From Verrucomicrobiota bacterium (lineage in GTDB: Bacteria > Verrucomicrobiota > Verrucomicrobiia > Verrucomicrobiales > Akkermansiaceae): a stretch of 64,000 bases of DNA. The notes under the pieces are model-generated. The model did no database searches. It saw nothing but the letters and a program-made list of their open reading frames with translations, and was not told the origin of the DNA. This document shows, one piece after another, positions 1 to 64,000 of this stretch (within the stretch, counting starts at the first letter, position 1; every line of letters starts with the position of its first letter). The stretch lies in NCBI GenBank assembly GCA_030835305.1, contig JAURPJ010000132.1:1-64000 (forward strand). Reading direction: 5' to 3'. The translations under genes and the position numbers were made by a program.

Positions 1-2
1 AC

Positions 3-182
3 CCTTTTTTTGCGAAGCAATTGAAATTGGAATTGGGGAAAATCCAGAATGGTGAAGGGATGATTGATGAATCTTTTGTGACTGAAGAAACCCGCGAGCA
101 GATGTTGGTTTTTGGGAAAGAGAATCCTTATCCGGACAGTGCGGTGAAACCCAACACACCACTTCCCGCTATCCGAAAATGA
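3..182 (+). CDS. C-terminal end of an unidentified protein (partial)
   Basis: An open frame enters from the left edge and ends at TGA 180-182, giving about 59 residues with no family I recognise. The fragment is charged (…GMIDESFVTEETREQM…) and ends in a Pro-rich tail. Its stop overlaps an ATG at 179 (ATGA), the usual sign of translational coupling to the acetyltransferase that follows. Without the upstream sequence the function cannot be given. Confidence 0.5.
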   Translation, partial: PFFAKQLKLELGKIQNGEGMIDESFVTEETREQMLVFGKENPYPDSAVKPNTPLPAIRK

Positions 183-258
183 GTCACGTGGTCCGAAATA
201 TCATTCCAGGGACCTAGAGGCCTGCCTCGGGATCTATCGAGCCAACTTTGAAGCTGGG

Positions 259-723
259 TTGATTCCGGATCACCATGAAGGTAATTTTATGGAGGTCCTG
301 AACTCGACCGAAATACGGCCCCTGGTCATTATCAATAATGGTAAGATTTTGGGTTGTGATTCGATCAGCTGTTCCTGCCAGGGCTCCACCTTGTCTGCAA
401 ATTTCAGCTATGGCTTGATCCACCCTGACCATCATCGCAAGAAATTGGGCTCTTATTTTCTGGTGAGTCACTTGTCTTTACTTGCGGAAAGTCGCGCCGG
501 GGGTGTGGTGTCGCTGAGCTCGATTAAAAGGTCGGTGGGGTTTGATGCCGACCTAGTTGGTTTCACTGAATACGATCAAACGAAGGATGAGTTCGGCAAT
601 CGATTCCATGAGCTTTGCCTGAAGGTTGGCCGCCGGAACCATCAGAATGCGAAAGATGACATGGCTGCCAGTAGCTTTGAGATGGATCCTGCTTTGTGGG
701 TGCCTATGATTCCGCAGGGTTAG
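259..723 (+). CDS. GNAT-family N-acetyltransferase, damaged 5' end
   Basis: The protein has the acetyl-CoA binding motif A of GNAT enzymes (SYGLIHPDHHRKKLGSYFL, about residues 50-68), with the R/Q-x-x-G-like turn at RKKLG. It would transfer an acetyl group from acetyl-CoA to an unknown amine. The open frame continues upstream of the TTG at 259 with GNAT-like residues (HSRDLEACLGIYRANF) to about position 148 but holds no ATG or GTG. A good ATG at 179, coupled to the previous stop, lies in another frame and hits TAG at 215-217. The natural N-terminus is therefore probably split by a frameshift, and the TTG start is only the first usable codon in the surviving frame. Substrate unknown. Confidence 0.65.
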   Translation: MIPDHHEGNFMEVLNSTEIRPLVIINNGKILGCDSISCSCQGSTLSANFSYGLIHPDHHRKKLGSYFLVSHLSLLAESRAGGVVSLSSIKRSVGFDADLVGFTEYDQTKDEFGNRFHELCLKVGRRNHQNAKDDMAASSFEMDPALWVPMIPQG

Positions 724-749
724 GTTGGACGGTGGAGTTGGGATTAGAA

Positions 750-1325
750 TTAGAATAGCTCATCCTGGATGTGGGTGGGCTTGCTTTTCAGGAGCGGATT
801 GATGGCTCTTTCCGTGGCCAATAGTGCGTGAGCTGTTGTGAAGGATTCGAGGCCTTCAAGGAGGAAGGATCTTTGTTCGTCTTTGGTCAGGATTACCGGC
901 ATACGATGGTGAATCGGTGACACCAGTGAGTTTGCCTCTGTGGTGAGCATAGAGAAACAGGGACCAAACTCCGCGCTTTCTTCCCAGACTCCTGCCATCC
1001 AGAGCCAGTCATAATTAGGGCTGCGGAAAAGGTGGGTTTGCTTGTTCCCTTTGGGGCCACTCCATTCGTAGTAGGAGATTACCGGAATCAGGCAGCGCCG
1101 CTTTTCGATCGCATCCTTCCACATCGGACTGTCAAGGTTGTCGCTGCGGGTGTTGTTCACCACTCCGAGGCCTTTCCGTTGAAATCCCCAGCGCATCGAC
1201 ACGATCTCGTCGCCGGGCAATTTCACGGGTGCGTGGTCCGTGCGCCGGATCAACTTGCTTTCAACTTCCTTGATCGCTTCGCGGATGTCTCTTGGATTTT
1301 TGGCGGTGTTGAAGGCGTTGCACAT
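750..1325 (-). CDS. SOS response-associated peptidase, HMCES/YedK family (abasic-site processing)
   Basis: SRAP proteins form a covalent thiazolidine link to abasic sites in single-stranded DNA through an N-terminal cysteine, shielding them from breakage. I chose the start so that Cys follows the initiator (MCNAF), because this Cys2 must be exposed after Met removal. An earlier start 15 bases upstream would bury it. Other active-site residues are present: Asn57/58 (VVNNTR), Glu87 in YYEW, and His139/140 in HHRMPVIL, with the family MRWGF motif. Length 191 aa is close to the family norm. The start overlaps the stop of the DUF1287 gene (TAATG), so the two are translationally coupled. Confidence 0.93.
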   Translation of the reverse strand: MCNAFNTAKNPRDIREAIKEVESKLIRRTDHAPVKLPGDEIVSMRWGFQRKGLGVVNNTRSDNLDSPMWKDAIEKRRCLIPVISYYEWSGPKGNKQTHLFRSPNYDWLWMAGVWEESAEFGPCFSMLTTEANSLVSPIHHRMPVILTKDEQRSFLLEGLESFTTAHALLATERAINPLLKSKPTHIQDELF

Positions 1326-1909
1326 TAGTCTTTGAACCAACGGTAGTGACCAGTCAGTTTATAGGTGAAGAGGTCGTTGTCTTCGGAAGCCCCGCCACCG
1401 ATATTATGAATGACGTAGGGGACGCCTTCGGAGTTTTTCTTGTCCGAAACGATCATGATATGCGGGCGGTTCCCTGGCACCTTGCAGGTGACAAGGTCGC
1501 CGGGGTTGAAGTTGGCGGGATCCTCGGTGAGCTTCTGCTCGATGCCACGGCGTTTGAAGTATCGGCGCAGGTTGGGGACGCGTCGGTGATCGATGTTTTT
1601 GTCCGCGCGTGCGAGTCCCCAGATTCTGGGATATTTGGAAAAGTTCTTCTTCATATCCTCGTGGACCAGCTTTTGGAGGTCGAAGTCGAGCTTGCGGAGG
1701 GCGCGGATGACGACGTCGGTGCAGACGCCGCGTTCCATCGGGACGTCGCCGTTAGGATACTTGAGAGCGACGTATGAGCCATCGTAAGTTGTGGTGACGC
1801 CGATTTGCTTGCGGGCTTCGGCGACGAGGCGGCGGCTTTTGGTTTGCACGGAATGTTCACCACAGGCGAGAAGCGTAAGGAAAAGGAAGAGAGGACTGAG
1901 GATTCTCAT
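1325..1909 (-). CDS. DUF1287 domain lipoprotein
   Basis: A 194-residue protein starting with a lipoprotein signal (MRILSPLFLFLTLLACGEHS, lipobox LLAC with Cys16). The body matches the DUF1287 family: the RGVCTDVVIRALR block containing the conserved Cys, and a distal HIMIVSD block with its His, a Cys-His arrangement like NlpC/P60-type folds. Enzyme activity is unproven; a cell-wall amidase or transglutaminase-like role is inference from the fold. It is the first gene of a two-gene reverse-strand unit with the HMCES protein, sharing one base. Confidence 0.85.
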   Translation of the reverse strand: MRILSPLFLFLTLLACGEHSVQTKSRRLVAEARKQIGVTTTYDGSYVALKYPNGDVPMERGVCTDVVIRALRKLDFDLQKLVHEDMKKNFSKYPRIWGLARADKNIDHRRVPNLRRYFKRRGIEQKLTEDPANFNPGDLVTCKVPGNRPHIMIVSDKKNSEGVPYVIHNIGGGASEDNDLFTYKLTGHYRWFKD

Positions 1910-1938
1910 TCAGAGACAAGCGAGGTGGTTCGCGGCGT

Positions 1939-2283
1939 TTGTCTGATGTGATATTTGCAGAGATCACCGATAAAATGGGAACGGCCGCCAGCTGGTGGAT
2001 TCTTGCAAGTTTTTTAGCTGTTCCTTTGGTTTATGGGGCGTTGCGGGTCACTGGAAAGACCGGAATGGTCGTGGTGCTGGTCCTTGCAGGTGGGCTCTCG
2101 TTTCTGATGACGCTGGCGGCGGTTCAGGAAGCGTATTTCGAAGGTGAATTCAGCCTCTTGCTCCGCGACAAGCTTGGAAGTCGATGGATCGCCCATCAGA
2201 TCGCTTCGGGATGCCTTCCGGTCGTGTTGGTATCGATTGCGTTGGGTTTGAGGCGCCGCTGGTCCCAGCAGGACTTTGTTTAG
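1939..2283 (+). CDS. small hypothetical membrane protein
   Basis: A 114-residue protein with three likely membrane helices: WWILASFLAVPLVYGALRV, VVVLVLAGGLSFLMTLAAV and CLPVVLVSIALGL, with a basic C-terminal tail (RRRWSQQ). No family recognised. The listed start is TTG at 1939; an in-frame ATG at 1975 (MGTAASWW) is equally possible and keeps all three helices. It is divergent from the DUF1287 gene, 29 bases away. Confidence 0.6.
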   Translation: MSDVIFAEITDKMGTAASWWILASFLAVPLVYGALRVTGKTGMVVVLVLAGGLSFLMTLAAVQEAYFEGEFSLLLRDKLGSRWIAHQIASGCLPVVLVSIALGLRRRWSQQDFV

Positions 2284-2430
2284 GTCAGGCCTAATTTTTT
2301 CTTCTTTACGTTGTGGCTGCGGTAGGAAATCTATTTTGGAGTAAAAGAACTTCCATAGAATTTCGACGGTGTATGGCTTCGTGGGGACCACGACTTCTTC
2401 GTTCCGCAATAGCCGGTAGAAAGAATGACT

Positions 2431-3492
2431 CTACGCGAGGTCCTCGTTAAAGTAGACCTTGATGTAGCCCATCTTGCGCTCTTCGTCGTAGCCTTTTTCG
2501 AGAACGTCGTCGGGTTTGTCGACGACCTTGGGGCTCAGGCGTATTTCGACGCCTGTGTCCAATTTCATCATGCGCTTCATGAATTTCTGGGCCTTGGAGA
2601 TATCACGTTTTGAAATGTCGAAGTTCTCTTCGAGCTTGATACCTTCCTCTTCTTCAAGTCGTTGGAGTTCTTCCGAAAAACGGGTTTTGGCAGCTTCGGT
2701 ACGGAGGGCGTTTTCTTCAAATTCCTGGAGGCTGAATTGCTTCTGATCGCGAAGGTATGAGAGAGCTTCATGGGCCGGCTCATTGACGTCCCAGGGCGGG
2801 CTGTCTTCGGCGATGCCTTGGGGAGAGACCGCATTGACGGCCATTTCGGCTACCCGCTTGCTGAGAAGGGCCGAATCGGGAATAGGACGGACACCGAGAA
2901 AATCGCGAACCCAGAAGCGCGATTCGGATCCGGCACGGTCAAAGGTGAGAACGTAGAATCCTTTCTTTTCGAAATGCTCGACAATGAAGCAGCCCTTATC
3001 GATCTTTTCGGGATTGATGCCTTGCTCGGTTTCGAGCTGGAGGTCGCCATCACGCGTCGCGATGCTTAGGAAAGGAGTCATGCTTTCGGATTTCAGGATG
3101 CAGATGGCGCGCTTCGTTTCGCCATCGACATCGACCGAATTGATGAGCGAGATACAAAGGTCGCCGGACTTGATGTTCGGGTGCGATGACTTTGAGTAAA
3201 GGCGTTGGGCAATTTCACAGCCCTGCTTGAGAAGGGTGTCCGAGTCTTCGAAAATCGCCTTGGCGCTGGTGTTGATCTCGTTTTTTTCGAGCGAGCTGTG
3301 GTGGGTGAATCGCTGGCCGATAAGATTGCGGAAGGGCTTCAGAAAAATGGGGCAGAGAACTTTTTGGTCTTCTTCGCTGACATTGAAGAGTTGCTTCGAG
3401 GTTTGCAGGGGCTCGTCGCGGGAGGGATTTCCCACTTTTGCAAGAACCAGTCCGGCGATTTTCACCGCCTCAAAATTGAGCTTCAACGTCAT
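2431..3492 (-). CDS. nucleoid-associated protein, NdpA/YejK family
   Basis: A 353-residue cytoplasmic protein of the 37-kDa nucleoid-associated family. Supporting features are length, the N-terminal region around SKQLFNVSEEDQKVLCPIF, the central GDLCISLI block, the charged AAKTRFSEELQRLEEEEG linker, and the C-terminal KVYFNEDLA strand. Family members bind the nucleoid, but their biochemical role is poorly defined. It stands alone on the reverse strand. No signal peptide or membrane segment is visible. Confidence 0.8.
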   Translation of the reverse strand: MTLKLNFEAVKIAGLVLAKVGNPSRDEPLQTSKQLFNVSEEDQKVLCPIFLKPFRNLIGQRFTHHSSLEKNEINTSAKAIFEDSDTLLKQGCEIAQRLYSKSSHPNIKSGDLCISLINSVDVDGETKRAICILKSESMTPFLSIATRDGDLQLETEQGINPEKIDKGCFIVEHFEKKGFYVLTFDRAGSESRFWVRDFLGVRPIPDSALLSKRVAEMAVNAVSPQGIAEDSPPWDVNEPAHEALSYLRDQKQFSLQEFEENALRTEAAKTRFSEELQRLEEEEGIKLEENFDISKRDISKAQKFMKRMMKLDTGVEIRLSPKVVDKPDDVLEKGYDEERKMGYIKVYFNEDLA

Positions 3493-3581
3493 GCTGACTA
3501 TCTAGGGAGAGGGCGCGAAATAAGGAATGTAAATTCGAGAAAAATGCGTGAGATGTGGGTAGAATGTGAACAAGCTATCCC

Positions 3582-4721
3582 ATGCGCATCATTCGAACTC
3601 TCGCTCTTGTTGGATTTGGAATCAGTGCCTACCTCGTTTGGATGAAACTGACGGGCCGGATCACTTCGGTGGTGGGCTGCGGCGGTGAAGGCGGCTGTGC
3701 CAATGTCCTTGGGTCCCAATGGTCGCAGTGGTTTTTAATTCCGGTGAGTGCGGTCTCGGCGTGCTTTTATCTCGGAGTGATTACGCTGACCTTTAAGGTC
3801 TCAAAGCCTCTTCTTACCATGGGCGCTTTTCTTCTGATCGTGGCCGCGGTTTGGTTCATGGGCTTGCAGGCTATTGTCATCAAATCGTTTTGCCCGTGGT
3901 GTTTCGCCACTCATTTGACCGGACTCCTGACCGCCGGGGCTATTCTGTGGAAAGCGAGGGCTCCTTTCAAAGCGTCTTTTGCGGTTATCCCGTTGGTTCT
4001 CATGACGGTGCTGGCACTGGGCCAGGTTTACGGCCCCAAGCCCAAGACTTATGAAGTCACCTCGGAGACGGGCATTGAAAAGCGCAAGGAGGTGAAGGTT
4101 CAGAATGAAGGCAAGGGGAAGTTGGTGGCCTTCAAGGATCTCACGGGCAAGGTCGTGAAAACCTACCGCCTTGGCTCGGTGCCTTTGATCGGTTCGCCAA
4201 ACGCGAAGCATTTCGTCGTAAAGTATTTCGATTATACCTGTGCTTCGTGCCGCACCATGGAGGAAGATTTGGCCGCTTTGATGCAGAAGTATCCCGGGCA
4301 GGTTGCCGTGATTGTTTTGCCGACGCCACTGAACCGGGTGTGTAATCCCTACCTTAGCCCAAAAATCCACGACCACGAACATGCTTGCGAGTTGGCTCGT
4401 TTGGGTCTCGCGGCCTGGAAGGCACAGCCCGAGTCGTTCGAGGAAGCACATGAAATTCTCTTTCAGCGTCCGGTCCATTCCGGAGCCAGCGCCAGGGCCC
4501 GGCTCGAGGAGGTCATCCCGGCTGAAAAGCTGGATACGGCCCTCAAGGATCCTTGGCTTGAGGCCTTGCTGAAGTCCAATCTGGAAGACTATCGCGTCCT
4601 TTCCAGCCAGCGAATTGAGATGCCCAAGCTGATGGTGAGGGGCACCAGGACAATGCATGGCCTCGCGCCTACCACAGAGAAATTCCTGAAGCTCATTGCG
4701 AAGGAGTTCCAGCTCCGGTAG
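3582..4721 (+). CDS. vitamin K epoxide reductase fused to a thioredoxin/DsbA-like domain
   Basis: VKOR homologues reoxidise or drive a periplasmic disulfide-forming partner using quinone. Residues 1-150 carry the VKOR four-helix core: loop cysteines Cys33 and Cys39 (GCGGEGGCANVLGSQW) and the quinone-facing CPWC at 104-107. Residues about 195-375 form a thioredoxin-like domain with CASC at 220-223 (DYTCASCRTME). The DsbB-type and DsbA-type activities thus sit on one chain, as in cyanobacterial and some other VKOR fusions. The last 29 bases overlap the convergent membrane-protein gene. Periplasmic orientation of the thioredoxin part is inferred. Confidence 0.92.
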   Translation: MRIIRTLALVGFGISAYLVWMKLTGRITSVVGCGGEGGCANVLGSQWSQWFLIPVSAVSACFYLGVITLTFKVSKPLLTMGAFLLIVAAVWFMGLQAIVIKSFCPWCFATHLTGLLTAGAILWKARAPFKASFAVIPLVLMTVLALGQVYGPKPKTYEVTSETGIEKRKEVKVQNEGKGKLVAFKDLTGKVVKTYRLGSVPLIGSPNAKHFVVKYFDYTCASCRTMEEDLAALMQKYPGQVAVIVLPTPLNRVCNPYLSPKIHDHEHACELARLGLAAWKAQPESFEEAHEILFQRPVHSGASARARLEEVIPAEKLDTALKDPWLEALLKSNLEDYRVLSSQRIEMPKLMVRGTRTMHGLAPTTEKFLKLIAKEFQLR

Positions 4722-5400
4722 GAGCCTCATCCTCGTCGTCATGCTCGGTAAATTCGTCGACGAGCTCTTCACGTTGTTCTGCGATCGCACGGTCGTATTT
4801 AGCAAGCAAATCGCCGGCTTTATCGGTTGAGGTAATGAGGGCAATGACGAGGTATTGTGAGATGGCAAGGCCGTAGCAAATCCACCCAATGGGGGCACCG
4901 GGTGAATCCGGGTCGCCCCCGAAGATCGCTGACATCATCGCGAAGACAGGGCTGGAACGATTGAGATGAACGCAGCCAAATTTTTTGATCCAAGAAACCC
5001 GATCGTTCCAAAGATCAAGGAAGAGCCGTTTTCCGATCGGCAGGTTCAAGGGCCCGGAATGGAGGACGCCGAACAAAGCGTGATCCGGCATCAATTCGAT
5101 TACGCCGATGACGAGAAGGAGGCGGAAAAAGATTCCAACCCAACTTTGTTCGCCCTGGAGATCGAGTGGAACCCAGCCAAAGAGCAGGTGTTCCATGTTC
5201 GCAGTGGCTACGAGCAGGATCATGGCGGCGCGGAACCACTCTTCGAGGTCTTTCTCAAGCTCTACTTCCACTTTGGCCATACGCATGCCCTTGCGGATCA
5301 CAAACCGGAAAAGCGGGATCGCGATTAGGCCCACCATGATTCTGGTGAGTGGTTTTAGGATGGGGCGGAGGATGGCCCAGCGGAGAAGGTTTCCGAACAC
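4693..5400 (-). CDS. hypothetical multi-pass membrane protein
   Basis: A 235-residue protein starting at GTG. It has an N-terminal hydrophobic region (IMVGLIAIPLFRFVI), a second helix (AAMILLVATANMEHLLFG), a third (WVGIFFRLLLVIGVIELM) and a fourth near residues 170-190 (WICYGLAISQYLVIALI), then an acidic tail (DEFTEHDDEDEAP). No named domain recognised. It converges on the VKOR gene with a 29-base tail overlap. Confidence 0.75.
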   Translation of the reverse strand: MFGNLLRWAILRPILKPLTRIMVGLIAIPLFRFVIRKGMRMAKVEVELEKDLEEWFRAAMILLVATANMEHLLFGWVPLDLQGEQSWVGIFFRLLLVIGVIELMPDHALFGVLHSGPLNLPIGKRLFLDLWNDRVSWIKKFGCVHLNRSSPVFAMMSAIFGGDPDSPGAPIGWICYGLAISQYLVIALITSTDKAGDLLAKYDRAIAEQREELVDEFTEHDDEDEAPTGAGTPSQ

Positions 5401-5542
5401 GGCGCAACCTAACTAAGGTAGGAAGTGGTAAAAGGAAAGCCCGCCTGACACGCTTGAGACTTTTGGGATAATGATTGGGAAAGCTCCAAAGGCGAAAGTT
5501 GTGGTATAAATCCGGCGTAAGGTCTGCCGATCAATCCCCGAG

Positions 5543-7870
5543 ATGCGCTTCCTTTTCTTCTATTTAGTTCTCGCGACCTGCCTTCAGGCCGATATTCGCA
5601 CGGACGTCGAATCGTTTTTTGAGCAGCACTGTTACGATTGTCACGACGACATTGACAGTGAGGGTGGCCTGAACCTGGTTGATCTAAAATTCGATCCGGA
5701 GAATCCCAAAAATCGTGCGCATTGGGAGGCTGTCTTTCAACGGGTTGAGACCGGTGAGATGCCCCCCAAAAAAAAGAAGCGCCCCGAGGCCAAGGCAATC
5801 GTGGATTTTTTAGAAAAGCTCGAGAGCCCCTTGATCGAGGCTGATCGCGAGGAGCTCCTCAAAACAGGACGGGTTCATGCCCGGCGACTAACGGCCCGGG
5901 AGTATGAGAACTCACTGCATGATCTCCTGGGCATCGACATCCCGCTTGCCGGTGAGTTGACCGCCGATGCCGGAGAAGGGTTCACCACCAATGCTGGGAC
6001 ACAGCAGATTTCCCACTTTCATCTCGACAATTATCTGCGTGTTGGCGCGAAGGCGCTCGATGAAGCATTCGCCCGGGCTTTAGATGGCGACAAGCAGTTT
6101 CGCCGTGAGTATTCGGCGAAGGATGTCACCAGTCCGGGACGCGGAAACAACCGGGGTCCCCAGTTTTGGAAAGGGAAGGCCATCTCATGGCACGCCCAGC
6201 TGCAGTTTGCTGGTCGCATTACCAAATCCCGGGTGCCGGACAACGGCTGGTATCGCATTACGATTCATAATCTCGATGCCGTCAATCCGGGCTCTGATGG
6301 CTATCTCTGGGGGACACTTCAGACGGGATCCGGATTTTCAGACGAGCCCCTCCTTTATCCCCTCGGAATTGTCGAGGCTACCACCAAGCCGACAACGCAT
6401 ACTTACGAGGGTTGGATGAAAAAAGACCATATGCTGGTCTTCAAGCCAAACGAGGCCAACTTGAAAAGCCTTCCGAGCAAGGGCGGTAATTTTACCTTTG
6501 GAGGCCGCGATTTCGAGAAGATGGGAATCACTGGGTTTCGATTCGAAAAGATGACCATCGAGCGAATTTACCCTGTTGCGGATCGCAAGCTGGTCCGGTC
6601 TCATCTCTTTGCCGGGCTCGATCCCAACGAACTTAAAACCGACCCTAGTCCGGACCTTTCTAGACTGATTCGTCGCTTCGCTTCGCTTGCTTTTCGCCGT
6701 CCTGTGACGAATGAGCAGATTGCACCGTATGAGGAACTTGCAGCGGAGCAACTCGAGGCAGGGAAGTCCTTCCCGCAGGCACTTCGTTTGGCCTACCATG
6801 CCATTTTGTGTTCGCCAAATTTCCTGACTTTCGTGGAAAAGCCGGGCCCTCTCGACGACTACGCAATCGCCGCCCGTCTCAGCTTTTTGCTTTGGAAAAC
6901 TCTCCCTGATGGTCAGTTGCGCGAGCTCGCCGACGAGGGCAGGCTTCATGAACCAGAGGTTCTGCATCAGCAGATTGCACGACTGTTGGCCCACGAAAAA
7001 TCGTCCAGATTCATTGAGGACTTCACTGACCAATGGCTGGACCTTCGCGATATCGATGCCACCCAGCCGGACCCGCGCCGCTTCCGGAATTTTGATCTAC
7101 CTTTGCAGGGATCGCTTAAGGCGGAAACCCGGGCTTTCGTGGCAGGGTTGATTGCCGAAAACCGCCCTGTCACCCAGCTCTTGAAATCCGACATGGGCTT
7201 TCTCAATACCCGTCTTCGCGATCATTACAAGATGAAGGAGGTGAAACTGACACCTGGCGGCGGACTTCAAAAAGTGAAGCTTGCCCCCGTTCACCGGTCC
7301 GGGCTTCTTACCCAGGCCTCCATTCTTAAAGTCACGGCGGATGGTTCGGTGACCTCGCCGATTCTCCGGGGTGTTTGGGTAAACGAAAAGATCCTGGGTC
7401 GCCAGATTCCGCCTCCGCCCGAGAGTGTCCCCGCGATCGAGCCGGACATCCGTGGCGCGGTTTCCATTCGCGATCAGCTTGCCAAGCACACCAACTCAAC
7501 CTCTTGTGCGAGCTGTCACGATAAGATCGACCCGTCTGGGTTCGCCCTCGAAAGCTACGATCCCATCGGTCAATACCGGACTGCTTATGGAGATAAAAAG
7601 AACTCCGCCAACGTCGATCCCTCCGGAGTCACCCCGGACGGAGTCCGGTTTCAGGCCTTCAATTCCTGGCGGGCGATTTATCTGAACCGTTCGGAAGTTT
7701 TGACCCGCGCTTTCGCAAAACAGGTTTTAAGCTATGGTATCGGCGGAAAGTTGCGATTCAGCGACCGTCCACACCTTGAGCAGATCGTCACCCGGACCTC
7801 CCAAAAAAAGTACGGTCTTCGCAACATCATCCACGCCGCGTTCACCAGCGAAATTTTCCTTAACAAGTAA
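5543..7870 (+). CDS. DUF1592-type planctomycete cytochrome c protein
   Basis: A 775-residue secreted protein (signal MRFLFFYLVLATCLQA). Domain order fits the PVC family: cytochrome c-like PSCyt1 with CYDCH at 30-34, DUF1587 (RRLTAREYENSLHDLLG), DUF1595 (RRPVTNEQI), DUF1592 (AARLSFLLWKTLPD), DUF1588 with a second heme motif CASCHDKIDPSGF near residue 655, and DUF1585 at the C-terminus (QVLSYGIGGKLRFSD). Two CxxCH sites suggest c-type heme and an electron-transfer or oxidative role in the periplasm; the substrate is unknown. It is followed 14 bases later by its usual partner, a DUF1552 gene, so they are almost certainly co-transcribed. Confidence 0.93.
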   Translation: MRFLFFYLVLATCLQADIRTDVESFFEQHCYDCHDDIDSEGGLNLVDLKFDPENPKNRAHWEAVFQRVETGEMPPKKKKRPEAKAIVDFLEKLESPLIEADREELLKTGRVHARRLTAREYENSLHDLLGIDIPLAGELTADAGEGFTTNAGTQQISHFHLDNYLRVGAKALDEAFARALDGDKQFRREYSAKDVTSPGRGNNRGPQFWKGKAISWHAQLQFAGRITKSRVPDNGWYRITIHNLDAVNPGSDGYLWGTLQTGSGFSDEPLLYPLGIVEATTKPTTHTYEGWMKKDHMLVFKPNEANLKSLPSKGGNFTFGGRDFEKMGITGFRFEKMTIERIYPVADRKLVRSHLFAGLDPNELKTDPSPDLSRLIRRFASLAFRRPVTNEQIAPYEELAAEQLEAGKSFPQALRLAYHAILCSPNFLTFVEKPGPLDDYAIAARLSFLLWKTLPDGQLRELADEGRLHEPEVLHQQIARLLAHEKSSRFIEDFTDQWLDLRDIDATQPDPRRFRNFDLPLQGSLKAETRAFVAGLIAENRPVTQLLKSDMGFLNTRLRDHYKMKEVKLTPGGGLQKVKLAPVHRSGLLTQASILKVTADGSVTSPILRGVWVNEKILGRQIPPPPESVPAIEPDIRGAVSIRDQLAKHTNSTSCASCHDKIDPSGFALESYDPIGQYRTAYGDKKNSANVDPSGVTPDGVRFQAFNSWRAIYLNRSEVLTRAFAKQVLSYGIGGKLRFSDRPHLEQIVTRTSQKKYGLRNIIHAAFTSEIFLNK

Positions 7871-7884
7871 CCGTATATCTCCCT

Positions 7885-9132
7885 GTGCATATCTCTACAC
7901 GCAAAGCTCTTCCCCGCCGCACCGTCCTTAAACAGGCCGGGATCGCTCTCGGACTGCCGATGCTCGATGCCATGTCACCAGCCTTTGGGGCCTCCGCACC
8001 TGTGAGCCCAAAGCGCTTCGTCGGGGTTTCGCTCTCGCTGGGGCTGCACAATCCCTACCTCGTTCCCAAGGATAAGGGATCGAGCTACACTCCCTCTCCT
8101 TACCTCAAGTCGATGCAGGACATTCGGGACAAGTTCACCGTGATTTCCGGGAGCTCCCACCCGGGCGTGAAAGGAGGGCACACGGCCGAGGCTTCCATTT
8201 TTTCGGCCTGCCCGATGGGGCGGGGAAGCAATAGCAAGAACACGATCTCGCTGGATCAATACATGGCCAAATACAAGGGGGACGAAACCCGTTTTTCCTC
8301 GTTGGTCCTGAACACCTCGAATCAACGTTCGCCGTCTTACTCAGAAAGCGGAGCTATGATTCCGGCCATCAACGACCCCCGCAAACTTTTTACGGCTCTT
8401 TTTGTCAATGATTCCCCGGACGCCAAGAAGCGGCAACGTGATATCGCCCGCGGCGGAAAATCTATCATGGACATTGTTCGTTCTGAGACCAAAGCGCTCG
8501 AGCGTCAGGTCGGCCCGGGGGACCGCGAGAAGCTCGATGAATGGCTCTCTTCGGTGCGTGAGCTGGAGTTGCGCCTTCAGGCCAACGAAGACTGGATCAA
8601 CAAGCCAAAACCCAAGGTCGGCGAGGCTCCCGCCAGTCCGGATCGTAACAACGCGCCCGACGTTATGCGCGCCTTCCTCGATACCGTCTTCATGGCTCTC
8701 CAGACCGACTCGACCCGCTTTGTCACGCTTCACTGTGCCGGCAACTCGGTGCGATCCCTCGAAGGCGTCGACGAATCCTACCACTCGCTTTCCCACCACG
8801 GTCAAAGCGGTAAGAAGCTCGAACAGCTTGCCGTCGTCGAGAAGACCACTGTCGATCGCTGGGGCGATTTTCTCCGCAAGCTCCAAGGCGCGAACTTGAT
8901 TGATGACACCATGGTAATTCTGACGTCCAATCTCGGAAACGCCTCGTCTCACGACAATCGCAACATGCCGGTGCTCTTCGGTGGTGGGGGTTATAAACAC
9001 GGTCAGCACCTCGCCTTCAGCAGCACCAACAATTACCCGTTGCCAAACCTCTATCTCTCGATGTTGCAGAACCTCGGCATGGAAGCCGAGCAGTTCGCGA
9101 CCTCGACAGGCACGATGAGTGGCTTGGTTTAG
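7885..9132 (+). CDS. DUF1552 domain-containing exported protein
   Basis: A 415-residue protein with a GTG start and a twin-arginine-like leader (LPRRTVLKQAGIALGLPML), typical of this family. The body resembles the alkaline-phosphatase/sulfatase-like DUF1552 fold, with late motifs LHCAGNSVRSLEGV, YHSLSHHGQ and LGNASSHDN. It lies directly after the DUF1592 cytochrome gene, and the two families pair in most PVC genomes. The proteins probably work together in the periplasm on a polymer, but neither has a proven reaction. Confidence 0.92.
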   Translation: MHISTRKALPRRTVLKQAGIALGLPMLDAMSPAFGASAPVSPKRFVGVSLSLGLHNPYLVPKDKGSSYTPSPYLKSMQDIRDKFTVISGSSHPGVKGGHTAEASIFSACPMGRGSNSKNTISLDQYMAKYKGDETRFSSLVLNTSNQRSPSYSESGAMIPAINDPRKLFTALFVNDSPDAKKRQRDIARGGKSIMDIVRSETKALERQVGPGDREKLDEWLSSVRELELRLQANEDWINKPKPKVGEAPASPDRNNAPDVMRAFLDTVFMALQTDSTRFVTLHCAGNSVRSLEGVDESYHSLSHHGQSGKKLEQLAVVEKTTVDRWGDFLRKLQGANLIDDTMVILTSNLGNASSHDNRNMPVLFGGGGYKHGQHLAFSSTNNYPLPNLYLSMLQNLGMEAEQFATSTGTMSGLV

Positions 9133-9362
9133 CGTTCCGGGTAATTGGTATCGGTCCGAAACAATCCAATTTATCACGCCAGACAGAGATGGCGGGAGTG
9201 TTTGGGATCGCTCGTTCGCTCAGAATTTATGGTAGCCGTTCGATAGGCTTTTTGAAGCAAAGTTTGGTCCTTACATGGTCAGTTGCAGCGGCAAGACCGT
9301 TATAAAAATGTAACGGGTGTCGATTCCAGTGCGTCGTTTCAGTTGAACAGAAATCCAACGAA

Positions 9363-11831
9363 ATGACCTTTCACACAAGCCTAGTAGCAACTGTAATTTC
9401 CCTGAGTGCGCTTTCAGCGATTGCCAATGAAAAATCTTTTGGCGATGGCTTACTTCCAGAGCTCCTTCATCAATATGATATCAATAATGACGGCTTAATA
9501 GATGTTGAAGAGCGGCAGGCCATTAAGGCTACTTTAAAAATCATGCGCACCACACGCCGTGTTGAAATCGAAAAAGACAAAGAGTTGGGTATTTCTGCTG
9601 ATGAGCGTCGAATCATTCAAAAAGACATTCGCGATAGAATTGCGCATAGGAGAGCTGATGAATTTGCCAAAATATCTGGACATGATGAAGTCTTGTCTCG
9701 CCAAGAATTCGAATTGATCCCAGCTTTCGATACTGCCTCTCCAGAGCGGATTGATGCCCTTTTTAAGCGTCTAGATAGCGATGATAATGGTGAAGTGAAC
9801 CTCAATGAATTTGTTTCGCGCCTCCGAAACTACAGTAATCAGTTTAATATTGATGCTAATTCAAACCTGGTGTCTGACGCAATTTCAGATCAATTCACTG
9901 TTGTAGCAAACAAGGGTGACGTCTCAACAGACGATATCATGGTTACAGATACTCTCGCTTTTGCCAATAGTACCTTAACGATAACAGACGCTCCTGAGGT
10001 TGCTCTAGGCCTTGCCAAGAAAACCCAAAAAACCGGTGTCAAGCCAGTCCATCAACGCTATATTGCTGTTTTCAATGAGACGGTGAGAGATATTCCGGCT
10101 AGTATTAAAGCAATTGAAAAGAGGCACGGATTAGTTGCTGAAAAAAAATACAAAAATGTGATTCGAGGTTTTTCGTTTTCAGGAGGAAAAGATAATGCTG
10201 CCGGCTTATCCCAAAGAGCTGATATCAAATACGTCGTTCCTGATTCTAAGATTTTTACCTTTGCACAAATCTTACCCACAGGTGTTGACCGAGTGGACAC
10301 TGACTTGTTGGTGGGAATCGATAATCAAGATAATGACGTTATCAATCAGATCAATGTTGCCGTCTTAGATACAGGCATTGACGCCGATCATGCTGATCTT
10401 AGAGTTTTAGGAGGAAAGCGATTTTACAGCTCAGCTACAGGAATTGCTTCTGACAATAATTACAACGATGATCATGGTCATGGGACATTTGTTGCAGGGA
10501 TTATTGGCGCGATTGATAACTCAATCGGGACAGTGGGAGTTTGTCCCGGTGTCGGTTTATATGCAGTTAAGGTTCTTGATAGTAATGGAGTTGGATACAC
10601 GAGTGTGATCATGGAGGGACTCGACCATATCATTGGACTGAACCGTGATGGGGATGTGACGAATGATATTTATGTCGCAAACTTAAGTATTGGTGGAGGA
10701 TATAATCGGGCTTTGAATGACGCCATTCAGGAGGTTATCGACAGTGGGATAGTCTGCGTGGTAGCTGCCGGCAATAACGCGGCTGATTCAGCCAATTACT
10801 CGCCAGCTTCCGCTCCTAACGCTATTACTGTTTCCGCATTTGCTGATTCTGATGGTATGCCTGGTGGTCTTGGATCTCCTACTAGTTCTGGAGGCGATGA
10901 TTACTTCGCTAGTTTCAGCAATTATGGAAGTAGCATTGATATTTGCGCTCCTGGAGTAGATATCTATGGCCCAATACCGGGAGGTTACATCAGAGCTTCG
11001 GGAACCAGCTTTGCGGCCCCTCATGTTTCAGGAGCAGCAGCACTGTATCTTGCAAACTCTTCACACCCCTACCGCGGTGAGACTGGAATGAAAGCGGTAA
11101 AAGTGGTCGAGCAGGCAATTCTTGATAGTGCCTGGCGCTTCGGAGAGCCGGGATTCCTGCTTGGAGAAGATCCCGATGGGATTCCTGAGCCTGTTTTGAA
11201 CATAGCTCGCCTAGAATTGAATAACGAAACTCCCAATAGTAGTCCTAACGTCCTTATTTTGGATCCAATTGGCGGATCGGTATTCAATGTTGATGAGCAG
11301 ATTACACTAAGCGGGGCTGCTAATGATAATGAAGATGGTTCCCTTTCTCAATCAATAAACTGGAGCTCAAGTGTTGATGGTAATCTTGGGATGGGAGAAA
11401 CCCTGTTAGTGGGGCTTTCAGAAGGCTTTCATGTAATTACAGCAGAGGTATGGGACAGCACTAATATGTGGAGTTCATCTTCAGTAATGGTCGAGGTCCT
11501 CCCGGTGGCTAAACCCGATGGCACAATGGTTGTAAGCTCTATCAAGTTCTCGAGCTTTGGCGGTCGTTCTTCAAATAAACATTTATCGGCAACTCTTAAA
11601 CTTGTTGATGATTCGGGCCGTTCTGTAACAGACGCGCAAGTCATCGTAAGAATAATTAATCAGGATCGTGGAACGGTATATACTCGAGATGGAGTTACTG
11701 ACTCCAGAGGTTCAGCAGTTTTTAGCATCAAAAATGCTAAACCAGGGAACTATACCCTACAGGTTATTAGTATCACAAAAAATGGTCTAGAGTGGAATGG
11801 AGAATTTCCATCCAATTCTATTCAAAAATAG
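9363..11831 (+). CDS. secreted subtilisin-like serine protease with EF-hands
   Basis: An 822-residue S8 peptidase. In order: signal peptide (MTFHTSLVATVISLSALSAIA), two EF-hand calcium loops (DINNDGLIDVEE near 39-50; DSDDNGEVNLNEF near 138-150), an I9-like propeptide inhibitor around 230-300, and the catalytic domain with Asp336 (AVLDTGID), His373 (HGHGTFVAG), oxyanion Asn471 (AAGNN) and Ser549 (GTSFAAPHVSG). Then come a PKD/Ig-like domain near 615-710 and a C-terminal domain with a Ca-free invasin-like look. Base composition and codon choice are clearly more AT-rich than the neighbours, and a broken IS30 gene follows, which suggests acquisition by transfer. Confidence 0.95.
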   Translation: MTFHTSLVATVISLSALSAIANEKSFGDGLLPELLHQYDINNDGLIDVEERQAIKATLKIMRTTRRVEIEKDKELGISADERRIIQKDIRDRIAHRRADEFAKISGHDEVLSRQEFELIPAFDTASPERIDALFKRLDSDDNGEVNLNEFVSRLRNYSNQFNIDANSNLVSDAISDQFTVVANKGDVSTDDIMVTDTLAFANSTLTITDAPEVALGLAKKTQKTGVKPVHQRYIAVFNETVRDIPASIKAIEKRHGLVAEKKYKNVIRGFSFSGGKDNAAGLSQRADIKYVVPDSKIFTFAQILPTGVDRVDTDLLVGIDNQDNDVINQINVAVLDTGIDADHADLRVLGGKRFYSSATGIASDNNYNDDHGHGTFVAGIIGAIDNSIGTVGVCPGVGLYAVKVLDSNGVGYTSVIMEGLDHIIGLNRDGDVTNDIYVANLSIGGGYNRALNDAIQEVIDSGIVCVVAAGNNAADSANYSPASAPNAITVSAFADSDGMPGGLGSPTSSGGDDYFASFSNYGSSIDICAPGVDIYGPIPGGYIRASGTSFAAPHVSGAAALYLANSSHPYRGETGMKAVKVVEQAILDSAWRFGEPGFLLGEDPDGIPEPVLNIARLELNNETPNSSPNVLILDPIGGSVFNVDEQITLSGAANDNEDGSLSQSINWSSSVDGNLGMGETLLVGLSEGFHVITAEVWDSTNMWSSSSVMVEVLPVAKPDGTMVVSSIKFSSFGGRSSNKHLSATLKLVDDSGRSVTDAQVIVRIINQDRGTVYTRDGVTDSRGSAVFSIKNAKPGNYTLQVISITKNGLEWNGEFPSNSIQK

Positions 11832-11924
11832 TGAGGTCGGATGCAAGTGGCTAGCGCAACAGAGAGTGGTCAATGGCCAGGAGCTGTAAGAAGCTTCCGG
11901 CCCAATCACCAAACTGAACCTGAA

Positions 11925-12113
11925 ATGCCAAACTACAGTCGCCAGACCGACGCCTAGAGATACACCATAGAGGCCCTTCACTGCAAGAGAACTCCCCAAA
12001 TCAAGATTGCTAAGATTCTTGACGTTCATCCATCGACCATTTCACGGGAGCTTCTGCGCCTCAGTCCTGGTCGTCCTTACTCTTATCGCTAAGCTCACCA
12101 GGAACTCAAGAAA
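11925..12113 (+). pseudogene. IS30-family transposase N-terminal remnant
   Basis: Reading from ATG 11925 gives MPNYSRQTDA, a stop, RYTIEALHCK…, then the IS30 helix-turn-helix (IAKILDVHPSTISREL), the GRPYSYR block, a second stop and AHQELKK. This is the standard start of IS30 transposases (MPNYSRLTLEERYTIEALL… in the family). TAG at 11955-11957 and TAA at 12090-12092 interrupt it, and no DDE catalytic domain follows. It is a dead fragment. No terminal inverted repeats could be defined. Positions 12114-12338 hold no gene, only an isolated hairpin TCTGGCtgcgGCCAGA at about 12249-12264. Confidence 0.8.
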
Positions 12114-12338
12114 TGCGATCAGACTTCTGATCCGCAGTTGCTTTCCTTGGCTGTAAACTGTCGGGCAAAAGCGGTTCGGTTTTCGGGTCGGAGTAAAAGC
12201 GGTACGCATTCAAAAAAGGGTGTGTGTATATGGATATGAACCACCTTTTCTGGCTGCGGCCAGAAAGAAAGACCATAACGAAAAGCCTCCAACATACCTG
12301 TGAGGAAATTTGAGGCTTGGTCATGGATTTGAAGTCGG

Positions 12339-14213
12339 CTACCGCTTGGCGATTACGTCGGATTTGAAGACACGCCCTGGTTTGTTTTTGCCGATCTTGA
12401 TGGTGTGTGGATCGGCAGAGTAAACGGGGAGTTTGCCTTTGGATTGCTGGAGGCGTTTTGTGTAGAGGATCTCTTTTGTTTTTTCGTTGATGACTTGCAC
12501 GACGGGGTGCGGGAGGTCGACATTGTATTCAAGATGTCCGGTTGCTTTACGACCATCATTGTCGTTGAAGTTGAAACTGAGAGGCCAGCCGGGGAACTGG
12601 GAATCTTTATCCTTGGTGATGTCGGTGAATCGCTTGTAGCACTCAAAGGTGACCTGGCCGGTCTTCTTGTTGAAGCGGGCCAGCCCGTAACCGTCGGCAC
12701 GTTGCTTCTGGTCGCTGCGGTTGGTGGGGTTCGCGTAGGCCAGCATGGTGATTTTATTGCCAAGGCCATCGAGGTAATTTCCGGTCCAGGGAAGGGGCGA
12801 ATTGGGAACGGGGTTGGGACCTGCTTTGGCATCTTCGGGGTGCCACCAACGCCCGTAAATGGTGTTGACGAGGGCAGGGGAAGTGAAGGCATAGGGGCCG
12901 TCGTCGAAGGAGTCGATGCCATGGCGCACGGAGACCGCGAGGTGCTGGTCGCCACAAAGGTGGGTGGCGGTGGCGCGGCGGATTTCGCGAAGGGCGTTGT
13001 TGCGTCCGGTTTGGGGCCAGGCGTTGGAATCGAGGTCGGCGAGGAGCCGGTTGGTGGGGCCACCGTGAATGTGAACGGCACCACAGAAGGCAGTTTGGCT
13101 GAGGACGACTTTTTGGTCGGCTCCGGTCCAGTCTTGCGACCATTCGTGAAGGAATTTCAGCTGGCGGTCGCCGAGGAGTTTGAGTCCTTTGACGTCGACG
13201 GCTTTGCGGTCGTACTTGGGATCGTTGATGTGGTCCGGGCGAGGTCCCATTTTCGGGATGGTGCCTTCGGGACCGGTTTTGAATTTCCGGTCTTCGAGGA
13301 TGGCGAAGGAGATTCCGGCGTAGGTGAGGTCGGTGAAGTAGACGGTGATGTCACGCTCGATGGGCTTGGGGTCGACGGGGTCGGGAAGGTGCCAGGTTTG
13401 TTGGCGTTGGACCATGTTGACGTATGCGGGCGCGTAAAAATATCCGCCGCTGGGGCCGGCTGAGTTGGTCGCTTGGATGCCATTTTCACCCCAGAGGTTG
13501 GCCTGGCCGATGTCGTGGTCATCGGGGATGGTGATGGTGGGACGGTCGCGCATGATGTCGCGGAATTGCATGCCGAATTCGAGCCAGCCGGAGGTGTGCT
13601 GGGTGTGGTGATAGGTTTGGTCGCCCGCGAAGAAGAGGATGTCGGGATCCTGCGCGATGAGGTTCTTGATGATGAGCGGGCGGGGTCCGGTGGTGCGGGA
13701 GGAGTTGCAGGAAAGGTTGCCGACGACGATGGTTTCCTTATCGGTGGGTTCGCGGCGGATCTTGCCTTCAAAGGTCGCTTTTTCGGCGTGGCGAAGTCGG
13801 TAAGCGTGATCTTTGGTGCCGTCCCAGTCGGTGATGCGGAAGTGGGCGGACCAGCCGGGATAGACGATCTTTTTCTTGGCGATTTCTTTCCATTGATCGC
13901 CTTGTTTGACCTCGAGGCGAACTTCCTGGGTCTCATCCGGCTTGAGCGGGTAGAGTTGCGCGGTCATCTTCAGCGTGCTGCCTTCGAGGGTGTAAACGGC
14001 AAAGCCGATCACTTCACTGCGCGGGACATCGAGGTTGATCATGCCCTTGCGTCCTTTTTTGGGAGGAGCTTGTCGTTTCCACCATTCACCGGTGGCACGA
14101 TTATCGAGGCTGCCGTATTTTTGTCCGAAAACCTCGGCGGAGGTGGGCATGAGCTCTCCGCTGGCGGAGAGGATGAAAGTTGACGCCAGAAGGGCGGGAA
14201 AAAGGAGCTTCAT
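12339..14213 (-). CDS. PhoD-like alkaline phosphatase (metallophosphatase family)
   Basis: A 624-residue secreted protein. I chose the ATG at 14213 because it begins a good signal peptide (MKLLFPALLASTFILSASG); the open frame extends 117 bases further without a plausible leader. An N-terminal Fn3/purple-phosphatase-like segment is followed by a PhoD-type metallophosphatase core: NLSCNSSRT, FFAGDQTYHHT (metal-binding Asp and His), TIPDDHDIGQ (metal ligands), and LCGDQHLAVSVRHG. Family members cleave phosphate mono- or diesters using Fe/Ca or Mn in the periplasm. It ends near the IS30 remnant and has no obvious operon partner. Confidence 0.85.
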   Translation of the reverse strand: MKLLFPALLASTFILSASGELMPTSAEVFGQKYGSLDNRATGEWWKRQAPPKKGRKGMINLDVPRSEVIGFAVYTLEGSTLKMTAQLYPLKPDETQEVRLEVKQGDQWKEIAKKKIVYPGWSAHFRITDWDGTKDHAYRLRHAEKATFEGKIRREPTDKETIVVGNLSCNSSRTTGPRPLIIKNLIAQDPDILFFAGDQTYHHTQHTSGWLEFGMQFRDIMRDRPTITIPDDHDIGQANLWGENGIQATNSAGPSGGYFYAPAYVNMVQRQQTWHLPDPVDPKPIERDITVYFTDLTYAGISFAILEDRKFKTGPEGTIPKMGPRPDHINDPKYDRKAVDVKGLKLLGDRQLKFLHEWSQDWTGADQKVVLSQTAFCGAVHIHGGPTNRLLADLDSNAWPQTGRNNALREIRRATATHLCGDQHLAVSVRHGIDSFDDGPYAFTSPALVNTIYGRWWHPEDAKAGPNPVPNSPLPWTGNYLDGLGNKITMLAYANPTNRSDQKQRADGYGLARFNKKTGQVTFECYKRFTDITKDKDSQFPGWPLSFNFNDNDGRKATGHLEYNVDLPHPVVQVINEKTKEILYTKRLQQSKGKLPVYSADPHTIKIGKNKPGRVFKSDVIAKR

Positions 14214-14625
14214 GTGGCGGGAAGCTAACAGTTGCCGGAACCGCTGACAATTCTGCATCGCAGGAGATTGAAAGACAGTCGTTTTGGTGAGGCGGTCAAG
14301 GAGCGGGCCAGAGAATGACTCCCGACACATGAGGCGTTAGAGCCCGCCCTCTTTGAAAAGCTCAAAATCTGCCCCACTTAATCAAATTTTAAATGGTCGG
14401 TATAGGCCACTGTCGAAGTTTTATCTGTCAAGCCTGCTCCAAGAGTAGGTTGACCAAGTGAAGGAACACCAATGGGTTTTCAGTGTTTTTGCTTATTTGG
14501 GGCGGGGCGGTCGGCAAAGGGTTTGAATAGAGGTCGTTGAGATTTCAGCAAAGAAAGAGGCGGCCGTGAAAACGACCGCCTGTTTGAGACCCGAGAAATG
14601 GGTCAGATTTGATGATACGCGGGAC
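14214..14625. other. intergenic region without a recognised gene
   Basis: About 410 bases between two reverse-strand genes. Neither strand shows a convincing reading frame. It should hold the promoter of the PhoD-like gene near its left end. The only clear structure is the hairpin at 14558-14581, listed separately. Confidence 0.5.
14558..14581 (-). terminator. probable intrinsic terminator of the Gfo/Idh gene
   Basis: AGGCGGCCGT-GAAA-ACGACCGCCT forms a ten-position stem with one mismatch. Read on the reverse strand it is followed by CTCTTTCTTT, a T-rich though interrupted tract. It sits 45 bases downstream of the oxidoreductase stop. Confidence 0.6.
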
Positions 14626-15924
14626 CTAAGCCCGTGAAGGCTTGGTCTTTGGGCGCTCGCGCCCTGGCTGCGGGACGGGGGCGACGGGGAAGGAGTCGCT
14701 GAACTTGATGTCATCCGGCGCCTGGTCTTCCTCGCTCTTCCAGTAGTCTTCCCAGGTGATGCGTTTTCCGGTGTGAGCGGCTTCGCGGCCGAGAAGTCCG
14801 AGAGCGGTCGACTTGGCCATGTATTCGCCGGTGTTGATGATCTTGCCGGCGCGGAGGGCGGCGAAGAACTCGTTGTGGCAAACCTGATACATGTTGTCCT
14901 CGACTCCCTTCTCGGGGCGAACGCGCCAAGTGGTCTTGCCGGAAACATCTTTGATGGAGCAGCGGCCGGGAGAATACATGGTCCCGTTTTCGCAGAAGAC
15001 GCGGTCCTTGACCTCACTGTGTGTGTTATTCATCTGGCGCTGGCCAACATGTGCCATGACTCCGTTTGGATACTCATAGGTGACGTCGTAGTGGTCGAAG
15101 AGGTTGGATTGGTCCTGACGATGGGAGCGTCCGCCGTTTGCGACAGCTGCGATGGGAGCGACGTCGTTCATGGCCCAGCCAACTTTATCGATGGTGTGGA
15201 TGCATTGCTCGACCAGAGCAGTTCCGCAGAGCCACTCGTAGTTCTGCCAGTAGCGCATCTGGAATTCCACGTCGCCCATGCCATCAGGCTTCTTGACGCC
15301 ATTAGCGAGAGGGGCCACTGGGTTGAGCATATAGGTCCCGTAAACGGAAACGACGCGACCCAATTCACCGGCGAGGACTTTTTCGTAAGCCTGTTTGGTG
15401 CCGGGGTGGAAGCGCCAGCAGAAGCCGTGTTGGATCGCGGTGCCCTTCTTCTTGGCCATTTGAGCGGACTCGATGACGGATTTGACGCCCGGCATGTCGA
15501 TGGCCATGGGTTTCTCGACGAAAGCGTGTTTGCCAGCTTCGACAGCGGCACGCAGGTGCTGCGGACGGAAGTGTGGAGGGGTGCAGAGAAGAACGACGTC
15601 AACACCGGAAGCAATGACCCCTTTGTAAGCATCGAGGCCGATGAATTGGCGCTCCTTGGGAGCCTGCATACGTTCGTTGTAGCGGGTGCCGACCCGAACG
15701 GCGTTTTGGACTCCGCCTTCGAAAGCATCACCGATGGCCCAAAGAATGACATTTGGGTCGGCATTCATGGCCTGTGCGAGGGCGCCGCTTCCGCGACCAC
15801 CGCAGCCGATGACGCCGATTTTAATCTTATCAGGCGTGTTTTGTGCCTTCAGGATGTTGGGGACGGCGGCGGCAAGTGAGGCCGCGCTGCCGGTTTTCAG
15901 GATGGTTCGTCGATTATTGTCCAT
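14626..15924 (-). CDS. Gfo/Idh/MocA family oxidoreductase with Tat-like leader
   Basis: A 432-residue NAD(P)-dependent sugar oxidoreductase-type protein. It begins with a twin-arginine-like leader (NNRRTILKTGSAASLAAA) followed by the Rossmann motif KIGVIGCGGRGSGAL and the EKPMAID catalytic-Lys block near 140. The C-terminal half carries the family sheet. PVC bacteria encode many exported members of this type; roles include oxidising glycosides to 3-keto forms, but the substrate here is not readable. It is divergent from the nagB-like gene across 105 bases, so both may share control. Confidence 0.9.
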   Translation of the reverse strand: MDNNRRTILKTGSAASLAAAVPNILKAQNTPDKIKIGVIGCGGRGSGALAQAMNADPNVILWAIGDAFEGGVQNAVRVGTRYNERMQAPKERQFIGLDAYKGVIASGVDVVLLCTPPHFRPQHLRAAVEAGKHAFVEKPMAIDMPGVKSVIESAQMAKKKGTAIQHGFCWRFHPGTKQAYEKVLAGELGRVVSVYGTYMLNPVAPLANGVKKPDGMGDVEFQMRYWQNYEWLCGTALVEQCIHTIDKVGWAMNDVAPIAAVANGGRSHRQDQSNLFDHYDVTYEYPNGVMAHVGQRQMNNTHSEVKDRVFCENGTMYSPGRCSIKDVSGKTTWRVRPEKGVEDNMYQVCHNEFFAALRAGKIINTGEYMAKSTALGLLGREAAHTGKRITWEDYWKSEEDQAPDDIKFSDSFPVAPVPQPGRERPKTKPSRA

Positions 15925-16029
15925 GGTTGTTAAAAGGTTTTTCTTTGTTCCGGGATAAAGCTCGTTCTTTTTGGCTGATCTTGCTACGAAAAAAGAGAAG
16001 CTTGATCAATAGTCGAAACTGGTTACGTA
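15925..16029. promoter_or_regulatory. divergent control region between Gfo/Idh and NagB genes
   Basis: This 105-base AT-rich spacer separates divergent starts and must contain both promoters if the genes are expressed from here. No strong -35/-10 pair or operator palindrome stood out. The AraC-type regulator encoded in the adjacent operon is the natural candidate to bind it, which is inference. Confidence 0.4.
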
Positions 16030-16812
16030 TTGCGCCAACAAGCTATTTCGATTTACGTGAAAAAAGTTCAGATTGGTTCGCAAGGGGCGCTAGTAGGCGA
16101 AGTTGATGAACTTTGCCGCGCCCTCGCTGATGAAGTTGAGGCTCTGCTGAAAAGCCGTGCCGGGAGAGGGAAGCCTGCAGTTCTGGGGCTCGCAACGGGT
16201 AGCACGCCGCTTCCTTTCTATGCGGAATTGATCCGTCGACATCGGGAAAAGGGACTTTCTTTCGCAAATGTGATCAGTTTTAACTTGGATGAATATGAGG
16301 GTTTGGGTCGCGACCATGAGCGAAGCTACTGGTGCGAGATGTGGAAAAATCTTTTCGATCATGTCGATGTGAAGCCGGAAAACGTGAACGTGCCGCCTTC
16401 GGTGGCGGAGAATCCGGATCAAGCAGCTGCTGAATACGAGGCGGCGATCCAGGCGGCCGGTGGGATTGACTGGCAGCTTCTTGGCATTGGAGGTGAAGGA
16501 CACATTGGGTTTAACGAGAAAGGCAGTTCGGCGGAGAGCCGAACGCGCCGGGTGACTTTGGCGCGCAAAACGATTGTGGATGCCGCGCCGGGCTTTGGAG
16601 GCGAGGAAAACGTCCCGACCCATGCCATTACGATGGGAGTCGCGACGATTCTAGAGGCAAAGCGGGTGGTTTTGATGGCTCGTGGAGCATCGAAGAAAGA
16701 AATCGTCAATCGCGCCATTTCTGGTGAGGTGGGACCTGACGTGCCGGCGAGCTTTTTGCAAAAACATGGAAATGTCGGCTGGCTTCTCGATGACGATGCG
16801 GCAGGATCATAG
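16030..16812 (+). CDS. nagB: glucosamine-6-phosphate deaminase (NagB-like)
   Basis: Converts glucosamine-6-phosphate to fructose-6-phosphate and ammonia. The 260-residue protein has the phosphate loop GLATGSTPLPFY (53-64), catalytic Asp87 in NLDEYEGL, and the ring-opening triad region GIGGEGHIGFNE with His158 and Glu163. The position that is Asp141 in E. coli is Glu156 here. The SSAESRTRR block follows. The start is TTG at 16030; a GTG at 16057 (MKKVQIG) is an alternative. It heads a forward operon with an AraC-type regulator 4 bases on and transport and oxidoreductase genes beyond. An isomerase on another amino-sugar phosphate is possible. Confidence 0.88.
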   Translation: MRQQAISIYVKKVQIGSQGALVGEVDELCRALADEVEALLKSRAGRGKPAVLGLATGSTPLPFYAELIRRHREKGLSFANVISFNLDEYEGLGRDHERSYWCEMWKNLFDHVDVKPENVNVPPSVAENPDQAAAEYEAAIQAAGGIDWQLLGIGGEGHIGFNEKGSSAESRTRRVTLARKTIVDAAPGFGGEENVPTHAITMGVATILEAKRVVLMARGASKKEIVNRAISGEVGPDVPASFLQKHGNVGWLLDDDAAGS

Positions 16813-16816
16813 AAAT

Positions 16817-17695
16817 ATGTCGGACAAAACACAGCTCATCGAGACTGCCAGGAATCTTCTCCAGCCGGATGATTACTTCAGCGGCCTGGATTGGGGTGGC
16901 GAGATTCTTCCTCGTGAGATTGTCTCATTTTGTCGGATGGCGCAGGATCATCGGACTAGCGGGTGGGATGGGATTTCTGCCAAGGCAGGCCGTTATGACC
17001 AGCATTCGCGCTACGTTCTTCTAATATCTCTGGAAGGTGACGGAAGCATGGGGGTGGAAACCAACACCCGCCAAATTCACGAGGGTGAGGCTCACCTGCT
17101 GTTTCCTCACCAGATTCACTACTACATCGACCTGCCCGAGAAGTTCACTTGGCTGTATGTCACTTTTGATCTTGAGGGGCCGGCGCGGCAAATCCTTGAG
17201 CTGTGGCGTTCGGGTGGACGCAAGATGAGTGAACAGACCAAGGGATTGTTGGTGAAGTTTCTTGCCGAGTTTCAAAAGCAAGACGGCCTAAAGGCCAGTA
17301 TTACTCTGGGGAAGGTGTTCGAAGCGATGGAAACCGCCGAGCCCGCGCGGAATAAAGCCGAACCGGATGCCGGCCTTGTGGCGCAGATCAAAAAACACGT
17401 TATGGAAAATCTGGAAGGTGATCTCGCCATGCCGGCGCTTTCCACAGTCATGGGGGTTTCCGAAAGCTACCTGCGTGCGGTCTTCCGTGACGGAGCCGGA
17501 GTGTCGCTGGGCAACTTCGTGCGTTCGGTTCGTCTCGTGCGGGCCACCTATTTATTGGAGCAGGGCGTGCTCGATCTTGGTGTCATTGCCGAGCGGACCG
17601 GCTTTGGTTCCCTGACCAGTTTTACCCGTGCCTTCCGGCGCATGTACGAGATGACTCCGAGTTCCTACCGCAAGCGATCGCGGGTTGAGGCTTAA
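16817..17695 (+). CDS. AraC-family transcriptional regulator
   Basis: A 292-residue regulator. The first 160 residues form an AraC-type cupin sensor ([19 protein letters not shown]), and residues about 190-290 carry the double helix-turn-helix, ending in the family signature [24 protein letters not shown]. The ATG at 16817 lies just after the NagB stop and begins a natural N-terminus (MSDKTQLIE); the longer frame from 16682 would overlap NagB. It probably senses the sugar handled by this operon and controls it, by context. Confidence 0.92.
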
Positions 17696-17724
17696 ACAAT
17701 CAATTGAAACATAGTAAAAAGACG

Positions 17725-19089
17725 ATGAGCAATTCCACTTCCAGTACGACAGTCAAGCTGTCGATCATGATGTTCCTTCAGTTTTTCATTTGGGGGGCAT
17801 GGTATGTCACGGCACCCAACTACCTTGGGACAATAGGGTTCACCGCTGGAGATTTTAGCTGGACCTACTCGGTGGGGCCGATCGCCGGTATTCTCTCGCC
17901 CTTTTTCGTCGGCATGATTGCTGATCGCTACTTTTCGGCCCAGAAAGTGTTGGCCGTCCTTCACATTCTTGGAGGAATCATCATGTTTTCAGCTGCGGGA
18001 ATGATGAAGCCCGGAGTGAGTCCGGCTGTCATCAACTGGGCCTTTTTTGGACATATGCTCTGTTACTACCCGACCCTCGCTTTGACCAATACGATCGCGA
18101 TGAAGAATATCCAGAGTGCCGAGAAACAGTTTCCGCTGATTCGTGTGTTCGGAACCATCGGGTGGATTATTGCCGGTCTGAGTCTCTCGTTCCTCGTTTG
18201 GGACAAGCGGGTGGACATGTTCTATCTCGCTGCAGGGGCTGCCGTAATTCTTGGTCTGTTCAGTTTTGCTCTTCCCTCAACTCCTCCAACGGCGACCGGA
18301 AAGGCTGGCATCAAGGATGTCCTTGGACTCGATGCCCTGGTCATGCTAAAGGACCGTTCCTATCTGGTATTTCTGCTCAGCTCGATGTTGATTTGTATAC
18401 CGCTAGCTTTCTACTACCAGATCACCAGCCGGGTGGTCGAGATGGCCGAACTTCCAATTGGCCAGACCATGAGCTACGGGCAAATGTCCGAGATTTTCTT
18501 CATGCTGGTGATGCCGTTTTTCTTCACACGACTTGGGGTCAAATGGATGCTTGCAATTGGCATGCTGGCGTGGGTGGGTCGCTACCTCCTCTTCGCCCTG
18601 GGAGCTCCCGATCAAATTGTGTGGATGATTCTCATCGGGGTCGTCATTCATGGAATTTGCTACGACTTCTTTTTCGTAACCGGCCAGATTTACACCGATA
18701 AAAAAGCTCCGGGCAATATCCGGGCGCAAGCCCAAGGCTTGTTGGTGCTTTTCACGCTTGGAATTGGTATGCTGATCGGTGCTCAAGTGGCAGGGTTTGT
18801 CGAAAAAAGTGCCTCGCCTGCAGCGGTTGCTGAATACGGGGAGGTTCTGGCCGCAAAAGAAAAGGATCTCACTGCGGTGAAGGAAAAGATTGAAGAGGGC
18901 AAGACCGACGAACTTGTGGCACAGGCCGAATTGCTGGAAAAGGAAAAGGGTGAAGCCCGCATGTCCCAGTTGAAGGCGATGGAGTGGAGGAAGCTGTGGA
19001 TGTTCCCTGCTGTCTTCGCTGCCGGGGTGCTTGGAATCTTCCTGCTGTTCTTCAAGGATAACACGGTAACCGAGCCTGCCGAGGGATGA
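17725..19089 (+). CDS. MFS permease, nucleoside:H+ symporter-like
   Basis: A 454-residue, 12-helix inner-membrane transporter of the NupG/XapB-like group: [18 protein letters not shown] in helix 1, [20 protein letters not shown] in helix 2 and its loop, and [14 protein letters not shown]. It begins at ATG 17725; a TTG at 17704 adds seven residues. Before the last helix it carries a charged, helical stretch of about 65 residues ([18 protein letters not shown]…) likely to form a coiled coil; E. coli NupG lacks such a stretch. In this operon the substrate is more likely a sugar or glycoside than a nucleoside, which is inference. Confidence 0.88.
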
Positions 19090-19277
19090 TCCCCGCCTTT
19101 CACGCCGGCGATTGGGCCGCGGTCACCATCATGATTATCGTCGTGGTGGGTGCCATTGCGGGAATGATGAAGTTTATTCAGTGCATTGCGGTCTTAAAGA
19201 AGGGGCCACCTGCGGTTGACCCGGAACTCGCAAAGAAACAAGAGCAAGAATTTCAAAATCATGAGCAAGACGATTAA
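19086..19277 (+). CDS. small single-pass membrane protein
   Basis: A 63-residue protein with one helix ([20 protein letters not shown]) and a charged tail ([17 protein letters not shown]). Its ATG overlaps the permease stop (ATGA) and its 3' end overlaps the next gene by 17 bases, so it is coupled on both sides. That packing argues for a real gene despite its size. No family recognised; it could be an accessory subunit of the permease. Confidence 0.65.
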
Positions 19278-20337
19278 AGTATTATGTGTCGGGGCCGGCC
19301 ATATGGGGACTTCCCATGCGCGGGCCTATCACGCGATCGATGGATTCGAGATCTGCGGGATTGTCACCCGTTCGGAGGGCAGCCGCAGGGCGCTTAATGA
19401 AGATCTCGGAGCAAATTATCCCGAGTTCGGCGGCTATTACGAAGCCCTCGAGGCCACCAAACCGGATGCTGTGTCCATCTCAACCTACCCGGACACCCAC
19501 GCCGATTATGCCAAGGCTGCCATGGACGCTGGCGCTGATATCTTCATCGAAAAGCCTCTAGCCGAAACGGTCGCGGAGGCCGAGGAAATCGTGGCCAAAG
19601 CCCGAGAGACCGGTCGCAAGTTGGTCATCGGTTACATTCTCCGTCACCACCCGAGTTGGATCAAATTCATCGAGGTTTCCCACACCCTCGGCAAGCCGCT
19701 TGTGATGCGGATGAACCTCAACCAACAGTCCAGTGGCGAAAATTGGAAGACTCACAAGAACCTCATGTCGTCCATTTCTCCCATCGTTGATTGCGGTGTG
19801 CACTACGTGGATGTGATGTGCCAGATGACGCGGAGCAAGCCGATCCGTGTCAGCGGAATCGGAGCCCGCCTGACAGACGAACTTCCGGAAGGAAAGATCA
19901 ACTACGGCCACTTACAGGTGAGTTTTGAGGATGGCAGCGTTGGTTGGTATGAGGCCGGCTGGGGTCCCATGATGAGCGAGACCGCCTTCTTCGTGAAGGA
20001 TGTCGTCGGACCAAAGGGCTGTGTCACGATCAGTGCGAAGGATGCGGGAAGCGAGGGCGCCTCGGCGGATGTTGATTCCCACAGTAAGACCGAGGCTTTG
20101 CGGCTGCATCATAGTCAGCTGGATGAGAATGGCAAATTTGTGAAGGAAGATGATTGGATCACAACCGCGGACGAACCGGACCATGATGGTCTTTGTCACC
20201 GCGAGCAGGAGTATTTCCTGAAAGCGATCCAGGAGGACATGGATCTTACCGACCACATGGATGATGCCATCAACTCGATGCGGATCGTCGCGGCGGCCGA
20301 TGAAAGCTTCCGCACTGGTAGAACCGTAGAACTCTAA
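19261..20337 (+). CDS. Gfo/Idh/MocA family oxidoreductase (cytoplasmic)
   Basis: A 358-residue NAD(P)-binding oxidoreductase: Rossmann motif VLCVGAGHMGTSHARAY near the N-terminus and the EKPLAET catalytic block near residue 95. The start at ATG 19261 (MSKTIKV) gives a typical N-terminus; the frame opens 45 bases earlier inside the preceding gene. No signal peptide, so it acts in the cytoplasm on the imported sugar. DUF1080 follows 20 bases later. Together the pair fits the 3-keto-glycoside route: oxidation at C3, then hydrolysis. Confidence 0.9.
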   Translation: MSKTIKVLCVGAGHMGTSHARAYHAIDGFEICGIVTRSEGSRRALNEDLGANYPEFGGYYEALEATKPDAVSISTYPDTHADYAKAAMDAGADIFIEKPLAETVAEAEEIVAKARETGRKLVIGYILRHHPSWIKFIEVSHTLGKPLVMRMNLNQQSSGENWKTHKNLMSSISPIVDCGVHYVDVMCQMTRSKPIRVSGIGARLTDELPEGKINYGHLQVSFEDGSVGWYEAGWGPMMSETAFFVKDVVGPKGCVTISAKDAGSEGASADVDSHSKTEALRLHHSQLDENGKFVKEDDWITTADEPDHDGLCHREQEYFLKAIQEDMDLTDHMDDAINSMRIVAAADESFRTGRTVEL

Positions 20338-20357
20338 ACCTCAAAACTCAAAAAACC

Positions 20358-20990
20358 ATGAAATCAATCCTACTGGCAATCGCCACCATTAGCTCCGCCT
20401 TTGCGGGGGAATTCGTCGACCTTTTCAACGGCAAGGACTTCACCAACTGGGGTGCCGCCGGCAAGACCGAGCAAGCCGGCTATGAGGTCAAGGACGGCGC
20501 GATTACTTCCACGAAAAAGTGCCGCATTTTGAAAACCGAGGAGCAGTATTCAAACTATGTTCTTCAGTTTGAGTTCAAGCTCACTCCCGGAGCGAACAAT
20601 GGACTGGGCATCCATTATCCAGGCCAGGGTGATGCCGCCTACACTGGTATGGAAATCCAGATCCTCGACAACACCCACCCCAAGTATGCCAATCTCAAGG
20701 ACTACCAATTCCACGGCGGACTGTATACTCTGGTTGCTGCCAAGAAGGGCCATCTCAAGCCTGTGGGTGAGTGGAACAAGGAGATCGTGACAATTGATGG
20801 TCCCAAGGTGAAAGTGGAACTCAACGGCACCGTCATTATGGAGGCCAATCTTGATGAGATTAACAAGAGCAAGCCGAAGCACCAGGGAGCCAAGCGTCGT
20901 GAAGGTCACATCGCCTTCTGCGGACATGGCGACATTGTCAGCTTCAAGAACATCAAGATAAAGGAACTGCCAGCCAAGAAGGCCGAGTAG
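20358..20990 (+). CDS. DUF1080 (3-keto-disaccharide hydrolase type) secreted protein
   Basis: A 210-residue protein with a signal peptide (MKSILLAIATISSAFA) and a concanavalin-like DUF1080 domain: FVDLFNGKDFTNW at the start, FELKLTPGANNGLGIHYPG in the middle and GHIAFCGHGDIVSFKNIKI at the end. The family is annotated as 3-keto-disaccharide hydrolase, and characterised members cleave 3-keto-glycosides. It is the last gene of the NagB operon and is followed by a terminator. Periplasmic location conflicts with the cytoplasmic oxidoreductase next door, so the exported Gfo/Idh at 14626-15924 may be its true partner. Confidence 0.9.
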   Translation: MKSILLAIATISSAFAGEFVDLFNGKDFTNWGAAGKTEQAGYEVKDGAITSTKKCRILKTEEQYSNYVLQFEFKLTPGANNGLGIHYPGQGDAAYTGMEIQILDNTHPKYANLKDYQFHGGLYTLVAAKKGHLKPVGEWNKEIVTIDGPKVKVELNGTVIMEANLDEINKSKPKHQGAKRREGHIAFCGHGDIVSFKNIKIKELPAKKAE

Positions 20991-21015
20991 ATTGGTCACT
21001 TTGCCCGTTCATACG

Positions 21016-21069
21016 CCCTTGGACCCTGCGTTTCTCTTTTTGAGGGCGCAGTCCAGGGGCTTTTATTTT
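21016..21069 (+). terminator. intrinsic terminator of the NagB-DUF1080 operon
   Basis: A GC-rich imperfect stem (left arm 21016-21030 containing GGAC and TGCG, right arm 21047-21059 containing GCAGTCC) is followed by TTTTATTTT. It lies about 30 bases after the DUF1080 stop. Confidence 0.75.
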
Positions 21070-21515
21070 CCGGGATTCTTGAGGGCTCAGCCCTAGTGGT
21101 CATCCACAACAGAGGGCGTCATGGTATGGTTTCAGGGCGACTTCCCCCAATGCCATTGATGGCTGGTTGCGCCCGATTCCAGGATTCACTCAATTTATCG
21201 GGAGTGGTTCCCCGTTTTCATGAATTGATTTAGACCCATCCCAATGGCGTTGTCATATTCACGTTGCGTTTCGGTGGCGACCATACGAGTAGGTGTTTTT
21301 TCTGGAAGGCCTTGCTTGGTTTTCTATTTCGATGTTTTGGAAACCGCCGACTTTTCGGGGCGCAAACCAATGATGACTGTGGTTTTTTGCAAAGGACCCG
21401 CTGCCGCGTTTTGTGAATGCAGTCGCTCCATCTTTCCGATCGTTGTTGAAACAAGCCCTGATCGAAACCTTACTCCGAATGTTGGACGACTCGGACGAAA
21501 GTCCAAGTTTCGTAG
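21070..21515. other. intergenic region without a recognised gene
   Basis: About 450 bases between a forward operon end and the stop of a reverse-strand gene. Short frames exist on both strands but overlap one another and show no family features. A small hairpin GGACgaaaGTCC lies near 21492-21505. Confidence 0.5.
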
Positions 21516-22955
21516 CTATTGGGAGAAGCGGCTGCGGAGGTGTTTGAGGTAGGATTGGGGATCGGTTTTGGACCCGGTAGCTTGTGCCATGAGATCCTGA
21601 GGGAAGAGGGTGGAGCCGTGTTGATGGATGTTTTTTTGCATCCAGCCGAGGAGGGGAAGGAAGTCGCCTTTGGCGAAGGCGGAGGAGACGGCGTCATCTT
21701 TCATGGCGGCTTCGAAGAGTTGGGCTGAGTTGATGTTTCCGAGCGAGTAGGTGGCGAAGTAGCCGAGACCGCCCATGGACCAATGGATATCCTGGAGGCA
21801 GCCCTCGGAGTCGGTTTTAGGGCGGAAGCCAAAGAGCTTTTCGAACTCGTCATTCCAGGTGGCAGGAACCCCGGCGACTTCGAGTTCGCCGGTGAGGAGG
21901 GCTCTCTCGATTTTAAAGCGAAGAAGAATGTGGAGGTCGTAGGTGGCTTCATCGGCCTCGACACGGATGGGGGAGTAGGCGCAGCGGTTGACGGCGGGGA
22001 GGAAATCATCGAGCGAAATTTCGCGAAGGTGGGGGAAGAGGCTCTGGGTGCGGGGATACCACTTTTCCCAGAAAGGGCGGGAGCGACCGACGTGGTTCTC
22101 CCAGAGTCGGGATTGTGATTCGTGAATGCCGAGCGAGACGGCGTGGCCGGAGGGGAGATGAAAGTCCGACGCGGGGAGGCCTTGTTCGTAAAGTCCGTGG
22201 CCGGTCTCGTGCATCACGCCGAAGAGGGAAGAAGCGAAGTCGTGCTCTTCGTAGCGGGTGGTGAGACGGACATCGGCGGGCCCGAGGGTGGTGCAAAAGG
22301 GATGGGCGGTGGTATCGATACGGCCTTGGGTAAAGTCGAAGCCAAGGGATTCTGCGACTTCGCGATTGAGAGTTTGTTGGGCCTCGATGGGAGCAGGACC
22401 GTGGAGGAAGTCGGCGGGGATGGAAGAGGATTTTTCGACTGCAGCGGCGGCGATTTGGGCGAGTTCGGTATCAATGGAGTCGAAGAGAGCGGCCACTTCG
22501 CGGGTCTTGGCGCCGCGTTCGTATTCGGAGAGAAGGGCGTCGTAGGGTTCGTCCTCGTAGCCCCAGTGATCGGCTTTTTCACGGGCGATTTCGAGGAGCT
22601 TGGCGAGGTGGGGGGCGAAGGTTTGGAATTGGTCTTTCTTGCGGGCTTCGGACCAGGCCGCTTTGGCGAGGGAGGAGGTTTCGGAGTCGCGCTCGACGAG
22701 TTTTTGCGGGATTTTGGTGGCGCGTTCGTAGCGGTGGGTGAGTTCGCGTTGGTTGCGGCCAGCGAGCGACGCGAGTCCGTCGCGGAAGGCATTGGATGTT
22801 TGCAGCTTGTGAATTCGACCGTGAAGGTAGGCAAGTTGCTTGGCTCGATGGGCCACGGACTTTGCGGGAGCGTAGGTTTCCTGATCCCAGCCCAGGGTGG
22901 CGGAGGTTGAGGAGAGGAGAGAGATTTCCTGGAGAAGGTTTTGGATGTCAGCCAT
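21516..22955 (-). CDS. M32 family metallocarboxypeptidase
   Basis: Removes C-terminal residues from peptides using zinc or cobalt. The 479-residue cytoplasmic protein has the M32 motifs DTTAHPF, HETGHG (HExxH zinc site), GIHESQSRLWEN (downstream zinc Glu) and the RCAYSPIRVEADE block. Length fits the family (about 490-500). The N-terminus (ATLGWDQETYAPA) also matches thermostable carboxypeptidase 1. It is monocistronic as far as can be seen. Confidence 0.95.
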   Translation of the reverse strand: MADIQNLLQEISLLSSTSATLGWDQETYAPAKSVAHRAKQLAYLHGRIHKLQTSNAFRDGLASLAGRNQRELTHRYERATKIPQKLVERDSETSSLAKAAWSEARKKDQFQTFAPHLAKLLEIAREKADHWGYEDEPYDALLSEYERGAKTREVAALFDSIDTELAQIAAAAVEKSSSIPADFLHGPAPIEAQQTLNREVAESLGFDFTQGRIDTTAHPFCTTLGPADVRLTTRYEEHDFASSLFGVMHETGHGLYEQGLPASDFHLPSGHAVSLGIHESQSRLWENHVGRSRPFWEKWYPRTQSLFPHLREISLDDFLPAVNRCAYSPIRVEADEATYDLHILLRFKIERALLTGELEVAGVPATWNDEFEKLFGFRPKTDSEGCLQDIHWSMGGLGYFATYSLGNINSAQLFEAAMKDDAVSSAFAKGDFLPLLGWMQKNIHQHGSTLFPQDLMAQATGSKTDPQSYLKHLRSRFSQ

Positions 22956-23034
22956 GTCGGGACGCTAACGGAAGGCTGGAAAAAGGCGAAGAGGATTTCC
23001 GGTAGGTTGACCACGATGACACGACGGCTTTTCG

Positions 23035-23573
23035 CTACCGGCTTTTGACGCTGATGAAATGGCACCCTCGTTGTTGGGCTTCGATTTCGAACTTCACCGG
23101 GAGAAATTTCTCGATGACTTCGGTGTTGGTTTTTCCTTGGTTTGAAGGCGCAAAGGTGAGCATCTTTCCGCCTCCGGCGAGTGCCATAGGGGAGAGGAAT
23201 TTGATCTGAAAATTGGCGGCCAACTACGGGCTCGCCACCAAAATAATTTTGCATCATTTTGGCGGTTTCTTGAGCCACCCGCTACGAGATTTTGCTCTGT
23301 TCGCCAAATGAAGTAACCCGTTCGCAATAGGTTATCGGGTATGGACCCCTCGGCGACGGGGTCCCACGTGTCGAAAACCGCGAGGACGAAACCATCCGGA
23401 TCACTTGAGGGCTCGTTGTTGCTGATTCGGGAAAAGCAGGTTACGATTGATTGGACGGTCAACAGGTTAAGATTGCCGGCATTGGCTCGATAAGGCGCGA
23501 TTCCGGGTCCCTACCAGCTGGCAGGAGGCGCGGTCTGGGCCAGAGCGACTGAAGCGATCAGGAGGCGGAGAAT
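23035..23573 (-). pseudogene. decayed gene for a secreted protein, family unknown
   Basis: Reverse-strand reading begins with a leader-like stretch (ILRLLIASVALAQTAPPASW) that lacks a start codon and meets TAG at 23511-23513. The same frame continues through SIVTCFSRISNNEPSSDP and RTGYFIWRTEQNLVAGG. Coding then seems to shift near 23270 (AQETAKMMQNYFGGEPVV) and again near 23225 (ANFQIKFLSPMALAGGGKML… ending HFISVKSR). The three pieces follow each other without gap, as expected of one protein of about 170-180 residues broken by a stop and two frameshifts. I do not recognise the family. The reconstruction is my inference; 23574-23751 holds nothing recognisable. Confidence 0.45.
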
Positions 23574-23751
23574 CTAAGATGGGATTCGGTTGGAATGAGA
23601 GGAGAAGAAATTTGTAATAACAAATTTTTTAATAGATTGTCGAGCAGAGTGGAATGTCCGATATGAAGAGGGAAGGAAATTCGTCCAAGTTTCCCCTTAT
23701 TGGAACTGCGCGGATTAAGATACCCAATCCGTGCATCAAACTGGTTGGAGC

Positions 23752-25122
23752 TTACTTGATTTTGGAGGCAAGCGCCTTGGTGAGTCCCAGATTTTCTTCG
23801 GCAATGTTTTTTGTTTCGCCTTCCGGGCTGGTATGGTCGTAGAGCTCGTGATGACCATTTTTGTGTTTGATGAGACGATGCGTGGCAGTGCGGATGGTGC
23901 GGGCTCCGCCGTGGTAAGAGATGGCGGTGCCGTCGGAGATGGCGGTTGGGTCTTCGAGGATGGGAACGAGAGTAGTGCCGTCGAGGAAGTCGGGTTTCCT
24001 GAGTTCGACGAGATCACAGAGGGTTGGGAAAAGATCAATGGTCTCTACGATGGAACTCGTACTGGTACCGGGGTTTTGAACGGCTGGATCGACGATGATG
24101 AGGGGTGATCGGAGGGATTCTTCGAAAAGAGAATGTTTGCCCCAGATAGCGTGTTCGCCGAGGTGCCAGCCGTGGTCGCCCCAGACGATGATGATTGTGT
24201 TTTCGGCAAGGCCGAGCTTATTGAGTCGGGCGATGATCTTTCCGACCTGGGCATCAGCGTAGCTGACGCAGGCGGCGTAGTGCTTACGGACTTCGATCGC
24301 GAAATCAGGATCGGTGTTGGGGTTCTTTCCCCACCGATTGTATTTCATAAATTCACCGGAGCCGTGCCAAGTGGTTTTGCCTAGGGGTTTTTTGGGGTGG
24401 GCGATGGGAGGGAGTTTGGCGTCCTGGTAATGTGCCATGTATTTGGCGGGAGCTCCGAAGGGGAGGTGGGGGCGGAGGATCCCGGTGGCAAGAAAGAAGG
24501 GTTTGCCGGCCCTGTTGCCTTTAGCGAGGAGGTCGAGTTGATTGAGAGTCTCGTTGACAGCAGGACCGTCGGGGTAGATTTCATCGGGACCTTTGGTGGA
24601 TTGGAAGAGATCCATTTCTTTGGCGTTTTTTCGGATTTCGCCATTGGCGAGTCCGTGCATCCATCCGCGCGGGTGCTGCCATTTACCTGCGGGAAGTAGG
24701 TGGCGGTCCCAGGATTCGGGCATTTCGAGTCTGGAGTTGTCGTTCCAATCTGAGCCGCCGCGGCCTCCAGGGTGGTGGCTTACCTTACCAACAGAGACGG
24801 TGGTATAACCGTTTTTGCGAAAGTATCTGGGGAGGGAGGGGGTTTTAATTTTATTGGCGCGGGCGAAGAGGGCTCCGTTACCCGAAGGGCCATAAGTTCC
24901 GGTGAGAAGGGTGTAGCGCGAGGCACCGCACGTGGGGGCTTGGACATAGTGCCGGGTGAAGGCGCGGCCGCGGGCGGCGAGGGCATCGACATGCGGCGAG
25001 TGAATGTAGTCGGCTCCGAAGCAACTGAGTTCGGGGCGGAGGTCATCGATGCAGATAAGAAGAACGTTCTTCTTGGCGAAGCTGGTGCCGAGAAATGTGA
25101 AAAGGACGAGGAGGATTCTCAT
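23752..25122 (-). CDS. secreted sulfatase (iduronate-2-sulfatase-like)
   Basis: A 456-residue type I sulfatase with signal peptide ([16 protein letters not shown]). [18 protein letters not shown] holds the metal-binding Asp pair, [12 protein letters not shown] is the active-site motif, and [18 protein letters not shown] carries the late metal and sulfate residues. The cysteine of C-G-A-S-R would be converted to formylglycine; the C-x-A-x-R form is less common than C-x-P-x-R but accepted. The layout resembles iduronate-2-sulfatases. Likely target: sulfate esters on marine or host polysaccharides. No maturase gene lies in the window. Confidence 0.93.
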
Positions 25123-25269
25123 AAGGCGAGACCTTATGAAAGCAATCGCGGGACGTCAGCTGGAAATCTCAATTTTGAAAAACTGTTTTCGAAAGAAGTA
25201 AGAGGAAGAGAAGCAGGATTTCATCCTGCTCGGAATTATAAAAAAATTGTCCGGAACAAAAAGATCAGC

Positions 25270-26007
25270 TCATTTGATCGAGAGCTTTGCGCGTTCGTGA
25301 ATGGTGACAGGTTCCCGGGGCATCTTGAGGAGGACGCGGGCTTCCTGTTGTTTGATTTTCATCTCGTGGAGCAGGGCGCCGGCTTGCTCGTAGTTTTCTT
25401 TGGCTTGGGTGACTCTCGACATCCTGAGTGATACTTCGACAGGGTCGTTCGGTTCTTCGGTCTGAAGTTCAAATGTCGTTGGGCCGAACGAGCTGGAGCT
25501 TACCTTGACACTGTTTGTTTTGGCGGCCGTTCTGAATTCCTGGAGATACTTTTGAACCAGCTCATCTTGTGCGACGAGTTCATTGTCGAGGACTTCGAGG
25601 GCTCTTGCGGCGCGGGATTCTTCGGGTTTGGCCCTTCTTTGGACATAGGCTTCGGCGACGGCGTTTGCGATCTTGATAGCCCGATCCGCGTCCTCGTGCT
25701 TGACGGTGATCTTGATGAAGTCTGTTCCAGGCATCGGTTCGGTGGTGACTTTTTCTCTGAGCGAGGCTGTCTCCTCGCTGGTGAGGTTTAGAGTTTCTGC
25801 TGCGTTGGCGAGGGTTTCCGGAGAAGTGATGGTTTCAAATTCGCTCTCCATGTAGCCCTGCATCATCATACCAGAGGTTGAGGACATGATGGTTGAGGGG
25901 TGAACCTGCAGGATGGCAGTGGCGCGGGGAATCCGGGAGTCGAGGTAGTATGCCACGGCGAAGCCAGCGATGAGAAGTGAGGCGAAACCGAGGATGATAC
26001 GTTTCAT
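25270..26007 (-). CDS. Wzz-like chain-length/capsule export protein lacking the second membrane helix
   Basis: A 245-residue protein starting at ATG 26007 (MKRIILGFASLLIAGFAVAYYL, one N-terminal helix) followed by a Wzz-type domain: ATAILQVHPS, then the helical ADRAIKIANAVAEAYVQRR segment and a long charged region with coiled-coil character. Normal Wzz proteins end in a Pro-rich segment and a second helix, but this one stops at PVTIHERAKLSIK. Truncation at the 3' end or a divergent single-pass form are both possible. No polysaccharide genes adjoin it. Confidence 0.7.
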   Translation of the reverse strand: MKRIILGFASLLIAGFAVAYYLDSRIPRATAILQVHPSTIMSSTSGMMMQGYMESEFETITSPETLANAAETLNLTSEETASLREKVTTEPMPGTDFIKITVKHEDADRAIKIANAVAEAYVQRRAKPEESRAARALEVLDNELVAQDELVQKYLQEFRTAAKTNSVKVSSSSFGPTTFELQTEEPNDPVEVSLRMSRVTQAKENYEQAGALLHEMKIKQQEARVLLKMPREPVTIHERAKLSIK

Positions 26008-26070
26008 TGTTGGGTGAGACAATGAAGGGGGGAGCTTGTTCAATCTTGCGCTGTGGGCTAGGCTGCCACC

Positions 26071-26352
26071 ATGACTGAACTTTTGAATTCGGAGGATTTG
26101 GTGAGGAAGTTGGATGGGCTGGATGGTTGGGAGATCGTGGAGAGAGAGTTAAGGAAGGTTTTTAAGTTTGGTGAGTACTTGGAGGGGGTGGAGTTTGCAA
26201 AGCAATGCGGGGAGATTGCGGAAGCGATGAGCCATCATCCTGATTTGTTGATTCAATGGAGGAAGGTGACCGTGTCAATTTCGACCCATTCGGCGGGTGG
26301 ATTGACGGTGTTGGATTTTGAGTATGCGAGGAAGGTCGAGGAGGGGAGGTAG
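26071..26352 (+). CDS. 4a-hydroxytetrahydrobiopterin dehydratase (pterin-4a-carbinolamine dehydratase)
   Basis: Dehydrates 4a-hydroxytetrahydrobiopterin to quinonoid dihydropterin, supporting aromatic amino acid hydroxylases. The 93-residue protein is family length and has the active-site motif AMSHHPDLLIQW followed by KVTVSISTHSAGGLT. It is divergent from the Wzz-like gene. No phenylalanine hydroxylase lies in the window, and many bacteria with this gene use it for other pterin cofactors. Confidence 0.93.
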   Translation: MTELLNSEDLVRKLDGLDGWEIVERELRKVFKFGEYLEGVEFAKQCGEIAEAMSHHPDLLIQWRKVTVSISTHSAGGLTVLDFEYARKVEEGR

Positions 26353-26388
26353 CCGAAAGCGGGAGTTTTTGGCTGCGGGATGCCTGTG

Positions 26389-27232
26389 CTACGGGGATTG
26401 GGTGACAATTCCGGAGCGGTAAGCCTGAAGGAGATTGTTGAGGGAGCAGAGTTGGGCGTGGATGTCTTCGGCTTCGTGCGTTTCTCCGAGGGTGCGAGGG
26501 GTATCGAAGGAACGCAAGGTCCGGAGTTCTGGGATCATGTCGTCATCCTTGTCGAGAAATTGGGCGATGGATCCGAAGTGGGAATTTTCGGCCAAGCAGA
26601 TGGCATTGGGGCCCATGACTTTTGTGGCTCCCATCTAGGTTACGTCGTGATTACCCCAGGTGACGCTGACCTTGGGTTGGTTCTTTAGGAAGTTAATGAC
26701 GCTGTCTCCCCGCTCGCCACGAGCGAAGAGGTCTCCGGCAACAACAACTTCGGAGACGACGAAATTACGGACAAGGCGGGAGGCTTAGTGAACCGCGGTG
26801 ATGTCCTGATCATAGTCGGCTAGGGCTTCGATCATGGAGTCGACGTAGGCGGGATTGCGGTCGAAAGCATCTTCATAGAGGAAGGCGATGTAGAGGGTTT
26901 TGAATTCCTTTTTTATGAGGCTCAGGAGTTCGTCTTTTGCGATGGCGTCGGAGTTTTCTGACCGGATAATAAAGGAAGTCGCGGAAGGTGTGTTTTTCAT
27001 CCTCGGATAACTCGTCGCCGAAGACTTGGTTGACGAGATTACTGAGTCCGCCGGAAGCGTTGTTAACAGCGTGGCGTAGCTTGCGATCGTCACCATGAAT
27101 GTCGCTGATGAATTGAATGCGACGTTTGGGAAGAGTGAGCTTGGCTTGCAGCAAGGCGATCTCCGCCATGACGGAGGAGGCCGATGGAAATTGTCGGGCG
27201 AGAATGCTCTGCAAATCTCGGTCATCAAGCAT
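26389..27232 (-). pseudogene. fbp: class III fructose-1,6-bisphosphatase, decayed and truncated
   Basis: The reverse strand reads MLDDRDLQSILARQFPSAS, then IQFISDIHGDDRKLRHAVNN and NQVFGDELSEDEKHTFRDFLYYP. These are the N-terminal blocks of the Firmicutes/Bacteroidetes-type fructose-bisphosphatase, including the SDIHG metal site. The frame is lost near 26965 and resumes one base over (KKEFKTLYIAFLYEDAFDRN). TAA at 26785-26787 interrupts it, followed by VVAGDLFARGERGDSVINFL and TWGNHDVT, then TAG, then MGATKVMGPNAICLA. The usual protein is about 650 residues, but barely 280 codons remain and the C-terminal half is gone. Not functional. Confidence 0.8.
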
Positions 27233-27313
27233 GATAGTAGCCGGATTGACAATGAGGAATTTGGGGATCTGGTGCTGGCTTGCTCTATGGCGAAAGCCCC
27301 TCCCTGCTTTCTC

Positions 27314-28117
27314 TTAGAGGTGGAGCATTTCAATGGTGGCGATGCCATTATTAACGGCGTGCATTGAGACGGGGATCCAGAGGTTGCCGGTTTTTTCGCG
27401 GGCGAATCCAAGGAGCAGGCCGAGGCAAAAAATGTAGCTGATGATGACAAAAGGGTATTGAACGTGGAGGATGGCCCAGAAGAAGGAAGTGAGGCAGAGG
27501 GTCCCCCAGAGGCCGAGTTTGGAGGCTCGCCACCCCCTCCAGACCGCGCCGCGAAACATGAATTCCTCGACGAGTGGAGCTCCGATGGCAACGCCGAGGA
27601 AGAGAAGGACCGGGAATTGAGTCGTTCTTGCCATGGTGACCATTGAGTCCTCCGGGCCATCGACGCCCAGATAGGGGGCAATCAGTCCAAAAATGAGGGA
27701 GCAAGCCACGGTGAGGGCTGCCCAAAATGGCCAGTGCCATAACTTTACTCGGTCGTTACCGAGGTATTCCCAACCGGTGTAACCGGTGCAGATTTTGCCG
27801 ACGAACCAGCAAAGTGGGCACACGAAAAATATTGAGATGAAGGTAATGGTGCCGGCGATATCGCCATCGAAGGCGAGAGCAAGCAAATCATTTTCGGCGG
27901 CCTCGGGAGTGCCCAGGTTCTTGAAAAAGTCTCTTTGAAAAGCCGCGACAACGAGACCGATACTGACCACGAATTGCCATGCGAAGAAAATGACGATCGC
28001 CCAGAGCAGGGTCCACCAACCATTCCAGGGAGTTTTCGCGGCCGCCGGCAGGGGTGGCGGCAAAGGGGGCGGGGTGGCGCCGGAATCGGGTGGCGTTTGG
28101 TAAGGGTTTTCCGTCAT
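27314..28117 (-). CDS. CPBP-family intramembrane glutamic endopeptidase
   Basis: A 267-residue membrane protease related to Rce1. After a Pro-rich cytoplasmic N-terminus (PPPLPPPLPAAAKTPW) come several helices. The catalytic motifs are APLVEEFMFRGAVW (EExxxR), the FFWAILHVQYP His motif and the C-terminal MHAVNNG. I chose ATG 28117 (MTENPYQ), since the longer frame adds an unlikely leader. Substrates are unknown; bacterial members range from bacteriocin self-immunity to envelope maintenance. Confidence 0.9.
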   Translation of the reverse strand: MTENPYQTPPDSGATPPPLPPPLPAAAKTPWNGWWTLLWAIVIFFAWQFVVSIGLVVAAFQRDFFKNLGTPEAAENDLLALAFDGDIAGTITFISIFFVCPLCWFVGKICTGYTGWEYLGNDRVKLWHWPFWAALTVACSLIFGLIAPYLGVDGPEDSMVTMARTTQFPVLLFLGVAIGAPLVEEFMFRGAVWRGWRASKLGLWGTLCLTSFFWAILHVQYPFVIISYIFCLGLLLGFAREKTGNLWIPVSMHAVNNGIATIEMLHL

Positions 28118-28230
28118 GGGCGGGAGGAAGATGTCCGGTGTGCGGTGGGTGGGGAAGGGCAAATTTTGAATTGCAAAGCCGGGGGTGAAAAACGGGTGGC
28201 GTTTTTGAGGAGGGTGGGCAAGGGTTCGGC

Positions 28231-29097
28231 ATGCTTCGAGTGAATGGAGAATTGGTTGATCAGGAATTAGTGGAAGAAACCTTTCATCGTGTCAAAACGG
28301 CTGAAGAGCAAAAGGTCCAGGTCTCGTGCTGTGAGCGTGATCCTGAATTCTACGAGCAGGCCGAGCAGGAGGTGGCGGATTCTATCTTGATTGCGCAGGA
28401 GGCGGAGAAGCGATTTCCCGAAATTCCGGAAGAAGAAGTGACGCCAAAGCTGAAGGAAATGATCGACGTCTACCGTGAACACGGCGCGTCCTGGGATATG
28501 TTGGAGGCGCAGCGCGACATGATGCGGCACGAGATTTCGGCGTCGCTGAGAATGGATAAGTTGATCGCTGATTTGTTGGGTGATGACAACGAAGTCAGCG
28601 AGGAGGAGGTGAGGGCTTTTTACGAGGAGCACCTGAAAGACTACCGGACTCCTGCTGAAGCGCGGAGTTTACACTTGATGAAAACACTGAACGAAGACAC
28701 CACGGCGGAAGAGGTTTTTTCGAAGCTGTGTGCGCTGCGTGAGGAGGTTTTAGAAGGCGGGGATTTTGAGGAGATTGCCAAGCGCGAGACCGAAAAGTCG
28801 ACGGGTGAGTTGGATCTCGGGTGGATCTCGCTGGATAGGCCCACGAACCCTTTTGAAGCCACCTTGTTTTCGATGCGGGATGGTGAGGTTTCGCCTGTCA
28901 TTGTTTACGAACACGCGATGCATCTGGTGAAAGTGGTCGAGCTCAAGCCCGAGCAGGTGGTTCCTTTTGAGGAAGTGAAGGAGGAGCTTGAAAATCGGGC
29001 ACTGGCGCTGAAACGACGGAATGCCCTTCAGGCCCTCGCGGTGGAGCTTCGCAAGAATGCCGTGATAGAAAAGATCGACACAACGGGTGAAGAATGA
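28231..29097 (+). CDS. parvulin-type peptidyl-prolyl isomerase (no signal peptide)
   Basis: A 288-residue protein. An N-terminal SurA/trigger-factor-like helical region (FHRVKTAEEQKVQ…) leads to a rotamase domain near 150-245 (ARSLHLMKTLNEDTTAEEVF, GELDLGWISLDRPTNPFEATLFSM, GEVSPVIVYEHAMHLVKV). SurA and PrsA are exported, but no leader is visible here, so it may be cytoplasmic. Its TGA overlaps an ATG at 29094 and sits 14 bases before the DUF3570 barrel gene, so it probably belongs to that operon. A chaperone role for the barrel is suggested by context only. Confidence 0.85.
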   Translation: MLRVNGELVDQELVEETFHRVKTAEEQKVQVSCCERDPEFYEQAEQEVADSILIAQEAEKRFPEIPEEEVTPKLKEMIDVYREHGASWDMLEAQRDMMRHEISASLRMDKLIADLLGDDNEVSEEEVRAFYEEHLKDYRTPAEARSLHLMKTLNEDTTAEEVFSKLCALREEVLEGGDFEEIAKRETEKSTGELDLGWISLDRPTNPFEATLFSMRDGEVSPVIVYEHAMHLVKVVELKPEQVVPFEEVKEELENRALALKRRNALQALAVELRKNAVIEKIDTTGEE

Positions 29098-29110
29098 TGA
29101 TTAATATGAC

Positions 29111-30274
29111 ATGGTTTTTCGCCGTGTTCTTTATCCCGCCCTTCCGGTCTTTTCGGCAGGGACTGGGTCCTCGCAGGAGGCTCTTCGTTATCGTTATCAA
29201 TTTTACGACGAGGACGACGGGCGGATCGACGTTGAGTCGCACTATCTCGATTATGAAATCGCATGGGGGAAGACCTCGGCGAGTTTGCGGTTGGCGGTTG
29301 ATAGTTTGACGGGGATGACGCCAACCGGAACGCATGCTCCGGGTGATCCCGACGATTGGCTTTTCCAGACGATCACGGACGAGCGCAGGGTCGGAGTGGC
29401 TACCATTGAGCACGAGGTGAATGATTACACCTTGTCGTTTGAATATGCCCACAGCAAGGAAATCGATTATCGCTCGAATGCCGTCACAGGAAAAGTGAGC
29501 CGTCAGTTTAACCAGAAGAATACCACCGTGACTGCGGGAATGGCTTTTGCTTTCGACGAAGTCCTGGCCACACCCTTCACCAACAACTTGAACGATGAGG
29601 ATAAGGATACTTTTGATTTCAACTTTGGCGTATCCCAGATTTTGAGTCGCAACACCATTTTGGATCTTAATTTGGGCTATGGTCACAATCGTGGATATTT
29701 AGGAGATCCTTATCGTCGAATTTCCCAGCAGAAGACGGTGATCGTGGACGGGCCGTTTGGACCGATCCCGGTGGATGGCACCTTCAATTTTGCCGAGAAT
29801 CGACCCGATCAACTGGATCGATTTGTGGCAAAGGCGAGCGTCCGGCATTACTTCCAGCAGGCCAATGCCGCGCTCAGTTGTTCCTATCGTTTTTTCGCAA
29901 ATACCAACAGTATCGAGGGGCACACCTTCGAAGTGAAGTGGATTCAGGAGATCAATCGACGATTAAGTATCACACCTTACCTTCGTTATTATGCACAGAG
30001 CGAAGCGGACTTTTACTACACCTCTCTCACCGGGACGGGGATCGAGGCCACCGAGCGTATCGACGGCGGTGGGCCAAATTACTCTTCGGATTATCGTCTC
30101 TCCAAATTTGAAGCGTTCACCTACGGGGTGCGGGTGGCCTGGGAGCCAATCGACAACATGACGCTCGATGTGCAGTGGGAGCGTTACGAGATGGACGGAT
30201 TAAATTCGCAAACTCCCGCATCTTTTTTCCCCTCGGCTAACGTTGTCTCGGTGGGAGCGCAATTTCGCTTCTGA
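29111..30274 (+). CDS. DUF3570 outer-membrane beta-barrel protein
   Basis: A 387-residue barrel protein with alternating strands and a C-terminal aromatic strand (NVVSVGAQFRF) typical of BAM substrates. The N-terminal YRYQFYDEDDGRIDVESHY and DSLTGMTPTGTHAPGDP blocks match the DUF3570 family. The leader in this frame (MVFRRVLYPALPVFSAG) is weak. A better hydrophobic leader (MTWFFAVFFIPPF) lies in the frame beginning at ATG 29094, which is coupled to the PPIase stop. An early frameshift is therefore possible. DUF3570, ApbE and DUF4266 genes often occur together in Proteobacteria and others. Confidence 0.8.
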   Translation: MVFRRVLYPALPVFSAGTGSSQEALRYRYQFYDEDDGRIDVESHYLDYEIAWGKTSASLRLAVDSLTGMTPTGTHAPGDPDDWLFQTITDERRVGVATIEHEVNDYTLSFEYAHSKEIDYRSNAVTGKVSRQFNQKNTTVTAGMAFAFDEVLATPFTNNLNDEDKDTFDFNFGVSQILSRNTILDLNLGYGHNRGYLGDPYRRISQQKTVIVDGPFGPIPVDGTFNFAENRPDQLDRFVAKASVRHYFQQANAALSCSYRFFANTNSIEGHTFEVKWIQEINRRLSITPYLRYYAQSEADFYYTSLTGTGIEATERIDGGGPNYSSDYRLSKFEAFTYGVRVAWEPIDNMTLDVQWERYEMDGLNSQTPASFFPSANVVSVGAQFRF

Positions 30275-30281
30275 TCGAACC

Positions 30282-31226
30282 ATGAATGCGAATCTGACCG
30301 GCGGGCTTTTTAAGCTAAAATTCAAGGCACTCGGAACGGTGTGTGAGGTCCAATTTCGGGCCGCTTCGGTTGAGGTGGCCAAAGAGTTTCGCAAGTCGGC
30401 GCTGGGTTGGCTGCGTGACTTTGAAGAGCGGTGGTCGAGATTCAAACCGACCAGTCTGCTTTGCCGGATCAATGCGGAAGCTGGATGTTCGGCGGTGGAA
30501 ATCACGGAGGGTGATGAAGAGATATTGAAGCTTTGCGACCATGCCTTCCAAATTTCCGAGGGCTTGAACGACCCTACTTCGCTCCCACTGACAAGCTTGT
30601 GGGAGCGAGCTGGATTGGAAGACCTGGTGCCGGTGGATGCAGAGATTGAGAGAGCGATGAATTTGATTTCGTGGCCTGCGGTGGAGTGGGGGAATGGTCG
30701 GGTTTTTCTCCCTGAGCAGGGAATGGCCTTGGAGATCGGAGGGTTTGGAAAGGAATACGCGGTGGACCGGCTCATCGGGTTTGCGAAGCGTTTGGGAATT
30801 GCAGATTGTCTGGTTGATCTGGGACGCGATGTTGCGGCGTTGGGCCAACCGCCTAACGGGCCGGTCTGGGTCATTGGCATTGAGGATGCACAGGAGGAGG
30901 ATGCGGCGGCGTTTCGGCTTGCGGTGAGCGGGAAAGGATTGGCTACCTCGGGTAACGGGCGGAGATTCCGGTTGATCAAGGGCGAGAAGTTTGGCCACAT
31001 CATTGATCCGAGAACTGGCTGGCCGGCCAGGAATGACCTCCTGACGGCGTCTTGTCTGGCAGATGATTGTTTGACAGCAGGGTTGTTATCAACGAATGCT
31101 TGTATCGTAGGTGAGGAGAAAGGAATTGAAGCCATCGAGCGGAGTTTTGGTGTCGAAGGCCTTCTTCAAACCACCAGCGATCACGTTTACAGCTCAAACA
31201 TTCATCGACATGTCCTTGGCTCTTAA
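30282..31226 (+). CDS. apbE: FAD:protein FMN transferase (ApbE family)
   Basis: ApbE attaches FMN covalently to Thr/Ser of target proteins, normally in the periplasm, using FAD and Mg. The 314-residue protein has the family blocks LGTVCEVQF, ALEIGGFGKEYAVDRLIGFA, the GLATSGNGRRF loop and HIIDPRTGWPA. No Sec leader or lipobox is visible from ATG 30282, which is unusual for ApbE. It starts 8 bases after the barrel gene and overlaps the DUF4266 gene by 17 bases. The flavinylated target is not obvious: no D-x-x-[ST]-G-A-[ST] site was seen in neighbouring proteins. Confidence 0.92.
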   Translation: MNANLTGGLFKLKFKALGTVCEVQFRAASVEVAKEFRKSALGWLRDFEERWSRFKPTSLLCRINAEAGCSAVEITEGDEEILKLCDHAFQISEGLNDPTSLPLTSLWERAGLEDLVPVDAEIERAMNLISWPAVEWGNGRVFLPEQGMALEIGGFGKEYAVDRLIGFAKRLGIADCLVDLGRDVAALGQPPNGPVWVIGIEDAQEEDAAAFRLAVSGKGLATSGNGRRFRLIKGEKFGHIIDPRTGWPARNDLLTASCLADDCLTAGLLSTNACIVGEEKGIEAIERSFGVEGLLQTTSDHVYSSNIHRHVLGS

Positions 31227-31431
31227 ATTATCCGCGGCATTTGCGCTGCTCGTTTTACTCCCTTCCTGCACCGTGGTTTCCACACCGGCGGAGCGGAGAA
31301 ATCTCGCCTCCAAGGTGATGTCGCCGGAACGCGATCCACTGGGCGAGGCCATGGCCGACCATATGTATTTTTCCCGTGAGGCCTCCCAGGGAGGCAATGG
31401 AATTGGCGGAGGTGGTTGTGGATGTAATTAG
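31210..31431 (+). CDS. DUF4266 small lipoprotein with GGGGCGCN C-terminus
   Basis: A 73-residue lipoprotein (MSLALKLSAAFALLVLLPSC; lipobox LPSC, Cys20). The mature part is tiny and contains AERRNLASKVMSPERDPLG, the block HMYFSREASQGG and the family's extreme C-terminus GIGGGGCGCN. Two cysteines spaced by one glycine at the very end suggest metal binding, redox or a modification site. The start at ATG 31210 overlaps the ApbE stop. The family travels with DUF3570 and ApbE genes. Function not known to me. Confidence 0.85.
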   Translation: MSLALKLSAAFALLVLLPSCTVVSTPAERRNLASKVMSPERDPLGEAMADHMYFSREASQGGNGIGGGGCGCN

Positions 31432-31443
31432 GATTTAAGAACA

Positions 31444-32316
31444 ATGAACTATCGAATCGCATACGAACGAGCAGTTAATGTCACCGTGAGTAGTCTCGCC
31501 ATGGTGGCCCAGCGCTTGCCGTTTTTAAAGAACCTGACTCCATTTCTGGGGACAACGGGCGGGATCAATTTTGCGGCACCAGTGACCATGTCATTTCTGG
31601 GGACACACGCCTTGTCTGGTCAGTCGATCACAATCGTTCCGTTAAACGGTGCAACCGATACAGAGACGGTGGGTGCGGGCGAGCAGTTTATTTGGTCCTT
31701 TAATGTGAGCAGTTACCAGTTGAGGGACGCGAGTGCAATCACCAACGGAGTTCCTGAGACGCTGCCCGAAGGGCTTGATTTTTTTGGACCTCAGAGTGGT
31801 GTTATGACTATTGCTGGAACTCCGACCAAACCTGGCGAATACGAAATTGTCTTGTTCGCTTATCGCTTTATGAGCCGTCAGGCGGGAACGACGGCTCCTT
31901 ACACTCTCACTCTCACGGTTGAAGGTTCGGCTTCCCCGTTCGAGGAATTTTTAGCTGGTTTCTATTCTGGCGATGATCTGTTGAACCCCCTGATCGTCGG
32001 TCCCAATGCGGACCCCGATGCCGACGGAATCGATAACGCAATGGAGGTTGTTCTAGATCTGAATCCGTCCTTCCCGGATTCGATGCCGGGCATGATTGGT
32101 GTCGATCCAAGCGATCCGCAAATGCTTCGCTACGAGATTCCTGTCAATGCGCTCGCCAGTGAAACCACGATTGGCTTCGAAGAATCGACCAATCTGGAAG
32201 GTGAATGGCAGGCCGTTCTGGCTGAATTCGTCGAGCGGACCAACGAGAGGATTGTCCTGACCGTGCCACTGGCTGCTCGAAAATTCTACCGGCTCAAGGT
32301 GATCGTTGAGGAATAA
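31444..32316 (+). CDS. Ig-like (putative Ig, He_PIG type) protein with calcium-type repeat
   Basis: A 290-residue protein. A cadherin/Ig-like domain spans about 60-160 (GLDFFGPQSGVMTIAGTPTKPGEYEI is the He_PIG signature, residues about 98-125). Next is a thrombospondin-3-like acidic loop (NADPDADGIDNAMEVVLDLNP), and a C-terminal beta domain of about 75 residues common in Verrucomicrobia. No signal peptide is visible from the ATG at 31444. It begins 12 bases after the DUF4266 stop with AGGA upstream, so it is probably the last gene of that operon. Surface or periplasmic binding is likely only if another export route is used. Confidence 0.65.
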   Translation: MNYRIAYERAVNVTVSSLAMVAQRLPFLKNLTPFLGTTGGINFAAPVTMSFLGTHALSGQSITIVPLNGATDTETVGAGEQFIWSFNVSSYQLRDASAITNGVPETLPEGLDFFGPQSGVMTIAGTPTKPGEYEIVLFAYRFMSRQAGTTAPYTLTLTVEGSASPFEEFLAGFYSGDDLLNPLIVGPNADPDADGIDNAMEVVLDLNPSFPDSMPGMIGVDPSDPQMLRYEIPVNALASETTIGFEESTNLEGEWQAVLAEFVERTNERIVLTVPLAARKFYRLKVIVEE

Positions 32317-32319
32317 ATC

Positions 32320-32835
32320 CTACTTGGCCGCGTTTTCGAAGGCACTCGCGATGAGCTTCTCGAAATCAACCTTGGTCTTTTTGACGTCGGCTTCCTTACC
32401 GAGCATTTTGAGGAAGACGTCACCGGATGGATGCGGAATGACTGCGCCGAGGAGCATGTAGCCGGGAGTGGCGGTTTTGTTGCGGGCCATCATGGGGCCA
32501 ACCATGTAGGTTCCGGTCATGGTAACGATGGTGAGCTTTTGGTCGCCAAAGGTTTTTTCCTCGGGAGTGACTTTGGCCTCGCCGTTCTCAAACTGTTTTT
32601 TCCAGCGCTGGAGATTGGCCTCGACTCCGCCTCCCTGCCCTTCGCCGAAGTGGTAGAATTTGAGGAGTGGTCCGTCCTTCTTGCCGTGGTTGAGAACCGC
32701 CTTGACCATGTGGCTTTTCGGTTCGGACACAATCCAAGATTTTTCGGGCTTGAAGGTGAAGTTCCCGACTTTGAAGGGATCTTGCGCGGAAAGAAGGCTG
32801 AGAGAGAAGGCCCAGAGAATGGTAATAAGCTTCAT
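32320..32835 (-). CDS. hypothetical secreted protein
   Basis: A 171-residue protein with a clean signal peptide (MKLITILWAFSLSLLSAQ). The mature part is beta-rich and basic (FTFKPEKSWIVSEPKSHMV; MLLGAVIPHPSGDVFLKMLG). No named family recognised; similar small exported proteins occur in Verrucomicrobia. It ends 4 bases from the convergent Ig-like gene. Confidence 0.7.
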   Translation of the reverse strand: MKLITILWAFSLSLLSAQDPFKVGNFTFKPEKSWIVSEPKSHMVKAVLNHGKKDGPLLKFYHFGEGQGGGVEANLQRWKKQFENGEAKVTPEEKTFGDQKLTIVTMTGTYMVGPMMARNKTATPGYMLLGAVIPHPSGDVFLKMLGKEADVKKTKVDFEKLIASAFENAAK

Positions 32836-32873
32836 GGACCTGATTTAGACGAAGGTTTGGGAATGTGCCATTG

Positions 32874-33887
32874 TTATTTTGAGTCCGCTAACAAGGCCGC
32901 TGCGATTTTAGGGAACCATTGGACGGCTTCTTGATCGGCCGTGTTGATGGAGATAAGGTGGCCCTGTTGCTTTGTGAGATCCAGCTTCGCCCGGGCATAC
33001 CACATGGTGTTTGAGCCATCATGTTGCAAGCCAACGACCTTGCCATCTTCGACTTTCACCGCCCAGCCGAGGGCGTAGTCGTTTTGGATGGGAGTGTGGA
33101 GTTTTCGGTAGCTAGTTTGCGTCAGAAGCTGGCCGTTTCCGTGGTGGCCTTTGATCTGGTCCTGGCAGAAGAGGACCCAGTCTGAGAGTGAAAGATGGAG
33201 TCCTCCGGCGGGGCCATACATGGGTGGATTGTCGTGGTTCATCGGCTTGCCTTTCCAATGGCCATGGATTGCGTTTGTGCCTTTTGGCGGTCCAAAGCCC
33301 ACGCTGGTGATGCCGAGTGGCTTGAAGAGATGATCTTGAATGACCTTCTCCCAGGTGGTGTCGAGGGTTTCCTCGATGACCGCTCCGGCGATGATGTAGC
33401 CAAAGTTGGAATATAAAAACCCTTGGTTAGGTTTTTGAGCCAGCCCAACCTTGGTGACGTTTCGTCGGGAGAGCACCCTCTGTGGACGCTCTGGATTAGC
33501 AGGCAGGCCGGCGGTATGAGAGAGCAACTGGATGATCGTTGTATTCCGCGCCTCGGGATGAAAATTCCCGGCCAGTTCAGGGAAAACGTCCGCCATTGTC
33601 GTCTCCCATTTCAGGAGTTTTTTCTCCACGAGAACTGCCATCAAGGTCGCGGTCATGGCCTTGGCATCGGAGCCAATGTGCCATGCGGAGTCCTTTTTGA
33701 CCGCGACCAAGTTATCGACTCGGGTCGTGCCGGCGGTGTGTAAGTTGGTGATTTTCCTAGTGTTGAAAGCCACCACACCGACTGCCGGAATCTTGGCGGC
33801 GGTGCGCGCTTCCTCGATAACCTTTGCTGTTTTCCCCGCAGTTGCGGCACTTGCGAGTAGTACCAGCGTGTAAATTGCCCATCTCAT
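32874..33887 (-). CDS. secreted serine hydrolase, class C beta-lactamase-related
   Basis: A 337-residue protein with signal peptide (MRWAIYTLVLLASAATA). The catalytic SxxK is in HIGSDAKAMTATLM, the Tyr motif is FLYSNFGYIIAG (YxN), and the third motif is HDGSNTMW in place of KTG, as in esterase and peptidase-like members. Family roles include beta-lactamase, D-aminopeptidase, esterase and penicillin-binding protein; the exact substrate cannot be told. Monocistronic, reverse strand. Confidence 0.9.
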   Translation of the reverse strand: MRWAIYTLVLLASAATAGKTAKVIEEARTAAKIPAVGVVAFNTRKITNLHTAGTTRVDNLVAVKKDSAWHIGSDAKAMTATLMAVLVEKKLLKWETTMADVFPELAGNFHPEARNTTIIQLLSHTAGLPANPERPQRVLSRRNVTKVGLAQKPNQGFLYSNFGYIIAGAVIEETLDTTWEKVIQDHLFKPLGITSVGFGPPKGTNAIHGHWKGKPMNHDNPPMYGPAGGLHLSLSDWVLFCQDQIKGHHGNGQLLTQTSYRKLHTPIQNDYALGWAVKVEDGKVVGLQHDGSNTMWYARAKLDLTKQQGHLISINTADQEAVQWFPKIAAALLADSK

Positions 33888-33989
33888 CTGGCCCTATCAC
33901 GTATCAGATTTTCTTAAGTATTACGAATTAGAATAATTCCAAATTTCGGCTTGCTCTGTTAGAAATTGCGCATAGCTTCCCCCATCTTG

Positions 33990-34418
33990 ATGATTTCGCT
34001 CGCCAACATGAAGAACCTGAAGCCTGGGGATTTCCCCCCGGAGATCAAGGGTTTGCGGATGACCAGGCAGCGCCGCGAGGTGCTCGCCGTTATCTTGCGG
34101 GATCGCGACCATCCCACTGCGAACGACGTTTTCCTCCGTGCCCAGAAGCGAATGCCAACAATATCGCTCGCCACTATATACAACTGCCTTGAGGCGCTGG
34201 TGACCCACAATATCGTTCGTCAGGTCAATCTCGAGCGGGAGTCTTCCCGCTACTGTCCGAATCTTAGCGATCACTGCCACTTTCAGGACGAGAAGTCCGG
34301 TAAAATTCACGACGTTGTTTTTAAAAAAGGAGTGAAACTTGAGGATATCCTCGAGCTCCCTAAGGGAACCGAAGTCAGCCACCTTGAAATCAGCCTGAAG
34401 GGAATCTTCGGAAAATAA
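33990..34418 (+). CDS. Fur-family transcriptional regulator without the CxxC zinc site
   Basis: A 142-residue winged-helix regulator: GLRMTRQRREVLAVIL, HPTANDVFLRAQKRMPTISLATIYNCLEALV and the dimer domain. The usual metal region H-H-H-x-x-C-x-x-C-G is DHCHFQDEKSGKIHDV here, so both structural-zinc cysteines are replaced (Asp and Ser), although His-Cys-His remains. The ATG at 33990 is listed; 34008 (MKNLKP) is an equally good start. It is 18 bases upstream of sufC and reads in the same direction, so it probably controls the Suf iron-sulfur operon. No palindromic operator was identified. Confidence 0.88.
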   Translation: MISLANMKNLKPGDFPPEIKGLRMTRQRREVLAVILRDRDHPTANDVFLRAQKRMPTISLATIYNCLEALVTHNIVRQVNLERESSRYCPNLSDHCHFQDEKSGKIHDVVFKKGVKLEDILELPKGTEVSHLEISLKGIFGK

Positions 34419-34436
34419 TAAAACTCACACAACACC

Positions 34437-35177
34437 ATGAGCCTAACCATCGAAAACCTGCATGCTTCTGTCGAAGGAGCCCCAATCCTGAAGGGCCTCA
34501 ACCTTGAGATCCCAGCCGGGGAAGTGCACGCCATTATGGGTCCAAACGGATCCGGAAAATCAACTCTCTCCAAAATCATAGCCGGTCACGACGACTACGA
34601 GCTTACCGATGGCCGCGTTCTTCTGGACGGAGTCGATGTTTCCGGGCTCGAGGTAGACGAGCGCTCCCGCGCCGGGATTTTTCTGGCCTTCCAGTATCCC
34701 GCCGAGGTTCCTGGTGTGTCCAATGCCAACTTCCTTCGCGCCGCTCTTCAGGCTCGTCTTCCCGACGGTGAGGAAATCGATGCCGTTGCATTCTACAAGG
34801 ACATGTATGCCAAGATGGATGAACTCGAAATGAACCGGAAGTTCACCAGCCGCGCGGTCAACGAAGGCTTCTCCGGAGGCGAAAAAAAACGGAACGAAAT
34901 TCTTCAGATGATGATGCTCGATCCCCGCTATTGCCTGCTCGATGAGACTGACTCCGGCCTCGATATCGATGCTCTCAAGGTGGTTGCGAAAGGAGTGAAC
35001 TCGATGCGCTCCGCGAATCGAGGCTTCCTCGTCATCACCCACTACCAGCGATTGCTCGACTACATCAAGCCCGACCACGTTCACGTCATGGCCGACGGCC
35101 AAATCGTGAAGTCCGGCGGCGCCGAGCTCGCTCTTGAACTCGAAGAAAGCGGATACGACTTCCTCAAAACCGCCTAA
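34437..35177 (+). CDS. sufC: Fe-S cluster assembly ATPase SufC
   Basis: ATPase of the SufBCD scaffold complex. The 246-residue protein has Walker [10 protein letters not shown], the Q-loop [15 protein letters not shown], the signature [12 protein letters not shown], Walker [16 protein letters not shown] and the switch HYQRLL. Length is standard. It lies between a Fur-type regulator and sufB, 21 bases before the latter. SufS and SufE/U are absent from the window. Confidence 0.98.
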
Positions 35178-35198
35178 TCCAATCCCCCGCACAACCCC

Positions 35199-36620
35199 AT
35201 GAATTCCGAAACCGCTACCGTCAAACAGGTCGCTCTTGAGAAAGACGGCGTCGGCAACTTTTCCTTCCCGGAGAGCCATAAGTTTGATGCCGGATATGGT
35301 CTGACCAAAGACACCATAGATTACATTTCGAAGGTGAAGGACGAGCCCGCCTGGGTGAATGAGTTTCGTCACAAGGCACTTGAGACTTTTCTTTCCAAAC
35401 CGATGCCCACCAACTGGGCGACCAAGGATCTGGAAAACATCGATTTCGATGCCATCCGCTACTATCTTTCCGATGGAGCCACGCCAAAGCGCTCTTGGGA
35501 CGATGTTCCTCCTGAAGTGCTTGAGACCTTTGATCGCCTTGGCGTCCCTGAGCAGGAGCGGGCGTTTCTTGCCGGGGTTGAGGCGCAATATGATTCCGAA
35601 GCGGCCTACTCGAACGTCAAAGAAGCACTTGCCGATGAAGGGGTGATTTTCGTGACTTGCTCGGAAGGACTAAAAGAGCACGAGGAAATTTTCCGCCCTT
35701 GGTTTGGCAAAGTGATTCCTACCGGTGACAATAAATTTTCTGCTCTGAATTCCGCGGTAATGTCGGGTGGTTCCTTCATTTACATTCCTCCGGGCGTGAA
35801 GGTGAAGCACCCCCTCCAGGCCTATTTCCGCATCAACTCTGAAAACTTTGGTCAGTTTGAGCGCACGCTCATTATTGCCGACGAAGGCGCAGAAGTGATG
35901 TATATGGAAGGCTGCACCGCTCCGAAGTTTGAGACCGCGACCCTGCACTCGGCAGTCGTTGAGTTGGTCGCGATGAAGGGAGCCAAGATCCAATACATCA
36001 CGGTTCAAAACTGGTCATCAAACGTCTTCAATCTCGTCACCAAGCGTGGCCTCGCTCACGAAGATGCCGAAATCCGCTGGATTGACTGCAACATCGGCTC
36101 ACGCCTCACCATGAAGTATCCCGGGGTGGTCATGAAAGGCGAGCGCGCCCGTGGCGAAGTGATCTCGATTGCTCTTGCAAACGATGGACAGCACCAGGAC
36201 ACAGGAGCCAAGATGATCCACGCCGCCAACAACACGACTTCAAACGTCGTCTCCAAGTCGATCTCGGTTGGCGAAGGCCGTTCCACCTATCGTGGACAGG
36301 TTCACATTCCCAAGCATCTGAAGGGTTGCAAGAACAACACTGAATGCGATGCCTTGCTCATAAACACCAACAGCCGGACCGACACCTACCCTGCCATTTC
36401 GGTGAAGGGGAACCAGCACGTCACCCAGCACGAAGCGAGTGTCAGTCAGGTTTCCGAAGAGATGCTCTTCTATATGCAGCAGCGAGGCCTCTCTGAAGCG
36501 CAGGCCATGTCCCTCGCCGTCAATGGATTCATCAACGATCTCGTCGAAGAATTCCCAATGGAATACTCGGTGGAGCTCAAGCGCTTGATCGACCTCGAGA
36601 TGGAAGGATCCGTTGGCTAA
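35199..36620 (+). CDS. sufB: Fe-S cluster assembly scaffold protein SufB
   Basis: Scaffold subunit on which nascent Fe-S clusters form with SufC and SufD. At 473 residues it matches typical SufB length. The beta-helix core begins near [20 protein letters not shown], and the family blocks [21 protein letters not shown] and [18 protein letters not shown] follow. The conserved late part reads [12 protein letters not shown] and [20 protein letters not shown]. The cysteine in EGCTAP and the one in NTECDALL are the conserved positions implicated in cluster assembly. Confidence 0.98.
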
Positions 36621-36667
36621 CTCTAATTTGGCTCCTCCCGAGCCACCACTCTTTCACACTCACATAA

Positions 36668-37810
36668 ATGTCTGCTACTTTTGCATCTCCCGCTCTCAAG
36701 GAATTTGATGGGCTCGATTGGCCGGTTCGTACCGAGGAAAACTGGCGCTTCGGCTCCTGGAAAGAGGCAAACCTTTCCGGACTTGAGACCGTCGGAGCTG
36801 GAACGACCGGCGAACTTCCTGGGCCCCTGGAAGGCTTTGAGCGAATTGTTTTTGCCAATCGTGATCTTGTCTCGGGTTCGTCCGCTTCTGCCGAGCTGGT
36901 GGACGGATCCTTTGGCCCAACCTCCCGTCTCGGTTCTCCCAAGCTTGCTGCTCTCCATACCGCCAAGTCCAAGCACACCCTCCACATCCGGAGTACCACC
37001 GATGTCTCGCTTGAATTGATCTACTTTGTTTCCGGAGAAGGTTTGTTCCTTCCCGGTGTTGTGATTGAGGCCGAAGCCGGCGCTAATATTCGGGTCGTAA
37101 AGCGTTTCATCTCAGTGGATGATTCAGCTGCCATAGTGCTCACCGCGACCGACGTACGTGCCACTGAGAACTCCAAAGTCACTTGTCTCGTAACCCAGGA
37201 ATTAAATGAGAACAGCAAACTGATTCGTTTTGCGGACTCGACCTTGCAGGCTGCTTCGCACGCCAAGCTTGCGGTTGTTCACACTGGCGCCAAGTGGGTC
37301 CGCGAAGAGACCTACTCGACCGTTGATGGTTCCGATGCCAAATCGGAGATTTTGTCTGTCTCCCTGCCGGGTACCGGCCAGGAGTATGACCAACGGACCT
37401 TCCAGCATCATGGAGCCCGCAACACCTACTCAAACCTTCTCTTCAAAAACACCTTGTTTGGGAAAGCAAGGACCATTTTCTCCGGATTGATCTTCGTTGA
37501 TGAGGGAGCGCACGGAACAGATGCCTACCAGACGTGTCGAAACCTCATGATGACGGACGAGTGTGAAGCTCACTCGATGCCGGGACTTGAGATCAATGCC
37601 GACGAAGTGAAGTGTTCCCACGGAAGCACCTGCTCACGGGTGAGTGACGAAGAGATCTTTTACCTCATGGCTCGCGGGGTCCCATCGAAGGATGCCCGTT
37701 CTTTGGTGGCCCGGGGTTTCTCAGTCGAAGTGATCGAACGCCTGGAAGACGAACAACTAGAGGCTCTGGCCATGGAGGTGATCGCCCGGAAGTTTGCGAC
37801 TGTGGACTAA
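36668..37810 (+). CDS. sufD: Fe-S cluster assembly protein SufD
   Basis: Partner of SufB in the SufBC2D complex, probably involved in iron entry. The 380-residue protein ends with the SufD/SufB C-terminal blocks KTIFSGLIFVDEGAHGT-type (…RTIFSGLIFVDEGAHG), MTDECEAHSMPGLEINADEVK, CSHGSTCSRVSDEEIFYLMARG and ARGFSVEVIERL. The SHG histidine, a conserved functional residue, is present. It is the third suf gene, 47 bases after sufB. Confidence 0.97.
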   Translation: MSATFASPALKEFDGLDWPVRTEENWRFGSWKEANLSGLETVGAGTTGELPGPLEGFERIVFANRDLVSGSSASAELVDGSFGPTSRLGSPKLAALHTAKSKHTLHIRSTTDVSLELIYFVSGEGLFLPGVVIEAEAGANIRVVKRFISVDDSAAIVLTATDVRATENSKVTCLVTQELNENSKLIRFADSTLQAASHAKLAVVHTGAKWVREETYSTVDGSDAKSEILSVSLPGTGQEYDQRTFQHHGARNTYSNLLFKNTLFGKARTIFSGLIFVDEGAHGTDAYQTCRNLMMTDECEAHSMPGLEINADEVKCSHGSTCSRVSDEEIFYLMARGVPSKDARSLVARGFSVEVIERLEDEQLEALAMEVIARKFATVD

Positions 37811-37814
37811 TTTC

Positions 37815-37838
37815 CCCGCTTGATCCGGTGGAAGCGGG
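37815..37838 (+). promoter_or_regulatory. hairpin abutting the start codon of the M50 gene
   Basis: CCCGCTT (37815-37821) pairs perfectly with AAGCGGG (37832-37838), leaving a 10-base loop. The right arm ends immediately before the ATG at 37839 and five bases after the sufD stop. There is no T tract, so this is more likely a cap on translation initiation or an mRNA stabiliser than a terminator. Confidence 0.5.
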
Positions 37839-38456
37839 ATGTTCGGAATTGATTACACCAAAAAGGAGCGCGGCCCTGCAACTAGCGGTGAGAGGACGGG
37901 CTACGTTCTCTTCTCCCTGCTGATCTCCTTCTTTTTCATTCTCGAAATTTTTGATAACTACGAGCCCAAAAAGCTGAGCGCGGTGGCTTTCCTCCTGGCG
38001 TGGATGCCGCTCACTTTTCTACACGAGTTTGGCCATGCTGTCCTTGCCCGTCTGGTCGGTTGGGAGGTAAAGGAATTCGTGGTCGGCTTTGGCCGCATCG
38101 TCAAGGAGTTCCATTTCCGTGGCACGAAGGTCGAGTTCAGGATGGTGCCCATTTCCGGATACATGCTTCCGGGATACACCCTGGAAAGCTGGGGCCGTTT
38201 GAAAAGTGCCCTCGTTTATTTTGGCGGACCCGGGATCGAGCTTCTTGTGTTTTTCGCAATCAATTCCATCATCGGATTCGATACTTTCCTCAATGCGAGC
38301 GAGGATCTCGTTGAGATATTGATGCAAGGAATTGCTCTCAGTGCGTTGACAAGCGCAGTGATTAATTTGATTCCGATGAGTGCCATCACCGATGAAGGAG
38401 AAACCCCAAATGACGGGCTTGGGATCTTGTTATCGCTTTTCGGAAGGAGTGGTTAA
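37839..38456 (+). CDS. M50-type membrane metalloprotease (site-2 protease-like)
   Basis: A 205-residue membrane protein. The zinc motif HEFGH is at 62-66 inside a helix (PLTFLHEFGHAVLARL), and a second-ligand motif ETPNDGLG near the C-terminus resembles the family NPxxDG. Four to five helices are visible. Such minimal M50 proteins cut regulators in the membrane or maintain the envelope. It follows sufD closely on the same strand, so it is read from the suf operon or separately controlled by the hairpin at its start. Confidence 0.82.
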   Translation: MFGIDYTKKERGPATSGERTGYVLFSLLISFFFILEIFDNYEPKKLSAVAFLLAWMPLTFLHEFGHAVLARLVGWEVKEFVVGFGRIVKEFHFRGTKVEFRMVPISGYMLPGYTLESWGRLKSALVYFGGPGIELLVFFAINSIIGFDTFLNASEDLVEILMQGIALSALTSAVINLIPMSAITDEGETPNDGLGILLSLFGRSG

Positions 38457-38530
38457 TTTTACTTCGCTGTCAACAGAACGCCGTGGCTGAAAGACTAGCC
38501 CGCACCGCCGGATGCGTGGATACTACTACT

Positions 38531-38725
38531 TCATCCAGTGATCTCAGTGATGGTGACCACCTCGTAACCCTCATCGGCGAGCTGGTTACAAGCGATGGTG
38601 GTCTGCTCGGCGAGACTTGTGGCGTCGGTCCAGTGCGGCGAGGTTTTGAGCTCGCTGCCACTTAGAAGGCCCCTCTTTTTCATAGGCCCGGATGGAGCAT
38701 GAACGAAGACGGATCTGTATTTCAT
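38531..38725 (-). CDS. small hypothetical protein
   Basis: A 64-residue protein: basic N-terminus (MKYRSVFVHAPSGPMKKRG), a central polar part and a helix-strand end (CNQLADEGYEVVTITEITG). The EGYEVVTITEI ending resembles short conserved DUF-type proteins with an alpha-beta fold, but I cannot name a family. It lies upstream of and on the same strand as the sulfatase. Confidence 0.5.
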   Translation of the reverse strand: MKYRSVFVHAPSGPMKKRGLLSGSELKTSPHWTDATSLAEQTTIACNQLADEGYEVVTITEITG

Positions 38726-38748
38726 TGCTTTAACATGGAGGAGGAGGC

Positions 38749-40281
38749 TTATTTCATCGGGGGAGCTTCGTAGCGTTCACGGAGACGATTGAACTCCTGG
38801 GTGAGTTCTTCCTTCACCTTGGCGTAGGCAGGGCTGTTATGGACGCTTTTTAATTCCTGCGGGTCTTTGACGAGGTCGAAGAGTTGCCATTCGTCGGTCT
38901 CGGGGAGGTAGAACAATTTATGCGTCTCAGTACGGACGCCGAAGTGCTGCGGGACGTTGTGCTCACCTTTTTCGTAGTAGGAATAGTAGAGGGATTTACG
39001 CCATTCCTTTGAATCGTCTTTGAGAACAGGGGTGATGGATTTTCCCTGGATCTCGGTGGGAATTTCGACTCCGGCTGCTTCCAGGAAGGTGGGGGCGTAG
39101 TCGATATTTTGGATCATCTCCTTGGGTCGTGAGCCGGGCTTGGTGACACCGGGCCAGCGGATCGCAAATGGCATCTTGAAGGATTCCTCGAACATCCAGC
39201 GTTTATCGTACCAACCATGTTCGCCGAGGTAGAATCCCTGGTCGGAGGCGTAAACAACGATGGTGTTTTCAGCGAGGCCGTTTTTGTCGAGGTAGTCGAG
39301 CATGCGGCCCACGCTTTCATCGACCGCTTTAACGGTGGCGAGGTAGTTTTTCATGTAGCGCTGGTATTTCCAACGCACGATGTCCCTGTGGCTCATCGTC
39401 GGAACTTTTTCGATGAAGGCCCTGTTCTCCGGACCGAAGTGGGCGTCCCATCTTTCTTTCTGGGGCCCGGTCATGCGGCGGTATTCCACGGTTGGGTAGC
39501 GATCCAAGCCCGGGAGTTCGACTCCGTTGCGCTCGTCTTTGCGAACCTTGGCATCGTAAGCCCAGTCAAAGTGGCGGTCGATTTCCATCTCGTTCTTCGC
39601 GAGTGTTCCGCTACGGTTTTTGTAGTTGTCGAAGAGGGTGGGGGGCTCCGGAATGGTGACGCCCTCGAAGGCTTTGAGGTGACGCAGGGCTGGCGCAAAA
39701 GTGCGGTGCGGCGCCTTGTGTTGGCACATCAGGAAGAAGGGCTTTTGCTTGTCCCGTTTGTCGAGCCACTTGATTGCTTTTTCCGTAGTGATGTCGGTGC
39801 AGTATCCGTTGAACTTCTTGGTGGTGCCGTCCATCTGCTTGAAGACGGGATTGTAGTAGTTGCCCTGGCCGGGAAGGATTTCCCAGTAGTCGAACCCGAC
39901 GGGATCTGAAACAAGGTGCCACTTACCGATGACGGCGGTGTTGTAGCCGGCTCCGTGAAGAGCTTTCGAGAGAGTCCACTGCGATTGATCGAGGCCCTTT
40001 CCGGAGTTGCGAAGGAAGCCGTTTTTGTGGCTGTGTTTTCCGGTCATGATGGTGGCCCGGGAAGGGCCGCAGATGGAATTGCCGCAAAAGGAGTTTTCGA
40101 AGATGGCTCCGCTCGCCGCGAGGCGATCAATGTTGGGCGTGGGAGCGACCTTGGCGAGATCTCCACCATACGCCGAAATGGAGCGAAGGGCGTGATCGTC
40201 CGAGAAGAGGAAGAGGATGTTGGGTTGTTTGGCTGTGGCCAGAGAGACACAGGCAAGAGCCAGGAAGGGGAGCAGTTTCAT
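38749..40281 (-). CDS. secreted sulfatase (N-sulfoglucosamine/GlcNAc-6-sulfatase-like)
   Basis: A 510-residue type I sulfatase with signal peptide (MKLLPFLALACVSLATA). Key motifs: NILFLFSDDHALRSISAYGG (metal Asp pair), SICGPSRATIMTG (formylglycine site C-G-P-S-R), VIGKWHL, and YASDQGFYLGEHGWYDKRWM. The start at ATG 40281 fits the leader. Family neighbours act on GlcNAc-6-sulfate or mixed glycan sulfates. It is divergent from the ThuA-cytochrome gene by 123 bases, so the two may be co-regulated. Confidence 0.93.
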   Translation of the reverse strand: MKLLPFLALACVSLATAKQPNILFLFSDDHALRSISAYGGDLAKVAPTPNIDRLAASGAIFENSFCGNSICGPSRATIMTGKHSHKNGFLRNSGKGLDQSQWTLSKALHGAGYNTAVIGKWHLVSDPVGFDYWEILPGQGNYYNPVFKQMDGTTKKFNGYCTDITTEKAIKWLDKRDKQKPFFLMCQHKAPHRTFAPALRHLKAFEGVTIPEPPTLFDNYKNRSGTLAKNEMEIDRHFDWAYDAKVRKDERNGVELPGLDRYPTVEYRRMTGPQKERWDAHFGPENRAFIEKVPTMSHRDIVRWKYQRYMKNYLATVKAVDESVGRMLDYLDKNGLAENTIVVYASDQGFYLGEHGWYDKRWMFEESFKMPFAIRWPGVTKPGSRPKEMIQNIDYAPTFLEAAGVEIPTEIQGKSITPVLKDDSKEWRKSLYYSYYEKGEHNVPQHFGVRTETHKLFYLPETDEWQLFDLVKDPQELKSVHNSPAYAKVKEELTQEFNRLRERYEAPPMK

Positions 40282-40404
40282 AGTGTGATATTGGTTTCTT
40301 TTGGGAGATTCACATGGCAACCGCAAAACGCCAAGTCGCTTTGAATTTTTCGCGTGAAGGTTCTTTCGAAAGAATGGGGCGGGATAAACCTGTATGATAG
40401 CTTC

Positions 40405-43400
40405 ATGAAATCCCTCCTGCTCGCAGCGACTTCTGTCTTGATGGCACTTTTGTGGTCAAGTGAGGGTGGCGCCGAGGCTCCCGATCCGGTTCGTGTTCTC
40501 ATCATCGATGGCCGGAATAATCATGATTGGATTTCCACGACCGAGTCATTGCGGGCGACCTTGCATGCCACCGGGCGATTCGAGGTGAGCGTGTCTACTG
40601 CGCCGGATTCGGGACTACCCGAAGCGCCCCGCCGGCCACGGGGTGATGATCCAAAGGTGCTCGCAGCTTTTGAGGAAGCGCAAAAGCGATACAAGGCTCT
40701 TCCCAAAAATGAAAGCGCCTGGAGTCAGTGGCAGATTGATTTCTCCCAATACGACACCGTCATTCTCAACTACAATGGGCCGCGCTGGCCCAAGGCGATT
40801 GAAGAAGGATTTACCAAATTCGTGCGGGAGGGCGGGGGAGTTCTGGTCATTCATGCCGCGAACAATTGCTTCACCGATTGGCCGGAGTATAACGAGATGA
40901 TCGGACTCGGCTGGAGAAAGCCGGGCTTTGGAAAAATGGTGACCGTTGACCCTGAAACCGGAAAAGCGGTGGAGAGTGGGTCGGATCAGGGAACCGGTCA
41001 TGGGGCGAAGCATCCGTTCAAAGTAACCGTCAGGGCGCCCGAGCATCCCGTCATGAAAGGGCTGCCCAAGGTCTGGCTGCATGCGAAGGATGAACTTTAC
41101 CATCGACTGCGGGGATCAGCTCAAAATCTCACCGTGCTTTCGTCGGCCTATTCGGATCCCAAGACCGGGGGGTCGGGAAATCATGAACCGATCACCCACG
41201 AGCAGACCTTTGGGAAGGGCCGGGTTATCGTGACCACGATGGGGCATTTCTGGCCTGGAGATGTGGATCGGAAGTCCCTCCATTGTCTCGGATTCCAAAC
41301 GATCGTGGCGAGGGCTGCGGAGTATCTGGCGACTGGAAAAGTCACTTTGCCAGTGCCTGAAGGTTTCCCGGCGGAGGACGAGGAGAAAATTGTCCCACCT
41401 CATCAATTGGGATCTTCGCAGGCCATCCCGGCGACCGATTGGAAAAAGGTGAAGGAGGAGAATGAATTTCATCCGCTGACGGTGTTGCAGGCGCTCGATG
41501 CCTTCGAACTTGCGCCGGGTTTCCAAATTGAAAATGTCGCGGCTGAGCCCGATGTCGAAGAGCCGGTTCTCGCAGTTTGGGATGGCAACGGGGCGATGTA
41601 TGTCGCGGAGATGCGGAGTTACATGCAGGATGTTGAAGGAAATGGAACCAAGACGTTGAAGAACGGCCGGGTCAAACGTCTTGAAGACACCAATGGCGAC
41701 GGTCGCTACGACCGGGTGACGGTGTTTGCCGATGGATTGAATCTTCCCCGCATGATTCTCCCGCTCGATGACCGCATTGCCATTGTGGAAACGGATACGA
41801 CTTCGGTCTATTCGTTTCGGGACACCGACGGCGATGGTGTTTCAGACGAGAAGGAATTGCTTTGGAAGGGAAAGGAAATCCCACCGACCAAGTCGGTTGA
41901 ACATCAGGACTCGGGCTTGATCTGGAACCTCGATAATACCATTTACGTTTCTTATAATCACACCAAGTATCGTTTCACCGATGGCACGTGGCGCGGTCTC
42001 AATGCGCAAAACATCTGGGCCCAGTGGGGACTGGATCATGACGAGACCGGGCAAATTTTTTACTCCTCCAATTCCGATCCCTTTTTCTCGAGCCAGATGC
42101 CCCGTGAGTACTGGGGCCTGATTGATCATCGTGGTGGCCCACGTCCCCGGGACTCCGAACCGGTGGCCTTTGGGGCTGCTTACGATCTGTCCTTTTTGGA
42201 AATGAAAAACCTCTGTCCGACGAAGGACCGGGGGGGGGCGAATACCGCTCGCCGTGGAATGACCTCGGCTGGCGGACAAAGCGTTTACAAGGCAAACAAG
42301 CTTCCGGTCGGTTACCTTAAGAGCTTCTTCATCACCGATCCCACTGCCCACGTGGTGAGGCAGGGATTGGTGACTGATCGCGATGGCCAACGCTTCCTGA
42401 TCCATCCTCATGGGCAGGAGGAATTTTTGATCTCACCTGATATCTACTTTCGTCCCGTCAATACCCACATCGGCCCCGACGGAGCAATCTACGTGGTTGA
42501 TATGGCGCGGGGGATTATTCAAGATGCACCCTGGCTCAGTCCGGGACCGCGTGAATTTATCCGGGGAGCGGGATTGGACAAAGTGATTCGACGGGGCCGC
42601 ATCTGGCGCGTCAGCCATCAGGACCATCCTCTCGCTTTCGAGAAGCCCCGCATGCTTGAAGAAAGGACGGCTTCGCTGGTACGACATCTGGACCACCCTA
42701 ATTCGTGGTGGCGAATGACCGCCCAGAAGCTGATCATTTTGCGGGAAGACCGGGATTTGGTGATTCCTCTCTTGAAGGATCAAATCCAATACACCCAGAA
42801 CGCTCTCGGTCGTCTGCATGCTCTTTGGACTTTGCATGGAATGGGCGCAGAGAAGGAAATCCTCCCCGTGGCTCTTAAGGATCGTGATTGGCGGGTTCGC
42901 GCCGCTGCAGTTCGCATGCATGAGCCTATGATCAAGGAAGGGAATCACTCCGCTCTCCTTCCCTTGGTCGATGACAAGCATCCCGAGGTCGCCAAGCAGC
43001 TCATTCTCTCACTGGGTTGGTCGAAGGATCCTGCTGTTTTTTACCTGATCGGTCGTGCGATTGAAAACCATCCCGCCCACCTCGGCGTGACCCTGGCGGG
43101 AACGGTCGCTCTTTGGAAACAAGAAACGGCCTCCGTGAAGAGACTCCGGTCTGGCGAAGCGTTCAAGACGCTCAAAGATTCCGCCACCACCGCCACCCGT
43201 TGGAAACAGGCCTTGGCGCAGTGGAACCGGGGGCTGACCCTTCCGGAGGAGATGCCGAAGGATGACACCCGCAAGATTCAAGGTGGGGAGGTTCTTTACT
43301 TTCAGAACTGCGTCAGCTGCCACGGGCCGGACGGGAAGGGAACAAAAATCCCGGGAATGAAGACTGCCCTGGCCCCTTCGCTGGCGGATTCGAAGCGGGT

Positions 43401-43707
43401 TCACGGACCCCTTGCAGGTCTCATGCCGGTGATGGCAAACGGCCTCATTGGCCCTATCGACGGCGTGACTTACCAGGCCAACTATATGGCCCCCGCTCAC
43501 GCCCTGGGGATCACCCGAGATGACCGCCTCGCCGAATTGCTGTCCTACTTGCGCTATGCCTGGGGCGGGAATCCCACCTTGATCAAGCCGGATGAGGTCA
43601 AAGAATGGAGGCGGAAGCTCAAGGAACGCACCACGCCGTGGACAGATGAGGAGCTAAAAGAAAAATTGCGCCAGGAAAAAGGGATGATCGAACTTCCACA
43701 GAAATGA
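40405..43707 (+). CDS. ThuA plus PVC-type heme-binding CxxCH protein
   Basis: A 1100-residue exported protein (leader MKSLLLAATSVLMALLW). Residues about 25-320 form a ThuA-like trehalose-utilisation domain (VLIIDGRNNHDW, VIHAANNCFTDWPEYNEMIG). Next is the PVC beta-propeller dehydrogenase-like region (DGNGAMYVAEMRSYMQD, IGPDGAIYVVDMARG), then HEAT-like repeats (RLHALWTLHGMG) and a C-terminal cytochrome c with CVSCHGPDGKG near residue 970. ThuA proteins are linked to sugar oxidation with Gfo/Idh partners. Likely a periplasmic heme protein oxidising a sugar or glycoside; substrate unknown. No gene follows closely. Confidence 0.9.
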   Translation: MKSLLLAATSVLMALLWSSEGGAEAPDPVRVLIIDGRNNHDWISTTESLRATLHATGRFEVSVSTAPDSGLPEAPRRPRGDDPKVLAAFEEAQKRYKALPKNESAWSQWQIDFSQYDTVILNYNGPRWPKAIEEGFTKFVREGGGVLVIHAANNCFTDWPEYNEMIGLGWRKPGFGKMVTVDPETGKAVESGSDQGTGHGAKHPFKVTVRAPEHPVMKGLPKVWLHAKDELYHRLRGSAQNLTVLSSAYSDPKTGGSGNHEPITHEQTFGKGRVIVTTMGHFWPGDVDRKSLHCLGFQTIVARAAEYLATGKVTLPVPEGFPAEDEEKIVPPHQLGSSQAIPATDWKKVKEENEFHPLTVLQALDAFELAPGFQIENVAAEPDVEEPVLAVWDGNGAMYVAEMRSYMQDVEGNGTKTLKNGRVKRLEDTNGDGRYDRVTVFADGLNLPRMILPLDDRIAIVETDTTSVYSFRDTDGDGVSDEKELLWKGKEIPPTKSVEHQDSGLIWNLDNTIYVSYNHTKYRFTDGTWRGLNAQNIWAQWGLDHDETGQIFYSSNSDPFFSSQMPREYWGLIDHRGGPRPRDSEPVAFGAAYDLSFLEMKNLCPTKDRGGANTARRGMTSAGGQSVYKANKLPVGYLKSFFITDPTAHVVRQGLVTDRDGQRFLIHPHGQEEFLISPDIYFRPVNTHIGPDGAIYVVDMARGIIQDAPWLSPGPREFIRGAGLDKVIRRGRIWRVSHQDHPLAFEKPRMLEERTASLVRHLDHPNSWWRMTAQKLIILREDRDLVIPLLKDQIQYTQNALGRLHALWTLHGMGAEKEILPVALKDRDWRVRAAAVRMHEPMIKEGNHSALLPLVDDKHPEVAKQLILSLGWSKDPAVFYLIGRAIENHPAHLGVTLAGTVALWKQETASVKRLRSGEAFKTLKDSATTATRWKQALAQWNRGLTLPEEMPKDDTRKIQGGEVLYFQNCVSCHGPDGKGTKIPGMKTALAPSLADSKRVHGPLAGLMPVMANGLIGPIDGVTYQANYMAPAHALGITRDDRLAELLSYLRYAWGGNPTLIKPDEVKEWRRKLKERTTPWTDEELKEKLRQEKGMIELPQK

Positions 43708-43784
43708 AGCATCACAAATTGGTGAAAGGTTAATATTGGAAGCCTTAAAGTGACGGGCATGGATTTTTGCTCTAACTTTTGGCC

Positions 43785-44198
43785 ATGGTTGAAGAAGAAC
43801 CTCAATTTGAAGTTGTCCTCAAGATGGTTCTCTGGGACGAAGATCGGGAGGCGATTTTTCATCGTCTTCAGGTTAACAAAGTCACGGGAGAGAGGGCCGA
43901 GGCCATTTATCGTGCGGCCCGTGCCGAGAGGGTCAAGATTCTCCGCGGTGATGGGTTCAAAGCCCTCGGAGCGGGCTTGGCTTGTTTCACCGCAGCCGTG
44001 GCCTGTTACTTTGGATTTAGACTGGATGAACTTGAGGTCAGCCGTTTTGGCGAGGGCTTCATTGCCCTTCCATTCCTTCCATGGTTTCTCGGATTTTTCG
44101 CGGCCATCTTATTCGGTTTTGGAATCTGGAAGGTGGTTCAGGGCTTGTTTGAAATGCTCTTTGCTTCGACTAAAAAAGGATCGATTGCCGACCGTTAG
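43785..44198 (+). CDS. hypothetical membrane protein
   Basis: A 137-residue protein starting at ATG 43785. The soluble N-terminal third is charged (FHRLQVNKVTGERAEAIYRAARAERV) and two helices follow (ALGAGLACFTAAVACYFGF; PFLPWFLGFFAAILFGFGIW). No family recognised. It converges on the lipoprotein gene with a 4-base overlap. Confidence 0.7.
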   Translation: MVEEEPQFEVVLKMVLWDEDREAIFHRLQVNKVTGERAEAIYRAARAERVKILRGDGFKALGAGLACFTAAVACYFGFRLDELEVSRFGEGFIALPFLPWFLGFFAAILFGFGIWKVVQGLFEMLFASTKKGSIADR

Positions 44199-44962
44199 TG
44201 CGAAGCGACGCGAATCAGGGCAATGAATCCGGGTTTACGTTTCTCCTGAAACGGCCAATTACCGGTGTAAGCGGGTCTGGCGTCAGGATTGCGAAGAACG
44301 AGGTAGTCCCCTTCAGTCAAAAGAATTGATGATTTGATCCGGTCACTCCGGAATATAGGTTTTTCAATTCTGTTTTCGGTAATCACGACGGGGACCTTGC
44401 GGCCAAGCCAATCAGTGGCATCGGTGGTGATTGGCTTACCGTAATTGACGAAGCCGAGGAGGGTTTTGCGATCAAGGGTTAAGTTCAGGTCGACGAAGCC
44501 ATCAGCTGATTTTTGGCCGGTGAAAGACACGGTTGTCCCGATCTGTGTGGTCTGAAATGACTTGGGTGTGGCGGGCGTGACTGGAAATCCGCTACCAACA
44601 ATTTTCCGGTCGGCGCGCGGGAGTTGGGGAGGGGTCCACTCTGTTGGGTAGACAAATTTCTTTTTGTTGCCGAGTGTTTTGGTCTGACCCGGTGCGGCGC
44701 TGATGACGCCGGAGAAGCTGGGCTGGCGATCCAGTTTTCTGAGCAGGTCGGAGGCATGTTGTGGCGACATCGATTCGATTCCTTGCGATCCAAATGGATG
44801 TTTGGCAGGAACATCGAAGATGCGAATCTCGTAGGTTAATCCCTTTTGCACGGCGGCAAGAGGGGGCTCGGGTTTGGGAGTGCTGCAGGATGAAAGCAGA
44901 AGGGGGATTCCGGTGGCACTAAGGCGCGCGGACTGTCTAAAGAATCGTAGGTGATGATTCAT
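44195..44962 (-). CDS. lipoprotein with secretin-family-like domain
   Basis: A 255-residue protein with a lipobox (IPLLLSSC). The core VYPTEWTPPQLPRA and FVDLNLTLDRKTLLGFVNYG blocks resemble the verrucomicrobial secretin-type (bacterial type II/III secretion system) proteins that carry YPTEFEPP and GFINYG motifs in the same order. Here only the secretin-like segment is present, without the N-domains or the full gate, so it is likely an accessory or truncated relative. I recall the motif pattern from that family; a profile search would be needed to settle it. Confidence 0.6.
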   Translation of the reverse strand: MNHHLRFFRQSARLSATGIPLLLSSCSTPKPEPPLAAVQKGLTYEIRIFDVPAKHPFGSQGIESMSPQHASDLLRKLDRQPSFSGVISAAPGQTKTLGNKKKFVYPTEWTPPQLPRADRKIVGSGFPVTPATPKSFQTTQIGTTVSFTGQKSADGFVDLNLTLDRKTLLGFVNYGKPITTDATDWLGRKVPVVITENRIEKPIFRSDRIKSSILLTEGDYLVLRNPDARPAYTGNWPFQEKRKPGFIALIRVASH

Positions 44963-45084
44963 CCTGGCTTCTTAGCAGACTGGCATGGGGCTTCAACGTG
45001 TTTCGTGGTTTGGAGGGCCCTTTGAAGTGTTACGGAATGACGACACGTTTGAGAATTTCGATTGCAACCAGGAGGTGATTGTCG

Positions 45085-46302
45085 TCACGGCGTGAGTTTT
45101 TCTACTGCGAGGGTGAGGGCGTCTTCGTCGCCAACATTGCCGGGGAAGATGACGTAAACGAGGCCGGGGTGGAGGGTTTCATTGCCGATGGTCCAGACGG
45201 GAACTCCGGGGAGAATCTGGCCAAGGACCTGGGCCTGCCTGACCCCGAGGGCTTCGGTTGCAATGTCGGATGAGGTGCTGCCGCCTTTGGTAACAAGGAA
45301 CGAGGGGCGGTCTTTGATCCCGCGAACAATTTCGACCAGGGTTTTGGAAACCGCTTTGGAGGTGGCGGGATCGTCATCACCATCGATCCGCTTGCGCGAG
45401 GTGAAGAGGGCGACATTTTGGCCGGAAGTCAGGGTGGTTTGAACGTCGGAGATGGTAATCTTGAGATTGAAGGTGGAATTGATGATGTCCGGGACGCTGA
45501 GCTTGATCCCGGTGAGATTGGGTGAGTTTTTGAGGAGATGGTTTAGTTGGTCGGTCGTCTTGGGGACGTGGGAGCCAACGATAATAAGCCCACCGTTTGG
45601 GTTGGGGTCGAGGTCCTGAAGTTGCCATGGCTCGAGAGGCGGGCGGGAGGGGATTCCGGCGAGCGATTGAACGAAGGAAGCAGCCGAGCGAATGATGAAG
45701 CGACGGTCGCTTTTGAGAAGGGCAAGTGAAAGGACGTTGAGGTCGCTGAGCGAACTTGCGTCGACGAAGCAGGTCGAACCATCCGGCAGGTCGGCGAGTT
45801 TGGTGTTGATGTCTCCGGAGCGAATGTCGACGAGGGAGAGGGATTGGAAATCGCTTTTGGTGAGTGGCTCACCGGCTTCGAGGCAGGGAATGAAAAGGGT
45901 GGGAGCCTTTGGGATGTCGAGAGCTTCGCGCAGGGTGTTGGTTTCGAGTGGGAACTTGCCCGGCAGAGAGGAGTCCGAACGCGAGATGACGATGATGTCG
46001 TCTTTAAACTCTTTGAGCGTTTTTCCAAGCGTCATGTTAAGCGCGGTGGTTTGTTCTGTGCCAAGCGATTTTGAATGGGTGAGAAGAAAAAGAACGGGAG
46101 GAGCTTCATCGATGGCGTCTTTAATCGTATTGGGGCTCAGATCAGTGAGGACGGGAACATCGAAGACGGTATTTGTTCCGCTTGGATCATCATCGAGAAC
46201 GACCATGGTTTTTTTTGACGCAATGAGAAGGTTGTGGATTTCCGGAGTGAGGTCATCGGGGAATTTAGTGGGAAGTCCGGAGAGCAGTTCGTCTTTCGTC
46301 AT
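45085..46302 (-). CDS. four-carbon acid sugar kinase-like (DUF1537/OtnK), with internal gap
   Basis: A 405-residue protein in the kinase family that phosphorylates 3-oxo-tetronate and related acids. N-terminal VVLDDDPSGTNTVFDVPVLT and SRSDSSLPGKFPLET match the family, as do the C-terminal GGLIIVGSHVPKTTDQL and FLVTKGGSTSSDIA blocks. The stretch that normally reads GGRYTxxDVHYV…ATFGYRSSNLREWVEEKT, about 50 residues, is missing between EAGEPL and SLSLVDIR. The usual SRSDSTLRGH has become SRSDSSLPGK. Function is therefore doubtful although the frame is intact. A start further upstream is not available. Confidence 0.75.
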   Translation of the reverse strand: MTKDELLSGLPTKFPDDLTPEIHNLLIASKKTMVVLDDDPSGTNTVFDVPVLTDLSPNTIKDAIDEAPPVLFLLTHSKSLGTEQTTALNMTLGKTLKEFKDDIIVISRSDSSLPGKFPLETNTLREALDIPKAPTLFIPCLEAGEPLTKSDFQSLSLVDIRSGDINTKLADLPDGSTCFVDASSLSDLNVLSLALLKSDRRFIIRSAASFVQSLAGIPSRPPLEPWQLQDLDPNPNGGLIIVGSHVPKTTDQLNHLLKNSPNLTGIKLSVPDIINSTFNLKITISDVQTTLTSGQNVALFTSRKRIDGDDDPATSKAVSKTLVEIVRGIKDRPSFLVTKGGSTSSDIATEALGVRQAQVLGQILPGVPVWTIGNETLHPGLVYVIFPGNVGDEDALTLAVEKLTP

Positions 46303-46496
46303 GAGAAGTGAAGTTTATGGATGTGAGAGACTTCTTCGAGCTTGGTAGAAATGGACCGGGTGAGCTGGTCGGTGAATTGTTTATCCCCAAGGGCGGTTTC
46401 GGGCGGGATTATGGTCAGTCCATTTCAAAAAGCTAAGATTCTGTGCAACTTTTCTGCGTGCAGTCGGTTAGAACCGTAGCAAGCCACAGAAGATTT

Positions 46497-47867
46497 ATGA
46501 AAAATTCGACATTAGCCCCCCTTTTTTTCCTGACCGCGGCAGTAGCTTTTGGGCTTGGTTGGGTTGCCCGCCCCGATTCGGGAAGCGATCAAAATCAAGT
46601 TTCCAAAAGTGATTCCTCGGATCGTAAAAGTCGCTCGATCGGCGGATCGAGATCATCTGACAGCGGATCTCGTCCGAGCGGTCCAGAGTCCGAGTTTATT
46701 GCGAGGTATCTCGTGAACGGCTCCATCTCCGGCGAGGATATGAAGAGCGTGATTAAAGAGATTTCGGATACCAATGACCCACTTTTGCGCCAGAAGATGT
46801 TTGCCGCCTTGCTGGAGAATCTGTCGCCTGACAATGCGCGGAGCGCTTATCTTGCACTTCTAGAGGGCCGTCGTGGAGGGCCTTTTGGCCGTGGTGTTGA
46901 CGATCAGGTTAGACTTTTGGCAAACGCCTGGGGTCGGATTGACGGTGCGGGTGCGGTTGCGGCGCTGAAGGAGATCGCGGCCGAGAAAGGGGAAGAAGGC
47001 AGGGATCGTGGCCGTTGGGGAGGTAGAGATCGTGGTCCCGGAGCGCTTTCCGGAGTGCTGGCCGGCTGGGCGACTGTGGATGGCGCGGCGGCTTCGGCTT
47101 ACGTCAGCGGGATCGAGGATGAGCGCGAGCAGCGCGGAGCGGCTTTCGGTGTGCTTCAGGGAATGCTGGTCAACGGAGTGAATGAAGCGATGGGATTTGT
47201 TCGCAATCTTCCTGACAGTGAAGATGGCGACCGGACCAAGGGCTTTTACATGGCAATGGTGACCGACGAGATGCTCGAGCAAGGTTTGGATCAGGCCAAG
47301 AGCTGGGTGGATACCGTGAAGGAGCCCGAGCTCAGGACCGGTGCTCTTGCTCGGGTGACGATGGAGATCATGAATGAAGACCGAGCGGAGGCGGCGGAGT
47401 GGATTGCGCAATTTGGTGATGAAGATGCCGCAGCTCCGGCGGTAAGCCGCCTTGCCGATTCCTGGGCAGAAGAAGATCCCGAGGCAGTGATGGACTGGGC
47501 TGAGAATCTCTCTGGCAAATCGAAAGCGGAAGCCTACGAGGAAGCGATGCAAAGTTGGGCAGGTCAGGATCCGGCTGCTGCGGGAGAGTATTTATCGAGT
47601 CTGCAGGAATCACCCGAACGTGATGCTGCGGTGGGAGGATATGCCACTCGTGTTTCCCGCGAGGATCCAAGCAGTGCCATGGAGTGGGCCAAAACGATCA
47701 ACGACGCCGGGGTCCGGGAGGAGACTATGGTCGATGTGGCCCGCGACTGGTATCGTAGTGACAAGGCTGCGGCTGAAGAGTGGATTGCTTCCAGCGGTCT
47801 TTCCGAGAAGGCGGTGGAGTCGATTACCACTCGCCGGGATTTTGGTCGCGGCGATCGGGGAAGATAA
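46497..47867 (+). CDS. secreted helical-repeat protein
   Basis: A 456-residue protein starting at ATG 46497, with a signal anchor (LAPLFFLTAAVAFGLGWVA) and a Ser/Gly/Arg-rich linker. It then has repeated helical units in which a W-A motif recurs (ADSWAEEDPEAVMDWAENLSG, AMQSWAGQDPAAAGEYL, VARDWYRSDKAAAEEWI). Repeats of about 30 residues resemble TPR/SEL1-like solenoids common in Verrucomicrobia. The frame starts 54 bases earlier without a better leader. Function unknown; a terminator follows. Confidence 0.8.
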   Translation: MKNSTLAPLFFLTAAVAFGLGWVARPDSGSDQNQVSKSDSSDRKSRSIGGSRSSDSGSRPSGPESEFIARYLVNGSISGEDMKSVIKEISDTNDPLLRQKMFAALLENLSPDNARSAYLALLEGRRGGPFGRGVDDQVRLLANAWGRIDGAGAVAALKEIAAEKGEEGRDRGRWGGRDRGPGALSGVLAGWATVDGAAASAYVSGIEDEREQRGAAFGVLQGMLVNGVNEAMGFVRNLPDSEDGDRTKGFYMAMVTDEMLEQGLDQAKSWVDTVKEPELRTGALARVTMEIMNEDRAEAAEWIAQFGDEDAAAPAVSRLADSWAEEDPEAVMDWAENLSGKSKAEAYEEAMQSWAGQDPAAAGEYLSSLQESPERDAAVGGYATRVSREDPSSAMEWAKTINDAGVREETMVDVARDWYRSDKAAAEEWIASSGLSEKAVESITTRRDFGRGDRGR

Positions 47868-47897
47868 AAACTTAAATTTAATTCCAGATCATAAAAT

Positions 47898-47927
47898 ACC
47901 CGGCGCCGAAAGGTTCCGGGTTTTTTT
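47898..47927 (+). terminator. intrinsic terminator after the helical-repeat gene
   Basis: ACCCGG and CCGGGT pair across a 12-base loop that itself can form GCC-GAAA-GGT, and the stem runs into TTTTTTT. Located 31 bases after the stop. Confidence 0.8.
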
Positions 47928-48215
47928 GTGAGCTGATCCTGCGGTCGTTGCCAAACTTTACTTGAGCCTGATCGCTGACGGGTTAATCGCAGCATGCAAT
48001 GCCGGCACAGTACGACACAGTGATACAGCAATCAAAATTGTGACAATAGCTTGAACACCAGCTGTCTTTCTCGTGCTAAATTTTTTTCTTCGAGCGCTTT
48101 TCTTTAGTCCGCCTCGTCCAGCGCGTAAGGAATCAGTTCGCGTTGCCGGTTTCGTCTTCGCGATCGTCCTTAAGTTTCGTGGCCAGTCCGCAAATTATGA
48201 CTGCGGTGGCAAATC

Positions 48216-48446
48216 GTGAATGAATTCTACCACTATAGAATAGAGCGGCTTGGGAACGGAGTTGGGATTACAGCAGGTCCAAAGGGTGGTTTCCGGTTAA
48301 ATCAGCGTTTCTTTACAAATCAAACGTCAGAATCACCCCAACCGCTGGATCCAAACCGCACCAGAAACTGCAAGCCCACCACCAAAGTTAACCCCTACCC
48401 AATCGACAATCGAGCCCTCGAAAAATTACAAAAAGAAGCTGCTTAA
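48216..48446 (+). CDS. small hypothetical protein
   Basis: A 76-residue frame starting GTG (MNEFYHYRIERLG). It is polar and Pro/Asn-rich (ESPQPLDPNRTRNCKP, NRALEKLQKEA) with no leader or helix. The terminator hairpin 12 bases after its stop supports a transcribed gene, but the sequence lacks family features. The preceding 47928-48215 holds nothing recognisable. Confidence 0.4.
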   Translation: MNEFYHYRIERLGNGVGITAGPKGGFRLNQRFFTNQTSESPQPLDPNRTRNCKPTTKVNPYPIDNRALEKLQKEAA

Positions 48447-48458
48447 AATCGGTCAGCT

Positions 48459-48490
48459 CCCTTGACAGCAACCGGAGGCAAGGGGGTTTT
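48459..48490 (+). terminator. probable intrinsic terminator
   Basis: CCCTTG (48459-48464) pairs with CAAGGG (48479-48484) and is followed by GGTTTT. It closes the small gene at 48216-48446. Confidence 0.6.
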
Positions 48491-48546
48491 CTATTAAGAT
48501 GTCTTCAATGAAGCACGGGGTTGAAAGAGTTCCTGAAGCTTGAATC

Positions 48547-49701
48547 TCAAAGTGCCGCTCTCAGGCCGGTATCGAGGCTTCGGCGGCCGGCTTCGAGAAT
48601 GGCGGTGGTGTTTCGGGTCGTTTCAATGGTGGCGAGATTTTCGCGCTTCCCGAGGATGAAGTCGGCGATGCTTTGGTAGCCGTAACTTGATTGCCCGGCA
48701 AAACGTCCGTTTGCGTCCGGAATATAACGATAGAAGAGTGGATTAGGTGTTTGGTGCCCTCCGGCATCCGAGGTAAAATCATACCCGCGACGGGCTTGGT
48801 CGACCCGCACTTCGCCCTCGTGATGGAGGGCGAAAAATCGTTGTTGTGAGTGGACTTCGGCCTTCGCAGCGATCCAAGAGGAGGTGTAAACGGCGGTGCC
48901 TTTGGTCCCGGAGTTGTTCAACCAATCGACCATCAGGGTGATGGAGTCTTCCGTGGGGAGGTCTCGCCCGGTGGCAACACCGGTGGAAGCTGAGGCCATG
49001 ACGGAGACCGGGTGAGCGAGTCCTTCAAGAGTCCAGCAATGAAAATCGATGTGGTGCGCGTTGAGGTAGTAGGAAATGTCGGAGGATTTTCCGGCCCAGG
49101 CGCGGAAAGAATCGAGCTGGGATTTGGGTTGCGACATGTAGCTGGAGAAGTAAGAAAAATCCCCGAGATGGCGTAGCTTCTCTCTGGCGTCCGAGTAAAT
49201 GGGATCCCAGCGTTTGTGAACCTCCATGGCAATCGTGACTTCTTTCTCGCGTGAAATCGCGATGAGCGAATCATGTTCCCCGACCGTTTTGACAATCGGT
49301 TTGGCGACGAGGACGTTCAGTTCTTTGTCGGCCGCCGCATGAGCCATCTCGTGATGGAGGTCGTCGGGAGTGAAGATAAGGACGGCGTCACCCGGTGTGA
49401 GTTCCTGCAGCGCCGCCTGCCATGCCCGGGGGTCTTGTTGGTCGTCGTCCGGAAAACTCCGGAAGGAGGTGTCGAGGCCGTATTGTTTCGCGATCAGGCG
49501 TTCAAAATGTGAGCGGACGAGGGGAAATTTGGAGCCGCTGGATCCGGCCAGAATGATCTCGGAGATGAATCCCCGCTCCCGCAGGTCGAAGAGAGTGAGA
49601 GCCACAACTCCAGCCCCTTTGTCGGAAGTAGACTCGGATCCGTTCACAAGGCCGGTGACGTATTCTCCAGTGCCAATAACGAGGATTTTGGGGGCGCTCA
49701 T
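48547..49701 (-). CDS. Gfo/Idh/MocA family oxidoreductase
   Basis: A 384-residue protein with a Rossmann start (KILVIGTGEYVTGL), the catalytic-Lys block as AKPIVKT (usually EKP), and substrate-domain blocks including HKRWDP and NAHHIDFHCW, whose histidines are the usual active-site positions. No leader, so cytoplasmic. It starts 6 bases after the stop of the membrane pseudokinase-like gene, so it is co-transcribed with that gene. Substrate unknown; a galactose- or uronate-type sugar oxidation is possible. Confidence 0.88.
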   Translation of the reverse strand: MSAPKILVIGTGEYVTGLVNGSESTSDKGAGVVALTLFDLRERGFISEIILAGSSGSKFPLVRSHFERLIAKQYGLDTSFRSFPDDDQQDPRAWQAALQELTPGDAVLIFTPDDLHHEMAHAAADKELNVLVAKPIVKTVGEHDSLIAISREKEVTIAMEVHKRWDPIYSDAREKLRHLGDFSYFSSYMSQPKSQLDSFRAWAGKSSDISYYLNAHHIDFHCWTLEGLAHPVSVMASASTGVATGRDLPTEDSITLMVDWLNNSGTKGTAVYTSSWIAAKAEVHSQQRFFALHHEGEVRVDQARRGYDFTSDAGGHQTPNPLFYRYIPDANGRFAGQSSYGYQSIADFILGKRENLATIETTRNTTAILEAGRRSLDTGLRAAL

Positions 49702-49707
49702 GATGGT

Positions 49708-51180
49708 TTACTCGATGATCTTGATTTGCGATTTGCGCGTCAAAACGATTGAGATTCGGCTGCTGCCGGTGCTCTTGCACACGCGTCCTTTGACTTCGAT
49801 GGTCTTGCCGATCAAGGACTCAAGATAGGCTTCGTTCAGACCTGGCCCGGCTTTGCTTTTCTCGAGGCGTCCGGTAAATTCAGGCGGCTCGGGCTTGAAC
49901 TGAAGATAGAGGACTGTCCCTGATTTGGATTTGGTGACTGTCTGCACCACGGCACGTAGCGGGATGATTTGACCGGCTTCGGCAAATTGCTGTCGAATCT
50001 GGGTTTCGTCATCGAGGGTGTAGTATTCCTGAAGAAGATAGCTGACGATGATGTCCTCAGAATCAACGATGCGTAGGACAGACGGCGAGGCGAAAAAGCC
50101 GCGCAGAGTGACCTTGTTCCGGAGGGCTGACTTGACTAGTTTTTCGGAACCCGCCGGGGGCACGGCGCGAAGCGCGGAGTCAGGAATGATCATGCGGCCT
50201 TTTTCATCGATTCCGTCGAGTGACGTCTCAAAGGTGATCCACCTGCCAATTTTGTGATCAAGTGAATAGGGACTCGTGGGGTCGACTGTGGCGAACCCTG
50301 CGGCTTTTTTGGGGCGGGCCGTTGGTTCTAGCTCGGGGACTTCTTGAGCGATGGGTTCGATGACGGCAATGGGCGGGATTGCCTTCGCTGTTGTTGGAGG
50401 GGTGACGGGCTCCGGAGTGCTTGCAAGAACGATGGGTTTTTCTTCGGCCGGGTTTTCGCGATTGGCAAGCTTCCACCCGAAGTAGCCAATCGCACCAAGT
50501 AAAAGAACGAGAAGGGGAAGGACTCTGAGAGAGGAAGAGCTGGCAGCCGAAGGAAGGGCTGTGACCGGCACGGAAGGGGCCGGCGGTGCTTCGATCGCAG
50601 CGACCATGGGTGTCGAAGTGAGTCCGGCTTGGTGCCTGAGGTAGGTGGAGAGGGCGTCATACTTCGCCTGAACGTCGACAAGTTCGGCGGGATGAATCCC
50701 CTCGGCAAAGGCCGCAAACCATGAATGGTAGTCGATGGAAAAGGTATCGATGGCTTGCTCTCCCTCGCCGCAGATCACGATGGATCCCGGCGTGAAGGCG
50801 ACGGTCCCGGCGACCGGGCCAAGGGCAGTGATGATCGACCCGGCGTGCCCCTGAATTCGCAAACACTCTTCTTCGGTGAGATCGAAGTCGCGAACGCGGT
50901 CCGTGAGAAGAATGCCGTCCCACCATCGGGCTGCGATCCAGGGGAAGCCGTCAACAGGATCGAGACCGCCATCAACGACCGGGCGGAGGCAGTTGTGGCC
51001 GAGCTGCATGAGCTGATCCAGCGCATGCTCAAAGGTGCCACCTTTGAGTTTTTTGAGGATATCATCCCCGTATTTGAGACGGACAATTGCAAGAGACACC
51101 TGATCGCGTGTTGTTACGCGGTAAACGACGAGATTCCCGGTCTGGTGAACGAGTTCCTCGATGTGATAGTCGGTCTGCAT
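49708..51180 (-). CDS. membrane protein with degenerate kinase-like domain and OB-type C-terminus
   Basis: A 490-residue protein starting at ATG 51180. Residues 1-190 look like a protein-kinase lobe (IEELVHQTGNLVVYRVTT; SLAIVRLKY), but HRD and DFG motifs are absent, so it is a likely pseudokinase. A single helix near 225-245 (LRVLPLLVLLLGAIGYFGWKL) separates it from a Pro-rich linker and a beta-rich C-terminal region (KTIEVKGRVCKSTGSSRISIVL) typical of OB-folds. It precedes the Gfo/Idh gene by 6 bases. Signalling or scaffolding is inference only. Confidence 0.6.
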   Translation of the reverse strand: MQTDYHIEELVHQTGNLVVYRVTTRDQVSLAIVRLKYGDDILKKLKGGTFEHALDQLMQLGHNCLRPVVDGGLDPVDGFPWIAARWWDGILLTDRVRDFDLTEEECLRIQGHAGSIITALGPVAGTVAFTPGSIVICGEGEQAIDTFSIDYHSWFAAFAEGIHPAELVDVQAKYDALSTYLRHQAGLTSTPMVAAIEAPPAPSVPVTALPSAASSSSLRVLPLLVLLLGAIGYFGWKLANRENPAEEKPIVLASTPEPVTPPTTAKAIPPIAVIEPIAQEVPELEPTARPKKAAGFATVDPTSPYSLDHKIGRWITFETSLDGIDEKGRMIIPDSALRAVPPAGSEKLVKSALRNKVTLRGFFASPSVLRIVDSEDIIVSYLLQEYYTLDDETQIRQQFAEAGQIIPLRAVVQTVTKSKSGTVLYLQFKPEPPEFTGRLEKSKAGPGLNEAYLESLIGKTIEVKGRVCKSTGSSRISIVLTRKSQIKIIE

Positions 51181-51395
51181 CAAAGGTCTCCGGAGGCTGA
51201 CCGACCCGGCGGGTGAAGCCAAACGGAAAAGTTGGTGACCTTGTTAGCGGGTGGTTTTATCGGGACGAGGCTACCGTTGCCGTCGGACAAGACCTCAAAG
51301 AGCCGGATTCCACGTGCCTGGAATTCTTGATGAAGTTCGATTCAAAGCGGGAAGATCGCTGCGGGCGATGGGGCACCCGGTGGCGAGGAAGAGCT

Positions 51396-52292
51396 TCAAT
51401 TGTCAGCAAGGCTGTCGCTGAGGAGGCGATAGGCGTCGGTGGAGTAGCCTGAATTGATGAGAGTTTCGAGGTCGCGTTTGGCTAGAGCCTTGTTTCCCGT
51501 AAGGGCGTGGATGAGGCCACGGTCGGCGATGAGGGTGAGGTCGGGGCGCTCCGGATTGATACGCGGAGTGATTTCGACGAGGGCGGCGCGCAGGTCGGCT
51601 TGGGCGGATTTCTTGTTCTTGAGAATCATGAAAGCGCGGGCCCGGCGGATGAGCCAGGATGAGCGGAAGCGGGAGGAGGTGAGCTCTTTCTGGATAATGG
51701 GGAGGACAGTTTCGGTTTGTCCGGCGGTGAGGGCGGCATCGATCCAATTATTACGAACGACGATGGATTTCGTGCGGTTGGCGGATTTTTTCAGGACGGT
51801 GCTTGCCTCCCCGGGGCGTTGTAGGTCAAGGAGTAATCCGGCGTGGAAGAGGTCGAGCGCGGGATCATCGTTGGGCCGCATGAGATGGAGGGCGTCGCAG
51901 AGTGAGCAGGCTTTTTCGAGTTGCCCACGCTGCGCGGTGTAGTTGGTGAGGAGGAAATGTGCCTCAAATTTTTCTTCTTTGGTTTTTGCGAACTGCTGGT
52001 ATCGCGAAATGAGGGGAGGTGCCTTCTTATTGGTGCCGAAAAGCTGAACCAGGGCGACGAGAGCCCGTCGGTTTTCGGGCTCCAGTTTTAGAGCGGATTC
52101 GAGGTCCTCGATGGCGTGGACCTTCTCCTGGAGCGCGCGAAATTCGGTCGCGCGCTGGTAGTAGAGATCGGCGGTGGGATGGACTTCGATCTTCGCGGTC
52201 AGCGCCTTGATCGTCTCGGAAACGTCATTGTGCCCGCATGCCAGAGCGGGTGCAAAGATGAGAATGAGCGAAAGAAGACGCGGGCGGAGCAT
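51396..52292 (-). CDS. secreted TPR-repeat protein
   Basis: A 298-residue protein with signal peptide (MLRPRLLSLILIFAPALACG, with possible lipobox ALAC) followed by TPR units (DLYYQRATEFRALQEKVHAIEDLESALKLEPENRRAL is the first visible, about residues 42-78) and further helical hairpins to the end. TPRs mediate protein contacts. The start is 2 bases from the metallophosphoesterase stop. 216 bases of non-coding sequence separate it from the pseudokinase gene. Confidence 0.85.
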   Translation of the reverse strand: MLRPRLLSLILIFAPALACGHNDVSETIKALTAKIEVHPTADLYYQRATEFRALQEKVHAIEDLESALKLEPENRRALVALVQLFGTNKKAPPLISRYQQFAKTKEEKFEAHFLLTNYTAQRGQLEKACSLCDALHLMRPNDDPALDLFHAGLLLDLQRPGEASTVLKKSANRTKSIVVRNNWIDAALTAGQTETVLPIIQKELTSSRFRSSWLIRRARAFMILKNKKSAQADLRAALVEITPRINPERPDLTLIADRGLIHALTGNKALAKRDLETLINSGYSTDAYRLLSDSLADN

Positions 52293-52294
52293 GA

Positions 52295-54232
52295 CTATTT
52301 CGCGAGGAGAAGTCTGGGGTGCAGGGTGAAGTCGGAACTTTTGATGTTCACGTTGTGCCCTTCGATGGCGAGGACGTTCTTTTGCCCCGGCCTGAGGATA
52401 TTCGATATTCCTTTGAGCGGGAAGTATTCAAAGCCCTTGGCGTCGTGATTGGTGAAGCCATCGGCATCTTTACCCTGTTTCTTGTCAACTCCCTGGCGGT
52501 GGACTTCGTGTCCGTTAAGATAGGCGATGAAGGCGTCGTCGTATGAGACGTGAAGACCAAGTTTGTCCAGCTTGGCATTCTTGGGGAGTTGGAATTCCTT
52601 GCGGATGTAAACGGTGGTGAACTTACCACGCATGTTGATCTCGGTGGTGTCATCGTTGTCGCCGTAACCGAAACCGGCTTTGCCGGTTTTCCAAGAGGAG
52701 ATGTCATAGTTCGGAGCGGCCCAGTCGGTGATATCACCCGATGGATGCGAACCGGCGAGGTAGGACCAGGTTTCGTTTTTGTCGATGATGACGGTGGCGT
52801 TTCGCGGAGGCTTTGGACCGGCTTGTGGTTGTGCACGGCGCAGAGGTTCCGGCTGCCAGGGGTTTTCGACGACGGTGTGGGTGACATCGCCGCTCTTTTT
52901 GATGGCGAAGGTGTCGCGAATGACGCCGTTGGAATTGAGCATCTCTCCTTTGATGGTGTCGTCGGCGATGGTGATGAGGCACGAGCCGTGGTCGAGAATG
53001 ATTTTGCGCATCACGGGGTGGGTGCCCGACCGTCGGTTGGCGGTGCCGCCGTGGCCAGTGACGATGGAGACGTGGCCGTTGTTTGGTTTCAAGCCTTCGC
53101 TTTTCCGGTAGGCTCCGTCGCCCGCGGGATCGCCGTCGCTATCATCGAGGATCACTCCCTTGGCGACCGAGGGTGTTTGATAGGCTCCGTCGATGAGCAT
53201 GGAGCGCTCGTAGATGTGAGAGTGGCCGGTGAAGACAAGGTCAACGCCACCGCTTTCGAGGATGGGCATGATGTGTTCGCGCATCTCGACGAGCTGGCCT
53301 TCGCGATCGGAATCGTGAGAGCCTTTGGTATAGGGAGGATGGTGGAAGAAGGCGATGAGGAATTCCGCTTTGGTCTTTTCGAGATCGGCCTTGAGCCACT
53401 GTGCCATTTCGCCGGTTGGGCGACGATCAAGGTCATGGGAGTCGAGGCAGATGAAGTGGACCTTTCCCCAGTCGAAGGAGTAGAAGGCCTCCTTGCCGGA
53501 CGGGAGTCCGCCGGCCTCGGCTTTGGTGGGGCTGATGAAGGCGTCATAGAATGGGCCGATGCCGGTTGCTCCCTTGGAAGTGCGTCCTTCGTGGTTGCCC
53601 ATGGATCCCCAGCAAACGGTGTTGCGGAGGGTGGGCTCATACATTTTGAAGAAGCGATCGCTGAATTCCTTGTTGGTTCCGGAGCCGTAGGCCATGTCGC
53701 CGACGTGAAGGTAGAGATCGATGGGTTGGTCGTTTTTGGCGGTGTGCTCGACCATGGCGGTATGGACTTGCGCCTGTGCCTTGCCGCCGGTGCCGGAGTC
53801 ACCCACAACCCAAAAATAAACCGGGGTATCGGAACCCGGGACAGGGTTGGTTTTGAAACGATAGGATGAATCGGCAGGAGTCAGGCGCTTGTTCCCATCA
53901 TAAATCGCGTAGTAGTAGCTGGTGAGTGGCTTGAGGCCGGTCACGGTGGCTTCGAATTGGCGTGTATCGACCGGGGCGTCCTTGAAAATAGGATTTTCCT
54001 CACCGAGCGACGGGTGTTTCCGGGTGATGATTTGCTTGGCAGGAACTTCCGATGACAAGTCATCCACAGTTGTGCCAAAAACGACTTTTGGTGTCATCTC
54101 GTTGCGAGAACGCCAAACGACGCGAATGGAGTTGTCGGTTGCCAGCTGAACATAGGGCTGGCGGGAGAACTCCTCGACGATTGCGGAGGTGGCGATGAGG
54201 GAGCTAAAAAAGAGGAAAACGAGGCTTTTCAT
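52295..54232 (-). CDS. metallophosphoesterase with purple acid phosphatase-like N-terminus
   Basis: A 645-residue exported protein (leader MKSLVFLFFSSLIATSA). The N-terminal Fn3-like domain (RQPYVQLATDNSIRVVW; TVTGLKPLTSYYYAI) precedes a calcineurin-like catalytic core: VVGDSGTGG, LHVGDMAYGSG, MGNHEG, FFHHPPYTKG and FTGHSHIYERS. These are the family's metal ligands (Asp, Asp, Asn-His, His, His-x-His). A jelly-roll domain about 510-640 (HVSYDDAFIAYLNGHEVHR) ends the protein. Likely role: periplasmic phosphoester hydrolysis. First gene of a four-gene reverse unit. Confidence 0.93.
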   Translation of the reverse strand: MKSLVFLFFSSLIATSAIVEEFSRQPYVQLATDNSIRVVWRSRNEMTPKVVFGTTVDDLSSEVPAKQIITRKHPSLGEENPIFKDAPVDTRQFEATVTGLKPLTSYYYAIYDGNKRLTPADSSYRFKTNPVPGSDTPVYFWVVGDSGTGGKAQAQVHTAMVEHTAKNDQPIDLYLHVGDMAYGSGTNKEFSDRFFKMYEPTLRNTVCWGSMGNHEGRTSKGATGIGPFYDAFISPTKAEAGGLPSGKEAFYSFDWGKVHFICLDSHDLDRRPTGEMAQWLKADLEKTKAEFLIAFFHHPPYTKGSHDSDREGQLVEMREHIMPILESGGVDLVFTGHSHIYERSMLIDGAYQTPSVAKGVILDDSDGDPAGDGAYRKSEGLKPNNGHVSIVTGHGGTANRRSGTHPVMRKIILDHGSCLITIADDTIKGEMLNSNGVIRDTFAIKKSGDVTHTVVENPWQPEPLRRAQPQAGPKPPRNATVIIDKNETWSYLAGSHPSGDITDWAAPNYDISSWKTGKAGFGYGDNDDTTEINMRGKFTTVYIRKEFQLPKNAKLDKLGLHVSYDDAFIAYLNGHEVHRQGVDKKQGKDADGFTNHDAKGFEYFPLKGISNILRPGQKNVLAIEGHNVNIKSSDFTLHPRLLLAK

Positions 54233-54327
54233 GTGCGAAGGATTGGAGGTTGAGAGATTTTCAGGATTTCGCAACCCAGATTGTAAGTTTGACGGAAGAC
54301 CAAGGACGGGCGTATTTTGAGGGTCCT

Positions 54328-54531
54328 ATGAAACTGTTTTCACTCCCGCTCCTCTTGATTGGCTCGTTGGTCCTTAGTTCTTGCAGCTTGATTGGTTCAG
54401 CTACGCGACTTCCGATCCGAACCTTGCAGGGTGTTGGGAGAGCGGTCGGTCTTGGCCTTGAGCAGACCGAGGTTCGAGGGGAGGAGCAAGCTGCGAAGCC
54501 AACCAAATGGGAGTCTGTCCGGGGGGATTGA
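54328..54531 (+). CDS. small lipoprotein
   Basis: A 67-residue protein starting at ATG 54328 with a lipobox (LIGSLVLSSCSLIG). The mature part is short (LPIRTLQGVGRAVGLGLE) and ends in a charged tail. Typical of small anchored lipoproteins; no family named. The frame opens upstream at 54250 without a better start. Confidence 0.7.
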   Translation: MKLFSLPLLLIGSLVLSSCSLIGSATRLPIRTLQGVGRAVGLGLEQTEVRGEEQAAKPTKWESVRGD

Positions 54532-54893
54532 TATCCCGGGCTGCAAGTGCTTATTCGCCGATCAGCGTTTCGTTTTCATGCCTTTACTCATTGCTTCGCC
54601 AATGAGGTAGTAGCTTTCCCGAATTGCGTGACCGTGAAATTGTTGGGAGCTGTGACTGCGGCCATTTGCATGGCTTCCGAGAAGTCGAGGTTCACGGTCG
54701 TGCCACTGCCCCAGACCCGTTAACGCGTGCGGTCGCTGAGGTCTGCGGGCCCGACAGCCGCTCTGAATTCGAGCTGGGATTGGGAAAGGGGCCGAAGGTG
54801 GTCAGGGAGCCGCCGCATTAATCCCGGGTTTGAAATTGATGAGATCATCGGACCAAAACAACCCGTAAAATTCGACGGGATTTGATTTTCAGG
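54532..54893. other. intergenic region without a recognised gene
   Basis: About 360 bases. The open frames present are short and lack leaders, motifs or good starts, and I see no repeat or terminator. Confidence 0.45.
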
Positions 54894-55131
54894 TCAGGAT
54901 AATTTCCTCGGTTTCATCAAAGTACAAAACATCTAATACTCCGAGCGGTTGGCGGGCCTCGTCACTTTCAACGATCTGCATTCCGGTGGGGTTCATGTGG
55001 TTGAAGCCGTCCCCCCCAATCCGGGCGGTGAAGGATCCTCCTCCGAGGGCCAATTTTGGAGCCTTCGTCCCTTTTGCCTTTGCTGGCTGGTCTTGCCGGC
55101 GCTGATGCGCCGGAGGCGGTAAACTGGTGAA
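54894..55131 (-). other. coherent open reading frame after pckA, gene or remnant
   Basis: Immediately after the pckA stop the same reverse frame stays open to TGA at 54894-54896. It has protein-like text (LALGGGSFTARIGGDGFNH, then MNPTGMQIVESDEARQPL and VLYFDETEEIILT). The only start codons are TTG 55053 and an ATG further in, which would give 52 or 34 residues. This may be the tail of a lost gene or a short real protein. No family recognised. Confidence 0.3.
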
Positions 55132-56718
55132 TTAAGCGTATTTTGGACCGCCGCTGATAATCTCGGCGCTCGTGCCTGCTTCGTAGTTCTTGAAATTGGC
55201 GAGAAAGAGGTCGGCAAGTCCCTGCGCGCTGGTGTCAAAGGCTGCTTTGTCATCCCAGCTGTTGCGGGGAACGAGGATGTCCGAAGGAACCTCGGGGACT
55301 TCGGTGATCGTTTCGAAGCCAAACACAGGATCGGTCTCGGTAGGTGCCGATGCGAGCTTACCATTGTAAATTGCTTCGACGATGGAGCGGGAATACTTGA
55401 GCTTGATGCGTTCACCGGCATTGTAGCCGCCGTTGATCCAGCCGGTATTGACGAGCCAAACGTTGACTTTGTGGCTCTTCATTTTTTCGGCGAGGAGTTT
55501 GGCGTAGCGCGAGGGATGAAGGACGAGGAAAGGTGCTCCGAAGCAGGCCGAGAATGTTGCGGTGGGTTCGGTGACGCCCATCTCAGTGCCAGCCACCTTG
55601 GCGGTGTAACCGGAGATGAAGTGATACATCGCTTGCTCTTCGCTGAGTTTGGCAACGGGAGGGAGGACGCCGAAGGCATCGCAGGTGAGGAAGATGATAT
55701 CGGTCGGATGACCGGCGATGCAGGGGACGAGGGCGTTGTCGATGAACTCGATGGGGTAGGCTCCACGGGTGTTTTGCGTGAGCGAGGTGTCATGGAAATC
55801 GACGTTGTAGTCTTCGTCGTGAACCACGTTTTCGAGGACCGCTCCGTAGTGAAGGGCGTTGTAAATATCTGGCTCGGTTTCCTTGGAAAGATCGATGGCT
55901 TTGGCGTAGCAGCCGCCCTCGATGTTGAAGACCCCGGTGTCGGTCCAGACGTGCTCGTCATCACCGATGAGCATGCGGGTGGGGTCGGCAGAGAGGGTGG
56001 TTTTGCCGGTGCCGGAGAGACCGAAGAGGATGGCCGAGCGATTGGTCTTGGGGCAGGCCGTGGCCGAGCAGTGCATAGAGAGATGGCCCTTCATCGGCAT
56101 GAGATAGTGCATCAGGGTGAAGACCCCTTTCTTCATTTCGCCGGCGTATTCGGTGCCGAGGATAACCATTTCCTTTTCCTCGAAGCAGACGTCGATGGAA
56201 GTCTTGGAAGTCATGCCTTCTGTGAGGCGGTTGGCGGGGAATTGGCCCGCGTTGTAGATTGTGAAATCCGGCTCGCCGAAGTCGGCCAATTCTTCTTTCG
56301 AGGGATTGATAAGCATGATCTGCATGAAAAGCGCGTGGTAAGGGCGGGTGCAGATGACGCGGACCTTGATGCGGTTTTCGGGGTCCCAGCCAGCAAAGGC
56401 ATCGATGACGTAAAGCTGTTCGCGGGTATTGAGGTAGTCTTTGGCGCGCTCGCGGTTGATTTCGAAGGTGTGCTCACCGATGGGGATGTTGATATCGCCC
56501 CACCAAACGTGGTCTTTCGAGGCGGCATTTTCGGTGATGCGTTTGTCGCCGGGCGAGCGCCCGGTCTTTTCACCGGAGTAGGCAATGAGGGCGCCGAAGG
56601 CGGAGAGCGAAGTGGACGGCTCGTAGCGGATGGCATCCATGTAAAGGCGGGAGGCCGCCGGATTGCGGGCGACGTTCGGTTTCTCGAGGCCAAGGTGGGA
56701 AAGGTCGATGGTTTTCAC
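55132..56718 (-). CDS. pckA: phosphoenolpyruvate carboxykinase (ATP)
   Basis: Converts oxaloacetate and ATP to phosphoenolpyruvate, ADP and CO2 in gluconeogenesis. The 528-residue protein is standard length, with RSPGDKRI, the P-loop [14 protein letters not shown], the metal site [11 protein letters not shown], the [11 protein letters not shown] block, and the later [16 protein letters not shown] segment. Cytoplasmic. Given the ruined class III fbp in this window, gluconeogenesis must use another fructose-bisphosphatase encoded elsewhere. Confidence 0.97.
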
Positions 56719-57281
56719 GAAAAAGACCTAACACTTTCCGTGCCAGAGTAAACCTTGCGTAACGTGTGCGGGGAAAAGGCAAAAGGGGACGAGTCATTTG
56801 GATTTGATCGATCTTTCCGGAGCTACTGCGCCACTTTTAATAGTATTCAGAGTCATTGTCGTGGACGAGACATTCCCGTCGATCGATAAGCCACTTTTCT
56901 GGGTAACGAAGTCGATCTTGGTTGTGGTTTCGGGTCACTTCCATTTGATGAGATACTTGCGCGTCCCTTTCGGAGCAAGGGGTGTTCGATTTAAGAGGGG
57001 CCATGCGCTTCGTGTCCTCTGCAACCGTCACATTGACGGTTGCCAGGAAGGTCGGTCACGAAGGCTGCCCATTAAGGGGCCGTGATGAGGAAGCCGACCA
57101 TTTTTGGTTTCTCGGCGGCCTCAGCCCCGGCTTCGCCAAGTTCGTCGATGGCAAAGAAGCTTTTAGGCACGTCAAAAGTGCTCAGGGGGAGCGCCGTTGC
57201 GAAGAAAAGGGGTACTAGAAATGTGGTGAGGGGATCGAATTCGTCTAAAGATTTCAGTTTAGGTCAAATTTCGGAGATAGT
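56719..57281. other. intergenic region with no convincing gene
   Basis: Short overlapping frames exist in several phases. A reverse frame near 57080-57270 reads like protein for about 60 residues (FFAIDELGEAGAEAAEKPKM) but lacks a start, so I do not call it. The clear structure is the inverted repeat at 57021-57043. Confidence 0.45.
57021..57043. repeat. perfect 10-bp inverted repeat, 3-base spacer
   Basis: GCAACCGTCA-CAT-TGACGGTTGC is fully symmetric. No T tract adjoins it. Its place between pckA and the SASA esterase gene would suit an operator or RNA hairpin. Confidence 0.7.
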
Positions 57282-58283
57282 TTATTTCTTCAAAAACTCG
57301 ACCATGGCGCGGCCCATGGCTTCACCGACCTTGAAGTGGCTTGTGCCGGAGTGGTTCCAGTGATAGCCGAAGCCGCTTGGAGATTCCTCGGTGCTACGTT
57401 TGAAGGATCGGGTGTCGACCGAGCGGATGGTGCCGGCGAAATCGGGAGAGGCTTTTGGATCTCCAAGTTTGAGCTGGATTTCGCAGAGCTCGTTACGAAT
57501 TCCTTTCCCGCCCGTGCCAATCATGCCGGTGTTGGCGATGACGACGGGGAGTTTTGGAACCTCTAGGTCTTTGCGGAGATCGCGAATGAGGTTCTGCATG
57601 TTTTCGGAATATTCGGCGACCATTTCGGCGGAGCCGGCGTCGTTCCATCCCTGGTGCCAGCCGAAGCCGAGGATCTCGGTTTTTCGGCCTTTGAGTTCGG
57701 GGAAGTGAGTGCCGAGATTGGCTTGGACGTCTTTGACAATTTTGACCATCTCCCGATAGGAGGCGCCGAGGTTCTCCTCTTTGTATTTGACTTTTTTGTA
57801 GTCTGGTTTGCCGGACGCAGGTGGGCGGAAGTTGATGCCGAGTGAGTGACCGCCCCATGCGGTTTTGATGATGAGAACGGGTTCGTCGATGAGGTCGCCG
57901 ACGAGGTTTCCGAATTGGAGCTCGGGGCCGAACCAGTTTCCCTTGCCGAAGCCGGGGGCGAGCTTGCCGGTGGTTTTTCCGGGAGCGGTGGAATAAACGA
58001 AAACGTCGTCTCGCTCGTTCCACTTTCCGTTGTCTCCAAGAAGGTGACCGATTCGTTTTTTGGTGTCCGGAGCGGTGGCAAGAGATCGCAGGCAATCGAG
58101 CCCGCCCTTGATTTCGCGTTGTGACTTTTTACTAGATTTGTCGTAATTTGGGTTGAGGCCCATTTCGACCTTACCGTGGCCGACCATGTTGGACTGCCCG
58201 GCAAGGATGAAGATTTTGACCGGGCCTTTGGGGACGCCGGCGTGGAGGAGGGTTGTTGAAGCGAGGAGGAGAAGAGTTTTCAT
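57282..58283 (-). CDS. sialate O-acetylesterase-type (SASA domain) carbohydrate esterase
   Basis: A 333-residue SGNH-like esterase with signal peptide (MKTLLLLASTTLLHAG). The nucleophile is in IFILAGQSNMVGHG (GQSN), the oxyanion region in KTAWGGHSLG, and the helper block in GFGWHQGWNDAG. Removes acetyl groups from sialic acids or acetylated polysaccharides. Another small secreted gene lies 3 bases upstream and is transcribed first. Confidence 0.92.
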   Translation of the reverse strand: MKTLLLLASTTLLHAGVPKGPVKIFILAGQSNMVGHGKVEMGLNPNYDKSSKKSQREIKGGLDCLRSLATAPDTKKRIGHLLGDNGKWNERDDVFVYSTAPGKTTGKLAPGFGKGNWFGPELQFGNLVGDLIDEPVLIIKTAWGGHSLGINFRPPASGKPDYKKVKYKEENLGASYREMVKIVKDVQANLGTHFPELKGRKTEILGFGWHQGWNDAGSAEMVAEYSENMQNLIRDLRKDLEVPKLPVVIANTGMIGTGGKGIRNELCEIQLKLGDPKASPDFAGTIRSVDTRSFKRSTEESPSGFGYHWNHSGTSHFKVGEAMGRAMVEFLKK

Positions 58284-58286
58284 CGT

Positions 58287-58724
58287 TTAAGGTGAGGTTA
58301 AGGCGCGGAGTCGCGTGAATTTGGGTTTACGGTTTCGATAGATGCGGCAGGTAAATTTTTCACGTTGGCCGTCGATCACTTCGATGGTGGGCTCGAACTT
58401 TTTAGAGGGATTGAAAAGGGTTGGGAGGGGAGTCCAGTTGATGAGGTTCTCGGAGGTTTCGAGGTGGATGATCGCGTTGTCGGGGTTGCGGTGGCGGTGG
58501 AAGCTGGCTTCATACCACGCAAATTTTCCCGAGTTATTTGGGTTGTCGCTGACCGGGTAGTAAACGGGGGTTATGGTCAGTGGGTCGGCGTCAGTTTCAC
58601 CGGGGGTGTAGGATTCCAAAAATTCGGCGCGGTCGAAGTGGATCTCGCTGATGACAACCCGCTGTGCTTCGAGAGAGCAGACGGTTGCCAGCAGAGTTAG
58701 AACCAAGAGGAGTCGCCGGGACAT
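58287..58724 (-). CDS. hypothetical secreted protein
   Basis: A 145-residue protein with signal peptide (MSRRLLLVLTLLATVCSLEA). The start at ATG 58724 fits the leader; an upstream start adds only 11 residues. The mature part is beta-rich (VVISEIHFDRAEFLESY; TSENLINWTPLPTLFNPSK) and shows the TSENLxxW pattern seen in verrucomicrobial exported proteins. No named domain. Confidence 0.7.
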   Translation of the reverse strand: MSRRLLLVLTLLATVCSLEAQRVVISEIHFDRAEFLESYTPGETDADPLTITPVYYPVSDNPNNSGKFAWYEASFHRHRNPDNAIIHLETSENLINWTPLPTLFNPSKKFEPTIEVIDGQREKFTCRIYRNRKPKFTRLRALTSP

Positions 58725-58777
58725 TTCTGAGTCTAGGGCGGAGTCCCGGAAGTTCAACGTCAGAGCTCAATGGAAGA

Positions 58778-60088
58778 TCAGGCGTCGACGACGGCGAATT
58801 TGAGTTCGGCGCTGGAGACGACCTGGCCGTTGATGGAGCAGGTGGCGACGGCGGTGCCGATGGTGCGGCGGAAGCTGAGGATCTCGGCGTCGATGAAGAG
58901 GGTGTCGCCGGGGACGACGGGCTTGCGGAATTTGACTTTGTCGGCGCTGAGGAAGTAGCCGATTTTCCCCTGATTATCCGGAAGGCGCATGATGAGGATG
59001 GAGGCGGTCTGGGCCATGGCCTCGAGTTGGAGGACGCCGGGCATGACGGGGTGTCCGGGGAAGTGGCCCTGGAAGAATTCCTCATTCATGGTGAGGTTCT
59101 TGATGGCGGTGCACTTCATTTCGGAAGAGAAGCCGATGACGCGGTCTATTAAAAGGAAGGGATAGCGGTGGGGAAGGATTTTGAGGATCTCGGTGATGTC
59201 GAGAACCGCTTCGGCTTCGGGAAGTTTGACGGGGGGTACCATGGCGCGCATGGCGGCGTAGTTTTTGCGAAGTGCTTTGGCCGCTTCGGTGTTCGGGCCG
59301 TGGCCGGGTTTGACGGCTATGACGTGGCCGGTGAATTTTCGCCCGGAGAGCATGAGGTCGCCGATCAGGTCGAGGGCTTTGTGGCGGGCGAATTCGTTGT
59401 CGAAGCGCATGGGCTCCTTGGACATGATCTCCTCGCCTCGGACGACGACGGCGTTCTCAAGCGAGCCTCCTTTGATGAGGCCTTTATCCAGAAGGGGCTT
59501 GATGTCTTCGTAAAAGGTGAAGGTGCGGGCGGGGGCGACTTCGGCTTCGTAGATTTCGGGGGTGACGACGGTGGAGAAGTATTGCACGAAGCGGCCGTCT
59601 TTGCCGACGTTGGTGACGGAGACGCGGAATTGCTTGTCAGGGACGATGGTGATGAGGGAGCCATCGCTGGTTTCGAGATGAATGGGCTCGCGGATTTCCC
59701 AGACTTTTCGCGGGGTGGTTTGTTCTTCGAGGCCGGCTTTTTTGATGAGTTCGACGTAGGGGCGCGAGGAGCCATCGCCGATAGGGGGTTCGTTTGAATC
59801 CATTTCGACGAGGGCGTTGTCAACTCCCATACCGACCAGGGCGGAGAGGACGTGCTCGACGGTGTGAACGCGGACGGAGCCTTCGGCGAGGGTGGTGGCG
59901 CGTTCGACGGTCTGGACTTTGGAGACGCAGGCGTCGATGAAGGGTTTGTCGGGGAGGTCGACGCGGCGGAATTTGAAGCCATGGCCTTCGGGAGCGGGCT
60001 TCAGAGTGAGAGTGACTTTTTCTCCGGTGTGGAGGGAGGTTCCTTCGAGAGTGGCTTCGGAAGCCAGCGTGTGCTCCATGTGGGACAT
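58778..60088 (-). CDS. bifunctional LpxC-FabZ (lipid A deacetylase fused to hydroxyacyl-ACP dehydratase)
   Basis: The N-terminal ~285 residues are LpxC, the Zn deacetylase committing UDP-acyl-GlcNAc to lipid A: TLEGTSLHTG, RVHTVEHVLSALVGMGVDNA (first zinc His) and FARHKALDLIGDL (His and Asp ligands). The C-terminal ~145 residues are FabZ: LPHRYPFLLIDRV, FQGHFPGHPVMPGVLQLEAM (catalytic His, Glu). FabZ removes water in fatty acid synthesis from the same hydroxyacyl pool. The fused form is known in Bacteroidetes and PVC members. Total 436 aa. Divergent from the RluA-like gene. Confidence 0.96.
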   Translation of the reverse strand: MSHMEHTLASEATLEGTSLHTGEKVTLTLKPAPEGHGFKFRRVDLPDKPFIDACVSKVQTVERATTLAEGSVRVHTVEHVLSALVGMGVDNALVEMDSNEPPIGDGSSRPYVELIKKAGLEEQTTPRKVWEIREPIHLETSDGSLITIVPDKQFRVSVTNVGKDGRFVQYFSTVVTPEIYEAEVAPARTFTFYEDIKPLLDKGLIKGGSLENAVVVRGEEIMSKEPMRFDNEFARHKALDLIGDLMLSGRKFTGHVIAVKPGHGPNTEAAKALRKNYAAMRAMVPPVKLPEAEAVLDITEILKILPHRYPFLLIDRVIGFSSEMKCTAIKNLTMNEEFFQGHFPGHPVMPGVLQLEAMAQTASILIMRLPDNQGKIGYFLSADKVKFRKPVVPGDTLFIDAEILSFRRTIGTAVATCSINGQVVSSAELKFAVVDA

Positions 60089-60138
60089 GCGCGGGTTTTA
60101 GACTGGAGGGGGATTTTGAAAAGGGATTTTATGCGGAG

Positions 60139-60879
60139 GTGACTTTAAGAATCGCGGCGCGGACGAACTTTGAGATTCTCGAAGAGTGCGAGGATTGGCT
60201 GATTGTGGAAAAGCCGGCGCCGCTAATCATGCATCCGACGGGGAAGAGTGACGAGGTGACCTTGTTAGGAGTTTTGAAGGAGGCGATGCCGGCGCTTGAT
60301 TTCTTTTTTGTGAATCGACTGGATCGGGAGACGAGTGGATGTGTTTTGGTGGCGAAGAATTCGGGGGCTGCGAGGAGGTTGGGCAAGATGATGGGACGAA
60401 AGGAGATTGAGAAGGGATATGAGGCGATTGTATGGGGTTGGCCGGAGTGGCAGGAAAATTGTTTGACGCAGCCGATTCGACGAAAAGGGGAGTTTGAGGA
60501 GAGTGAGGTGTGGGTGAGGCAGGCGGTGCATCCCGAAGGAAAGGAAAGCGAGACGGATTTTCGGGTTGAGGGGATGTTTGAGAAAGACGGCGATCGATTT
60601 TCGATGATAGGCTGCGAGGCTCGAACGGGTCGGACCCATCAAATCAGGGTTCATTTGGAATACCTCGGTTTTCCGATCGTGGGTGATAAGATCTATGGCG
60701 ATGAGGGGAGGGCCTACCTCGAGTTTTTGGAAAACGGGTGGACGAAGGCTTTAAACGAGCGGTTGCGGTTGGAGCGGCAGGCGCTGCATGCCACGCGGAT
60801 GGAATTTGAGTGGGAAGGCGAAGTGATCGTAGCTCACAGCAGGCTCCCCGATGAGCTGAGGGCCTTTTGTGTTGCCTGA
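60139..60879 (+). CDS. RluA-family pseudouridine synthase
   Basis: Isomerises uridine in rRNA or tRNA. The 246-residue protein starts at GTG 60139 and has the catalytic Asp in FVNRLDRETSGCVLVAKN, plus RTGRTHQIRVHLEYLGFPIVGDKIYG, both RluA signatures. No S4 domain is present. The next gene begins immediately after its TGA, so they are co-translated. Target uridine unknown. Confidence 0.93.
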   Translation: MTLRIAARTNFEILEECEDWLIVEKPAPLIMHPTGKSDEVTLLGVLKEAMPALDFFFVNRLDRETSGCVLVAKNSGAARRLGKMMGRKEIEKGYEAIVWGWPEWQENCLTQPIRRKGEFEESEVWVRQAVHPEGKESETDFRVEGMFEKDGDRFSMIGCEARTGRTHQIRVHLEYLGFPIVGDKIYGDEGRAYLEFLENGWTKALNERLRLERQALHATRMEFEWEGEVIVAHSRLPDELRAFCVA

Positions 60880-61662
60880 ATGGAGTGCCCCGGGTTGATT
60901 TCCGACATGGTGAAATTATCTGAGGTGGTTGGATTTCTCGAAAATGAACTCGGGACGTCGGGGATTCCTGATTATCCGGGTGCGCACAACGGCTTGCAGC
61001 TTCAGAATGGCGGGGAGGTTTTTCGGGTGGCTTGTGCGGTGGATGCGAGCCTGCCTGTCATTAAAAACGCGGTTGCGGAAGGTGCTGACCTTCTGGTGGT
61101 CCACCACGGGCTCTTTTGGCAAGGGGTGCGGATGTTGACTGGAGCGGCCTATTTGAAGCTCAAAATTGCGATGGACGCTGGTTTGGCCATTTATAGCAGT
61201 CATATCCCGCTCGATGTTCATCCGGAGCATGGAAACAACGTCAGATTGTCGCGGGCTCTGGGACTTGGCGACGGGGAGCCATTTTTTGACTGGAAGGGAA
61301 TTTCTTTGGGGAGGCGGTCAGTTTATGAGGGCAGTTTGGGGGAGCTCAGGCAGGTTCTCGAAGCGGCCGTTGGCGGGCCGGTTCTTCTTCGCGGGGATGA
61401 AAGTGCCTCAGCTGGCTTGGTGGGAATCATTACGGGAGGGGCGGGAAGTGAGATTGAGGCGATGGCGGCGGAGGGAATTGAGACGTTTGTCACCGGGGAG
61501 GGGCCGCACTGGAGTCATCCATTGGCGGAAGAGCTGGGAATAAACGTACTCTACGCGGGGCACTACGCGAGCGAAACCTTTGGAGTAAAGGCGCTCGGCC
61601 AGCTCTTAAAAGATCGCTTTGACCTCGATTGGTGCTTTGTGGATCACCCGACCGGTTTATAA
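60880..61662 (+). CDS. NIF3/YbgI-like dinuclear metal-center protein
   Basis: A 260-residue NIF3-family protein. The metal ligand motif LLVVHHGLFW and the later VYTGEGPHW-type TFVTGEGPHWSHP and LYAGHYASETFG provide the His and Glu residues. The start ATG 60880 abuts the previous stop; ATG 60907 (MVKLSEVVGF) is an alternative and matches family N-termini better. Suggested roles (GTP cyclohydrolase-like hydrolysis, metal insertion) are unproven in bacteria. Confidence 0.92.
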   Translation: MECPGLISDMVKLSEVVGFLENELGTSGIPDYPGAHNGLQLQNGGEVFRVACAVDASLPVIKNAVAEGADLLVVHHGLFWQGVRMLTGAAYLKLKIAMDAGLAIYSSHIPLDVHPEHGNNVRLSRALGLGDGEPFFDWKGISLGRRSVYEGSLGELRQVLEAAVGGPVLLRGDESASAGLVGIITGGAGSEIEAMAAEGIETFVTGEGPHWSHPLAEELGINVLYAGHYASETFGVKALGQLLKDRFDLDWCFVDHPTGL

Positions 61663-61786
61663 ATCCGCAAAATTTTTAACAAAACAGGATAGTTAGGATT
61701 TGTTTTATAAGTGCGTTCCGCAATGCCATTTAAACGGGATTAGGCCACTGGTGATAAAATGGTTGTCGGCGAAGTGAAAAAAAACC

Positions 61787-61815
61787 TTGCGGTCCTTTGA
61801 TCGGAAAGGTAAACC
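61787..61815 (+). promoter_or_regulatory. possible sigma-70 promoter for tRNA-Gly
   Basis: TTGCGG at 61787-61792 and TAAACC at 61810-61815 are spaced by 17 bases and lie 13 bases upstream of the tRNA. Each box matches consensus only partly. Confidence 0.4.
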
Positions 61816-61828
61816 TTTATCCAGTGAT

Positions 61829-61902
61829 GCGGGTATAGCTTAATGGTAAAGCTCCAGCCTTCCAAGCTGATCATGAGGGTTCGATTCCCTCTACCCGCTC
61901 CA
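61829..61902 (+). tRNA. tRNA-Gly, anticodon TCC
   Basis: GCGGGTA pairs perfectly with TACCCGC in the acceptor stem, the D-arm is AGCT…AGCT, the anticodon loop is CTTCCAA (anticodon TCC), and the T-loop is GTTCGATTC. CCA is encoded (61900-61902). A C·A mismatch sits at the top of the anticodon stem. Reads glycine codons GGA/GGG. Confidence 0.97.
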
Positions 61903-61951
61903 AATCCTCCCTAGTCAATAGGGTCCACTCAGAACTTAGATTTACAAATCC

Positions 61952-62695
61952 ATGAAAAATACGCTGAAATTCGCAACTATGGCAGCTCTTCTGGCCGCTG
62001 CACCACTTGCTTCGGCAGACGTGGCTGACTCCGTCAAGTTGAGTAAGGCTGTCAAAGTCGCAGTCGCTGCTGACTCGAGCAAGGTCCTCGAAATCGTCGC
62101 CGCTAACGTCGCTGCCAACGAGTCTTGCGCGTGTGAGATCGTCAAAGCCGCCATCTTAGCTTCCGACGCTGACAAGGAGCTAGTAGCCAAGATTGTGAAT
62201 ACGGCGATTCTTGAGGTTCCTTCCCAGATTCGCATTATCGCCCGCTGCGCTATTGCAACTGCTCCTGATGCCGTCTCTGATATCCAGGCTGTTGTTGAGA
62301 AATATGACTCTGCTGGCGGGGAAGGCTCATCCGAGAAGGGTGGACTCGAGAAGGGTGTGATCGAAGGTCCAACTTTTGACGGTCCTAATCCCCTCGACTA
62401 TCCGTTTGATAGTGTTGAAGCACCAATCGCAAGTGATAGCCGTTGGCTCCCTGAATTTTTGTTCCCAAGCCTCACTCTGAACGTGAAGATCGGTGAAGCT
62501 GACGCTGCAGTGGTTGATCCCATCCGCGAGGGCATTAAGGATGGTAATGTAGACCCTCAGGATGTGAAAGACACTCCGGTTGATAACGTCGTTGAAGGCG
62601 GGAGTCAGACAGAAGCCTACGAATTTTATCTCCAACTTTTCGGCGAATCAAATCTTGAGGTTGATTTTAACGTAACGCGTGTTGGAAACCAGTAG
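61952..62695 (+). CDS. hypothetical secreted protein
   Basis: A 247-residue protein with signal peptide (MKNTLKFATMAALLAAAPLASA). An Ala/Val-rich helical segment (KAVKVAVAADSSKVLEIV, repeated-like AANVAANESCACEIVKAAI) is followed by a linker and an acidic C-terminal domain. The Cys-Ala-Cys pair in ESCACEIV may bind metal or form a disulfide. 62 bases separate it from the outer-membrane protein gene, probably its operon partner. Confidence 0.75.
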   Translation: MKNTLKFATMAALLAAAPLASADVADSVKLSKAVKVAVAADSSKVLEIVAANVAANESCACEIVKAAILASDADKELVAKIVNTAILEVPSQIRIIARCAIATAPDAVSDIQAVVEKYDSAGGEGSSEKGGLEKGVIEGPTFDGPNPLDYPFDSVEAPIASDSRWLPEFLFPSLTLNVKIGEADAAVVDPIREGIKDGNVDPQDVKDTPVDNVVEGGSQTEAYEFYLQLFGESNLEVDFNVTRVGNQ

Positions 62696-62757
62696 CGCCG
62701 TAGAACTTTTCGACGCGAATTGATATTTCGGTAACCCCACAAGAACAAACAAATCTA

Positions 62758-64000
62758 ATGAAAAAATTTACCCAAACAGCTGCAGTTATTGGAATGGCGG
62801 CGGCTAGCTCTCTCAGCGCTCAGTCACTCTTCGATCTCGCACCGGATGACGGGGAGACCGAATCACTGCCTTTGTCATATACAGCCGGTGTCACTTTTGG
62901 TTACGACGGCAATCCTACGCCAGCCCTTAGCAGCGATGACGAGGCTCTCTACGCCCAGGCCTATATTGGTGCCTCCTTCTTAGCTAACGGGCCACAGACT
63001 ACTACCAATTTTGGTGCTCAAGTCGGCGTCATTCATTATTTCGACAATCTTGATGCTCCTGGTGTGGAGGTGGACGATACTACGGGTACTGCCTCTCTGT
63101 ATCTGAACTGGACTCACAGGACTAGTGAGCGCTTGCGTTTCGTTAGTCAGAATTTTGCGGCCTATGAGCTCGAGCCTGATTACTCGACTGGTTACCAGGC
63201 GCAGCGACAAACTGGAAATTACCTGCGCTGGTCAAGCAACAATGCCGTTGGTTATCGTTGGTCAGAACGCACAGGAACATACAGCGGCGTTAAGCTCGAT
63301 GGTATTTCTTTCGATGATGTTGTGAATGGGGATCGGACTACAGTCACTCTGTTCAGCGACTTTCGCTATCAGTTGAGCGAAAGAACAGTCGCTACTTTGA
63401 GTTATCGTCACGCCGACACGTCCGCAAGTGGGAATGTATCTGATGCGACTAATCAGTTCATCCTTGGAGGCTTGGAGCATCGCTTCAACCAGCGATCAAC
63501 CGGAGTTCTTCGTGTTGGTGCTCAGATCCGTGACGTTGAAAATGGCCGATCATCAAACAGCCCCTACGTTGAGGGATCATTCCGAACCGCTATCAACTCC
63601 CAGCTTAGCCTTCGAAGCTATGTGCGCTATGGTGTTGAAGATTTCCAACGTAACGTTGCTGCGCCACCGGTAATTGTGATTATTGGAAATAATGTGTTCC
63701 TCCAAAGTCGCAGTGCGGTCTACGCTAATACGGATACCTTGCGCCTTGGTCTCACTGCCGACTATTCTGTTTCTCAAGATCTTGTTCTCAGCGGTGGAAT
63801 CAACTATGCGGCGCTGAATTATAACGATCTCCAAGTGGGTAACCTAGCCAATTCAATTGACGACGAGTTTCTTAACGTCTTCGTTGGATTGAGTCTCCGT
63901 GTGACTGACAATGTTTCTGTGAACGCGCGATATAACCTTGAAGATCTCACCTCTGATGTTGATGCTCGTGGCTACGACCGTAATCGCTTCAGCATAGGTG
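62758..64000 (+). CDS. outer-membrane beta-barrel protein (partial at right edge)
   Basis: An open frame from ATG 62758 to the edge (414 codons, no stop). It starts with a signal peptide (MKKFTQTAAVIGMAAASSLSA) and then shows alternating strands with turns such as ERTVATLSYRHADTS and DNVSVNARYNLEDL. No TonB plug is seen. It looks like an autotransporter-free barrel of the outer-membrane porin/efflux type, as in many Verrucomicrobia where it follows a small secreted gene. The C-terminal strand is missing from this window. Confidence 0.82.
   Translation, partial: MKKFTQTAAVIGMAAASSLSAQSLFDLAPDDGETESLPLSYTAGVTFGYDGNPTPALSSDDEALYAQAYIGASFLANGPQTTTNFGAQVGVIHYFDNLDAPGVEVDDTTGTASLYLNWTHRTSERLRFVSQNFAAYELEPDYSTGYQAQRQTGNYLRWSSNNAVGYRWSERTGTYSGVKLDGISFDDVVNGDRTTVTLFSDFRYQLSERTVATLSYRHADTSASGNVSDATNQFILGGLEHRFNQRSTGVLRVGAQIRDVENGRSSNSPYVEGSFRTAINSQLSLRSYVRYGVEDFQRNVAAPPVIVIIGNNVFLQSRSAVYANTDTLRLGLTADYSVSQDLVLSGGINYAALNYNDLQVGNLANSIDDEFLNVFVGLSLRVTDNVSVNARYNLEDLTSDVDARGYDRNRFSIG

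Follow-up and report, generated by a model that had tools for sequence, protein, structure and literature searches.

The closest described relatives of the locus analyzed here are the gene clusters reported by Meheust et al. in 2021, in which genes for ApbE, DUF3570, a thioredoxin-like protein and DUF4266 are found together, often with DsbD (PMC8238504). In that study, the DUF3570 protein of Chlorobium luteolum was flavinylated by its cognate ApbE at the serines of two [ST]GA[ST] motifs, and electron flow from DsbD was proposed, with the final function left uncertain. The thioredoxin-like gene is typical of these clusters but not universal, being found in 183 of 285 DsbD clusters (PMC8238504). 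Among 5.39 million open papers, this was the only one that names DUF4266 or DUF3570. Given this 2021 publication, the core of the arrangement pointed out in an earlier note on our DNA is of a known kind; the note's statement that ApbE, DUF3570 and DUF4266 have no settled function missed the published cluster and the role of DUF3570 as an ApbE substrate. The target pattern of ApbE is D-x-x-[ST]-G-A-[ST], replacement of the motif Ala by Val halves flavinylation in another substrate, and a leaderless cytosolic ApbE is known for the Klebsiella fumarate reductase (PMC12052999). In the ApbE-family enzyme FmnB, Asp301 coordinates Mg2+, and the activity of the alanine mutant is greatly reduced or abolished (PMC8906456).

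The window, a 64-kb stretch of a Verrucomicrobiota contig, has five open reading frames on the plus strand at 28231-32316. These encode a PPIC-type, NifM/SurA-like PPIase (28231-29097, Pfam Rotamase_2 7.6e-19), a DUF3570 protein (29111-30274, Pfam 1.5e-60), an ApbE-family protein (30282-31226, Pfam 1.4e-57), a DUF4266 mini-lipoprotein (31210-31431, Pfam 6.2e-18) and an Ig-like protein (31444-32316). The five head-to-tail genes that the earlier note had assigned to these families are thus all in place and on that strand, and its tiny lipoprotein is borne out by a lipobox LPSC and a C-terminal GGGGCGCN. The spacings, from the PPIase through the Ig-like gene, are 13, 7, -17 and 12 nt; of the gaps given previously the -17 and 12 hold, and the 14 and 8 were each one base too many. 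The arrangement is not due to chance, because the same gene order repeats across the genus of the window and its core repeats across the phylum and beyond. As in the DsbD-type clusters of Meheust et al., ApbE, DUF3570 and DUF4266 are contiguous, DUF3570 has an [ST]G-x-[ST] motif and DUF4266 ends in CxC (PMC8238504). In contrast to those clusters, the window lacks a thioredoxin gene and has an added Ig-like partner, the motif Ala is replaced, a single motif is recognized and DsbD is on another contig.

Of 388 genomes sampled from the phylum, 41 have DUF3570, as do 30 of 58 relatives. A scan of named genomes gave 80 DUF3570 loci, mostly from Gammaproteobacteria and Campylobacterota, and near DUF3570 we found DUF4266 in all 80, ApbE in 67 and a TlpA-like thioredoxin in 70. 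The co-occurrence of the three families across phyla that had been claimed is therefore supported, and the neighborhood is conserved well outside this genome. A plasmid search for DUF3570 returned Vibrio and Hymenobacter records only. Clusters in the class of the window usually run DUF3570-ApbE-TlpA-DUF4266-Ig. Within the genus there are clusters without TlpA, which we call type A, and clusters with TlpA (type B; L051, L057, L059 and L062), the TlpA gene being broken in L057. No close copy of the cluster thioredoxin was found elsewhere in the window assembly, where the best match is 36% identical and interrupted. Contig C54 of the window genome carries another DUF3570 cluster, of a more typical kind. 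We also observed, at 3582-4718 of the window, a fusion of VKOR with a DsbA-like thioredoxin domain (VKOR 4.6e-16, Thioredoxin_4 2.4e-11), a disulfide-forming enzyme that shares the window with the CxC lipoprotein.

Three congeners that have no DUF3570 (G009, G012 and G018) show the limits of the unit. In these genomes DUF3570, ApbE, DUF4266 and the Ig-like gene are missing together and the flanks remain, with the Rce1, PPIase, Fur and SUF genes kept in order and the PPIase 74-82% identical. The gene matching 32320-32835 is also retained in two of the three, and a single different small gene occupies the site in G009. Because the PPIase stays with its synteny in these module-less genomes, we judge it to be a backbone neighbor and a bystander, and the unit to be four genes, 29111-32316; the PPIase that had been suggested as an extension of the device is not supported as part of it. 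Downstream of the module are a Fur-family regulator (33966-34418) and sufC and sufB (34437-36620), in an order kept in many congeners. These neighbors may point to a link with iron, but that synteny also holds without the module.

The DUF3570 protein was predicted by AlphaFold2 to be an 18-strand barrel (pLDDT 91.7, pTM 0.85), and the top Foldseek matches of the model are porins and outer-membrane channels. An even number of antiparallel strands and a C-terminal Phe also agree with an outer-membrane beta-barrel, so the barrel proposed in the earlier note is now predicted with high confidence. The candidate flavinylation motif is D64-S-L-T-G-M-T70 (29300-29320, plus strand), in which the D, the G and the acceptor T are kept and the Ala is a Met; no second motif was found in the window protein. 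Counting strands from a periplasmic N-terminus, we infer that T70 would lie on strand 3, close to its outer end. In an alignment of 68 homologues the acceptor is Ser or Thr in all 67 that have a residue there, the Gly is present in 65 of the 67, and the residue before the acceptor is A in 39, M in 13, E in 6, S in 5 and Q in 4. Across the phylum the motif is mostly D/N-x-I-[SAT]-G-[AS]-[TS]-P-T-G. In 24 members of the genus the D, G and T are unchanged and the -1 residue is M, E or Q, and once A, having changed several times on the genus tree.

The ApbE protein scores 195.7 bits against a Pfam cut-off of 25.6, with FmnB (7esa) and TM1553 as solved relatives by sequence, and is an ApbE-family member and a putative transferase. 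Compared with FmnB, with residue numbers matched by counting along the alignment, Lys157, Ser223, Arg228 and His239 are kept and Gly267 is found where FmnB has Asp301. The catalytic Asp-Ser-His is therefore incomplete, Ser223 and His239 being present and the Asp (the Asp301/Asp285 position) being Gly267. The same Gly was found in every Verrucomicrobiota cluster that we read except the divergent L122, L127, L131 and L134. Each of the 66 ApbEs aligned from the named-genome loci, mostly of other phyla, has it too, which makes it a stable subfamily trait and not a local decay. No signal peptide was found in the window ApbE or in the PPIase, which has no hydrophobic N-terminus. By a simple hydropathy measure, as distinct from SignalP, about 95% of 132 cluster ApbE N-termini have no signal-peptide-like hydrophobic stretch and 5% reach it, compared with 88% of the TlpA N-termini and 96% of those of DUF4266. 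Since the cluster ApbEs are without signal peptides, attachment in the cytosol before export is suggested, and a cytosolic ApbE subfamily that would modify its targets before export is a straightforward inference.

The window ApbE shares with the canonical secreted enzymes (Vibrio cholerae ApbE and Listeria FmnB) the family, the Ser/His active site and FmnB Lys190 and Arg262, but differs in having no signal peptide and a Gly for the Mg2+-binding, catalytic Asp. It is leaderless like the Klebsiella fumarate reductase ApbE (PMC12052999), whose substrate stays in the cytosol, while the presumed substrates here are envelope proteins. ApbEs with both the Asp and a signal peptide do occur, in the four divergent clusters and on contig C48 of the window genome. 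The divergent clusters are a second flavor of DUF3570 cluster in which ApbE has a Gly at the Asp151 site, and the usual motif search of their DUF3570 proteins returned nothing. The earlier note had considered that ApbE might serve only Nqr/Rnf. An FMN_bind search of the window assembly found one protein of 531-534 residues with two FMN_bind domains (L287 3183-4778, contig C19 of G000) and no separate NqrC/RnfG-like protein, which does not favor that limitation. We dropped NqrC/RnfG as a client of the window ApbE, as only the double FMN_bind protein exists and the lipoprotein-type ApbE on C48, whose likely client it is, would be the more natural server. A DsbD is encoded about 7 kb from the C48 gene.

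In the window, the Ig-like protein matches no Pfam family; Ig_3 matches were obtained for 19 of 45 homologues. With a profile (A4) restricted to the N-terminal 83 positions, the Ig module was detected in 25 of the 41 phylum genomes with DUF3570 and in none of the 347 without (Fisher 7e-29 across the 388 genomes, uncorrected for phylogeny or shared descent). It is present in 28 of the 58 relatives, every one a DUF3570 genome, and of 27 genomes of the genus, 22 have DUF3570 together with the Ig module and 5 have neither. From these distributions, the Ig-like gene is a member of the DUF3570 system. All 8 of the Ig-bearing loci among the 80 from named genomes have Verrucomicrobiota titles, in agreement with the suggestion that this gene is a verrucomicrobial extension.

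The N-terminal segment of the 45 homologues, the most distant of which is 14% identical to that of the window, ends in [DHNQ]-[STA]-[LVM]-[STA]-G-[AQ]-[ST]. In the window this is H55-A-L-S-G-Q-S61 (31606-31626, plus strand), and outside the clade of the window the match to the ApbE target pattern is full or near. Gly59 is invariant and residue 61 is Ser or Thr in 45/45, the sole column of 250 that is at least 97% Ser/Thr; by comparison, a strict ApbE-type motif was found in 1 of 659 neighboring ORFs. In the structural model the motif is in a flexible N-terminal segment, with pLDDT below 50, before the beta-sandwich. We predict a second flavinylation site here. A second motif in the window protein, NGAT at residues ~69-72, was dropped because the homologues do not conserve it. 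In type A clusters, Gln is found in the Ig-like protein at the position equivalent to the replaced DUF3570 Ala, while in type B the Gln is in the DUF3570 motif and the Ala in the Ig motif, and L041 is the opposite. Replacements in the two motifs coincide in 19 loci, which all fall in one clade and so are not independent evidence; a shared enzyme with relaxed specificity for both motifs is a suggestive reading of the sequences. The window genome also has a second copy of the Ig-like gene (L279 7234-7605, contig C96 of G000), an orphan truncated N-terminus of 123 aa in which GTHALSGQS is kept. The Ig-like proteins of L043, L063, L064 and L098-L119 share a conserved N-terminal hydrophobic segment, LLLLQR[TS]P, which lies some 30-40 residues ahead of the motif and looks like neither a typical signal peptide nor an obvious anchor.

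We propose, with a probability of roughly 60%, that this is a four-gene verrucomicrobial form of the DUF3570/DUF4266/ApbE system in which a flavin-bearing barrel, a CxC lipoprotein and an Ig partner act as an electron outlet of the envelope. The leaderless ApbE would move FMN from FAD to the Thr or Ser of D-x-x-[ST]-G-x-[ST] in DUF3570, and probably to the Ig-like protein, both before folding in the envelope. Exported DUF3570 would then make the predicted outer-membrane barrel with its flavin on strand 3. As Meheust et al. proposed, and as the neighborhoods suggest, the electrons would come from periplasmic thiols, namely DsbD, the TlpA thioredoxin of most clusters and the CxC lipoprotein, and would pass to an acceptor at the outer membrane or outside it. 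The Ig-like protein may be a dedicated partner and perhaps a second flavin carrier, and the upstream PPIase a neighbor only. The envelope redox device that the earlier note had put forward is thereby supported. We consider this the best explanation because C. luteolum DUF3570 is a proven substrate and the window protein keeps the D, G and T, because the barrel model is confident, because the four genes are missing together in three congeners and the Ig module is confined to DUF3570 genomes, and because the ApbE N-termini are mostly leaderless compared with those of TlpA and DUF4266. It is weakened by the absence of the motif Ala from both DUF3570 and the Ig-like protein, by an ApbE without the Mg2+-coordinating Asp, and by the missing cluster thioredoxin. 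It is also weakened in that we know of no demonstration that a flavin-modified chain passes through the Sec channel for any ApbE product. The fuller scheme, in which the leaderless, Asp-less ApbE flavinylates barrel and Ig partner in the cytosol and the exported flavin-bearing chains form the outlet, is tentative and in our view rather doubtful.

The Ig motif could instead be an A-x-A-like signal peptidase I site ending an extended signal peptide, in which case the Ig-like protein would be a partner of the barrel with a structural or adhesive role and no modification. This is a real possibility, though we would not call it probable. Across the wider class, [STA]-G-A|T comes straight after a hydrophobic stretch, in keeping with the -3/-1 rule, and the Ig-like protein otherwise has no classical signal peptide. 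But cleavage requires neither the Ser/Thr that follows the bond in every sequence nor the invariant Gly at -2, the -1 position is Gln in 20 of the 45 homologues, and signal peptidase normally does not accept Gln there. Residues -6 to -3 also match the DUF3570 pattern, and the motif is kept in seven additional Ig copies, mostly located away from any cluster.

It is less likely that the cluster ApbE, with Gly267 for the catalytic Asp, is weak or altered and that flavinylation has decayed in the genus, leaving DUF3570 and the Ig-like protein as an unmodified porin and its partner. The fixed ApbE changes D151E, D225N and Y226G in the genus, the replaced motif Ala and the lost thioredoxin would all fit such a decay, but the Gly is shared by the named-genome ApbEs, mostly of other phyla, the enzyme still has its Lys, Ser, Arg and His, and the DUF3570 acceptor Thr is invariant. 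We find it very improbable that the device has five genes, with the PPIase as a dedicated chaperone keeping DUF3570 ready for flavinylation and export. Its 13-nt spacing to DUF3570 would fit this, as would its position next to the module in 17 of the 18 genus clusters that are of the window type and have readable upstream sequence. Yet it remains in the three module-less congeners, for which reason we dropped it as a chaperone of the system; a PPIase is near DUF3570 in 0 of the 80 named-genome loci, and L042 has the genus module without an adjoining PPIase.

Beyond the published core, the exclusion of the PPIase, the membership of the Ig-like gene, the replacement of the motif Ala, the leaderless ApbEs with Gly and the loss of the thioredoxin in the lineage of the window are new here. 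MtrCAB is a porin-cytochrome conduit, and the system that we propose would be functionally like it, without a claim of homology, in that an outer-membrane barrel is tied to a redox cofactor, with flavin, an electron carrier derived from vitamin B2, in place of hemes. The smallest set of genes that a clean deletion would have to remove is marked out by the natural empty sites. If the proposed reading is true, a new class of flavin-carrying protein, the Ig-like protein, would be added to the system, and flavin would be attached before export, unlike in known envelope ApbE systems. It would also mean that an ApbE can work in the absence of the catalytic Asp and on a less strictly defined target motif, a useful property for tagging proteins.
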